From Calditrichota bacterium (lineage in GTDB: Bacteria > Calditrichota > Calditrichia > Calditrichales > J004), in the NCBI GenBank assembly GCA_003696775.1, contig RFFS01000200.1:1-42252 (forward strand): a stretch of 42,252 nucleotides of DNA, in the 5' to 3' direction. The notes under the pieces were generated by a model. The model did not search any database, had not been told where the DNA came from, and saw nothing but the letters and a program-made list of their open reading frames with translations. The position numbers and the translations under genes were made by a program. Numbering within the stretch: the stretch's first letter is position 1; each line of letters begins with the position of its first letter. Below, piece after piece: positions 1 through 42,252 of the stretch.

Positions 1-331
1 CCTCCAATTCTTATTAGTTTCTACTGAATTATTCGTTTTTTGAAAAAAAGTTATATGAATAATTTATTCAAATTATAATTTTTAACCATCCTTGATATAT
101 TGTATTAATTTGGGGCTAAAGCCCTGCTGATTAATTTTTCCTTTTTTATCCCCCTATCTAAAGATAGGGGCTATTGAACTTCGATTGACCCGATTATCCC
201 AAAAGCTCCATTGCCGGCGGCTTAAGCCGCCGGGAAAAGATGCCTATAAAGCTTTTTTCTTGCAATAAATAAACGAAACATCACACTATAATCTTTTGTT
301 TTTTAGGCAATAAAGTATTTTACAGGAACGA
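1..331. other. Gene-free AT-rich region with palindromes
   Basis: No coding sequence is supported here. The first 110 bases are strongly AT-rich. Three palindromes follow at 112-125, 151-170 and 214-233 (described separately). The segment lies downstream of the minus-strand redoxin operon, so it holds its 3' untranslated region. I see no clear U-tract terminator directly after the stop at 332. Confidence 0.7.
112..233. repeat. Cluster of three GC-rich palindromes (REP-like)
   Basis: Three inverted repeats sit in 122 bases: a short one at 112-125 (GGGGCT/AGCCCT, one G-T mismatch), a perfect 20-base palindrome at 151-170 (CCCCTATCT/AGATAGGGG arms) and a perfect 20-base palindrome at 214-233 (CCGGCGG/CCGCCGG arms around CTTAAG). 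All have a TAAA- or TTAA-like centre. The look is of dispersed REP-type or IS200/IS605-end hairpins, the same style as those near 28.5 kb but of different sequence. No transposase is nearby. Confidence 0.55.
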
Positions 332-1108
332 CTATTTGAGCAATAGAATCCGTCGCGTATGGGTTACGCGCTCGCCTTGTAAGCGGACAAAATAGACACC
401 GCTACCCGCCGCCTGGCCGTTGATATCCCGTCCGTTCCAGCTAAGCTCATATTGACCGGCGGCAAACCGGTTGTTTACCAGGGTTTGCACACGTTTACCA
501 TTCACGTTGTAAATATCCAGACGTATGTTTTGCTCCCGATCCACGGTAAAGGGGATAGCGGTACGCGGATTGAAGGGATTGGGGTAGTTAGCGCGCAGTT
601 CAAAACCGAATGGAGCCGGTTCGGTCGGAGGGGCTATGCGTGTGGCGGATAACAATTCCGTAATTTTAGCATTGATGGCATCCACCTTATTGGTGCGGTC
701 ATAAAACTGAATAACCCCCTGCTGATCGACAACCGTGCTGTATTGATAGGAAACACCCCAGTCCGAGGCCGTGGAGCCGCCATCCAGTAATAAGGGATAG
801 GTGATACCGGTGCGATTTTTGTAATTTTGAACGCCGCTGCTTGTGCCGTCCCACACATCTATGCCCCAGGCCACAAAATTTTGTCCCTTATATTGATCGG
901 CGATTTTGGTTTGTGTCTCGTTGCCTTCCGCCAGACAGGTGGGGCAGGCATAGCCAAACCAGTTTATATAAATAACCTTTCCGGCATGATCGTCAAATGT
1001 TATGGTGCCGCCGTCTAATTGTTGCAAGGTGAAATTTTTGGCATTACTGCCCACCACCTGGGCTGTAACCAGTTGCCCCAATGACAATAAAATGATGATC
1101 AAACGCAT
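332..1108 (-). CDS. Secreted redoxin (thioredoxin fold) with C-terminal T9SS-type sorting domain
   Basis: This 258-residue protein starts with a signal peptide (about residues 1-16, ending TAQ). A redoxin/thioredoxin fold covers about 20-150, with the active-site pair in GYACPTC near residue 52-58 and a GIDVWDG segment. The last ~85 residues begin with a YPNPFNP motif and continue as a FlgD-Ig-like domain ending in RRILLLK, the pattern of a type A type-IX-secretion sorting domain. The protein should therefore be exported across the outer membrane and anchored at the surface or released. It is the last gene of a minus-strand operon, 18 bases after the barrel gene. It shares GYACPxC and GIDVWDG with the lipoprotein redoxin at 3083-3592, so the two are paralogues. 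Substrate unknown. Confidence 0.88.
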   Translation of the reverse strand: MRLIIILLSLGQLVTAQVVGSNAKNFTLQQLDGGTITFDDHAGKVIYINWFGYACPTCLAEGNETQTKIADQYKGQNFVAWGIDVWDGTSSGVQNYKNRTGITYPLLLDGGSTASDWGVSYQYSTVVDQQGVIQFYDRTNKVDAINAKITELLSATRIAPPTEPAPFGFELRANYPNPFNPRTAIPFTVDREQNIRLDIYNVNGKRVQTLVNNRFAAGQYELSWNGRDINGQAAGSGVYFVRLQGERVTHTRRILLLK

Positions 1109-1126
1109 GGCAAACTCTCCCTTTTG

Positions 1127-2590
1127 TTAAAAACGTGTGCTCCATTGAACTTCCAGGCCTTCAAATGGCAAAACACGGTAACAGATGCCTCCCGTGCAGG
1201 CGTTTCCCCCACGCCGTTTGCCATAAAAAAGATCAAGTGTATTGTGCCCGTCCACCTGATAGTTGATGGTGAGCGCCGGCCAAAAGACATCTTCGCCGTT
1301 CCCCGTTATTTCCACCGGATCGTTGGAATGCTCCACAACCAGGGTAAATGAAAAATCCGGCGCCGAAGTCAATGATAAAGCCAGTAATTGATTGCCGATC
1401 ACCTCCACGGATGAAAAAAGGCGTTTAAGACGTTGGGCTTCCGCTTCCAGAACGATCCCCCAGCGTGGCGTTAAAGGGCCTTCCAATTGCATGCCGGCCG
1501 TGTATCGTTCCGTTTCGCCGACCAATTCATCCTGGCTGACATCGGCAAACAGCTTGCCCAGCCATTCATCGGTCAGATAATATTGCAGGTCGGCATAGTA
1601 TTCATAAAAAACCGCTTTAAAGGATGAAAAGCGATTCACGGCCCGGCTGGCGTTGAGGGTAACGGTGTTGAACGCCCCGATATTCCACAACAATTCGGCC
1701 TGGTAGCCGGTTTCGTCCGAGGGTTCAATGGAATGGGTGGCGCGGTTAAGCAAAGTGAAACTATGCTCCTTAACCAGAGGGGGCGGTTCGTTAAATCCCA
1801 TGGTGTATTGTTTATAGCGTTTGTATTCCAGGCTCAGGGCCAGGGCCTCGCCATATACATTCAATGCGCCGTACAAGGCGTGGGGTGTGTTATTATCAAA
1901 AGGGGGGCGGCCGGATTGCTGGCTGTATTCGGCGTAATAATCAAAAAAAGGACCCGCGCCTTCCACGCTGGCGCCGCCATATTCACGGATTATATGTTGC
2001 GCGTCGCTGCGCAGATACAACAGACCGGTTTGCAGCCCGTCGTTAAAACGATAACGTGCCTGACCTCCCTGGATAAGATTGGAGCGACGCTGGGTTTGGC
2101 CATAAGCGGGCGGGATGACCAGATTCAGCGGACGGCCGTACAAGGCATTGATATCCCAGTCGCCTTTGCGGTAAAGCAATTGCAGGCCGTCGATATCCTT
2201 ATAAAAACCATATCGCTGACGGGTGCCGGTGTCCTCATACACCACACCCGGTACATCATATCCGCGCAACAGGGCGCCCCGGCCCAACATGGTATAAAAA
2301 TTCCCGGCGGTCAGGGTCAGGCCGTTTTGGGCGTATCGTATAAAACGTTGCGTGATGCGTGCGTAACGCCGGCTGTCGTCCACGGAGTAGATTTCCGCGC
2401 GCATGCCCAGTTGGAAAGCATCCGATACGGCCAGCATATTGAGTTGGTTGTAAAGGTTGGAACGATTGGCCGGTTTCTTTTCTGGCAGGTTGCCCACCTG
2501 CCACACCGCCTGATTGGAGCCGCTGATCTGCGCCCGCATGGCACTTACCGTAAGCAATAGCACGGTGAGCCCGTATATCCAATTATTCAC
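1127..2590 (-). CDS. DUF6029-like outer-membrane beta-barrel protein
   Basis: This 487-residue protein has a signal peptide (cleavage near AMRAQ, residues 17-21) followed by a long run of alternating amphipathic strands rich in Tyr, Gly and Asn, such as the GFYKDIDGLQLLYRKGDW stretch. It ends in an aromatic residue (STRF), typical of outer-membrane barrels. Early segments (NLYNQLNMLAVSD, GNFYTMLGRGALLRGYD) resemble the DUF6029 family of Bacteroidota, whose function is not established. Its start overlaps the end of the TlpA gene by 8 bases, so the two are translationally coupled. Sitting between a periplasmic thioredoxin and a surface redoxin, it may be an outer-membrane partner in the same redox process; that role is inference. 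Confidence 0.75.
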   Translation of the reverse strand: MNNWIYGLTVLLLTVSAMRAQISGSNQAVWQVGNLPEKKPANRSNLYNQLNMLAVSDAFQLGMRAEIYSVDDSRRYARITQRFIRYAQNGLTLTAGNFYTMLGRGALLRGYDVPGVVYEDTGTRQRYGFYKDIDGLQLLYRKGDWDINALYGRPLNLVIPPAYGQTQRRSNLIQGGQARYRFNDGLQTGLLYLRSDAQHIIREYGGASVEGAGPFFDYYAEYSQQSGRPPFDNNTPHALYGALNVYGEALALSLEYKRYKQYTMGFNEPPPLVKEHSFTLLNRATHSIEPSDETGYQAELLWNIGAFNTVTLNASRAVNRFSSFKAVFYEYYADLQYYLTDEWLGKLFADVSQDELVGETERYTAGMQLEGPLTPRWGIVLEAEAQRLKRLFSSVEVIGNQLLALSLTSAPDFSFTLVVEHSNDPVEITGNGEDVFWPALTINYQVDGHNTLDLFYGKRRGGNACTGGICYRVLPFEGLEVQWSTRF

Positions 2591-3080
2591 CGGCGGCCTC
2601 CAAAAAGGACGTCAGTTTTTCCCGCAACAGGCGTTCGTCGCCCGATTTGAATCCGATATGGGTATAAACAATTTCATTACGCGCGTTGATAATGAACAGG
2701 GTGGGGAAAGCTTTGACATTCAGCTTTCCCGTGACCACTCCGTTGGGATCGCGTAAAACGGTATAAGCGATTTTATTGATGCGCACAAACGGTTTTACCT
2801 TGGCGCTGTTACGCGGGCTGTCCGTATTGATGCCAATAACCCGGATACCACGCGCGGCAAAATCGTTTTGCAGGGCGTTAAGGGCAGGGATGGCCCTGAG
2901 ACAGGGTTTACACCAGGTGGCCCAAAAATCGATGACGGTGAACCGCTCCCCTTTTAAGTTATTAAACGATTGTTCCCGTCGATCCAGGTCTTGTAACCTG
3001 AAATCGGGAATCGTGCCGGCCCGTGCAACAGCCGATGCCAGCAACAGGGCTCCGATGACCGATAATAATTGAACACGCAT
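2583..3080 (-). CDS. TlpA-family thiol-disulfide oxidoreductase
   Basis: A 165-residue periplasmic thioredoxin-like protein. Residues 1-21 form a signal peptide ending ARAG. The thioredoxin fold carries the classic FWATWCKPC active site near residues 51-59, followed by a cis-Pro loop (KAFPTLFI). TlpA/ResA proteins keep cysteines of exported proteins reduced, for example in cytochrome c maturation; no cytochrome gene is in view. It is separated by only 2 bases from the lipoprotein redoxin upstream and overlaps the barrel gene downstream by 8 bases, so the operon is tightly coupled. The ATG at 3080 is immediately before the signal peptide. Confidence 0.88.
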   Translation of the reverse strand: MRVQLLSVIGALLLASAVARAGTIPDFRLQDLDRREQSFNNLKGERFTVIDFWATWCKPCLRAIPALNALQNDFAARGIRVIGINTDSPRNSAKVKPFVRINKIAYTVLRDPNGVVTGKLNVKAFPTLFIINARNEIVYTHIGFKSGDERLLREKLTSFLEAAGE

Positions 3081-3082
3081 GG

Positions 3083-3592
3083 TTATTCCTTTATCAATGA
3101 AGTGATTTTCTCGCGCAGGGCATCCACCTGTGTGCCCGATTGCCGGTAGGCGATCCGACCTTTTTTATCGATCAGGATATTATAATCGTTGGTGGCGCCA
3201 TATAAATCGCCCACGCCGCTGCCTTGCAGCCCAAGGGGGAAAGTAACGCCGGTTTGAATTTTAAAATTCGCTAATTGTCCCGCCGATCCGTCCCATACAT
3301 CGATGCCGATGACCGTAAGCGAATCGGAGCTTAAGGAGAGATGAATATCCTTTTCGATGCCCGGCGCGGTGACCATGCAGGGCGGACAGGCATAACCGAT
3401 AAAAAAGAGATGCACGACCCGGCCGGTTGCTTCCGACAGTTTAAAGGTGCCGTGATCCAGAGTTTCCATGGTGAAATCCGGCGCGGCGGAGCGTTCGCTT
3501 TCATCGGGGTTGATTGCGCCGGTGGGGTTCTCCGTATTGGCACAGGCCCAGAGGTTCAGCATAAGAGCCGTAAATAACAGTGGTTTTATCAT
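3083..3592 (-). CDS. Redoxin-domain lipoprotein
   Basis: The start is placed at the ATG at 3592, which opens a lipoprotein signal (MIKPLLFTALMLNLWAC) with a lipobox Cys at residue 17; an in-frame extension to 3649 would bury this signal. A GGCGGGA ribosome-binding site precedes it. The mature part is a redoxin fold with GYACPPC and GIDVWDG motifs, paralogous to the secreted redoxin at 332-1108 but without a sorting domain. It is the first gene of the four-gene minus-strand operon and probably sits in a membrane facing the periplasm. Likely a thiol-disulfide oxidoreductase; an alternative is a peroxiredoxin-like enzyme. The divergent glmM-like gene begins 196 bases away. Confidence 0.82.
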   Translation of the reverse strand: MIKPLLFTALMLNLWACANTENPTGAINPDESERSAAPDFTMETLDHGTFKLSEATGRVVHLFFIGYACPPCMVTAPGIEKDIHLSLSSDSLTVIGIDVWDGSAGQLANFKIQTGVTFPLGLQGSGVGDLYGATNDYNILIDKKGRIAYRQSGTQVDALREKITSLIKE

Positions 3593-3726
3593 ACGTATTC
3601 CCGCCTTAAATTTGAGTTTAGAGAGTAGGATTAAACGTTCACAAAACATTCACGTTTTATCGAAAAAAGAGGTGGCGCGCAGCTCAAGAATACCCTGATG
3701 GGTTCGAATGCCTCAACACAAACCGA

Positions 3727-3746
3727 AAGGCGCCCGACTGCGCCTT
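3727..3746 (+). promoter_or_regulatory. Perfect 7-bp hairpin upstream of the glmM-like gene
   Basis: AAGGCGC (3727-3733) and GCGCCTT (3740-3746) form a perfect stem around a 6-base loop in the intergenic region between the divergent redoxin operon and the mutase gene. It lies about 42 bases before the GTG start. It could be a leader hairpin or an operator; the sequence does not decide. Confidence 0.3.
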
Positions 3747-3788
3747 GATTATTTAATGTAACGCAAAGTTCAAACAAAAGGAGAAATC

Positions 3789-5141
3789 GTGTCTCGATTA
3801 ATGGTATCCGTTTCCGGTGTGCGTGGCGAAGTGGGCAGCACGCTGACACCGCAAGTGATCGAAAAATATACCCTGGCTTTCGGTAGCTTCCTTAACGGCG
3901 GCTCGGTGGTGTTGGGCCGTGACTCCCGTGTTTCCGGGCCGTTTGTTTCACAAATCGTAAAAGGTTGTCTGTTGGCCACGGGGTGTAAAGTCATCGACAT
4001 TGGTATTGTACCGACTCCCACCGTGCAAATGGCCATTGAACACCATCATGCCGAGGGCGGCATTGCCATAACGGCCAGCCACAACCCGGTGCAATGGAAC
4101 GGTTTAAAATTCATGGACGGCAACGGCCGTTTTCTTAGTCCGGAGAAAGCCGCGCGGGTATATGCTATGGGCGATGCCGGAGAATGGCATTTGCAGGATT
4201 GGCAAAATCTCGGTAGCGAAGAGGCCGACACGGAGGCCAACCAACGGCATATCGACGCCATCCTCAATCTGGATTATGTGGACGCCGATTTGATACGCTC
4301 CAAAAAATTTAAGGTGGTGTGCGACACGGTGAACGGCGCGGGAGGCTTAATCATACCCCGATTGCTGGAGGCGCTGGGCTGTTCCGTAACGGTGATCAAC
4401 GGCGACGCCCACGGCCGTTTTGCCCATACACCGGAGCCGCTGCCGGAAAACATCACCGAATTATGTGAAGCCGTTAAACAAGAGGGCGCCGACGCCGGTT
4501 TTGCGGTGGACCCCGATGTGGATCGCTGCGCCATTGTGGATAACACCGGCGCGCCCCTTGGCGAGGAATATACCCTGGCGCTCGCGGTGAAACTGGTGCT
4601 TTCCAAAAAAATGGGTCGTGTGGTGGTGAACATGTCCACTTCGCGCGCGTCGGAAGATATTGCCCGTTATTACAATTGCACCTTCAGCCGTAGCAAAGTG
4701 GGCGAGATCAATGTGGCGGAAAAGATGCTGGAGATGGAAGCGATTATCGGCGGGGAAGGCAACGGCGGCGTGATATTGCCGGAGCTGCATCTGGGGCGCG
4801 ACGCGCCGCTGGCCGTGGCGTTGACCCTGCAACAGATGGCCGAGAGCGGTAAAACCCTGCGCGAGCTTTTCCTGGAACTGCCGCAATACCACATGGTGAA
4901 AGCCAAGGTATCCATAGAGGGTATGGACCCGGATGCGGTGCTGCAACGCATGGCCGATAAATACAAGGAGGCCAACATCAACCTGCTGGACGGTGTGAAG
5001 ATCGACTTTGAAAACAGTTGGGTGCACCTGCGTAAGTCGAACACCGAACCAATTGTCCGTGTGATGACCGAAGCGCCGGAAATGGAAGAAGCCCGGGCCC
5101 TGGCCGATCGGTTTATGCAAGAAATCCAATCGGCCGGCTGA
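3789..5141 (+). CDS. glmM: Phosphoglucosamine mutase / phosphohexomutase
   Basis: A 450-residue alpha-D-phosphohexomutase. It carries the phosphoserine loop TASHNP (about residues 95-100), the metal loop DPDVDR (about 238-243), the sugar-binding GGEGNGG segment (about 318-324) and the C-terminal phosphate-binding RKSNTEP motif (about 415-421, with Asn where many members have Gly). Length and order of the four domains are normal. GlmM converts glucosamine-6-phosphate to glucosamine-1-phosphate for UDP-GlcNAc and thus cell wall synthesis. The GEGNGG and HLGRD segments resemble the archaeal-type GlmM group, but phosphomannomutase/phosphoglucomutase activity cannot be excluded. Translation starts at a GTG, with AAGGAG about 6 bases upstream; starting at the ATG four codons later would be too far from that site. 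Confidence 0.8.
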   Translation: MSRLMVSVSGVRGEVGSTLTPQVIEKYTLAFGSFLNGGSVVLGRDSRVSGPFVSQIVKGCLLATGCKVIDIGIVPTPTVQMAIEHHHAEGGIAITASHNPVQWNGLKFMDGNGRFLSPEKAARVYAMGDAGEWHLQDWQNLGSEEADTEANQRHIDAILNLDYVDADLIRSKKFKVVCDTVNGAGGLIIPRLLEALGCSVTVINGDAHGRFAHTPEPLPENITELCEAVKQEGADAGFAVDPDVDRCAIVDNTGAPLGEEYTLALAVKLVLSKKMGRVVVNMSTSRASEDIARYYNCTFSRSKVGEINVAEKMLEMEAIIGGEGNGGVILPELHLGRDAPLAVALTLQQMAESGKTLRELFLELPQYHMVKAKVSIEGMDPDAVLQRMADKYKEANINLLDGVKIDFENSWVHLRKSNTEPIVRVMTEAPEMEEARALADRFMQEIQSAG

Positions 5142-5150
5142 TCAAATTTT

Positions 5151-5190
5151 GCCCCGGCTGCAGAGGTATTACAGCTTAGGCCGGGGCTTT
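5151..5190 (+). terminator. Probable terminator after the glmM-like gene
   Basis: GCCCCGGC (5151-5158) pairs with GCCGGGGC (5180-5187), giving an 8-bp GC stem with a 21-base loop that can itself pair partly (GCTG/CAGC). Three T residues and an AT-rich stretch follow. It begins 9 bases after the stop codon. Confidence 0.6.
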
Positions 5191-5254
5191 ATACGTATTT
5201 TAACCCAACTCAAGAGGGTCTGTAACTAAAACGGACTTTTACAAGGAGTGACCA

Positions 5255-5704
5255 TTGAAGAAGATCGTTTATGTGGATATGGATAATGTCCTGGTGGATT
5301 TTGCTTCGGGCATTGACCGTCTCGATGATGACACCCAAAAAAAATATGCAGGAAAGCTTGATGAAGTACCGGGAATTTTCGCTCTTATGTCACCCATGCC
5401 GAAAGCCATGGAAGCGTATCGTGAATTAACGGAATTGTTTGATACCTATATTTTGACAACCGCGCCCTGGGAAAACCCTTCCGCGTGGGGAGATAAATTG
5501 GTGTGGGTAAAAAATCATATAGGCGAAAAGGCGTATAAACGACTGATTCTGACACACCATAAAAATTTAAATCACGGCGCCTTTTTAATAGACGATCGAA
5601 CGAAAAACGGCGCGGATGAATTTTGCGGAGAGCACATTCATTTTGGCACGGAAAAGTATCCGGACTGGGATGCCGTCATGGCATATTTGCGTAAAAAGGC
5701 TTAA
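5255..5704 (+). CDS. 5'(3')-deoxyribonucleotidase-like HAD phosphatase (NT5C type)
   Basis: A 149-residue HAD-superfamily protein. It opens with the nucleophile motif DMDNVLVDF (residues 7-15: nucleophile D7, acid/base D9), then has the YILTTAPWENP segment (motif II Thr) and an LIDDRTKNG segment (motif IV acids) late in the chain. These match the NT5C family, which removes the phosphate of (deoxy)nucleoside monophosphates; substrate choice is not readable. The start is a TTG with AAGGAG six bases upstream, and the translation from this point matches the family N-terminus. It appears monocistronic, with a terminator before it. Confidence 0.78.
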   Translation: MKKIVYVDMDNVLVDFASGIDRLDDDTQKKYAGKLDEVPGIFALMSPMPKAMEAYRELTELFDTYILTTAPWENPSAWGDKLVWVKNHIGEKAYKRLILTHHKNLNHGAFLIDDRTKNGADEFCGEHIHFGTEKYPDWDAVMAYLRKKA

Positions 5705-5817
5705 TAAGGCGCTGCTCCAGGGCCTGAAAAGAAAATGTAATTAAGGTAAAACATCCCGATTTCTTACCTGATAACGCATTTTTGATCTTGTTATTTGCAT
5801 TTATGCTGTTCCGATAG

Positions 5818-5835
5818 ACACGTAACAATACGTGT
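5818..5835. terminator. Possible bidirectional terminator hairpin
   Basis: ACACGTA (5818-5824) and TACGTGT (5829-5835) form a perfect 7-bp stem around ACAA, followed by TAATAAAT. It lies between the convergent nucleotidase and DUF2461 genes. The stem is not GC-rich and the T-tract is poor, so this is tentative. Confidence 0.3.
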
Positions 5836-5892
5836 TAATAAATCTTTGAAAATTTTATGGCGGCAACGGACAGGTTTTAAAAAAGTCATCAT

Positions 5893-6564
5893 TTATGCCC
5901 CGGTTACGTTTATTATGGTTTGATTCAGGTAGTGATTGAACGCGTATTGGTTCTTAAAAACATCCACAACCTTGTCAAGGATACGCCCTTCCAGCCAGAA
6001 CGTATCATCAACCTTACAGGCTATGGCATAATGCTTGTGTTTGAGCAGATCGATATCGGTAAAATCTCTGGGAAATCCCCTGGGAGCCGTTTTTAATTTT
6101 TCCCCGTATATTTCCGGAAAATATTTTTTAAAATCTTTGTTTTGGATGATTTCCTTAAAACGGTCGGGATTGTTGAATATCCTGGTTCTAACGGCAAAAA
6201 GTATTTTGGGGTCGGGCTGATAGATGCCACCGCCAAGAAATGAATGGCCGGGTTCCATGTGGACATAATATCCGGCGTACGGGCTTCGTCTTCCGCCCGG
6301 AGCAATAAAAGCACCAAAATTGGTTTTATAGGGCGCCTTGTTTTTTGAAAACCGGACATCGCGGAAAATTCTGAACATAAATTCCTTCGGAGATAAAATA
6401 TCGATTGTGTTATCAAATTGTTTTATTTCCGGCAACAGGTTTTCCACAAACCGTTCAAATTGGGACTTCGCTTTTTGATATCGTTCGTTGTTTTCCTTAA
6501 ACCATTCTCTGTTGTTGTTTACCCGAAGGTCTGATAAAAAGTCTAAGATTATATTGAAGTTCAT
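5893..6564 (-). CDS. DUF2461 family protein (TIGR02453)
   Basis: A 223-residue cytosolic protein without signal or membrane segments. It has the family hallmarks: an N-terminal FLSDLRVNNNREWFKENNERY stretch, the FRIFRDVRFSKNKAPYKTNFG core (about residues 65-85) and a following GGRRSPYAGYYVHMEPG segment. DUF2461 is widespread in bacteria and has no established biochemical role. An AAGGAT ribosome-binding site precedes the ATG at 6564. The gene converges with the nucleotidase and is divergent from hflK, with no sign of an operon partner. Confidence 0.88.
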   Translation of the reverse strand: MNFNIILDFLSDLRVNNNREWFKENNERYQKAKSQFERFVENLLPEIKQFDNTIDILSPKEFMFRIFRDVRFSKNKAPYKTNFGAFIAPGGRRSPYAGYYVHMEPGHSFLGGGIYQPDPKILFAVRTRIFNNPDRFKEIIQNKDFKKYFPEIYGEKLKTAPRGFPRDFTDIDLLKHKHYAIACKVDDTFWLEGRILDKVVDVFKNQYAFNHYLNQTIINVTGA

Positions 6565-6830
6565 GATTTATCCTTTTGGGTAACGGGTAAGGTGTATAGC
6601 ATACAAAATACAGCATATAAATACCATCCCTTTCCAAAGAGGGCTAAGCGCATGAGGCCCGCCGGGGCTGCCCGTGAATAAAAACATGATCCGGGTGTAC
6701 TACTTCTGAACACAAATGGATAGACGTGGCATTTGAAAGGCGGCTTTGTTAGATTGATAAAAAACGACCGCATCTTACCACCAATAAAATAGATAATACA
6801 ACACATGCCATTGAAAAAAGGAGACAGCCC

Positions 6831-7811
6831 ATGGCTCAACAACAATTTGATCTGAACAATATTAAGCCGCCCAACCTGTCCGGGAAAAGCATCCGCAGCA
6901 TGGTTTTGCTGATATTGATTTTTATTTTCCTATGGTCTTCCTGGTTTACCGTTAACCCGGAAGAAGTGGGGGTGGTGCTGCGCTTTGGCAAATACGACCG
7001 TACCGTCAATCCGGGATTGAACTTCAAAATCCCTTTTGGTGTGGAAACGGTGACCAAGGTAGCGGTGGAACGGCAGGAAAAGGAAGAATTCGGTTTCCGC
7101 ACGCAACGGGCCGGCATCCGCACCCAGTACAGCAGCCGTAAATATCTGGAAGAATCGCTGATGCTTACCGGAGATTTAAACGCCGCGGAAGTGGAGTGGA
7201 TTGTCCAATACCGTATCCGTGATCCGTATAAATTCCTGTTTAAGGTAAGACACGCGCGGCGCACCTTCCGGGACGCCACCGAAGCGGTGATGCGCCAGGT
7301 GATCGGCGACCGGACGGTGAACGAAATCATCACTGTGGGTCGGCAGGAAATAGAGGACACGGTAAAAGTCATGTTGCAGGAAGTGTCCAAACAATATGAT
7401 CTGGGCATCAATGTGGATCAGGTGGTGTTGCAGGATGTCAATCCGCCCGAGGAAGTGAAGCCCTCCTTTAATGAGGTGAATGAAGCCGAGCAGGAAAAGA
7501 AAAAGCTGGTCAATCAGGCCCAGTCGGAATACAACCGCGTTATCCCCAAGGCCAAGGGCGAGGCGTTGCAAAAAATTGAAGAGGCCAACGGTTACGCCGT
7601 GGAGCGCATCAATCAGGCCCGCGGGGACGCCGAACGCTTTAACGCCCTGTTCAATGAATATCTTAAAGCCAAAGAGGTGACCCGGCAAAGGATGTACCTG
7701 GAAACCATGAGTAAAGTAATGTCCAGGGTGAAACGTAAGCTGATCACCGATGATAAAGCTTCCGGGATTTTACCCTTATTTAACCTGGAGGAGCTCAAAA
7801 ATGAAAAATAA
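6831..7811 (+). CDS. hflK: FtsH protease modulator HflK
   Basis: A 326-residue SPFH/band-7 protein. One N-terminal membrane segment (about residues 21-41) is followed by the SPFH domain, opening with NPEEVGVVLRFGKYDR and GLNFKIPF, and then a long charged coiled coil rich in Ala, Glu and Lys (about 210-300). HflK and HflC form a large inner-membrane cage that encloses the FtsH protease and tunes its action on membrane proteins. It is shorter than E. coli HflK and lacks the long Gly/Pro-rich N-terminal tail. An AAAGGAG site precedes the ATG. It overlaps hflC by 11 bases, so the pair is co-translated. ftsH is not in the window. Confidence 0.92.
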   Translation: MAQQQFDLNNIKPPNLSGKSIRSMVLLILIFIFLWSSWFTVNPEEVGVVLRFGKYDRTVNPGLNFKIPFGVETVTKVAVERQEKEEFGFRTQRAGIRTQYSSRKYLEESLMLTGDLNAAEVEWIVQYRIRDPYKFLFKVRHARRTFRDATEAVMRQVIGDRTVNEIITVGRQEIEDTVKVMLQEVSKQYDLGINVDQVVLQDVNPPEEVKPSFNEVNEAEQEKKKLVNQAQSEYNRVIPKAKGEALQKIEEANGYAVERINQARGDAERFNALFNEYLKAKEVTRQRMYLETMSKVMSRVKRKLITDDKASGILPLFNLEELKNEK

Positions 7812-8751
7812 ATCCTTTCTGTTTATCAGTCTGGGCGCCCTGCTCGGCCTGATCATCGTCTTTTCCACCGCCTTTGTGGTGGACGAAACCCAACAGGTGA
7901 TTCTCACACAATTCGGGCAACCCGTGGGTGAGCCGATCACCGAGCCGGGTATCCATTTTAAATTGCCTCTCGTGCAGGAAGCCCATTTTTTTGACAAACG
8001 ATTTTTGGAATGGGATGGCGACGCCAATCAGGTGCCCACCAAGGACAAACGTTTTATTTACGTGGATACATACGCCCGTTGGCGGATTTCCGATCCGTTG
8101 TTGTTTTTTCAACGCGTGCGTGATGAACGCGGCGCTCAGGGCCGCCTGGATGATATTCTGGATGGCGAGACCCGTAACGCCGTGGCCAGTCATCTGCTGG
8201 AAGAATTGATTCGTAGTACCAACCGCCGGCCGGTTATCGTGGATAGCATTTATCAGGATGAAATCAGCGAGTTCCGCCATATCAGCGCCGGTCGGGAAGA
8301 AATCAGCCATCTGATACTCAGAAAAGCATCGGTACGTACCCGCGAACTGGGTATCGAATTGTTGGACCTGCGCTTTAAACGCATCAATTATATTGAAGAA
8401 GTGCGCCGCAAAATATACGAACAGATGATCACGGAGCGTAAGCGGATCGCCGATCGTTTTCGCTCGGAAGGGCAGGGGGAAGCCGCTGAAATCCTTGGCG
8501 CCAAGGAACGTGAACTGAAGCGCATACAGTCCGAAGCGTATCGTAAAGCTCAGGAAATCATCGGTAAGGCGGATGCGAAGGCCACGGCTATTTACGCCAG
8601 CGCCTATAACCGCAACGCGGAAGCCCGTGACTTTTACCGTTTTCTCAAAACCCTGGAAACCTATGAAAATACGATTAATGAAAAAGACCTGTTGATCCTG
8701 TCCACAGACGGGGAATATTACAAATATCTTAAAAATTCCAAAGGACGTTAA
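7801..8751 (+). CDS. hflC: FtsH protease modulator HflC
   Basis: The start is the ATG at 7801 within the end of hflK, preceded by the GGAGG in its last codons; an in-frame extension further upstream lies wholly inside hflK. The 316-residue product has an N-terminal membrane anchor (about residues 5-24), then the SPFH domain (VVDETQQVILTQFGQPVG, GIHFKLPL) and a charged helical stalk (GEAAEILGAKERELKRIQSEAYRKAQ region). Length fits the HflC family. It partners HflK in the FtsH-enclosing complex. A strong terminator follows at 8787. Confidence 0.93.
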   Translation: MKNKSFLFISLGALLGLIIVFSTAFVVDETQQVILTQFGQPVGEPITEPGIHFKLPLVQEAHFFDKRFLEWDGDANQVPTKDKRFIYVDTYARWRISDPLLFFQRVRDERGAQGRLDDILDGETRNAVASHLLEELIRSTNRRPVIVDSIYQDEISEFRHISAGREEISHLILRKASVRTRELGIELLDLRFKRINYIEEVRRKIYEQMITERKRIADRFRSEGQGEAAEILGAKERELKRIQSEAYRKAQEIIGKADAKATAIYASAYNRNAEARDFYRFLKTLETYENTINEKDLLILSTDGEYYKYLKNSKGR

Positions 8752-8786
8752 GAACGTGTGAATAGCCCGCAGGCATATTGAAATAC

Positions 8787-8819
8787 AACCGGGGAGCTTA
8801 TAAACTTCCCGGTTTTTTT
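8787..8819 (+). terminator. Rho-independent terminator after hflKC
   Basis: AACCGGGGAG (8787-8796) pairs with CTTCCCGGTT (8803-8812), one G-T wobble, around a 6-base loop and is followed by a run of seven T residues. It is well placed 36 bases after hflC and before the convergent hydrolase gene. Confidence 0.9.
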
Positions 8820-8837
8820 ATATCCGTGTTCGTTTGC

Positions 8838-9743
8838 TCAATGGCCTTTGGTCCAATCGGAATCCGGTCGCTTAAAGGGCTCGCTGAAAAAGCGTTCCGC
8901 CGTGGCGTTGAATAATGCGGTTTTGGTAGCCGGCGCATAGTGGGTTGCGCCCGGTAAAATGGCCAAATGTCCCTTGCGCAGATGTTGGAAAATCCGTACC
9001 GAGTGTTCCTCGCGGATGATATCCTTATCGCCGGCAACGATCAGAACCGGCACGCGGATCGACTCAATCTCGCTTAGTGCAATGTGGGGTTGATCGCCCA
9101 GCAGTTGCAGGTGTTGACGCAGCAGCGGCCAGTTTTGGCTGGTATCGCCGCTGTCGATTTTCTGTTCCACTATCTTCCGCGTGCGCGCCACCCAGTTTAC
9201 GGCCCAGTCATAAACAGCGCTGGTATCAGGTTGCAGGTTGGCGCCCATGGTGACCATTTTTTTCACCTTGGACGGGTGTTCGATGGCCAGCAGCAGACCG
9301 ATGATCCCGCCGTCACTCCAGCCGATTACATAGAGCGAATCGAGATGCAGATAATCGGCCAAAGCAGCCCAGTCATCGGCCATTTGCCGATAGGTCAGAG
9401 AATCCGTTCGGAGTTCCGAGCGGCCATGCCCCCGGCTGTCGGCAACGATGACCCGGTAATGTTGTTTGAAATAATCGATCTGATTTTTCATGGAAGAGAT
9501 ATTGCCGCCGTTGCCATGAATCAAAAAGAGCGGCGCGCCGCTGCCATATACCTCATAGTACATGTTGAAGCCGTTGACCGGTGCCATGCGACCGACGGCG
9601 GGGTTTTGTCCGTAAGGAATCGGCGATGCCTGGGGGGATGTTTGTGACCATAGGGTGGCGGTGACGAGCAATAGTAAATACACCACGAAGCACTGTAAAC
9701 GAAAATCGTAACGGGTCCGAAAAAAATTATTCATTTTCATCAT
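8838..9743 (-). CDS. Secreted alpha/beta hydrolase
   Basis: A 301-residue protein with a hydrophobic export signal (about residues 17-33, ending LWSQ). The mature part is an alpha/beta-hydrolase: oxyanion loop HGNGGN (76-81), nucleophile elbow GWSDGG with Ser143, an acid in VAGDKD (239-241) and His268 in GATHYAP. All triad residues are present. Closest in character to esterase/haloperoxidase-like or lactonase-like members; the substrate cannot be read. Its start overlaps the end of the response-regulator gene by 17 bases, so it is probably co-translated with that signalling protein. Several in-frame ATGs lie within the first four codons (MMKM), so the exact start is uncertain by a few residues. 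Confidence 0.85.
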   Translation of the reverse strand: MMKMNNFFRTRYDFRLQCFVVYLLLLVTATLWSQTSPQASPIPYGQNPAVGRMAPVNGFNMYYEVYGSGAPLFLIHGNGGNISSMKNQIDYFKQHYRVIVADSRGHGRSELRTDSLTYRQMADDWAALADYLHLDSLYVIGWSDGGIIGLLLAIEHPSKVKKMVTMGANLQPDTSAVYDWAVNWVARTRKIVEQKIDSGDTSQNWPLLRQHLQLLGDQPHIALSEIESIRVPVLIVAGDKDIIREEHSVRIFQHLRKGHLAILPGATHYAPATKTALFNATAERFFSEPFKRPDSDWTKGH

Positions 9744-11463
9744 TATCCAAATCCGGTAAATGGATACCCAGGTTATAGGCGGTTTTCAGAGCCACGGTGC
9801 GGATATTATTGGCTGCCGCCTCGGAAATATCGCCGGTAAGGGTTTTGATAAACAGGGGGTAAAAAACCGCGCTGTCACATAAAATTTGGCGTATCGTGTC
9901 ATTTTCGAAAACCACATGAGTGGCCAGGTAACTGTTGCGGCGTAATTTGTCAAGGGCGTCGCGCAGGGCCATGTCGCCCTGAATTTGTTCCAGAACCTGA
10001 TTGGCCGCCCGGATCACCTGTTTTTCTTCCGGGCCGTCATGATGTTTAACGGAAGCGTAACCCCAATCCAACAGTTCCAGCCGGCTTGTAAAATATGGAA
10101 TCATCTCTTCGCGGATAAGGCGACCGTAACGCGGAGCGATCAGTTTGGGCGCCGGATCGAGCTTGCCGATGGCTTCCAGTAAACGATGGATGACCACCGC
10201 GCCCGGAAAATGATCCAGATGATAGCGCAACATGCCGTTCCAGTCGGTTTCCAGGGCATAGAGGAAATGCTTTTCCTGATTGTCCACCGGGTAGGAAGAA
10301 AACAGGTTACCGCTGTACAATACGCGCCTTTCCTGATCGTACATCATAAACGCGCCGGGTTCAGGAGAAAAAGACGCCGGAATAAGGACAATAGCGTTGC
10401 CCGATACCAGTTTCAATTTGTAGGGCGCCGAGAGGGGAACCTTTTTTACGCTTTCCTCCGGAATTTCGTAATGCTGCAGCATGGGCCAGCATTCGGCACC
10501 GGTAATGCATAACGCCCGCGGATTCATCTTACGGATAAACATGCTGTTCAAAGCCACATCCGGCGTGCTGGAAGAGATCAGATACAGATTGATGCGGTTG
10601 GCATCCCCGATAACCTGACCGATTTTCCGGTTGATGGTGTTCAGGTGGATGGGGGATCCGGGATCGATCAGAAGATGGATGGGCTTTTTATTGGTTTTGT
10701 AAATGGAGAGATAGCTGTTTTTAAGTCCATTGTTCTCACCGTACACAACGCCTGTCCACCATACATTGGGCATCAGCTCGATGGCTTTACCCAGGTCCAC
10801 TTCGTTTTGGCGGGTGTGCAATTCCCGGGAAAGGGTCATGGCGCTGGGACGTATAACAAACGTGCCGCGTGTCCATTGACGCAGGATATCCAGGGCCTGG
10901 TCGTCCCGGCTATCTTCCAGTTCCACGCCCAGAATGTCACCGCTGTTCAGGCGTACCCGCCCAACGCGATTATCCTGCTGCAGAATCAATTCACCGGTTA
11001 TATTATCCTTCAGGCAGAGTTCCAGCACTTTTTCCAACGGCACGTCCTCCAGGGAGCCTTTGTGCTGCAGGGCCTGGATTTTGGATTTTTCCACCCGACG
11101 GAATATGGCTTCGATTTTGACCAGAACCTCATCCACACTGAACGGTTTGAGCAGGAAGTCATCGCCCCCCGCGGAAATGCCCTCCACCATTTTTTCTTTT
11201 TTGGCGGTTAAAAAGACAAAAGGAGTGGATTCCGTAATGGGGTTCTCGCGAACACGACGGCAAAAGTCAAGACCATTCAGATTGGGCATGCTGATATCCG
11301 AAATGATTAAATCCGGCACCGTGGAACGTAAGGCTTCCAGGGCTTTTTCACCGTCGCCCACGGCGATAACCTCATAGGAACCGCTTAATTCCAGGATGCG
11401 TTGCAGGGCCTGTAATATGGCTTCTTCGTCTTCGACAACTAAAATGGTCTTTTTTGAATTCAT
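9727..11463 (-). CDS. Response regulator: REC + DUF4388 (PATAN) + degenerate flavodiiron-like metallo-beta-lactamase domain
   Basis: A 578-residue soluble signalling protein. Residues 1-122 form a complete receiver domain (acidic pair E11/D12, phosphoacceptor D56, T86, K106). Residues 131-215 match DUF4388. Residues 232-475 follow the oxygen-sensor/flavodiiron MBL fold (WTGVV start, LLIDPGS strand, VLYSGNLF, LIAPRYG). Aligned by eye with NorV, the HxExDH ligand set becomes S298, T300, D302, V303; the HW motif His is F365; the bridging Asp is N386; the last His is Y446. Only one ligand remains, so metal binding is unlikely. Residues 480-578 are helical and unassigned. The domain is probably a scaffold or sensor rather than an enzyme. 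It overlaps the hydrolase gene downstream. Confidence 0.85.
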   Translation of the reverse strand: MNSKKTILVVEDEEAILQALQRILELSGSYEVIAVGDGEKALEALRSTVPDLIISDISMPNLNGLDFCRRVRENPITESTPFVFLTAKKEKMVEGISAGGDDFLLKPFSVDEVLVKIEAIFRRVEKSKIQALQHKGSLEDVPLEKVLELCLKDNITGELILQQDNRVGRVRLNSGDILGVELEDSRDDQALDILRQWTRGTFVIRPSAMTLSRELHTRQNEVDLGKAIELMPNVWWTGVVYGENNGLKNSYLSIYKTNKKPIHLLIDPGSPIHLNTINRKIGQVIGDANRINLYLISSSTPDVALNSMFIRKMNPRALCITGAECWPMLQHYEIPEESVKKVPLSAPYKLKLVSGNAIVLIPASFSPEPGAFMMYDQERRVLYSGNLFSSYPVDNQEKHFLYALETDWNGMLRYHLDHFPGAVVIHRLLEAIGKLDPAPKLIAPRYGRLIREEMIPYFTSRLELLDWGYASVKHHDGPEEKQVIRAANQVLEQIQGDMALRDALDKLRRNSYLATHVVFENDTIRQILCDSAVFYPLFIKTLTGDISEAAANNIRTVALKTAYNLGIHLPDLDNDENE

Positions 11464-11596
11464 CTATGCTACCTGTGATCGTACTTGGGATGGAACGTGA
11501 ACAAAAATACATTTTAACGTATATATTTTGTAAAATATAAGCAAACAAGCGTAAGGGTACAATAAACGCCACGGAATAGTAAAATAGGAAAACGTA

Positions 11597-12037
11597 ATGA
11601 AAGACCTGTTGGAAAAACTTAAAAAAGGCGTGGAGGAAAGTTTTGACGCGTTGCGCGATAACGCCGTCAGTATAAAAGATATTGCCGGCGATTACGGAAA
11701 AATAGCCAAGCTGCGCTTTGAAAAACATCAATTGCAAAGCGCGCGCGAAAAGAAACTGACGCTTTTGGGTAAAACCATTTATCCCTATATGTTGGAAAAC
11801 CGTCCGGAACATCTGCGTGAGCATGAAACCCTGCCCATGCTGGTGGATGAAATCAAGAATCTGGATAATCAGATAGAATTGCTGCAATTGGCCATCAAAG
11901 ATATCGCCGCGCGGGAAATACAGAAAACGCGCCGCACGGAAAAAGAGGCTTTGTACCGGCAGATAGAAGCTCTCGAGGAACAGATTGAAAAACGATTGAA
12001 TGAGCTGAAAGCGGTGCGGGACGCATTGGATAAATAA
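11597..12037 (+). CDS. Coiled-coil protein of unknown function
   Basis: I do not recognise a family. The 146-residue product is highly charged, with no signal or membrane segment. Two predicted coiled-coil stretches, about residues 1-60 and 85-145, are rich in Lys, Glu, Leu and Gln (for example LYRQIEALEEQIEKRLNELK). A middle segment contains LGKTIYPYMLENRP. An AGGAAA site precedes the ATG. It is divergent from the response regulator and lies upstream of the TPP riboswitch without an obvious terminator between, but the riboswitch implies that the next operon has its own promoter. Codon use looks like that of neighbouring genes. Confidence 0.7.
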   Translation: MKDLLEKLKKGVEESFDALRDNAVSIKDIAGDYGKIAKLRFEKHQLQSAREKKLTLLGKTIYPYMLENRPEHLREHETLPMLVDEIKNLDNQIELLQLAIKDIAAREIQKTRRTEKEALYRQIEALEEQIEKRLNELKAVRDALDK

Positions 12038-12057
12038 AAGTTAAATTTGTCTTTTTT

Positions 12058-12086
12058 TGTTTTTGGATGTATATTCATCTAATATT
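12058..12086 (+). promoter_or_regulatory. Possible sigma-70-like promoter for the thiamine operon
   Basis: TTGTTT is followed after 17 bases by TAATAT in an AT-rich stretch just before the riboswitch. The match is weak (3/6 and 4/6), and Bacteroidota-type promoters differ from this consensus, so this marks only the likely region of transcription start. Confidence 0.25.
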
Positions 12087-12094
12087 ATAAATAA

Positions 12095-12172
12095 AAAGGG
12101 GTGCTCCATTCATAAAGGGGCTGAGAATACACCCTTATACCTGATCCGGGTAATGCCGGCGTAGGGAACCTG
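12095..12172 (+). ncRNA. TPP (THI-box) riboswitch
   Basis: The conserved THI-element blocks are all present and in order: GGGGTGC, CTGAGA, ACACCC, ACCTGATCCGGGTAATGCC and GCGTAGGGA. Helices P2 (GGGTG/CACCC), a short P3 (GCTCC/GGGGC) and the CCGG/CCGG arm can be drawn. Such aptamers bind thiamine pyrophosphate and switch off thiamine synthesis or transport genes. A terminator at 12185-12212 directly follows, so control is probably by premature termination before the TonB receptor gene. The usual closing helix P1 is not evident: the bases before GGGG are A-rich and those after GGGA read ACCTG. Confidence 0.95.
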
Positions 12173-12184
12173 AAAACGCTTCAC

Positions 12185-12212
12185 AAGCCCCGGATTCCCG
12201 GGGCTTTTCTAT
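12185..12212 (+). terminator. Riboswitch-controlled terminator
   Basis: AAGCCCCGG (12185-12193) pairs perfectly with CCGGGGCTT (12198-12206) around a four-base loop, followed by TTTTCTATTTT (overlapping the stem end). It lies between the TPP aptamer and the receptor start. Its 5' arm can alternatively pair with the CCGGG of the aptamer (12146-12150), giving a possible antiterminator. Confidence 0.88.
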
Positions 12213-12225
12213 TTTAGAGGGGTTA

Positions 12226-14679
12226 ATGAAAACATTTTTCTTCATTTGTATCATGTTGGTACAGGCCGTGATGGCGCGGCAGGTTATAGTGCAGGGCGTT
12301 GTCCGTTCGGCGGAAGACCACCGGCCGTTGGAAGGTGTTAATGTATATTTAAGCCGGGGCGCCGCCGGCACCACCACCAATCTTGACGGCCGCTATGCCT
12401 TGTCCGTGGCCGCGCGGGAATCGGTGGAATTGGTTTTTTCTTATGTGGGTTACGCGGAACATTATGTTCATCTGAACGCCGCGGCGGATACCACGCTCAA
12501 TGTGGTGTTGGCAAGAAAAGTGCTGGAAGGGCCGATCGTGCATGCCGAGGCCACCCAGGTGCAGCAGGCGGCCAATGTGACAACCTATAGCGAAATCCGT
12601 AAACACGATTTCCTGAAAAGATATACCACGCAGGACGTTCCGCAATTGCTGGCCGAATTGCCGTCGGTTTCCTTTTATTCCGAAGGGGGCAACGGTATCG
12701 GATATAACTACCTCACGGTACGCGGCTTTGATCAACGACGCGTGGCGGTGATGATCAACGGCGTGCCGCAAAACGATCCCGAAGACCATAATGTTTATTG
12801 GATCAATTTTCCCGATATTGGCGCCAATATCCAAAGCATCCAGCTGCAACGCGGCGCGGGTAACGCCTTCTATGGCCCGGCGGCCATCGGCGGCTCGATC
12901 AATATCAAAACGGATCATTTTTCGCCCACCATGAAAATCCGCGCGGACTGGGGGCGCGGAACCTTTAATACGGAAAAACAATCGCTCTATTTCAACAGCG
13001 GTTTATGGCGGGATCATTGGCTGGTTTACGGCCGGGTCTCAAAAATGACCAGTGACGGATACCGTGACCGCGCCTGGGCGGATTTTAAGAGTTATTTTCT
13101 CGGTGCGGCATATTACAATCATCAAAGCAGCCTGCGTCTTCATTTTTACGGCGGGCCGATTCGCGACGGATTGGTTTACAACGGCCTGCCTAAACTGGTG
13201 AACAATGATCGTGTGCTACGGCGCGCCAATTGGAGTTATTTCGGCCTGGATTCCACCGGAAAAAAGGTGGCTTATTTCGCCGAGCGTCGCGATGATGAAA
13301 CGGAAAGTTTCAATCAGCCCCATGTGGAATTATTGCATCAATGGAAAATCAACGATAAATGGGAATTGGACAATACACTGTTTTACATCAACGGATACGG
13401 CTATTTCGATTACGATGGCAGTTGGGGCACCGGCGAATATTTCCGTTTAACGCCGCAATACGGTTTTGACAGCACATTAACCGTGCCCTCCGATGCCCTG
13501 GTGCGCGCTTATGTGGATAATAAACAGGTGGGCTGGACACCGCGCCTGACACTTAAAGGCGTGAATGGCAGCGTGCTGATTGGCGCGGAATGGCGCATGC
13601 ACCGTTCCGAACATTGGGGCCGCTTGCAAAAAGGCAGCGGCTTGCCGGCGCGTGCCGCCGGCGATCAGGCGCAAAAATATTATGCCTATAAAGGCGGCAA
13701 GGATATTTTCTCGCTTTATTATCATCAAAATTATCTGTGGTCACCCACGATTACCATACAGGCCGATATGCAGGCGGTGTATAAAAAATACCGCCTTTAT
13801 GAAGAAAAATATGTGGGTACCGGATTTGAAGTCCCTTATCTGTTCATCAATCCGCGACTCGGCGTGAATATCGTGGTGGATAAAAACAGCCGCGCCTATT
13901 TTAGTCTTTACAGCACCGGCAGGGAACCGCGTTTAAAAAACCTATACGATGCGGCGGAGGCCAGTACGCCGGTTTCCTGGGGCGCTGTAGTACCGCAATT
14001 TGAACAGAAATCCGACGGGAGTTATGATTATACCCGGCCTTTGGTCAAGCCGGAAACCCTGAACGGTCTGGATTTCGGGTATCGCCTTGGCGGACAATGG
14101 GGCCAAATGAGTCTGAATGTATATTACATGGATTTTATCAATGAGATCATTAAAAAAGGCGGTCTGGATCGTTTTGGCCAGCCGCGAACCGGTAATGCCA
14201 AACGCACCCTGCATTATGGCGTGGAGTGGGCCGGACAGTGGAACATTTTGCCCGAACTATCGCTGACGGGCAATATGACCCTCAGCCGGAACATACTTAA
14301 GGATTACACGGTGTATGACAAATCGGGCGAGGCGCGCGATCTCAGCGGTAATACCATCGCCGGTTTTCCGGACTGGATGGCCAACGCTCGGCTGACTTAT
14401 GTTAAGGGCCCCTACTATCTTTCCCTGTCCGGTCGTTTTTCGGGCGCCAGCTTTACGGATAATTTTAACACGGCGGAAAACAAAACCGACGCCTATGCCG
14501 TGTTCAACTTAAATGGCAGCTATACTGTTAAAAAAGTCATACCATCAACGGATATAACCCTGTATATTCAGGTGAATAATTTGTTTGACCGGTTATATCT
14601 CGCCTATGGCGAAGGCGATGCGTTTTTCCCGGCGGCAACTCGCAATATGTTTGCGGGAGTTCGTTTTGAGTTCGAATGA
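12226..14679 (+). CDS. TonB-dependent outer-membrane receptor, probably for thiamine
   Basis: An 817-residue receptor. Signal peptide at residues 1-18; a carboxypeptidase-regulatory-like beta-sandwich (about 22-108, VQGVVRSAEDHRPLEGVNVYL); a plug domain (about 115-230, with LTVRGFDQRRVAVMINGVPQND and LQRGAGNAFYGPAAIGGSINI); then a 22-strand-type barrel ending in the FAGVRFEFE terminal strand with a near-terminal Phe. Such receptors import scarce ligands using TonB energy. The TPP riboswitch in front and thiamine pyrophosphokinase behind point to thiamine or a precursor as ligand; that is inference from context. GAGGGG precedes the ATG. The next gene begins inside its last codons. Confidence 0.9.
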   Translation: MKTFFFICIMLVQAVMARQVIVQGVVRSAEDHRPLEGVNVYLSRGAAGTTTNLDGRYALSVAARESVELVFSYVGYAEHYVHLNAAADTTLNVVLARKVLEGPIVHAEATQVQQAANVTTYSEIRKHDFLKRYTTQDVPQLLAELPSVSFYSEGGNGIGYNYLTVRGFDQRRVAVMINGVPQNDPEDHNVYWINFPDIGANIQSIQLQRGAGNAFYGPAAIGGSINIKTDHFSPTMKIRADWGRGTFNTEKQSLYFNSGLWRDHWLVYGRVSKMTSDGYRDRAWADFKSYFLGAAYYNHQSSLRLHFYGGPIRDGLVYNGLPKLVNNDRVLRRANWSYFGLDSTGKKVAYFAERRDDETESFNQPHVELLHQWKINDKWELDNTLFYINGYGYFDYDGSWGTGEYFRLTPQYGFDSTLTVPSDALVRAYVDNKQVGWTPRLTLKGVNGSVLIGAEWRMHRSEHWGRLQKGSGLPARAAGDQAQKYYAYKGGKDIFSLYYHQNYLWSPTITIQADMQAVYKKYRLYEEKYVGTGFEVPYLFINPRLGVNIVVDKNSRAYFSLYSTGREPRLKNLYDAAEASTPVSWGAVVPQFEQKSDGSYDYTRPLVKPETLNGLDFGYRLGGQWGQMSLNVYYMDFINEIIKKGGLDRFGQPRTGNAKRTLHYGVEWAGQWNILPELSLTGNMTLSRNILKDYTVYDKSGEARDLSGNTIAGFPDWMANARLTYVKGPYYLSLSGRFSGASFTDNFNTAENKTDAYAVFNLNGSYTVKKVIPSTDITLYIQVNNLFDRLYLAYGEGDAFFPAATRNMFAGVRFEFE

Positions 14680-15301
14680 GGTTGTAATAATAGCCAACGG
14701 CCCGGAGCCGAAGAATCGGGTGGTGCAACGGGTGCTTACGGATGAAAGCTTCGTTATCGCCGCCGATGGAGGGCTGCGGCATTGCCGGGCTCTGAACCGG
14801 TTACCGAATGTGGTCATTGGTGACTTGGATTCCGTCCTTTCCCAGCCGATTGACGGCATTCCCCGGGAAATGTTTTTGGAAGTTCATGACCAAAACCGAA
14901 CCGATATACAAAAGGCGTTGGATTTTGCCGTAAAGCTGAAACCGAAACGTATTCATTTGTTGGCGGCTTTGGGCGCACGGCATGATCATACGTTGAGTAA
15001 TGTGTTGATTTTGAACAGGTTTGATGAGATACCGTTGTATATGTGGGATGATTACGGCTGCTTTTACGGGATAAATGCCGGAGGGCACACACTGGAATGC
15101 CGAAGCGGTGAGACGGTTTCCCTGTTTAGCCTGACCGGCGTAACCGGCATCGATTTAAGCGGCTTTGAATTCACACCGCGGGAGTCGGAATTCAGCGCGG
15201 GATTCAACGGTGTAAGTAACCGCGCCCTGGAAGACAAACCGCGCATATCCTTTACCAGCGGGCGCCTGATCGTTTATGAGCAGAAGTGGCGGGAACAATG
15301 A
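14666..15301 (+). CDS. Thiamine pyrophosphokinase
   Basis: A 211-residue enzyme that transfers pyrophosphate from ATP to thiamine to give TPP. Visible motifs: IIANGP near the start, AADGGLRH, the metal-site segment VIGDLDS, DQNRTDIQKAL (the TDxxKA motif), ALGARHDHTLSN, and a C-terminal substrate-binding fold with the GVSNRALEDKPRISF segment. The start is taken as the TTG at 14666, overlapping the receptor gene by 14 bases, with GGGAG six bases upstream; the in-frame extension further upstream is a shadow of the receptor. It ends in an ATGA overlap with the symporter gene. The equivalent gene is called tnr3 in Bacteroidota thiamine clusters and thiN in Bacillus. Confidence 0.88.
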   Translation: MSSNEVVIIANGPEPKNRVVQRVLTDESFVIAADGGLRHCRALNRLPNVVIGDLDSVLSQPIDGIPREMFLEVHDQNRTDIQKALDFAVKLKPKRIHLLAALGARHDHTLSNVLILNRFDEIPLYMWDDYGCFYGINAGGHTLECRSGETVSLFSLTGVTGIDLSGFEFTPRESEFSAGFNGVSNRALEDKPRISFTSGRLIVYEQKWREQ

Positions 15302-16668
15302 AAGACGAGGGGATTATTATTGTTCTCTACCTGCTTCTGCTCTTTTATTTAGGGTGGCAGGCCCGTAAAAAAAACACCGCGCGAAAAGAAAGCTTTTTAC
15401 TGGATAACCGCCGATTGACCCTGCCGGCGATGGTGGCCACCCTGGTTACAACCTGGTATGGCGGTATCCTTGGCGTAGGGGAGTTTGCCGTTCAAAAAGG
15501 CGTGGTCACCTGGTTTGTATTCGGCCTGCCTTATTATATATTCGCTGTTATTTTCGCTCTATTTATCACACCCCGTTTACATGCCGCCCGTTATTATTCC
15601 ATACCGGATATTTTATATCGTCATTATGGTAAAAAATCCGGGTTGTTGGGCAGTTTACTGGTCTTTGTGCTCACCTCGCCCGCGCCCTATGTATTGGGCA
15701 CGGCTATCATTCTCAGCCGGGTATTCGATTGGAGTTTTTGGCTCTCGGTCATTCTCGGCGCCCTCTTTTCCGTAGCCTATGTCTATCAGGGCGGCTTTCG
15801 TTCCGTGGTGCAAACGGATAAACTGCAATTTGTGCTGATGTTCGGCGGCTTTGGTTTGTTGCTGGCGGCGTTATGGCACACGTACGGTCCCGTTACGGAT
15901 TTGCCGGATAAACTGGACCCGGTTATGATGGCCCCGACGGGCGATTTGAGCTGGCAGGAGATCGTTGTTTGGTTTTTAATCGCCAGTTGGACTTTTGTCG
16001 ATCCGTCGTTTCACCAGAGAGTGGCCGCCGCGCAAGACAGTTCCACCGCGCGCAACGGTATTTTATGGTCCATTCTGTTTTGGTTTGTTTTTGATATGCT
16101 CACCCTGTCCACCGCCCTGTACGGCGCGGTCTATTTGCCGGGTGTCGTCCCTTTGATGATCTATCCCATCCTGGCTGAACAGGTGTTGCCGGCCCTGTTA
16201 ATCGGTTTGATATACACCTCTTTGTTATCCGTTACCATGTCCACCGTGGATAGTTACAGTTTTTTGGCCGCGCAAACCTTTGGCCGTGATCTGCTGGCGG
16301 AACTGGGCGGAAAAAACACGGACATGGAAGTACGCTATTATACCCAGTGGGGATTGATTATCTCCATGATATTAGCGCTTACGCTGATTATGGTTATGCC
16401 CTCCGTGGTGGAAATGTGGTACACCCTGGGTACTTTGTTTATTCCCCCTTTGCTGGGTCCGGTTTTGATGGCTATATTCCCCCGTTATACACTGCCCGGT
16501 GAGCGGGTTTTTCAACTGATGTGGATTTCCCTTAGCGTTACCGTCGGTTGGTTTTTTATGGGCGTTCTGTTCAACACGCCCTGGTTGGGTGTGGAGCCTT
16601 TCTTTCCGGGTCTGATTGTATCATTTATTGTTTGGTGGAGCCTGCGGCTTAAATTAAAACAAGCCTGA
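15298..16668 (+). CDS. Sodium:solute symporter (SSS family), predicted thiamine transporter
   Basis: A 456-residue inner-membrane protein with about 13 membrane segments. Family features include GGILGVGEFAVQKG in the second helix region, FVLTSPAPYVLGTA, and the SLLSVTMSTVDSYSFLAAQTFGRDL stretch typical of the Na2-site helix. SSS proteins couple sodium entry to import of sugars, amino acids or vitamins. Here the gene shares an ATGA overlap with thiamine pyrophosphokinase, under a TPP riboswitch, so thiamine or its pyrimidine precursor is the likely substrate. In related bacteria a PnuC-type carrier (PnuT) fills this slot; SSS proteins predicted as thiamine carriers (ThiV) are known from comparative genomics. 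ATG at 15298 is preferred over the GTG at 15286. Confidence 0.88.
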   Translation: MKDEGIIIVLYLLLLFYLGWQARKKNTARKESFLLDNRRLTLPAMVATLVTTWYGGILGVGEFAVQKGVVTWFVFGLPYYIFAVIFALFITPRLHAARYYSIPDILYRHYGKKSGLLGSLLVFVLTSPAPYVLGTAIILSRVFDWSFWLSVILGALFSVAYVYQGGFRSVVQTDKLQFVLMFGGFGLLLAALWHTYGPVTDLPDKLDPVMMAPTGDLSWQEIVVWFLIASWTFVDPSFHQRVAAAQDSSTARNGILWSILFWFVFDMLTLSTALYGAVYLPGVVPLMIYPILAEQVLPALLIGLIYTSLLSVTMSTVDSYSFLAAQTFGRDLLAELGGKNTDMEVRYYTQWGLIISMILALTLIMVMPSVVEMWYTLGTLFIPPLLGPVLMAIFPRYTLPGERVFQLMWISLSVTVGWFFMGVLFNTPWLGVEPFFPGLIVSFIVWWSLRLKLKQA

Positions 16669-16800
16669 GGCACCGCCGTTAGTAGGTGTGTTTACCGCCC
16701 GTTACCGCTTATCTTCCCAATGTACGTGCCCTTCCCAAAATAATTTTGCGGTGAACACATCGTCTTTCTATTTTGGGCGCTTTTAATACGGAGTAAAAAC

Positions 16801-17679
16801 ATGTTAAGAAAGTGGATACTTGTTGCCGTCCTGCTGGGCATGGCGGCCTGTACGGCTCCCCCGGCCAAAAAAACAGAACCGGAAAAAACAGCCCTGCCCC
16901 ACGGCAGTTACCGCGCCTACGCAGTTAAAAGCGGCATCAACATACGTAAGGCTCCGGGTACAAAAAGCGCCCGCCTGCGCAAAACCGAAGATGGTGAAGA
17001 GTTCAGGGTGCTGGAAAATAAAAACGGCTGGCTGCATGTGGAAACCGTGGATAAACAACAGGGTTGGATTCGCAGTGATTTTGTGGGGCCCGAAAATCTC
17101 AGTTATGCCAAAAAAAGCAGTGATTTTTTGGATCATACACTGAAAGATTACAAGGCGGAGATGTTCATAGATGAAAAAAAACCTTACGAGGTGATTTACC
17201 TGATTTTGGAACCCGGTTATTATGCTTCCATATCGCAGGCCGCCCGCCGCGCCCGGGATATCGGTTTAAAATACCAGCAACAGGTATGGCCGGGTCAGGT
17301 GGAAATTCGTGTAATGAATCCAGATAAAAAAACACTGTTTACCCGCGTAACCCTGCCCGCAACGGATGCCGCCGGTTTGATGCCGCCCCTGTTAAAAAAA
17401 GGCCGGCTGTACAGCATGGATGTGAAAAACCGTCGATTAACCATTAAAGCGCTTGTGCCTGCTTCTTTAAATCGTAATCAATTGCTGGATATGGCTGACG
17501 GAATAGCCGCCTCATATGGTGACGCCATCCGGCGTGTGGACATTGTTCTTGTGGCCGATAACCCGTCGGGCCTGGCCTGGTTGCAAAACGGCACATCCAC
17601 ACCGGGCAAAGGTCCGTGCCTGCTTTATTATTTTGAAGATGAGCAGGGCAGTGATTACAAATTTAACACCTGCCCGTAA
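16801..17679 (+). CDS. SH3-domain lipoprotein with unknown C-terminal domain
   Basis: A 292-residue lipoprotein: signal MLRKWILVAVLLGMAAC with the lipobox Cys at residue 17, then a Pro/Lys-rich linker. Residues about 39-99 form a bacterial SH3 domain (GINIRKAPG, FRVLENKNGWLHVET, QGWIRSDFV), a fold often used to hold cell-wall peptides. The remaining ~190 residues match nothing I recognise; they contain alternating strands and helices and end in a paired-Cys segment (GPCLLYYFED to NTCP) that could form a disulfide. GGAG precedes the ATG. The gene stands alone and converges with the histidine kinase gene 3 bases away. Confidence 0.8.
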   Translation: MLRKWILVAVLLGMAACTAPPAKKTEPEKTALPHGSYRAYAVKSGINIRKAPGTKSARLRKTEDGEEFRVLENKNGWLHVETVDKQQGWIRSDFVGPENLSYAKKSSDFLDHTLKDYKAEMFIDEKKPYEVIYLILEPGYYASISQAARRARDIGLKYQQQVWPGQVEIRVMNPDKKTLFTRVTLPATDAAGLMPPLLKKGRLYSMDVKNRRLTIKALVPASLNRNQLLDMADGIAASYGDAIRRVDIVLVADNPSGLAWLQNGTSTPGKGPCLLYYFEDEQGSDYKFNTCP

Positions 17680-17682
17680 GGC

Positions 17683-19563
17683 TTAACGGGCCGTACCCGA
17701 AGAGCTTAGGGACGGGCGGCGCAGGGCGGCGATATTGATTTGGGTGGTTTGACTCATACGCGGCAGGCGGATATAAAAGGTGGTGCCTTTCTTTTCCACA
17801 CTTTTGAAGTCGATTTGCCCCTCGTGGGCTTCCACAATGTTGCGACAGATGGCCATGCCGATACCGCCGCCGTCATGTTTGGTGGTAAAATATAACTCAA
17901 ATAAACGTTCCTGAACCTCGGGCGGCATACCGCAGCCGTCATCTTCTATTTCCACAAGAAGCTGCCCGGCGTCCATACGCGTGGCAATACGTACGGTTCC
18001 GGTGTTGTGTATGGCCTGAAAAGCGTTCAGCACGATGTTGAGAAAAACCTGTTTCAACTGATCCGGATCGCCATAAATCCGCTCCACGGCCGGGTCCAAG
18101 GCCTTTTCTATTTTTATGTTGCGTTCAATAGCCTGTTGATGAACCAGCGTTATCACATCTTCCAAAACCGTGTTGATGTGAATGGCGTTCAGGTCGGTTT
18201 TTTTGACGCGGGCAAGATTAAAAAACTGATTGATGATGCGGTTCAGCCGTTTCACTTCGTTTTGCAACACATTTAATGATTTATCGATTGCCTCTTTGTT
18301 TTCCAATTCCATTTCTTCCAGACGCATGTGGAGTATTTCCGCGTGGATGGCCATGGACGAAAGCGGGTTTTTGATTTCATGACTGATGGAACTGGCCAGG
18401 CTGGCAATAACGCCGAATTTCATGGAACGTTGCAGGTTGTTTTGCAATTCGTTGAGCAATTTCTGATCCTTGATGGTTAACAACATGCCCGAGACCTGGT
18501 TCTCATCATGCAGAATAAATGTGGTCACGCGGGAAAGCACATGACGACCGTCGGGCAGCCATAGATTCAATTCATGGCCAAAAACATTTTCTTCCCTTTC
18601 AAAGCTGCGGGCGATTAGTTCGTCCAGTTCCTTGTTCATGGCAATGATTTGCTGGAAGTGGCTTTCAAAAAGCATCTCCACCGGACATTGAAACAGGTCA
18701 ACCGCCACTTCGTTGTAATCGCTGACCGCTCTTTTGGCGTCCAGCAGAATGATACTCTCATCCACCGCCTGCATCAGAGCATTGATCCGTCGCTCGGTTT
18801 TTTTGTAACTGGCCTGCATCACATTCACCTTTTCCAGCGAGGCGTCGATGCGGGAAAAGGTGTCAGTAAATTCATCCTGGCCTTCGTAATTGATACGATA
18901 GCTGTAATCGCCCTGGGCAATATTTTCCGCCATGGTTTCAATGGTTTCCAACGGTTTGGTATAAGCCCGTGATACGAGATAAATGGAAAAACCGATCAAC
19001 AGAGCCATAACAAGCCCGAGCGGCACAAACAGATAAAAGATATCACCGAAAACATTCTGAATTTCCTTTTGTGACAGCACCAGGCGCAGATAGCCGTGCA
19101 CGGCGTTTTTTTCACGCATCAGGGGTAAAATTACATCCACAACCCTTACCGAATCATTCCACGTTTTGCGGATAACCTTAGGCGCATTGCCCTGCAGGTT
19201 TTTAAGTTCTTCCGGCGAGGTATATTCCCGGCCCTCCACACTACGGTCGCTGCTGAGTAAAATGCGCATTTTATCACTGATCAACAGGATATGGATAATA
19301 TTACCTTCTTCGGAAGTCAGGGAACGCATAAGGCGGCGCAGACTGCTTTTTTCGTGCGGGGTGAGACTTTCCAGGTCCCTATCGGCGGCGTTGGCCAGTA
19401 TCTCGCTGACGGAATCGCCTATCAACAGAGCGGTGCGGCGGATCATTTCCCGGCCCAGGCCCTGATAGGTGTTGTAGAGTAAAATACCGCTGAACACCAA
19501 AATCAGGCTAAAAAGAATAAAAATGATAATGATTCGTTTATAAACCGTTTTCATCCCGTTCAC
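17683..19563 (-). CDS. Membrane sensor histidine kinase (HAMP-PAS-HisKA-HATPase)
   Basis: A 626-residue kinase. Membrane helix at about residues 10-30, a ~145-residue periplasmic sensor region, second helix at about 176-198, HAMP (199-255), a PAS domain (260-365, ESIILLDAKRAVSDYN), HisKA with phosphoacceptor H395 in SSISHEIKNP, and an ATPase domain with N box (NIVLNAFQAI), G1 (DDGCGMPPE) and G2 (GGGIGMAICRNI). All catalytic elements are present. No cognate regulator is adjacent. The GTG at 19563 forms a GTGA overlap with the upstream gene's stop; an ATG at 19554 with a GGTGA site nearby is a plausible alternative. Confidence 0.9.
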   Translation of the reverse strand: MNGMKTVYKRIIIIFILFSLILVFSGILLYNTYQGLGREMIRRTALLIGDSVSEILANAADRDLESLTPHEKSSLRRLMRSLTSEEGNIIHILLISDKMRILLSSDRSVEGREYTSPEELKNLQGNAPKVIRKTWNDSVRVVDVILPLMREKNAVHGYLRLVLSQKEIQNVFGDIFYLFVPLGLVMALLIGFSIYLVSRAYTKPLETIETMAENIAQGDYSYRINYEGQDEFTDTFSRIDASLEKVNVMQASYKKTERRINALMQAVDESIILLDAKRAVSDYNEVAVDLFQCPVEMLFESHFQQIIAMNKELDELIARSFEREENVFGHELNLWLPDGRHVLSRVTTFILHDENQVSGMLLTIKDQKLLNELQNNLQRSMKFGVIASLASSISHEIKNPLSSMAIHAEILHMRLEEMELENKEAIDKSLNVLQNEVKRLNRIINQFFNLARVKKTDLNAIHINTVLEDVITLVHQQAIERNIKIEKALDPAVERIYGDPDQLKQVFLNIVLNAFQAIHNTGTVRIATRMDAGQLLVEIEDDGCGMPPEVQERLFELYFTTKHDGGGIGMAICRNIVEAHEGQIDFKSVEKKGTTFYIRLPRMSQTTQINIAALRRPSLSSSGTAR

Positions 19564-20681
19564 CGGCTTTTACCCCGCGCGGATATGGGCACGATCTGCA
19601 CACTGTCACCGTCAAACAGATGGTAATGGTCATACAGGTTGGCCACCGTGCAGGCATGGTTGGGCGCTATAAGCAGGGGAGCGCCCGGCGCCAGTGACGA
19701 CGGTTGGTCCAGTTCGATGATGCCGTGTTCCTCGGAAAGGCGGGTCAGCACGCCATGGGTATTCATAAGCTTACCGTATCCTTGTATTTGTGTATGTCCG
19801 TGGGCGCCGGTGTCCAGATTCAGCGCCTTACTGCCCGCGTCGCATACCATGCGCGTGGGATGGGGGCGTGAAATAACCGTTGCCAGAACAAACAGACTCC
19901 ATTGTGTTTCGGCACAAACCCCCAGCGCATGTTGAATGCGATCGTAAAAAATATAATTTCCCGGTCGCGCCTCCGTTACGCCTTCCCGCGGGATGACGGA
20001 ACGGGCGGTGGGTGTTGAGCCGACACTTAATGTAGCAATTTCGATGCCGATTTCCCGAAGCCGTTCACGGGCACGTTCCACGGAACGCGCTTCCACATGG
20101 GCGATTTGCTTGATTTGTTCGGGATTGGAGGCGCCGTACGCCTGTCCGGCGTGGGTAAAAACGCCTTCCAGGTGTAACACCGGGCTGTTGATAACGGCAC
20201 GGGCCACATCCGGCAAAAGATCATCATCAGGGCGTATCCCGCAACGCTGAAATCCGCAATCGATTTCGATACGCACTTCGAGAGGAGAACGCGGATGGTC
20301 GAGCATTTCTTCCAGCAGGGTGATGTGACGGGGATGATCCACTCCCACGATAAGACGGGTGGAGGCGTGCAGGCGGTTGAGTAACGGCGCTTTGATTTTT
20401 TGGGTGATTTCATTGGCGATGAAGATATCGTCGAACCCTTCCCGGGCAAAGATTTCGGCCTCTTCCGCCTTGGCAACTGTCAGGCCAATGGCGCCCAATT
20501 CGCTCTGCCAGCGGGCAAACAGCGTGGATTTGTGGGTTTTACAATGCGGACGCAATAGAACGTTGTGGCGGTCGGCGTATTGCTGCATGTTTAACAGATT
20601 GGTGTCCAATTGCGTTTTATCCACCACCAGGGCTGGCGTGGATATGTGGGCATGCAAATAGGACAGATGATCGATGAGCAT
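19560..20681 (-). CDS. DSD1-type PLP enzyme (D-threonine aldolase / D-serine dehydratase-like)
   Basis: A 373-residue fold-type III PLP enzyme. It has the N-terminal alanine-racemase-like barrel with the PLP lysine K48 in RPHCKTHKS, the GVFTHAGQAYG loop, and a C-terminal beta domain with PNHACTVANL, where the His and Cys match the metal ligands of D-threonine aldolase and metazoan D-serine dehydratase. The reaction is therefore probably cleavage or dehydration of a D-hydroxy amino acid with PLP and a divalent metal; which one is not readable. The ATG at 20681 is chosen because it falls 2 bases after the DUF1232 stop; a GTG at 20720 would overlap that gene. It is followed by the kinase with a 4-base overlap. 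Confidence 0.85.
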   Translation of the reverse strand: MLIDHLSYLHAHISTPALVVDKTQLDTNLLNMQQYADRHNVLLRPHCKTHKSTLFARWQSELGAIGLTVAKAEEAEIFAREGFDDIFIANEITQKIKAPLLNRLHASTRLIVGVDHPRHITLLEEMLDHPRSPLEVRIEIDCGFQRCGIRPDDDLLPDVARAVINSPVLHLEGVFTHAGQAYGASNPEQIKQIAHVEARSVERARERLREIGIEIATLSVGSTPTARSVIPREGVTEARPGNYIFYDRIQHALGVCAETQWSLFVLATVISRPHPTRMVCDAGSKALNLDTGAHGHTQIQGYGKLMNTHGVLTRLSEEHGIIELDQPSSLAPGAPLLIAPNHACTVANLYDHYHLFDGDSVQIVPISARGKSR

Positions 20682-20683
20682 GA

Positions 20684-21136
20684 TTACAGATGACCGACTT
20701 TGTTGCGCAATCGTTTCCACAGGCCTTCGCCGAGAAACTGGTTAGCCAGGGTCAGGGTGTTTTGAATGGAAGCGAGCACATCGCTGGAACCCGCCCAGTG
20801 TTCATATAGAATTTCGGTATCGTTATTATTGATGAAGTCGTTCAAAATATACGCGGAAAGCGCGATATCGTCCATGTAACCCAACGGGCCGAGCAACAGT
20901 TCGGGCAACAGATCGACGGGCGACATAAAGTAGGTGACGGCCAACAGTAATTTGGCTTTTTTACCGTTATTCACACGCGGATCGGCGATAAGTTTAATCA
21001 GCAGATGAAAGAAATCCGGCGCCAACAGAAGCAAATCCGCGTATTTAAAATGATTACGATCCAGATAATTGGCGATACGGGTGCGCATCTCCTGATAAAA
21101 ATCCTGTTGCCTGGATGTCATTTCATCTGTTTCCAT
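20684..21136 (-). CDS. YkvA/DUF1232 family membrane-associated protein
   Basis: A 150-residue protein with the DUF1232 core (about residues 60-100): KAKLLLAVTYFMSPVDLLPELL followed by GYMDDIALSAYIL. This short hydrophobic helix pair with the SPVD-LP and DD motifs defines the family, whose role is unknown. GGGAGG lies 8 bases before the ATG at 21136. It sits 29 bases after the DjlA-like gene and 2 bases before the DSD1-type enzyme, so these are probably one transcript. Confidence 0.85.
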   Translation of the reverse strand: METDEMTSRQQDFYQEMRTRIANYLDRNHFKYADLLLLAPDFFHLLIKLIADPRVNNGKKAKLLLAVTYFMSPVDLLPELLLGPLGYMDDIALSAYILNDFINNNDTEILYEHWAGSSDVLASIQNTLTLANQFLGEGLWKRLRNKVGHL

Positions 21137-21165
21137 GATTTAATCCTCCCGGGATAAGGGTTAAA

Positions 21166-21936
21166 TTAAAAGCCGCGTTGTTTGCGGATGGTTTCATAAG
21201 CACTGTTAATTTCCGACATTTTATCATTGGCCGCTTTGAGCAGGTCTTCCGGCAATCCCCTGGATTGCAGACGATCCGGATGGTATTGGCGTACCAGATC
21301 ACGATAGGCCCGGCGGATTTCCGCCTCGCTTGCGTTTGGAGATATGCCAAGGATTTTGTAGGGTCGGTCATCCGTATCCCTGACATACAGGGAACGTATG
21401 TTCTGGTATTGTGTGGCGCTGAAGCCAAAGCGGCTGGCAATGATTTGCAGATAATGTTCCTCGTTGGCATGCAGTTCGCCGTCGGCCAGGGCGATGCGGA
21501 ACAACATTTCCAGCATAACGTCCAGAATTTCCTGTTCACCACCGAAAAGCTCGCGGAACTGAACGGCAATAGCCTCGGCGCTTTCCGGACTGTTTTTGGC
21601 GGTGTTGAAGACCCGCGCGATCTGTTTACGATCCTCGGCGGAAAGGCCCATGTCAAAACTTAAAAAATTATCAAAGGCTTCGATTTCATCACGGGTGACC
21701 CGTCCGTCGGCTTTGGCCATTTTAGCCGCCAAAGAGGCCAGGCCCGTAAAAAATAGAACTTTTCGGTCGTCGATATTTTCCACTTCCGGCCAGGTACCGC
21801 CACGGGCTTCATAATGGCGAACGTCTTTGTTTTCTTCATCCAGCAGGTGACCCAGAACACCACCCATAATGGCCCCGAGCGGTCCGCCCAGCACAAAACC
21901 TATTCCGGCGCCAATGGCTTTTCCCCAATATGACAC
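21166..21936 (-). CDS. djlA: DjlA-like co-chaperone (TerB + J domain)
   Basis: A 256-residue protein in the DjlA layout: a Gly-rich N-terminal membrane segment (about residues 6-32, GAGIGFVLGGPLGAIMGGVLG), a central TerB-like all-helical domain (about 55-175, with FFTGLASLAAKMAKADGRVTRDE), and a C-terminal J domain (about 190-256) with the HPD motif in QYHPDR. DjlA-type proteins recruit DnaK at the inner membrane. The start is a GTG with GGAGA about 8 bases upstream. It is the first gene of a minus-strand run with the DUF1232 protein, PLP enzyme and kinase. Confidence 0.88.
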   Translation of the reverse strand: MSYWGKAIGAGIGFVLGGPLGAIMGGVLGHLLDEENKDVRHYEARGGTWPEVENIDDRKVLFFTGLASLAAKMAKADGRVTRDEIEAFDNFLSFDMGLSAEDRKQIARVFNTAKNSPESAEAIAVQFRELFGGEQEILDVMLEMLFRIALADGELHANEEHYLQIIASRFGFSATQYQNIRSLYVRDTDDRPYKILGISPNASEAEIRRAYRDLVRQYHPDRLQSRGLPEDLLKAANDKMSEINSAYETIRKQRGF

Positions 21937-22047
21937 GTGTAATTCTCCATATTTCTTTTGATTAAATGTTAATAAATTTTAGTTTAAAAACGAATCGAAA
22001 AATGTGTTCGAATTCTTTTACCGCATAAAGAGTAAATACCGGAAAAA

Positions 22048-22935
22048 ATGATAAAAAGTTACATAGGTTGTCTGTTACTGCTGCCCTGTTTGTTAACCGC
22101 CCAACATTCGGATGTATTGATTGTACACGATCCGGCGGCGCTGATAATGTATGACAATTACCGCAGGCCGCTAAACCGGGCGGTACAGGCCGCTCTGCCA
22201 TCGGATTTGCCCTGGCGGGTGGAACTTGCCGCGGAACCCTCTTCCGACGGCCTGAGCCGGGTCATGCGTGTCCGTGATTTTAAGAACCGCCTTTTCACCA
22301 TTGCCCTGGATGAAAATGACACGCCGCTTTGGCGTTATCCGACGGACTGGTATTTATTGAAAAAGACCCGCTTGCGAAACGATACTTTAATCGTCACGGC
22401 GGATCATAAAATAACAATCGGTCGTGCCGACCGGCTGCCGCATAAGAGCTTCTCTGCTTCCCAAACCCTGCCGGCAAACAGCCGGCTTTATCTCTATTTT
22501 GATTACGGTCGCTATGTTTATGCGTACCGACCCGGGGAAAAGGCTTTTGTCTGGCTGAAACGTTCCGCGTTAAAATGGACACAACCGGCCCCTTCCCATC
22601 AGCCGGAAGCAACGCGCCGGGCAGCGCCCCAAAAGGAACAAACCGGGTGGGCAGAAAGACTCACCGAACGATTGCAGCGTATAAACAGCACATACAGCGC
22701 GTTAAACAACTTTGTGGCCCGGCAGACAAAACAGCCTCCACAACCGGCGCCACGGTGGGTAGCCCTGGCGGATGGCGGGGGTTGGCGTATCCAACCGGAA
22801 AACCCGGAAGTTTCGGCGCGGTTTCCGCAGAGTGGCGCATATTATTTAAAACAACTGGCGCGTTGGGCGGAAAGCTACGGCTTTGAAGTGGAGCGGCAGG
22901 AAAACAGTCTGTATATCCGGAGGGCGCATGACTAA
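22048..22935 (+). CDS. Secreted protein of unknown function
   Basis: I do not recognise a family. The 295-residue product has a signal peptide (residues 1-19, ending LLTAQ). Residues 25-175 look beta-rich (FTIALDENDTPLWRYPTDWYLL, RLYLYFDYGRYVYAYRPG). A Pro/Gln/Arg-rich linker (about 180-245) leads to a small C-terminal unit (about 246-295) with GGGWRIQPENPEVS and a helical YYLKQLARWAESYGFEVER segment. GGAAAA precedes the ATG. It overlaps the next gene by 8 bases, so the two are coupled; as the neighbour resembles an ABC permease, this could be an extracytoplasmic partner, which is inference. Confidence 0.7.
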   Translation: MIKSYIGCLLLLPCLLTAQHSDVLIVHDPAALIMYDNYRRPLNRAVQAALPSDLPWRVELAAEPSSDGLSRVMRVRDFKNRLFTIALDENDTPLWRYPTDWYLLKKTRLRNDTLIVTADHKITIGRADRLPHKSFSASQTLPANSRLYLYFDYGRYVYAYRPGEKAFVWLKRSALKWTQPAPSHQPEATRRAAPQKEQTGWAERLTERLQRINSTYSALNNFVARQTKQPPQPAPRWVALADGGGWRIQPENPEVSARFPQSGAYYLKQLARWAESYGFEVERQENSLYIRRAHD

Positions 22936-24037
22936 ACCGTGGGCGCGTCATCTGATCAGCCTGGCGCTGGTTTCCCTGGTATTGATTAGCGTGGCCGTAT
23001 TGCTGGATAAGGCGACCGTAAACACATTACCGGCGGATGTCAAAGCCTGGCTTGAATTGCCTTATCTGGATTGGCAGCGGGAATCCGACCGCGCGCTGGT
23101 TAAAGAGATGCTGGATTATTACCAGCCGGATCGCTCGTCGGCGCATAAGGATTTTGTGGAAAAACTGACACGAATCGACCGGCGGAAACGGCAGGAACTG
23201 GCCCGCGGCATACCGCAGATTGTAGGTATCAACCCGGCCACACTGCATCATCTTTGGGACATGTATATCCGTTTTATACTTATATACGCGGCATCTTTTC
23301 TGATAAGTTATTATGGTGCGGTTACCCTGGGCCTTTGGAAGTTTATCCGTGAAGCGCGTGAAGAAATTGCGAAACCTTTTTCTTTTCTTACCCTGTTGCG
23401 CCGACGAGAGAAAGACCTTCTTTTATGGAAAATGACCCTGCGGCAGGCGGGGCGGAGAATGGCTAAAGCGGTGGTTTATATGCTTTTTTTCTCACCGGCG
23501 TATGTGATCGCCTACAGCTTTAAAAGCCGATTCGACACGGATATGTTTTTGTTTGTGATGCTCCTTGGTGTGATATCAAATGGCATGCTGATCACCTATA
23601 CGCAAAAGTTTTATACATTTTTGCGTCAGGAAAAAGAAAAGGGCTACGTGGCCCTGGCCCGTGTAAAAGGCCTGAGCGACGATTTCCGGTTCAACACGGA
23701 GAAGGGCATTGCGCTCAAAAATCTTTTGCATTGGCGAAAAAAATTCCCCGGACATCTGCTTGATGTTATTTATGAAAACGCCCGATATCCGTTTTTGCGC
23801 TCGCTTAGAGAAATGGCGGCCTATTTGATAAGCAGCCTGGTGATCACCGAGATGGCCCTGAATGTTCAGGGACATCTCAGTTACGGCATGTTGCAATATG
23901 TGTATTACGGCGATTACGCCCCGGTGGTCCTGATTGTTCTGGGCCTGTTTTGGTTGGTGAAGATAACGGAAATGATCGTGGACGGGCTGGCTTGCCGTAT
24001 GGACCGACGTCTGGGGCATGATGCCCGTTCCTGCTAA
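22928..24037 (+). CDS. Divergent DppB-like ABC permease-type membrane protein
   Basis: A 369-residue inner-membrane protein with about six membrane helices: one at residues 8-27, then an ~85-residue extracytoplasmic stretch, and five more from 115 on. The segment EKEKGYVALARVKGLSDD (about 235-252) resembles the EAA loop that docks the ATPase, and the C-terminus (VITEMALNVQGHLSYGMLQ through VDGLACRMDRRL) follows the DppB-type ending of peptide/nickel permeases (E-x-x-F-x-x-P-G-L-G, R-D-Y, N-L-x-V-D, L-D-P-R), though with several key positions changed. The ATG at 22928 has GGAGGG upstream. No ATPase or binding protein gene is adjacent. Permease assignment is by eye. Confidence 0.6.
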   Translation: MTKPWARHLISLALVSLVLISVAVLLDKATVNTLPADVKAWLELPYLDWQRESDRALVKEMLDYYQPDRSSAHKDFVEKLTRIDRRKRQELARGIPQIVGINPATLHHLWDMYIRFILIYAASFLISYYGAVTLGLWKFIREAREEIAKPFSFLTLLRRREKDLLLWKMTLRQAGRRMAKAVVYMLFFSPAYVIAYSFKSRFDTDMFLFVMLLGVISNGMLITYTQKFYTFLRQEKEKGYVALARVKGLSDDFRFNTEKGIALKNLLHWRKKFPGHLLDVIYENARYPFLRSLREMAAYLISSLVITEMALNVQGHLSYGMLQYVYYGDYAPVVLIVLGLFWLVKITEMIVDGLACRMDRRLGHDARSC

Positions 24038-24043
24038 GCGGCG

Positions 24044-24856
24044 TTAATCCGTTTTATACAATTTTTCCGCTTTGGTGGCTGATGTAACAATGCCGCGTAT
24101 CATGGCCGAGCTAAAGCCGTCGTGTTCCATCTGGTTGAGGCCGGCGATGGTTACGCCGCGCGGTGTGGTCACACGGTCGATCTCCCGCTCCGGATGGGTT
24201 TTGTGTTCCAGCAGCAGACCGGCGGCGCCGGCGGCGGTTTGCGCGGCAATAAGCAGCGCGTCATCGGCATGAAAGCCGATTTCCACGCCTCCCTGGGAAG
24301 CGGCGCGTATGGCCCGCATAAAAAACGCCAGGCCGCAGGCGGCCAATGCCGTGGCCGGGCCCATCAGCTCTTCATCAATATTCAGTGTTTTGCCTACCGC
24401 GTCAAACAACAGTCGTGCTTTTTCCAGTGCGCTTTCGTAAGCGGGCGCGCCTGCCAGGCAGGTCATGGAACGGCCGATGGAAATAGCCGTATTGGGCATG
24501 GCCCGGACAACCGGCAGTTCCTTTTGCAATAAACGCTTCATGTGGGCGATGGTAACGCCGGTCACCACGGAAATCACGATATGCTTTTCCGGTTGCAGCG
24601 CGGGCGCGATCTCACGTAGCACACTATCTATTTGAGAAGGTTCCACCGCGATTAGAACCACATCGCTTTGTTGTACCGCCGCGGAATTATCCGAGGTTAT
24701 GTGGAACCCTTTTTCGGCGTAAGGTTTCAGGGCACGGAGATGACGACGGGTGAGGGTGAGTTGGCCGGGTGTGCAGGTACTGTTGGCCACCAGACCGTTG
24801 GCTATGGCCAGTCCGATATTGCCCGCGCCGATGATTGTGTAATGTGATTGCGGCAT
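24044..24856 (-). CDS. proC: Pyrroline-5-carboxylate reductase
   Basis: A 270-residue enzyme for the last step of proline synthesis, reducing pyrroline-5-carboxylate with NAD(P)H. The Rossmann motif GAGNIGLAIANGL (residues 10-22) opens the chain; VVRAMPNTAISIGRSMTCLAG (about 130-150) and the C-terminal signature (about 220-255: TAAGAAGLLLEHKTHPEREIDRVTTPRGVTIAGLNQME) are family hallmarks. Length is normal. GGGAGG lies 6 bases before the ATG. It lies 63 bases downstream of the MFS gene on the same strand; whether they share a transcript is unclear. Confidence 0.95.
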   Translation of the reverse strand: MPQSHYTIIGAGNIGLAIANGLVANSTCTPGQLTLTRRHLRALKPYAEKGFHITSDNSAAVQQSDVVLIAVEPSQIDSVLREIAPALQPEKHIVISVVTGVTIAHMKRLLQKELPVVRAMPNTAISIGRSMTCLAGAPAYESALEKARLLFDAVGKTLNIDEELMGPATALAACGLAFFMRAIRAASQGGVEIGFHADDALLIAAQTAAGAAGLLLEHKTHPEREIDRVTTPRGVTIAGLNQMEHDGFSSAMIRGIVTSATKAEKLYKTD

Positions 24857-24919
24857 ATGCGCCTCCCTGTTTTTCCATTTTTTGTTTTAGAATTGCCGAA
24901 ATATAAAATCATGACATGG

Positions 24920-26113
24920 TCAGCTTGTTTCCTTTTGCGTGCGGAACACCGGATTGTCGGTTTTAACAAAGTGACGGAAGGCGCCGGGCAGCAACAGCAA
25001 CAGAAACAGAGCGCCGCTCAGAGCCGGCCAGGCCGCACCCAGGGAAACCATTAAAAAACCGCCCATGGAAGGCGCGATGACGCGTGTCAGGCTATCCGCC
25101 GAAAGTGACAAACCCAGCACGCCGCCCACCTCATCCGGTTGGCTGACCCGTGTCAGGCTGCTGGTTATAACCGTGCGGAAAATGCCCGCGGCAACGGAAA
25201 GGGGAATCATTACCAACACAACTTTCCACACGTTGTCAGAAAACGCCCACCCGCATAATGCCGCCACCATCAACAGCATGGAATAGAATATTAAATGGCC
25301 CTCGTTATGGCGTTTGACCAGCCGTTCTACCAAAATCCCCTGGACCAAAATCATTAAAAAACCGGCGTAGGCCAGCATATAACCGGTTTGAACGGAATTG
25401 AGCCTGAGCACCTGTTGGGCAAACAGGGCGAATATGGTGGTGAAGGTGGAAAAGGCCAGGCTGAACATAAAACGGGTAAAGAGCAGGCGGCCCATCATGG
25501 GGGTTTGCAACGCGTTGCGCAGTTGTTGCAACGACCATAGCGCGTAACGCTGGCGGGCCGGGCGTTCCGACTTGGATTCCGGCAACCAACGCCAGATGGC
25601 CCAGACATTGATGACACTGAGACCGGCGGCAATAAAAGCGGGCACGGCGTACCCCGAGCCGGAAAAAGCGCCGCCCAGGGCCGGGCCGATAATAAAACCC
25701 AATCCCAGCGCCGCGCCTACGCGACCCAGATAGGATGTTCGTTCGGCGCCTTCGCTGATGTCGCTGATATAGGCTTCCAGAACGGAACTGTTGCCCATGG
25801 CCAGACCGGAGATAATCCGGCTGAGAAACAGTGCCCAGGCATTGGGTGCCAGCGCAAACAACACAAACGCCGCCGTATTGATCCATACCGTGGCGATTAA
25901 AACCGGACGTCGGCCATAGCGATCGGATAAACGGCCCAAAACCGGACCGGCCACCAGTTGCGCCGCCGGATAAACCGCGATCAACACGCCGATCATGGCC
26001 GCGTCCAAACCATAAGCGCTGGCATAATAAGGTAATATCGGTATGATGATACCAAATCCCACAAGATTGAGAAAGGCGATGATGAATATTACGGTTAGTC
26101 GGTTTTGCGGCAT
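24920..26113 (-). CDS. MFS drug/solute exporter (DHA1, TetA-like)
   Basis: A 397-residue transporter with 12 membrane segments. Helix 1 carries FLNLVGFGIIIPILPYY; the loop after helix 2 has the MFS signature GRLSDRYGRRPVL (about residues 60-73); helix 5 contains the antiporter-type GLGFIIGPALGG motif C. This pattern fits the drug:H+ antiporter-1 group around TetA, but sequence alone does not give the substrate. The ATG at 26113 is used: an in-frame extension of 122 residues to 26479 is not protein-like and runs through the divergent intergenic region and into the S46 gene. It is divergent from the S46 peptidase and followed by proC. Confidence 0.88.
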   Translation of the reverse strand: MPQNRLTVIFIIAFLNLVGFGIIIPILPYYASAYGLDAAMIGVLIAVYPAAQLVAGPVLGRLSDRYGRRPVLIATVWINTAAFVLFALAPNAWALFLSRIISGLAMGNSSVLEAYISDISEGAERTSYLGRVGAALGLGFIIGPALGGAFSGSGYAVPAFIAAGLSVINVWAIWRWLPESKSERPARQRYALWSLQQLRNALQTPMMGRLLFTRFMFSLAFSTFTTIFALFAQQVLRLNSVQTGYMLAYAGFLMILVQGILVERLVKRHNEGHLIFYSMLLMVAALCGWAFSDNVWKVVLVMIPLSVAAGIFRTVITSSLTRVSQPDEVGGVLGLSLSADSLTRVIAPSMGGFLMVSLGAAWPALSGALFLLLLLPGAFRHFVKTDNPVFRTQKETS

Positions 26114-26282
26114 GGGATTTTCTTTGTTTTGCGTATGTCTGTAATTAAAGGAAATTAACCTTAAAATCAAACCGATACATCCCTTTTTTACTGCCGGGAA
26201 GGGAAAGTGTCCCGTGTCCGGCTTGAGCGGATTTAAAGGCTTATGTATATTGCGCATCACTGTTCTAACCACGGAGTGGAAA

Positions 26283-28409
26283 ATGAAAAGGCTTAACTGG
26301 CTTATCCTGATTTTACATATTTCGGTTGTTTCTCTGTTTGCCGATGAGGGCATGTATCCGTTACCCATGATCGACGGGCTTCGGCTGCAGGAAAAAGGGT
26401 TACATCTGACGAATGAAACGGTGTACAATCCCGGTAACACCAGTTTGATTAATGCCGTGGTCAGGGTCAACGGATGCACGGGTTCCTTTGTCTCCGATCA
26501 GGGATTGATCATCACCAATCACCATTGCGCTTTTCGCGCCGCCAACCTGGCCAGCGACGCAGAACATGACTACATCCGGGATGGATTTTTAGCCGATAGC
26601 CGGGCCCGGGAAATACCCGCCCGCGGATATACGGTGCGTATCACGGAATCTTACCGGGATGTTTCCGCGGAAGTGCTGGACGGACTGGATGCGATTACCG
26701 CGCCGTTGGAACGTCAGAAAGCGTTGGAGAAACGTATCAAGACCCTCACCGCCCGCGCGGAAGAGGCCCATCCCGGCAAGCGCGCCGAAATTGCCGAGAT
26801 GTTCAAAGGCGAGCAATATGTTTTATTCATCTATACCTTTTTGAAAGATATCCGTCTGGTTTATATCCCGCCGCGCGCCATAGGCGAATTTGGCGGCGAT
26901 ATCGACAATTATGAATGGCCGCGCCATACGGGGGATTTTTCTTTTTTACGCGCTTATGTGGCGCCGAATGGTCAGCCGGCGGAATACGCGCCGGAAAATG
27001 TGCCGTATCGCCCCGCTGTGCATCTGCGGGTGAATCCCGAAGGGGTAAATGAAAATGATTTCGTCTTTATATTGGGATATCCGGGGCGCAGCTATCGTAA
27101 CCGCGGCTCGGCGTTCCTGAATTTTGAAGAAAAGGCGCATCTGCCGCAACGGCTGGCCTGGTATCAATGGATGATCGCCACAATGGAAAAAATCAGCGCC
27201 GATGATCGGGGTGTGGCGCTGAAGCATTTGTCACGCATCAAATCGCTGGCGAATCTTGAAAAACGTTACCGCGGCCGCTTGCAGGGTATGAATCGTTTGG
27301 ACCTGACCGCGCGTCGCCGGGGGGAAGAAACGGCCATTCGGGAAAAATGGCCTGAAACCGCGCCGCTTTTCAAGGCTTTGGACAGCCTGTATGCCGCCCG
27401 GGCCCAACGACAGCCGCTCGCTTTCTGGATGGAACGGTTACGCAGCGATGTGCATGCCCTGTACTGGGCCGGCAGAGTGATCGGAGCCGCCCGGGAAAGA
27501 GCCAAGCCCGATCTTGAACGGGAAAGCGCCTATATGGAACGTAACTGGAAACGGACACGGCAGGCCGCGCTTCGCCGCACGGAAAATTTTTATATGCCAA
27601 CGGACAAAGCCATGCTGGCGGAAATCCTGCGCCGTTTGTATCAATTACCGGATGTTAAAAACTATTCCACGCTTCGCGAATTGGAGCAGGACATCCGCCG
27701 GTCCGGTTCCATGGAAAATTTTGTGGATCATCTTTATGCGCATAGCCGGATATACCAAAGGGATGTCCTCGATAAAATGCTGGAGAGCGATTCCTCCATG
27801 GTAGCTGCGTCACAAGATGCGTTCATCCGTTTACGGTGGCAACTGGAGCCTGTGATACGCGCCCTGCGCGAACAAAACCGACTGGACGGCGGGGCGCTTT
27901 CCCGTTTGCAGCCTTTGTACAACCAGGCCCGTAAAAAGTGGTTGAAACATAATTTTATTCCCGATGCCAACGGCACCTTGCGGTTGACATATGGCCATAT
28001 CCGGGGTTCCCATCCCGCGGACGCGGTGTATCTCGCGCCCATGACCGCTTTGCAGGGCATTCTGGAAAAATATACCGGTCAAGCGCCTTTTAACGCTCCG
28101 GAAGCTTTATTGACAGCTATTGACAAACATAACAGCGGCGTTTTTTACAATCCGGCCATACAAAGCGTGCCGGTATGTATTTTATACGATTGCGACACCA
28201 TCGGCGGCAATTCCGGCAGTCCGGTTATGGACGCCAACGGTCGATTAATTGGCGTGAACTTTGACCGGGCGTTTGAAGGTACCATCAATGATTATGCTTA
28301 CAGTACACGTTACAGCCGTTCCATTGCCGTGGATATCCGTTATGTGTTGTGGATATTACGCTATGTGGCCGGGGCGGATACTCTGCTGAAAGAAATGGGC
28401 ATCCATTGA
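26283..28409 (+). CDS. S46 family dipeptidyl-peptidase, DPP11-type
   Basis: A 708-residue exported serine peptidase. Signal peptide at residues 1-20. Catalytic His in SDQGLIITNHHC (H81), Asp in EWPRHTGDFSFLRAY, and Ser644 in IGGNSGSP. S46 enzymes release dipeptides from the N-terminus of peptides in the periplasm. Eighteen residues after the catalytic Ser stands Arg662 (GVNFDR), the position of the Arg that gives DPP11 its preference for Asp/Glu at P1, while DPP7 has Gly there. So acidic-residue specificity is predicted. GGAGTGG precedes the ATG; the in-frame extension to 26214 is not signal-like. Amino-acid scavenging is the likely use. Confidence 0.92.
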   Translation: MKRLNWLILILHISVVSLFADEGMYPLPMIDGLRLQEKGLHLTNETVYNPGNTSLINAVVRVNGCTGSFVSDQGLIITNHHCAFRAANLASDAEHDYIRDGFLADSRAREIPARGYTVRITESYRDVSAEVLDGLDAITAPLERQKALEKRIKTLTARAEEAHPGKRAEIAEMFKGEQYVLFIYTFLKDIRLVYIPPRAIGEFGGDIDNYEWPRHTGDFSFLRAYVAPNGQPAEYAPENVPYRPAVHLRVNPEGVNENDFVFILGYPGRSYRNRGSAFLNFEEKAHLPQRLAWYQWMIATMEKISADDRGVALKHLSRIKSLANLEKRYRGRLQGMNRLDLTARRRGEETAIREKWPETAPLFKALDSLYAARAQRQPLAFWMERLRSDVHALYWAGRVIGAARERAKPDLERESAYMERNWKRTRQAALRRTENFYMPTDKAMLAEILRRLYQLPDVKNYSTLRELEQDIRRSGSMENFVDHLYAHSRIYQRDVLDKMLESDSSMVAASQDAFIRLRWQLEPVIRALREQNRLDGGALSRLQPLYNQARKKWLKHNFIPDANGTLRLTYGHIRGSHPADAVYLAPMTALQGILEKYTGQAPFNAPEALLTAIDKHNSGVFYNPAIQSVPVCILYDCDTIGGNSGSPVMDANGRLIGVNFDRAFEGTINDYAYSTRYSRSIAVDIRYVLWILRYVAGADTLLKEMGIH

Positions 28410-28472
28410 GGGGGAGGATGGGTTCTCTTATTCTTTGTGAGGGGATAAGACATCGGACACCGTCTCCACCCT

Positions 28473-28642
28473 CTGTCATTCCGGGCATAGCGAGGCATCC
28501 CCTCCCCGCTAAAAACCGATGAATCGGTTTTGCGAAGTATGCCAATGGTTCACAACCCACGATTAAAATCGTGGGTTCATTCCGTAGGGTCCGTGATGGG
28601 GTGATGGCTAAGTAGAGCTAACCCACGACTTCAGTCGTGGGC
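28473..28642. repeat. Dispersed hairpin repeat, copy 1
   Basis: The unit runs: CTGTCATTC...CATCCC block (28473-28503), AAACCGATgAATCGGTTT palindrome (28513-28530), CCCACGATTAAAATCGTGGG palindrome (28556-28575), a spacer ending GTGATGGCTAAGTAGAGCTAA (from about 28601), and CCCACGACTTCAGTCGTGGG (28622-28641). Copy 2 at 28791 keeps the same order. The last hairpin type is commonly seen near IS200/IS605-like elements in other bacteria. No transposase is present. Confidence 0.8.
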
Positions 28643-28790
28643 ACGGCAACAATCCAAATCCTAAGTGAATCCGATTCATCGGATTCCTCACCCCCCGCCC
28701 TTCCGGGCGTAACGACGCTTCACCCTTTCCTGTTAGTATTATTTTTTCACCACAAAGTCGCCAAGACACAAAGAATTTTGACATTACCCC

Positions 28791-28963
28791 CTGTCATTCT
28801 GAACAAAGTGAAGAATCCCATCCAATAAAACCGATGCATCGGTTTGGATTACCATGCGTAAGCCATGCCACCCACGATTAAAATCGTGGGTTAATTCCAT
28901 AGGGACCCTGATGAGGTGATGGCTAAGTAGAGCTAAGCCACGCCTTCAATTGTGGGGTTGGCG
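28791..28963. repeat. Dispersed hairpin repeat, copy 2 (degenerate)
   Basis: It repeats copy 1: CTGTCATTC...AATCCCATCC (28791-28823), AAACCGATGCATCGGTTT (28828-28845), CCCACGATTAAAATCGTGGG (28870-28889, identical to copy 1), the spacer with GGTGATGGCTAAGTAGAGCTAA (28915-28936), and a decayed last hairpin where CCACGCCTTCAATTGTGGGG replaces the perfect arms. The decay suggests this copy is older or inactive. Confidence 0.8.
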
Positions 28964-29310
28964 GCAGGGGATGTTATGCGCTCTTTATATTGTGCGCATC
29001 CTGATTCTCTCGGATCATGGATCGCACATTGACTTTTTCCATTTTGTAAATGATTGACTTTCTGTTACATTCTGATAAAATAAAATTTAGGTGATGCCGG
29101 TTTTTTCCCGGACAAACCGCTTAATTGACAGGTTGTTTACATTACCACTTTATCGATTTATAAAGTAAATTGGTTTTTCACATGCCAAATAAAAATATAC
29201 CACAACGGTGTATTATGCCGGTGATAAGGACCTTGTAACGAAAATTCACCGGGGCTAAACATGCCGGATTACAAAATTTTGAATTGTTCACTCATATATC
29301 AATTTAGATT

Positions 29311-31035
29311 ATGATTACACAGGATATACGGAACACGACGGTTTATGACCAACTTCAGGAAGACCCTAACGAACTGTTGGCCTATTATCGTCGCTTGTTT
29401 AATTACAAGTATGTGCTTGTTTTGCCTCTTATCGAGGCCCGGACGTTGCAGCCGGTGTTCAGTTTCCCGGAAAAAGAATGGTTGCCCTTCTACCGGGCAC
29501 GGGAAGTGGAATGGCTCAACTTTTATCCTAAGGCATTATTTAGGGGCGCGCTGGACGACCAGCCCCACGCGAAGGAATTGTTCAATCATTTCGAAATCGA
29601 TCATTTATATCCTATCCGCTTTGGTAACACCACGTATGGTTTTCTGGCCCTCGGCGCCCACGGTCGTCCGCCCAATGAATTTGAAAAACAAACCGCGCGG
29701 CTGATCGTACGCTACCTGGCTTCGCAATGGAACGCGCGCCGCCTGATGAATGAAATTCAACGCTCCTCCCAAAAAACAGAGCGGTTGCTGCAGGAAATAT
29801 CCACCGTACTGGAAGTAACCCGCGCCATGGAAAGTGGCGGCGACATTCAGCATTTGCTGGAAACGATTATGGAAAAAGCCATGGATGTGATGGCTGTGGA
29901 AGCGGTTTCCCTTATGCTGATGACCGAACAGGGGGACTTGGAATTTCGTGTGGCGCTCGGGCCGCGCGGTAAACAGGTGAAACGATTTAAGATCAAGCCG
30001 GGGCAGGGGATTGCCGGAACCGTGGCCCAAAATGGCAAACCCTTGTTAATTGCCGATGCCTATAATGATCCCCGTTTTGATCATTCCTTTGATAAACGGA
30101 GCGGATTTCGCACACGCAGCATATTATGCGTGCCCATGAGCCACCGGGGACGGCTAATCGGCGTGGTTCAGGCTCTGAATCGCTTTGACGGCAAACCTTT
30201 TAACGAACATGACCTGAAAACCTTCACCATTTATGCCGGACAGGCGGCGGTGGCCATAGAAAATTCACGTTTGCTGTATAAAGCTCTGGAAAATGAAAAG
30301 ATAAAAAGCCAGATCGCCGTGGCCTCGGAAATTCAACGCCTGATCGTCCCCGAAAAGCTGCCCTATATACCCCATCTGGAATTGGCGGGACGCTATATAC
30401 CGTGCCAGGGCGTTGGCGGCGATTTTTACACGGTGGTGCCGCTTAACGAACATGAAACCGTTGTGGCCATTGCCGATGTATCGGGCAAAAGCGTGCCGGG
30501 TGCTTTGCTGGTTTCCACGCTGCACGCCATGCTAAAAGCCTATCTGGATTTTACCGCCGATCTGGCGCTGATCATGCGCAAGCTGAACCGTAAAATCATC
30601 GATCTGTCCACTACCGACCGTTTTATCACCATATTTCTTGCTAAAATAAATACACGGATCGGGCAAATCGAATACATAAGCGCCGGACATAATCCGCAAT
30701 TTTTACTGCGCCGTCCCTTTAAGGTGAGCCCGCTGTCTTCCACCGGCATGGCCATTGGCATCATCGATTACGATTACCATTCCCAGCGCCATTCTTTTCA
30801 GCCCGGCGATGTGTTGTTGCTATATACCGATGGCGTGGTGGAAGCCCGCAATGCCGACGGACGGGAATATGGCGAAGACAATCTTATACAATTGATGCAT
30901 ACACCCGGCATGGAAAATGTGTCGGCTTTAAGCGAACGGATTGTCAGGGCCGTGCATGAGCATTGTCATCCGCAAAAACCCCACGATGATGTCACTTTGT
31001 TGGCCCTGCGTTATAAGGAAACGGACAATGGATGA
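29311..31035 (+). CDS. GAF-domain PP2C phosphatase (SpoIIE/RsbU type)
   Basis: A 574-residue cytosolic protein. Residues 1-145 form a divergent GAF-like domain (YGFLALGAHGRPPNEFEKQTARL). A short linker helix follows; residues 175-325 are a canonical GAF domain (IKPGQGIAGTVAQNGKPLLIADAYNDPRF, SILCVPMSHRGRLIGVVQALN). Residues 345-570 are a SpoIIE-type phosphatase with metal sites VGGDFY, IADVSGKSVPGALL, LLLYTDGVVEARN and HDDVTLLAL. Such enzymes dephosphorylate anti-sigma-factor antagonists in partner-switching pathways. All metal-binding Asp residues are present. No anti-sigma factor or STAS gene is adjacent. It overlaps the HD hydrolase gene by 8 bases. No strong ribosome-binding site is seen before the ATG. 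Confidence 0.9.
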   Translation: MITQDIRNTTVYDQLQEDPNELLAYYRRLFNYKYVLVLPLIEARTLQPVFSFPEKEWLPFYRAREVEWLNFYPKALFRGALDDQPHAKELFNHFEIDHLYPIRFGNTTYGFLALGAHGRPPNEFEKQTARLIVRYLASQWNARRLMNEIQRSSQKTERLLQEISTVLEVTRAMESGGDIQHLLETIMEKAMDVMAVEAVSLMLMTEQGDLEFRVALGPRGKQVKRFKIKPGQGIAGTVAQNGKPLLIADAYNDPRFDHSFDKRSGFRTRSILCVPMSHRGRLIGVVQALNRFDGKPFNEHDLKTFTIYAGQAAVAIENSRLLYKALENEKIKSQIAVASEIQRLIVPEKLPYIPHLELAGRYIPCQGVGGDFYTVVPLNEHETVVAIADVSGKSVPGALLVSTLHAMLKAYLDFTADLALIMRKLNRKIIDLSTTDRFITIFLAKINTRIGQIEYISAGHNPQFLLRRPFKVSPLSSTGMAIGIIDYDYHSQRHSFQPGDVLLLYTDGVVEARNADGREYGEDNLIQLMHTPGMENVSALSERIVRAVHEHCHPQKPHDDVTLLALRYKETDNG

Positions 31036-31471
31036 TCTTGAAAAGGCGTTGCGTATCGCTCTGGACGCCCATGCGGGCCAAAAACAGAAAAACGGCGAAC
31101 CCTATATTTTACATCCCCTGCGTGTGATGATGCACATGGCCACCATGAAAGGGAAAGTGGCCGCCCTGCTGCATGATGTACTGGAAGATTCCGACTGGAC
31201 GGAAGAACGGTTGCGGGCGGAAGGATTCAGCGTGGATGTGCTGTTGGCGGTACGCTTGCTGACCCATTTGCCGGAGCAGAGTTATGAAGCGTATATCCAT
31301 GGATTGGAAGACAATCCGCTGGCGCGAAAAATCAAACTGGCCGATTTAACCGACAATATGAATATCCAACGCCTGTCCACTTTGCGGGAAAAAGACCTGA
31401 AGCGTCTGGAAAAATATCATAAGTATTGGTTACGGCTGGTGCGCATCGAAGAAGGCGAACCGGATTCCTAA
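31028..31471 (+). CDS. Small HD hydrolase, RelA/SpoT-HD-like
   Basis: A 147-residue single-domain HD protein. The NGEPYILHPLRV segment (His29), ALLHDVLED (His49-Asp50, Glu53-Asp54) and KLADLTDN (Asp106, Asn110) correspond in order to the Mn-binding and catalytic residues of the (p)ppGpp hydrolase domain of RSH proteins and MESH1-type small alarmone hydrolases. Where RSH hydrolases have an Arg just before that segment (the one stacking on guanine), this protein has Gln20. Alarmone or other nucleotide phosphohydrolase activity is likely, exact substrate unknown. The ATG at 31028 overlaps the SpoIIE-type phosphatase gene by 8 bases, so the two are coupled. Confidence 0.82.
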   Translation: MDDLEKALRIALDAHAGQKQKNGEPYILHPLRVMMHMATMKGKVAALLHDVLEDSDWTEERLRAEGFSVDVLLAVRLLTHLPEQSYEAYIHGLEDNPLARKIKLADLTDNMNIQRLSTLREKDLKRLEKYHKYWLRLVRIEEGEPDS

Positions 31472-31480
31472 AGGAAGAGA

Positions 31481-32458
31481 TTATTGCAGGTTGAGCGGTT
31501 TTTCCGACGAAGCCCGGATATCCATGATCTGATAGTCCAGATAGTCCCGCATACGGATGTGGGTAATATCACGCAGAGCGTTTACCAGACTCACGATCCG
31601 TTCGCTCATGAGTCGGCATTTCGCAATGCGTTCCGGTTGATGACCGGCTTGTTCCATAATCTCCAGAGTACCCGTCAAAACCTGCAACGGTTGCGAAAAT
31701 TCATGAGCGATTCCGGCGGCCATATCTTTTAGTTTTTTCAAATCATCCGTTTCTTTTTTAAGATTTTCAGCCTGTGTCGTGGCGGTAACATCGCGCAGGG
31801 TTACCAGCCGCATAATCTTGTCTTCCCATTCGATGGGTGTCGCGTGGATTTCCAGAATTTGTTGGGCCGCATCTTTTTGTATGGTTTTGGTGAATGTGGA
31901 ACGATTTTTCAGTGCCCAGGGAAAGTGTTGATCGGATGTCAGAGGATACAACATGGCTTCCGCGGCGGGATTAATGAAATGTATATGATTATGTTCGTCA
32001 ACGATCACCATGCCGTCACGATTGTTTTGTGTGATGGTAATAAGCTGTTTTTCCTTTTTTCGTAATCGATTTTTGTATTGGATGCGTTCCATGCTGAACG
32101 CGATAACCCGGTCCAGCATCTGTGAATGAATGGTCGAACGCTCCAGATAGTCCTGCGCGCCGTGTTGCAAAACTTCCCGCGCGGTGGCTTCATCAACACC
32201 GTCGGTAATGGCCACAACGGGTATCTCCGGATGATTGTTTTGTAAACGGTTTAATTCGGAAAGAGTAAATCCGCCTTTTACGGAAAGGTCCAGTAGAATC
32301 ACGTCAAAATGAATTTCAGAAATATGATGCAAGCCTTCGTCAATGTCAAAGGCATCGGTGACGGCATAACTATGCCAACTCGAATCGGAAAGATAAGATT
32401 TTAATAAATTATTTTCTTCCGGACATTGGCCCAGAATAAGCACGGATACGGGGACCAT
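31481..32458 (-). CDS. REC-PAS-HisKA protein lacking an ATPase domain
   Basis: A 325-residue signalling protein. Residues 1-120 form a receiver fold with phosphoacceptor D57 (LLDLS) and T85, but the usual acidic pair near residues 10-12 reads G-Q-C and the conserved Lys after the last strand is absent (YLERS), so normal phosphorylation is doubtful. A PAS domain covers about 135-230 (DGMVIVDEHNHIHFINPAAEAML). A HisKA helix pair (about 240-305) has H252 in AAGIAHEFSQPLQVL. The chain ends about 20 residues later with no N, G1 or G2 boxes: there is no kinase domain. The reading frame is clean, so this is not an obvious frameshift. It converges with the HD hydrolase gene 9 bases away. Confidence 0.82.
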   Translation of the reverse strand: MVPVSVLILGQCPEENNLLKSYLSDSSWHSYAVTDAFDIDEGLHHISEIHFDVILLDLSVKGGFTLSELNRLQNNHPEIPVVAITDGVDEATAREVLQHGAQDYLERSTIHSQMLDRVIAFSMERIQYKNRLRKKEKQLITITQNNRDGMVIVDEHNHIHFINPAAEAMLYPLTSDQHFPWALKNRSTFTKTIQKDAAQQILEIHATPIEWEDKIMRLVTLRDVTATTQAENLKKETDDLKKLKDMAAGIAHEFSQPLQVLTGTLEIMEQAGHQPERIAKCRLMSERIVSLVNALRDITHIRMRDYLDYQIMDIRASSEKPLNLQ

Positions 32459-32552
32459 GTTAAAATCTCATTTTGGCTAACGTTCTGATAATTTCGGAAT
32501 GCGTTTTGTTGAGGATAAGAAAAAAACATAAAAATGATTGTTTTTTAATCAC

Positions 32553-33236
32553 TTAAGGCTTAAAAGCCCTTAAAACTTCGCGTTTTCCCCGCGGGCCGGG
32601 TCGTTTTTCGACCCGCAATCCTGCCTGTTTTAAGGCTTCGCGAACCGTTCGTCGCGCGCTGTAAGTGGCCAGAATGGCGCCCGGTTTCATGGCCCGGGCC
32701 AGTTGCCCCATGTAGTCGGTCGTCCATAATTCCGGGTTGACGTCCGGACTGAATGCGTCGAGATAGACGGCGTCGAAGTAGTGCCCCGGCCAGCTTACCT
32801 GCCCGGCTTCCCGCCAAAAAACGTTTAGTTTCAGGTTGACGCTTTCAAAGCGGGCGGGCGCGCACGTGTGCCGTTCCTGCTTTTGCCGCCAGGCTAAAAA
32901 GGCATGGTACGGGCCGGGCACTCCGCATAATGCGCCCAAATTCAGTTGCGATAGCAAAGCCGCTTCCGGCCAGTCTTTTTCCAACGCCCAATATTCAAGA
33001 TGAGTGTTATGATCCAGAAAAACGCGTGCCGTCAGCCAAAAATTGAGGCCCGTACCCCAGCCGATTTCCAAAACCCGCGTGGTACGCCGCGCCGCGGCCC
33101 GCCGGGGAATGTGGCATCCTTCCAAAAAAACGTGACGACTTTCATTAACGGCGCCGTGTCGCGAATGGTAAGTTTGGTTATACGCCGGCGAATACAGGGT
33201 GGGGCTGCCGTCTTCGGTGATGATAATTTCATCCAC
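32553..33236 (-). CDS. mnmD: tRNA 5-methylaminomethyl-2-thiouridine methyltransferase MnmD
   Basis: A 227-residue SAM-dependent methyltransferase, the stand-alone form of the N-terminal half of E. coli MnmC. It carries TEDGSPTLYSPAYNQTYHSRHGAV at the start, the SAM motif VLEIGWGTGLNFWL (about residues 55-68), and the DAVYLDAFSPDVNPELWT signature (about 156-173). It methylates the nm5U group at the wobble position of certain tRNAs. The start is a GTG; no in-frame ATG lies close by. It follows the HIT gene by 27 bases on the same strand. Confidence 0.9.
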   Translation of the reverse strand: MDEIIITEDGSPTLYSPAYNQTYHSRHGAVNESRHVFLEGCHIPRRAAARRTTRVLEIGWGTGLNFWLTARVFLDHNTHLEYWALEKDWPEAALLSQLNLGALCGVPGPYHAFLAWRQKQERHTCAPARFESVNLKLNVFWREAGQVSWPGHYFDAVYLDAFSPDVNPELWTTDYMGQLARAMKPGAILATYSARRTVREALKQAGLRVEKRPGPRGKREVLRAFKP

Positions 33237-33263
33237 GGGCGATTTCCATTTGATAGCGTATGG

Positions 33264-33614
33264 TTATCGGGCCAGCATGGGGCCCAGCTTGCGTCCGCCG
33301 AGTAAATGCATGTGCAGATGGTACACCTCTTGTCCGCCATGGGCGCGGCAGTTAATGATAAGGCGATATCCGTTTTCGCTGATGCCTTCTTTCCGGGCAA
33401 TGCGCGCCGCGGCGGTGAATAGCCTGCCCAGGGCGGGTTCATCGGCTTCGGTGACGTCATCCACCGTTGGAATGGGTTGCCGGGGGACAATTAAAATGTG
33501 TGTGGGCGCCTGCGGATTGATATCGCGGAACGCGCAAACCAAATCATCTTCGTAAACGATATCGGCGGGTATTTCCCGGTTAATAATTTTGGTGAATAAG
33601 GTTACTTCGGGCAT
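33264..33614 (-). CDS. HIT-family nucleotide-binding protein (HINT type)
   Basis: A 116-residue histidine-triad protein. [18 protein letters not shown] at the start and the triad HLHMHLLGG (about residues 99-107) near the end are the HINT hallmarks; length is normal. HINT proteins hydrolyse purine nucleoside phosphoramidates such as AMP-lysine. AAGGAG lies 6 bases before the ATG at 33614. It is the first gene of a pair with mnmD. Confidence 0.95.
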
Positions 33615-33739
33615 CGGTTGCTCCTTCCTCCAAAGTTTTGTTCAATCAACCAAGGGATAATTTATCCGTTACAGACGTTGTATGCCAAAAAAAGGATTTA
33701 TACCCGTCACCGTAATGGAATATTTCATAAATTGACACT

Positions 33740-34912
33740 ATGCGACAATGGATAACCCTGGCGGTGCTTGTTTGTGCAACAGGCCTTTACGCCGCACCCA
33801 CTCTGAATGATGATATGTGGCAGCCTCCGGAAAAGGAAGCGCTGCTTACGATGCTGGATCACATTTATAATCTGGAATTTGACGCGTATCGTCAGGCGCA
33901 TGTCCGCTATCAGACCGCGCATCCGGATCGGCCCGAAGGGCTGTTCATCGACGCCATTGCCCTGTGGATGCGGATACTCACCGATATTTACAACCCCAAA
34001 TATGACGGATTATTTGTTACGGCTCTGGACAGCCTGATCGATGAGCTGGAACGTTTTGACGCCAATCCGGAAGTGCGGGAAGTGGCGGAATTTTATATTA
34101 ACGCCGCCGAGGGCTTTAAGGCCATTATGCATGTTACGCGTGAACAATGGTTTTACGCCGCGTTGGCCGGTCGTAAAGCGATCTCCGGGATAGAAAAGGC
34201 CATTGACGGCCGTTGGAATATTGCCGATGCCGGCTTTGGCAGCGGCCTGTATTTATATTACGCGGATATCATTCCCAAAAAATACCCTCTGCTTAAACCG
34301 TTGCTTCTCATATATCCGGACGGGGATAAAAAACGCGGCCTGGACGATCTGAAACGCACGGCGGAAAAGGGTTTGTTTGCCCGGGGCGTGGCCGCATACA
34401 TGTACAGCGTTATCCTCTATACCCGTGAGAAACGGATATCCGAGGCTTATGAGATAATGACGGATTTATCCCGTAGTTATCCCGTCAATCCCATTTTTTT
34501 GATGTGGCGGACCAGCATGGCCATTAGTCTTGGAAAAACCGACACCGCATTGACCCTGGCGCGTCGTTATGAAAAAAGGATACGGGAAGGCGCGCCGTTT
34601 TATCCTGCACATAAAATGCGCATTGTCCATTTTCGATATGGGCAGATATACAGCCGCATGCATTTGTACGACAAAGCCCTGGCGCATTATCAACAGGCGT
34701 TGGAACCGCTTTCCGGGCCCATGGAAGAACGCCTGGAACGTTACAAGGTTTATGCGCTGTTGCAGATGGGCTATATCTATCAACGGTTGAAAAAATATGA
34801 TCAGGCACGCCGAAAATTCGAACAGGTGCTGGATATGCGTGACTATCAGAACAGCCATCGTTGGGCCCGCAACCGGCTGGACGCCATTCAAAAAAGGATG
34901 CAGGGTAAATAG
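33740..34912 (+). CDS. Exported TPR-repeat protein of unknown function
   Basis: A 390-residue protein with a signal peptide (residues 1-19, ending GLYAAPT). The body is helical. At the C-terminus (about residues 295-385) tandem tetratricopeptide-like repeats are visible: RYGQIYSRMHLYDKALAHYQQALE and LLQMGYIYQRLKKYDQARRKFEQVL. Family not recognised beyond that; similar exported TPR proteins are frequent in FCB bacteria and act as periplasmic scaffolds. It is convergent with larC, 3 bases apart, and divergent from the HIT gene. Confidence 0.78.
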   Translation: MRQWITLAVLVCATGLYAAPTLNDDMWQPPEKEALLTMLDHIYNLEFDAYRQAHVRYQTAHPDRPEGLFIDAIALWMRILTDIYNPKYDGLFVTALDSLIDELERFDANPEVREVAEFYINAAEGFKAIMHVTREQWFYAALAGRKAISGIEKAIDGRWNIADAGFGSGLYLYYADIIPKKYPLLKPLLLIYPDGDKKRGLDDLKRTAEKGLFARGVAAYMYSVILYTREKRISEAYEIMTDLSRSYPVNPIFLMWRTSMAISLGKTDTALTLARRYEKRIREGAPFYPAHKMRIVHFRYGQIYSRMHLYDKALAHYQQALEPLSGPMEERLERYKVYALLQMGYIYQRLKKYDQARRKFEQVLDMRDYQNSHRWARNRLDAIQKRMQGK

Positions 34913-34915
34913 GCT

Positions 34916-36094
34916 TTAAGTTTGGTTGAACAACGCTCTTAACATGCTTTGAATATCGCGGATAGAGATGTTATGTTTTTCGGCCAATGCCTGACAACTG
35001 CGGTATTCCGGTTCGATGCGGACAGAGCCGTCAGGCTGGTGAATTTTTTTGATTGCCACATCGCCCCAGGGTGAGTTTCGGATGTCGGTTTCCCGGGGCA
35101 AAACACGGCGGGTAACCGTATGGTAGCGCAGTCCGATGGTGGTTGTGTGTTTGAATAACAGTTCGGACAATGCCACGCGTTTGTCCGGCGCGGATAAAAC
35201 CGTCAGGCGGAAGCCGGGCCGGCCCTGTTTCATAATTTGTTGCGTGATGCTAACATCCAGCGCGCCATGTTTTAAAAGCACATCCGCTATAAAAGGCACA
35301 TGTTCCGGGTTCATATCATCCACATCACAGGTGATTTCCTGCACGGTTTCGGTGACGGCATGATCCGCTTCGCGAATCGTTCCGCGCCAGACACGCATAA
35401 AATTGGGTACCTCGGCAAAATCCTTATCTCCCGCGCCCAAGCCGTGGTTGTGAACAATAAACTCCAAACCGTCGGGGAGCGGCCCGTCCGCAAAATGGGT
35501 GATCAGCGCGGCCCCGGTAGGGGTTACCTGTTCGGCATGAACAGAGGTTCGTTTTAATGGAAAACCGTGCATCAAACGCAGGCTGGCCGGTGCCGGCGTT
35601 GGCAAAACACCGTGCGCGGCCCGAAACACCCCCGATCCCACCGGTAACGGCGAGGCGTATATCCGTGAAACATTCAGATATTCCAGAGCGATGCAGGTGC
35701 CCACAATATCCACAATTGAATCGATGGCACCCACTTCGTGAAAGTGCACCTTTTCCGGTTCCATGCGGTGGGCGCGCGCTTCCTGCTCCCCCAGGCGTGT
35801 GAACAGGGCCCGGCTTTCCCGCTTAACAAATACGCTCAGGTCGCTATTATCGATGAGTGTCAGGATATCTTTCAGGTGGCGATGTGGCGGTTCCTTCTCC
35901 GTGACGCGCACCGTTACCTTGTGGCTGTCTATATGATGCCGGAACACCCGCTTCGATTCCAGATGAAAACCGGCCAGTTTCAGACGATGCAATTCCTGTC
36001 GAACATGATCCAACGGTACCAGTCCGTCGGTAAGCGCGCCGAGTATCATGTCGCCGGCAGCGCCGCCCACGCAATCAAAATAGAGAAAATCCAT
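34916..36094 (-). CDS. larC: Nickel-pincer cofactor biosynthesis protein LarC
   Basis: A 392-residue DUF111 protein. N-terminal DFLYFDCVGGAAGDMILGAL, then KVHFHEVGAIDSIVDIVG (about residues 113-130), HGVLPTPAPASLRLMHGFPL and EQVTPTGAALI, and the C-terminal half with EITCDVDDMNPEH are all family marks. LarC is the CTP-dependent nickel insertase that completes the nickel-pincer nucleotide cofactor of lactate racemase and related enzymes. In Lactobacillus plantarum larC is split and needs a frameshift; here it is one continuous frame. It is divergent from larE-larB, with a 73-base shared intergenic region. larA is not in the window. Confidence 0.93.
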   Translation of the reverse strand: MDFLYFDCVGGAAGDMILGALTDGLVPLDHVRQELHRLKLAGFHLESKRVFRHHIDSHKVTVRVTEKEPPHRHLKDILTLIDNSDLSVFVKRESRALFTRLGEQEARAHRMEPEKVHFHEVGAIDSIVDIVGTCIALEYLNVSRIYASPLPVGSGVFRAAHGVLPTPAPASLRLMHGFPLKRTSVHAEQVTPTGAALITHFADGPLPDGLEFIVHNHGLGAGDKDFAEVPNFMRVWRGTIREADHAVTETVQEITCDVDDMNPEHVPFIADVLLKHGALDVSITQQIMKQGRPGFRLTVLSAPDKRVALSELLFKHTTTIGLRYHTVTRRVLPRETDIRNSPWGDVAIKKIHQPDGSVRIEPEYRSCQALAEKHNISIRDIQSMLRALFNQT

Positions 36095-36167
36095 TATTTT
36101 TTTTACCTTGTGCTTTTTGGGACGTGAAAATACAACAAAGCCCCATTGGGTGCTAATATTAAATACG

Positions 36168-37019
36168 ATGATGCCAAACCAAACATACCCGACTTTGGAA
36201 ATAGAAAATACCGATACCCGGTGGCAAACATTGCTCCATCAATTAATGCCTCTCACGCGGGACGGCTTACTGGTCGCTTTTTCCGGAGGGGTGGACAGCG
36301 CGTTGCTGCTGTATGCCGCCGTGCAGGCCGCCGGCGCACAGGGCCGGGTGGCGGCATTGACCACCACCAGCCCGAGCATGCCCATGAATGATCTGCTGGA
36401 CGCGCGTGATTTTTGTCGTGAACTGGGAACGCCTCATATTATCCGGGAAAGCGGCGAATTGGACAATCCTCTTTACACTCGTAATGATGCCGACCGTTGT
36501 TATCATTGCAAATATGAATTGTTCGATCTTTCCTTTGAAGAAGCGCGTCGCGCCGGCTTGAAACATGTGGTTTACGGCTATAACGCCGATGACCGGTATG
36601 ATGAGCGGCCCGGACATCGCGCGGCACTGGAAAAGGGGGTAAGCTTTCCCCTTGCCGAAGCGGGTTTGGACAAACAAACGATCCGCGCCTGTATGCGCCG
36701 CTTTAAACTTTCCCTGGCGGATAAACCGGCCAGCCCCTGCCTCGCATCGCGTTTGGCGCATGGCGTAACCGTTACGGAAAAGCGTTTACGGGATGTGGCC
36801 GAAATGGAAGCGTTGCTCAAAAAGGCGGGGTTGTCTTTGTACCGGGTGCGCATCAATGCCGCGGATAACGGTTATTTTTTGCGTGTGGAGTGCCCGGAGC
36901 GGGAAATGACGCGCGTGGTTGCCTGTGCGGAAACGTTGAACGAAAAGGGTCGCGCTTTGGGCTATCGCTGGGTTACCCTGGATATGGGCGGCTATCGTAT
37001 GGGAGGCGCGGATAAATGA
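36168..37019 (+). CDS. larE: Sulfur-insertion protein LarE, three-cysteine type
   Basis: A 283-residue PP-loop ATPase. The SGGVDS loop (residues 39-44) adenylates the substrate. LarE supplies the sulfur atoms of the nickel-pincer nucleotide. L. plantarum LarE sacrifices one Cys; here the equivalent Cys191 lies in SPCLASRL and is joined by Cys111 and Cys114 in RCYHCK, the arrangement of LarE proteins (such as Thermotoga) that hold an iron-sulfur cluster and can act catalytically. The start is set at the first of two adjacent ATGs (36168, 36171); a TTG at 36108 would add a non-conserved tail. It overlaps larB by 4 bases (ATGA). Confidence 0.92.
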   Translation: MMPNQTYPTLEIENTDTRWQTLLHQLMPLTRDGLLVAFSGGVDSALLLYAAVQAAGAQGRVAALTTTSPSMPMNDLLDARDFCRELGTPHIIRESGELDNPLYTRNDADRCYHCKYELFDLSFEEARRAGLKHVVYGYNADDRYDERPGHRAALEKGVSFPLAEAGLDKQTIRACMRRFKLSLADKPASPCLASRLAHGVTVTEKRLRDVAEMEALLKKAGLSLYRVRINAADNGYFLRVECPEREMTRVVACAETLNEKGRALGYRWVTLDMGGYRMGGADK

Positions 37020-37804
37020 ATGCCGAATATCTGCATCGCTTGCTGGAAGATATCGAGTCCGGCAAGCAAACGGTGGAAGAAGTCTATCGCCAATTAAAAG
37101 CCGGGCCTCTGCACATGGAAGCCAACCCTCTGCATGTGCCCGATCATCATCGTTTGCTGCGCAACGGTCTGGCTGAGGTGATTTACGCGGCGCCCAAAAA
37201 GAAAGCGCACCTGCTCCATATCGCGGAGAAATATTGCGGACGCAGGGAAACCGTACTGTTTACCCGCTTAAGAAAAAAACAACTACGCGCCTTGCAAGCC
37301 GCCTTTCCCGAAGCTCTGTTCAATGAAAGCGGCCGCACCATGATCCTGAACGCTCCGCCGCGTGAGCCGGTTCATCCTGATGAACCGTTTATTCTGATTC
37401 TTTCCGCGGGAACCAGCGATGTGCCGGTTGTGGAAGAAGCAGCCGCTACCTGCCGGGCCATGGGTATGCCCTACCATAGTCAGGCCGATGTGGGCGTGGC
37501 CGGCCTGCATCGGGTGCTTCAGCGCATGGAAATGTTGCAAAAAGCGGCGGCCATAGTGGTGGTGGCCGGTATGGAAGGCGCGTTGCCCAGTGTGGTGGGC
37601 GGTCTGGTGGATTGTCCGGTTTTTGCCGTGCCCACCAGCGTGGGATATGGCGCCGGTTTTAAGGGCCTTTCCGCCTTGCTGGGTATGCTGAATTCCTGCG
37701 CGCCCGGCGTGATGGTTGCCAACATAGATAATGGCTTTTCCGCGGCATTTGCCGCCGGACAGGTGATACGTATGATCCGTCGCTGGTCCACTCCCCAAAA
37801 ATAA
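37016..37804 (+). CDS. larB: Nickel-pincer cofactor biosynthesis protein LarB
   Basis: A 262-residue protein with an AIR-carboxylase-like C-terminal domain. VAGTSD-type loop (LSAGTSDVPV, about residues 129-138), ADVGVAGLHR, VVVAGMEGALPSVVGGL and LNSCAPGVMVANIDNGFSAA (Cys228, matching the essential Cys of L. plantarum LarB) are visible. LarB carboxylates and hydrolyses nicotinic acid adenine dinucleotide in the first step of nickel-pincer synthesis. The ATGA overlap with larE shows translational coupling. Confidence 0.94.
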   Translation: MNAEYLHRLLEDIESGKQTVEEVYRQLKAGPLHMEANPLHVPDHHRLLRNGLAEVIYAAPKKKAHLLHIAEKYCGRRETVLFTRLRKKQLRALQAAFPEALFNESGRTMILNAPPREPVHPDEPFILILSAGTSDVPVVEEAAATCRAMGMPYHSQADVGVAGLHRVLQRMEMLQKAAAIVVVAGMEGALPSVVGGLVDCPVFAVPTSVGYGAGFKGLSALLGMLNSCAPGVMVANIDNGFSAAFAAGQVIRMIRRWSTPQK

Positions 37805-37826
37805 AAAAGCCCCGCGTTAACGGGGC
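37803..37826 (-). terminator. Rho-independent terminator for the Ig-repeat lipoprotein gene
   Basis: GCCCCG and CGGGGC flank a CGTTAA loop. Read on the minus strand, the stem is followed by a run of six T residues, so it ends transcription of the lipoprotein gene coming from the right. In the plus direction no T-tract follows, so it is a weak terminator for larB. Confidence 0.75.
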
Positions 37827-37858
37827 CCGGGTATCGCTGAAATATTAATAACCGTTTA

Positions 37859-39673
37859 TCAGGGAACCACCGTCACATTGATCACAGCCGAGGTCGCGCT
37901 GTTTCCGGATGCATCGAAGGCTTTGATATAGACCGTATGAACCTGATTGTCGGCATAAGGCGCGGTGTTCCATGCATAGACGTAGGGCGCCGCGCTGTCG
38001 GTGCTTTTCAATTCCCCGTCAATATAAAACTCCACGGAAGATACGGCGACGTTGTCTGTAACATCGGCGGAGACATTCACCGTACCGGATACGGTGGAAC
38101 CGGCAACCGGAAATAACACATTCACCGTCGGCGGTGTCAGATCATCGGAATTGTTGTTGGTAACCACTACTTCGATAACCCCCGTGGTGCTGGTGTTGCC
38201 GCTGTTGTCATACGCTTTGGCGTAAAGGGGATGTGCTTTGTTATCGGCGTAAGGCGCGGTATCCCAGTTAAAGCGGTAAGGCGCCGTATCATCCTGTAAA
38301 ATTTTCTCGCCATCCACAAAAAGTTCCACATAAGCCACGCCGTCATCATCGCTGGCTTCAGCGGTAACGTTCACTGTACCGTAAACAAATTGTCCGCCGC
38401 CGGGATACGTTATAGCAACCGTGGGTGGTGTGATATCCGGGGAGTTGCCTGTGGAAAGGAAGACGGTTGTCAGGGCCGTCACCGCGGCATTACCGCCACT
38501 GTCATAGGCGCGGGCGTATAAACTGTGATTTTTGTCGTCGGCGATAGCCGATGGGTCCCAGGTGAAATTATAGGGGTGTGTGGTATCCGTAAATAAAAGG
38601 GAACCATCAAGATAAAATTCGACTTTGGTAATGGTACCGTCATCAGTAGCCTCGGCCGCAACCGTAACCGGCTGATAAATTACCTGACCGGGTAAGGGGC
38701 TGGCCATAAATACCGTTGGCTCTGTAACATCGGTAACGCTGTCACTGGGAGTGGTGACGGCCACCACCAACGATTGGGAAACGTTACCGTTTATGTCGTA
38801 GGCTTTGGTGAACAGGCTGTGGCTTTGGCCGTCGGCATAGGGTTGTGTATCCCATTCAAATGCATAGGGGGCCTCGGTGTCCGTGGCGTAATAGGCGCCG
38901 TCCACATATAAATCCACATTTTGAATACCTTTATTGTCGTTGGCCTCGGCGCGCACGGTAACCGTATCGCGTACCAATTGCCCGGCGAGAGGATAGGTAA
39001 TGGCCGTGGAAGGGGGGACCTGATCGTCATTGGCGAACACATTTACGGTAACGGTGGCCGAAATGGCTGTGTTATTGCCGCCGTCAAAGGCCTTGGCGTA
39101 CAGCACATGGGCGGAAGAATCGGCCCAGGCTGCGGTATTCCAGTCAAAATTATAGGGGTAAGCGGCGCTGATACCGATGGAATCGCCATCCACGAAAAAA
39201 GCTACTTTCTGGATGGAACGTTCATCTTTGGCCTGTGCGCTGATGCGCACCGTGCCGGAAACCGTTTGGCCGCCTTGCGGAGACAGGATGGTTACCGTCG
39301 GCGGAATAATATCCTCCGTATCGCTGATGATAAAACGCACCAATGGAGAATAGCCCACATTACCCGATTTATCCGTGGCCGTTGCCTGAGCCACGTGCTC
39401 CAGTTTGTCCTGCTTACCGCTGATATTCAAATCGATCAGATACGGTTTGGTGGAGGAAACGCCGACCAGCTCACCGTCCAGATAGAGGGCCACTTCGGAA
39501 ATGGCATCGGTGTCGGTGGCTTCGATACGCGCCTGAATATTTTGTGAGATAACTGCTCCGTCGTATGGGAAAATCAACAGCGTAACGGGAGGCACCAGGT
39601 CCTGGGGTTGAGGCAGTTCGCAGGAAGTGAACATGAGTATCGGACTTAAATAAAGAGCGATGCGTTTTAACAT
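37859..39673 (-). CDS. Lipoprotein with six tandem Ig-like (Big_7-type) domains
   Basis: A 604-residue lipoprotein: signal MLKRIALYLSPILMFTSC with lipobox Cys18. The rest is six tandem repeats of ~95 residues, each opening with a PPT-V-x-x-x-x-P-x-x-G motif, with a central VELFVDGE-type strand, a PY-x-F-x-W-D-T turn and a YAKAYD-x-x-G-N end. This is the bacterial Ig-like Big_7 pattern, common in surface adhesins and carbohydrate-associated proteins. No catalytic or C-terminal anchoring domain is present. AGGAG precedes the ATG. The upstream region has a hairpin at 39709-39730, and a terminator follows at 37803. Function unknown; a spacer or adhesive surface fibre is possible. Confidence 0.88.
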   Translation of the reverse strand: MLKRIALYLSPILMFTSCELPQPQDLVPPVTLLIFPYDGAVISQNIQARIEATDTDAISEVALYLDGELVGVSSTKPYLIDLNISGKQDKLEHVAQATATDKSGNVGYSPLVRFIISDTEDIIPPTVTILSPQGGQTVSGTVRISAQAKDERSIQKVAFFVDGDSIGISAAYPYNFDWNTAAWADSSAHVLYAKAFDGGNNTAISATVTVNVFANDDQVPPSTAITYPLAGQLVRDTVTVRAEANDNKGIQNVDLYVDGAYYATDTEAPYAFEWDTQPYADGQSHSLFTKAYDINGNVSQSLVVAVTTPSDSVTDVTEPTVFMASPLPGQVIYQPVTVAAEATDDGTITKVEFYLDGSLLFTDTTHPYNFTWDPSAIADDKNHSLYARAYDSGGNAAVTALTTVFLSTGNSPDITPPTVAITYPGGGQFVYGTVNVTAEASDDDGVAYVELFVDGEKILQDDTAPYRFNWDTAPYADNKAHPLYAKAYDNSGNTSTTGVIEVVVTNNNSDDLTPPTVNVLFPVAGSTVSGTVNVSADVTDNVAVSSVEFYIDGELKSTDSAAPYVYAWNTAPYADNQVHTVYIKAFDASGNSATSAVINVTVVP

Positions 39674-39708
39674 AAAAAAGGCTCCTGTATTGCAATTTCA
39701 GTATGGAT

Positions 39709-39730
39709 AACCGCTATAATCGTAGCGGTT
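39709..39730 (-). promoter_or_regulatory. Leader hairpin upstream of the Ig-repeat lipoprotein
   Basis: AACCGCTA (39709-39716) and TAGCGGTT (39723-39730) form a perfect 8-bp stem around TAATCG, 36 bases before the lipoprotein start. It could be an operator or an mRNA-stabilising leader hairpin. Confidence 0.35.
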
Positions 39731-39864
39731 TGATAAAAAATGAGCTATAAAAAGCGATAAGCGCACAATTATGGAGGGTGCCCGTATCGTTGGGTTAATG
39801 TAGCGGTTTCTGTTTAAGCAGGGGTGACCGGTACCACACGTTCGGGGATGAAAAGGAGGTGCAT

Positions 39865-40890
39865 TTAATCCATAACCACACCCAGTCCCGGTTGATCGGA
39901 GGGTAAAATACGTCCGGATTTATCCAGTGAAAGTCCCCGAACGGGATCATCCGCTAACAGCATATGGCCATCCAGATCCACAAAGTCGGTTAACGGAGCC
40001 AGGTGAACACCGGCGCTGATAGCGAGAGAACTTTCCACCATGCAACCCAGCATCACCCGCATATCCATGGCCCGGGCCGTATGGATCATCCGTCGGGCTT
40101 CCTGCAAACCCGTTGATTTCATCAATTTGATGTTAATCCCGTGGTATCCGTCGGCGATGCGCGGAATATCGGCCGTGGTATGCAGGGCTTCATCCGCGAT
40201 AAGCGGCAGCGGGCTGCGTTCCTTAAGCCACACCATATCCTCATGTTGGGCGGCGGGCATGGGCTGTTCCACAAACTGAATGTTGTGGCCGGCCAGCCAA
40301 CGGATATTTTCCAGAGCCTGGTGCTTGTCCTTCCACCCTTCGTTGGCATCCACGCGGACAGGCTTGTCCGTTACGGCGCGTATGGCCTCGATGATGGCGC
40401 GGTCGTTTTCGCTGCCCAGTTTGATTTTATATACAGCCATCTCCCCGCGTTCGCGCACCCTCTGTTGCATGTTTGCCGGCGTATCGATGCCAATGGAATA
40501 GGAGGTGGGCGGCGTATCGGCCGGATCCAGTCCCCAGATGCGGTATAACGGCGCGTTGAGCGCCTTGCCCAGCCAATCCATCAGCGCCATGTCGATGGCG
40601 GCAACCGCGCAATTTTGGTCGGTGATCTGTTGACGAACCCGCCGGATAAGATTTTCATAATGAAAAAAATCGGTTTGTTCCAGCAGAGCGCTTACCGATT
40701 GGATGCGTTCCGTGGTGCGTTGGGCGTCTTCATCGTAGCGCACATTGGGCGCGGCTTCCCCAAAGCCTGTGATGCCGTCTTTTTCCAGAGCAATAAAAAC
40801 ATTGTCCTTATAATCGCTGGAATTGCGGGCAATGGTCCAGGTGTGCGCCAAAAAGAGCCGTCGGGTTTCGATATGCAGTTTAAAAGCCAT
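39865..40890 (-). CDS. L-Ala-D/L-Glu dipeptide epimerase
   Basis: A 341-residue enolase-superfamily enzyme of the muconate-lactonizing subgroup. Catalytic KxK pair K155/K157 in YKIKLGS, metal ligands D181 (VDANEGW), E208 (VEQPMP) and D233 (IADEAL), and the opposite base K255 (NIKLMK) are present, along with a C-terminal DLDGHMLL segment typical of dipeptide epimerases. It would epimerise L-Ala-D-Glu from murein to L-Ala-L-Glu so that it can be degraded. It begins 1 base after the stop of the NlpC/P60 gene, matching the ykfC-ykfB pairing in Bacillus. Confidence 0.9.
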   Translation of the reverse strand: MAFKLHIETRRLFLAHTWTIARNSSDYKDNVFIALEKDGITGFGEAAPNVRYDEDAQRTTERIQSVSALLEQTDFFHYENLIRRVRQQITDQNCAVAAIDMALMDWLGKALNAPLYRIWGLDPADTPPTSYSIGIDTPANMQQRVRERGEMAVYKIKLGSENDRAIIEAIRAVTDKPVRVDANEGWKDKHQALENIRWLAGHNIQFVEQPMPAAQHEDMVWLKERSPLPLIADEALHTTADIPRIADGYHGINIKLMKSTGLQEARRMIHTARAMDMRVMLGCMVESSLAISAGVHLAPLTDFVDLDGHMLLADDPVRGLSLDKSGRILPSDQPGLGVVMD

Positions 40891-40891
40891 G

Positions 40892-42010
40892 TTATTGATC
40901 GTCCTTTAATATTCTGCGCGCGAACTGAAAAGCCTTACGACGCGCCGGGTTATACAGCGAGTCCGCCGGATCAAAGCTGTTGATGTGAACATCACCGGCC
41001 TGATGGATAAAACGCGGGCCGCCCAGACTGATGCCCACATGGGTGATTTTACCCGGTTTGCCGAAAAAGAGCAGATCGCCGGGGCGCAGCCTGGAAAAAT
41101 CCGCGCCGGGGTCCACCGGTTGACCTTTCAGGGCTTGCTGGCGCGCGTCCCTCGGTAGTTGAATGCCATGAGCTAAAAATACATTTTGGGTAAATCCGGA
41201 ACAGTCGTTGCCTTTGTTGGAATTGCCCCCCCATAAATAAGGAACACCCAGCATGCGCCGGGCGGTTTGGGTGATGGAACGACCACCAGCCCTGGGATAG
41301 ATATGAGCCGGCTTAACCGCCGATGAGGCGATATAGCCTGTGCGCCCGTCGGGCAGGGCAACCTTCGTCCAGGCGCCCCGGGATTTTACTTTTCGCACGC
41401 GCATATTGAACACGGCGTCGCTAACCGGTAACGAAGTGTTGTCGGGTTGGCTGTAAATAAGCGCGTCGAAGCTGTTTACCCGTAACAAAGACGCCTGTTG
41501 CCAGCGGGCCACCCCTGCCGAATCGCTGCGTGTTAAGGACTTTCCATTGACCCAGCCGATGTATCCGTAAGGGGTTTGCGTCAGATACCAGCCTCCGTCT
41601 TTTTTGAGCAGACGCAGCACACGTCCCATAATGGCCTGATCGATCAGTTCCGATGAATGCCGGGACGCGCGTCGTAAATGCGCCACGCTCACCCGGACAA
41701 TTGCCCAATTGCTGTCTCCAAGCGAAGCGGCCGGCAGTACGCTCAGGCTGTCCGTGTAGGTGTTGTGCAGCAGTGAGTCGGCCAGGGCGCGCAGGGCCGC
41801 GGCGGCCCGGGGAACAGTGGTTTCGCCGACCAACGACCACCCCCGGCCGTTTTTGCGGACTTCGGCATTGCAAAGGGCCAGGCTGGCGTCCGGGGCGTAT
41901 TGGCCGCGAATTTTTTCCAGACCGGCGGCAAATTCTTGTTCGATATGCGGGCTTTGGCAGGCCGCCGTCAGAAGGAACAGGGTTAAGGCACTGATGAGTA
42001 AGGCACGCAT
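40892..42010 (-). CDS. SH3/NlpC-P60 murein peptide endopeptidase (YkfC-like lipoprotein)
   Basis: A 372-residue lipoprotein: signal MRALLISALTLFLLTAAC with lipobox Cys18. An N-terminal helical region (about 20-100) is followed by two SH3b domains (about 105-165 and 180-240) and a C-terminal NlpC/P60 peptidase with Cys in NDCSGFTQ, first His in KITHVGISLG and a third polar residue in RFIHQAG. This layout is that of YkfC-type gamma-D-glutamyl-L-diamino acid endopeptidases, which release L-Ala-D-Glu from murein peptides. The adjacent epimerase gene, 1 base downstream, would process that dipeptide. GGAG lies about 7 bases before the ATG at 42010. Confidence 0.92.
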   Translation of the reverse strand: MRALLISALTLFLLTAACQSPHIEQEFAAGLEKIRGQYAPDASLALCNAEVRKNGRGWSLVGETTVPRAAAALRALADSLLHNTYTDSLSVLPAASLGDSNWAIVRVSVAHLRRASRHSSELIDQAIMGRVLRLLKKDGGWYLTQTPYGYIGWVNGKSLTRSDSAGVARWQQASLLRVNSFDALIYSQPDNTSLPVSDAVFNMRVRKVKSRGAWTKVALPDGRTGYIASSAVKPAHIYPRAGGRSITQTARRMLGVPYLWGGNSNKGNDCSGFTQNVFLAHGIQLPRDARQQALKGQPVDPGADFSRLRPGDLLFFGKPGKITHVGISLGGPRFIHQAGDVHINSFDPADSLYNPARRKAFQFARRILKDDQ

Positions 42011-42203
42011 GGGGTCTCCGGGTTTGTTCGCAAACGTTTAGTATATGAAGTAATAGGCATAAAATCACTTCATTTTGATTTATCGCTTACTTTATTGAGA
42101 TGCAGTACACGTATTGTTCAAAAATTTATAAACAATGTTACTTGCTGCTATTTTAGTCAAGTAAAAAATCTTGTGTAAATTCCATCCTAACCAGTTTAAA
42201 TCA

Positions 42204-42248
42204 GCGGGGTAACCGGAATGGAGCGTAGCGGAATGAAGGTTACCCCGC
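42204..42248. repeat. Inverted repeat flanking a short GGAATG-containing core
   Basis: GCGGGGTAACC (42204-42214) and GGTTACCCCGC (42238-42248) are perfect 11-base arms around a 23-base core that holds GGAATG twice (42215-42220 and 42230-42235). It looks like one unit of a dispersed intergenic repeat; the window ends 4 bases later. It is upstream of the NlpC/P60 gene. Confidence 0.6.
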
Positions 42249-42252
42249 GTTC

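Follow-up and report, generated by a model that had tools for sequence, protein, structure and literature searches.

The window, a stretch of 42,252 nucleotides that constitutes contig C67 of a Calditrichota MAG (3.25 Mb, 97% complete), carries on its minus strand a single long open reading frame (ORF) that matches the response regulator described in a first-pass annotation and encodes 578 amino acids (table 1). This regulator consists of a receiver domain (REC), a PATAN-type DUF4388 domain, an ODP domain of the metallo-beta-lactamase (MBL) fold and a C-terminal tail. All three Pfam domain matches lie far beyond chance, with PF19583 reaching 88 bits (cut-off 27.2); DUF4388 scores 25.8 bits against a curated cut-off of 25 and falls below it in some orthologues, which makes this particular assignment marginal. 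Neither a DNA-binding domain nor a recognised enzyme domain was found by Pfam in the regulator, and its tail, which is also present in ODP paralogues devoid of REC, matches no Pfam family. The receiver residues D56, T86 and K106, previously listed as intact, are all present, and across 20 aligned orthologues D56 and K106 are kept throughout (20/20 each) and T86 in 19/20, the exception being locus L020.

Table 1. Features of the regulator locus (positions are those of the window).
Feature	Position	Strand	Evidence or remark
REC-DUF4388-ODP response regulator gene	9727..11463	-	ATG at 11463, stop 9729-9727
Receiver domain, residues 7-117	11113..11445	-	Pfam Response_reg 2.6e-26
Receiver codons D56; T86; K106	11296-11298; 11206-11208; 11146-11148	-	
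DUF4388 (PATAN-type) domain, residues 135-213	10825..11061	-	Pfam 1.1e-5, 25.8 bits
ODP (metallo-beta-lactamase-fold) domain, residues 249-447	10123..10719	-	PF19583 9.6e-25
ODP motif 2: S298, T300, D302	10558..10572	-	Alignment with intact orthologues, paralogues and outgroups
ODP motif 3: P367 (ancestral H)	10363..10365	-	Alignment
ODP motif 4: N386 (ancestral bridging D)	10306..10308	-	Alignment
ODP motif 5: R445-Y446 (ancestral Q-H of APQHG)	10126..10131	-	Alignment and PMC7785958
C-terminal alpha/beta tail, residues 478-564	9772..10032	-	AF2 secondary structure; alignment
Coiled-coil protein, 146 aa, divergently transcribed from regulator	11597..12037	+	Conserved neighbour
Alpha/beta hydrolase overlapping 3' end of regulator	8838..9743	-	Pfam Abhydrolase_1 5.1e-23

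The 146-aa coiled-coil neighbour, for which Pfam gives no match, belongs to a cluster (cl2) with members next to the regulator at 12 of the 15 further loci used for comparison, in which the ORF of the window itself was masked by an overlapping spurious ORF. Past it lie genes for a TonB receptor, a thiamin pyrophosphokinase (TPK) and a sodium:solute symporter, and this conserved synteny argues for true orthology of the regulators. The latter three genes (12226-16668) form a block conserved at nine loci, perhaps a thiamin uptake cassette. A gene for a HAMP-HisKA-HATPase histidine kinase (17683-19563, minus strand) lies 6 kb from the regulator; regulator loci have no conserved adjacent kinase gene. 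Farther along the window, 37859-39673 (minus strand) encodes a protein of 604 aa that contains six or more immunoglobulin-like domains of the Big_7 type.

When the C-terminal 348 residues of the regulator were compared with the sequences in the PDB, ODP entries came first (6e-13 and 4e-10) and every flavodiiron protein ranked below them. An AlphaFold (AF2) model built with 29 related sequences had a mean pLDDT of 85.5, and when it was compared with the PDB by Foldseek, the top ten matches were all ODP (6qwo/6qrq/6r9n/6qnm), with TM-scores (target) of 0.77-0.85 over the ODP chain; according to their descriptions, the matched entries show a chemotaxis sensor in its apo, zinc-reconstituted and peroxy-diiron states. 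The ligand-intact orthologue L016 has the same top structural matches, at a sequence identity of 27-28% as against 18-21% for the window protein. With ODP matching best by sequence as well as by fold, the domain is an ODP by descent, the fold of which is, according to the model, preserved. The structure prediction, which the first-pass annotation had proposed to compare with NorV or Treponema ODP, points to an ODP, and the ODPs of Treponema and Thermotoga (the four entries named above) are to be preferred to NorV as closer by both measures. A NorV-like flavodiiron core was rejected on these grounds and for the absence of a flavodoxin domain: Pfam finds no flavodoxin match in the window protein, and in the AF2 model the tail forms a different helical/beta domain.

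The di-iron ligand set of ODP reads H-x-D-x-D / H / D / QH; according to a passage in a secondary source (PMC7785958), the third His of motif 2 is replaced in ODP by a Gln at motif 5, and from this statement together with the alignment we infer that the Gln ligand corresponds to column 445, i.e. the Q of APQHG, which is R445 here. In an alignment guided by fully intact relatives (motifs NHQDPDV, FCH, GDL and APQHG), six of the seven ligand positions of the window protein are changed (H298S, D300T, H367P, D386N, Q445R and H446Y), and D302 is the sole one kept (1/7). The six replacing residues are not expected to build a di-iron site, and no ligands were found elsewhere in the domain when it was aligned with intact orthologues, to which the full-length protein is 36-38% identical. 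The window protein is a member of the ODP family by descent and, as judged from these residues, not a functional di-iron ODP. The original claim of lost metal ligands was therefore right and becomes slightly stronger with the proper ODP ligand set; S298, T300, D302, N386 and Y446 had been read correctly and all stand in ligand columns. Two assignments have to be revised, however: nearly all fully intact ODPs examined have V at the position of V303, which had been taken for a lost His (distant ones have I or L), and the column of the motif-3 His is that of P367, two residues away from F365.

Among 40 Calditrichota genomes searched, 22 contain an ODP domain, all of them within three families (f1-f3). 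Orthologues with REC occur in 21 genomes and comprise the 20 that were aligned (L009-L028) and L030, which is broken by a contig end and was excluded from the trees; genome G012 has just a REC-less paralogue. When six of the positions (H, D, D, H, D, H) are scored, all ligands are kept in three of the 20 orthologues (L016, L017 and L022), and only the first His (H298) is missing in two (E in L014, N in L015). More ligands are lost in the other 15: three remain in L023 and L024, two in L019 and L021, a single one in L020, L025 and the window group, and none in L013, L018 and L026-L028. The first His is gone in all 17 non-intact orthologues, which suggests an order of the loss events. Outside this set, the ligands are intact in all nine REC-less ODP paralogues of the phylum and in 11/11 ODPs examined outside Calditrichota, including L085 (genome G092), a REC-ODP in which Pfam does not call DUF4388 and the only one among nine genomes of its phylum. 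Together with the three intact orthologues, this makes it most likely that no ligand was missing from the ancestral architecture, and the proposed direction of evolution, i.e. loss of the metal site from an ODP-type ancestor, was read correctly. The congeners of the window organism (G016, G017 and G018) have ASDPNRY at the seven ligand positions; ligand loss is common to all four congeners and, by this shared pattern, is old, and nearly identical replacements in three congeneric genomes rule out an assembly or frameshift artefact. Thus, inspection of the ligand columns across REC-DUF4388-ODP homologues, as initially suggested, reveals a graded series from intact to none: homologues with the same architecture and a full ligand set do exist, but the window protein is not a lone decayed copy among them, a possibility rejected by the orthologue table. 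Two loci differ further. L018 (1477-2916, minus strand; genome G019) has an early stop and is without most of the C-terminal tail. L020 (1435-3237, minus strand), which has an OmpR-type regulator and a gene resembling histidine kinases as neighbours (L050), has also lost the receiver acidic pair (now IS) and T86 (now V) and may be degenerate at both its receiver and ODP ends.

How often the ligands were lost was assessed on a tree built without the ligand columns and their neighbours. Six losses are counted on the maximum-likelihood tree (Dollo, no regain) and at least three if weakly supported nodes are re-resolved, and unconstrained parsimony requires only three changes between the intact and non-intact states. 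A single origin was rejected both for all non-intact rows (AU p 1.3e-6) and for the rows with at most one ligand (AU p 1.4e-5), p-values that share the weaknesses of the model on long branches. By its placement, the clearest independent loss is that of L025, which groups with the intact L017 with high support. As read from alignment and tree, loss has been stepwise and has occurred more than once in Calditrichota, always including the first His. Several pocket columns shift alike where ligands have been stripped (H367 to P, H446 to Y/F and GG389-390 to SS, i.e. G389S), and H367P, H446Y/F and G389S are present in L025 too; since ten stripped rows may be one clade, it is chiefly L025, and for some columns L019, that supports convergence.

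By its codon substitutions, the ligand-less ODP domain is under purifying selection. Among the congeners G016, G017 and G018, its dN/dS comes to roughly 0.06-0.08 for L010-L011 and 0.09-0.12 for the pairs that include L012, silent sites being saturated in comparisons with the window protein itself. For the intact REC-less paralogue in these genomes, the same methods put the ODP domain at roughly 0.01-0.05; with the REC-family ODP evolving somewhat faster, drift at a relaxed site may account for some of the change. The structural columns W236, G238, N249, G269, L382, G385, F388, P444 and G447 hold in stripped and intact forms. A separate observation is that, between L010 and L012, dS is low in REC (about 0.18) and high in ODP (about 0.9), which suggests a recombination mosaic inside the gene.

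ODP domains also occur in other settings. In sister genomes, the intact REC-less ODP is encoded alongside a receiver protein and a further small protein (L060:6915-10922, L059:7468-11489, L057:6595-11542), joined in L059 and L060, the two family-f1 loci, by a protein of weak V4R similarity; the small protein is weakly Roadblock-like by eye and has no Pfam match, and histidine kinases lie nearby in L057 and L060. Outside Calditrichota, L104 is a fusion of ODP with GGDEF and L096 one with a Ser/Thr kinase, and among the matches from a search of PLSDB plasmids for further REC-ODP, the three inspected are all stand-alone ODPs beside GGDEF or chemotaxis genes. These fusions and plasmid contexts characterize ODP as a plug-in signalling domain. 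The L096 protein (1174-3282, minus strand; another phylum), a Ser/Thr protein kinase fused to a ligand-intact ODP according to Pfam, is a candidate O2-responsive Ser/Thr kinase, and a related genome has an ODP match in a 726-aa frame (L106). In the draft assembly of the window genome, neither another ODP-family gene nor the V4R-like neighbour was found, and the organism thus appears to be without a metal-competent ODP.

Repeated stepwise ligand loss along with preservation of the rest of the protein makes it most likely that the domain has been kept as a metal-free module. We therefore consider it probable that an O2-sensing output domain has been converted into a metal-free, phospho-controlled protein-interaction module, and infer that the ODP domain of the window protein binds neither iron nor O2. 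Going by the architecture, phosphorylation of D56 would alter the dimer or the interdomain arrangement, and this rearrangement would expose or hide a surface for partners that is made up of DUF4388, the pseudo-ODP and the C-terminal tail; the ancestral response to O2/iron as a direct signal would have been dropped, with the kinase signal now being the main input. With DNA-binding and recognised enzyme domains absent, the output is probably a protein-protein contact. Regulators of the DUF4388/PATAN type do contact pilus parts, e.g. PixE binds the pilus ATPase PilB1 (PMC7690835), and by this precedent a contact mechanism is plausible, which does not imply control of motility or of a surface system, an output that the first-pass annotation considered possible. 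Repurposing had already been proposed in the first-pass annotation, and fold, old loss, selection and intact receiver are all as expected from it; its link to the hydrolase did not hold up.

Alternatively, the ODP domain might have lost its function and be disappearing, so that REC-DUF4388 would be the sole working part. Many different residues at the ligand positions, the truncated tail of L018 and the absence of the gene from an otherwise kept locus in G007 and G021 are in line with such neutral decay, but the ligand-less domain has a dN/dS far below 1, 19 of the 20 aligned orthologues (all except L018) have full-length ORFs, fold-defining columns are invariant and whole genera share the loss, which renders decay improbable. 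We see just as little likelihood in metal still being bound via altered or second-shell ligands, e.g. at a mononuclear site of D302, N386 and H415, with sensing persisting in another form. His has been lost at motifs 3 and 5 in favour of Pro and Tyr, Q445 is now Arg, and D302, although kept here, is often E, G, H or Y in lineages without the other ligands; H415, although present in 20/20 orthologues, is Gln in five fully intact paralogues and hence not a core ligand. Intermediates such as EDDHDQH could still bind metal.

Two other readings start from the gene neighbourhood. A local two-gene unit, in which the regulator controls the overlapping secreted alpha/beta hydrolase, was suggested by the 17-bp overlap of the two ORFs in the window; yet the hydrolase stands beside the regulator only in the window genome and has no counterpart at this position in G016, G017 and G018 or elsewhere in the family, and a regulator without a DNA-binding domain makes this unsupported coupling more problematic still, so that we regard it as very improbable. 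Behind the regulator, families f2 and f3 have genes for two 6-pyruvoyl-tetrahydropterin synthases (PTPS), GTP cyclohydrolase I and a short-chain dehydrogenase (SDR), often with an intervening group-1 glycosyltransferase, the ORF of which overlaps the regulator in four loci (L047, L048, L050 and L055). This operon-like row headed by the regulator (L047:7861-12888, L046, L048-L051, L053-L055 and L070, with the glycosyltransferase in some) is found in at least nine genomes, and its gene set resembles that for biopterin and pterin-glycoside synthesis of cyanobacteria and Chlorobium (PMC3546692). The pseudo-ODP pocket might thus now bind a small molecule, with a pterin as the most concrete candidate, and phosphorylation and ligand would be two inputs. 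Besides the operon itself, the occurrence of regulator and twin-PTPS operon in the same three families and the recurrent rather than random changes of the pocket columns speak in favour of a pterin receptor. The link is broken, however, in the family of the window organism, where the operon is located elsewhere (on contig C130 in the window genome), and in G007 and G021 the operon and the flanking coiled-coil gene persist although the regulator is missing between the two; moreover, ligand-intact members occupy the same operon, and the co-occurrence may reflect shared descent. The pterin link is therefore ancestral but not obligatory and is weakened as a general rule, and we consider a small-molecule receptor, for a pterin or otherwise, unlikely. 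Doubtful, too, is the wider notion that the lineage has repeatedly turned an O2-sensing di-iron domain into a receptor for another signal, possibly the glycosylated pterin of the operon it formerly headed; if true, a single architecture would span metal sensor, partly stripped and metal-free forms in one phylum.

Overall, the window protein is best described as a response regulator with a metal-free ODP, which stands close to one end of the graded series in Calditrichota. In a search of the open-access literature that was not full, neither REC-DUF4388-ODP proteins nor metal-free ODPs were found to have been described. With its conserved synteny and intact receiver, the orthologue series, which leads from a full site via loss of the first His to near-complete loss, allows a direct test of the role of a metal-free O2-sensor domain and of whether ODP signalling needs iron. 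It also calls for caution: annotation as REC-ODP or 'MBL-fold' does not imply oxygen sensing.

Among known systems, several share some of these traits with the putative metal-free interaction module. PqsE of Pseudomonas is an MBL-fold protein that signals by binding another regulator and keeps its metal site. RhlR complexes (PqsE bound to RhlR, 8dq0) are among the structure-search matches of the intact orthologue L016, and PqsE and the window protein have the MBL fold in common, but PqsE is not fused to a receiver. The PATAN/DUF4388 regulators PixG, PixE, LsiR and PatA share REC and a PATAN-type domain with the window protein as well as the absence of a DNA-binding output; an ODP is not reported for them, and type IV pili or cell differentiation are the targets of those known. 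Flv1 transfers electrons and carries flavin domains. Like the window protein, Flv1 of Synechocystis (a class-C cyanobacterial flavodiiron protein; 6h0c, 6h0d) has a flavodiiron-fold core with mutated ligand motifs, and class-C proteins of the Flv1 type are reported not to bind metal in a passage of PMC7785958 that cites Borges 2019; in the window protein, however, the flavin domain is absent and the setting is that of two-component signalling. Closest are the ODPs of Treponema denticola and Thermotoga maritima, which are of the same fold and family and likewise stand in a signalling rather than a catalytic context. Whereas these act through a chemoreceptor, the ODP of the window protein is fused behind REC and DUF4388 and has lost six of its seven ligands.
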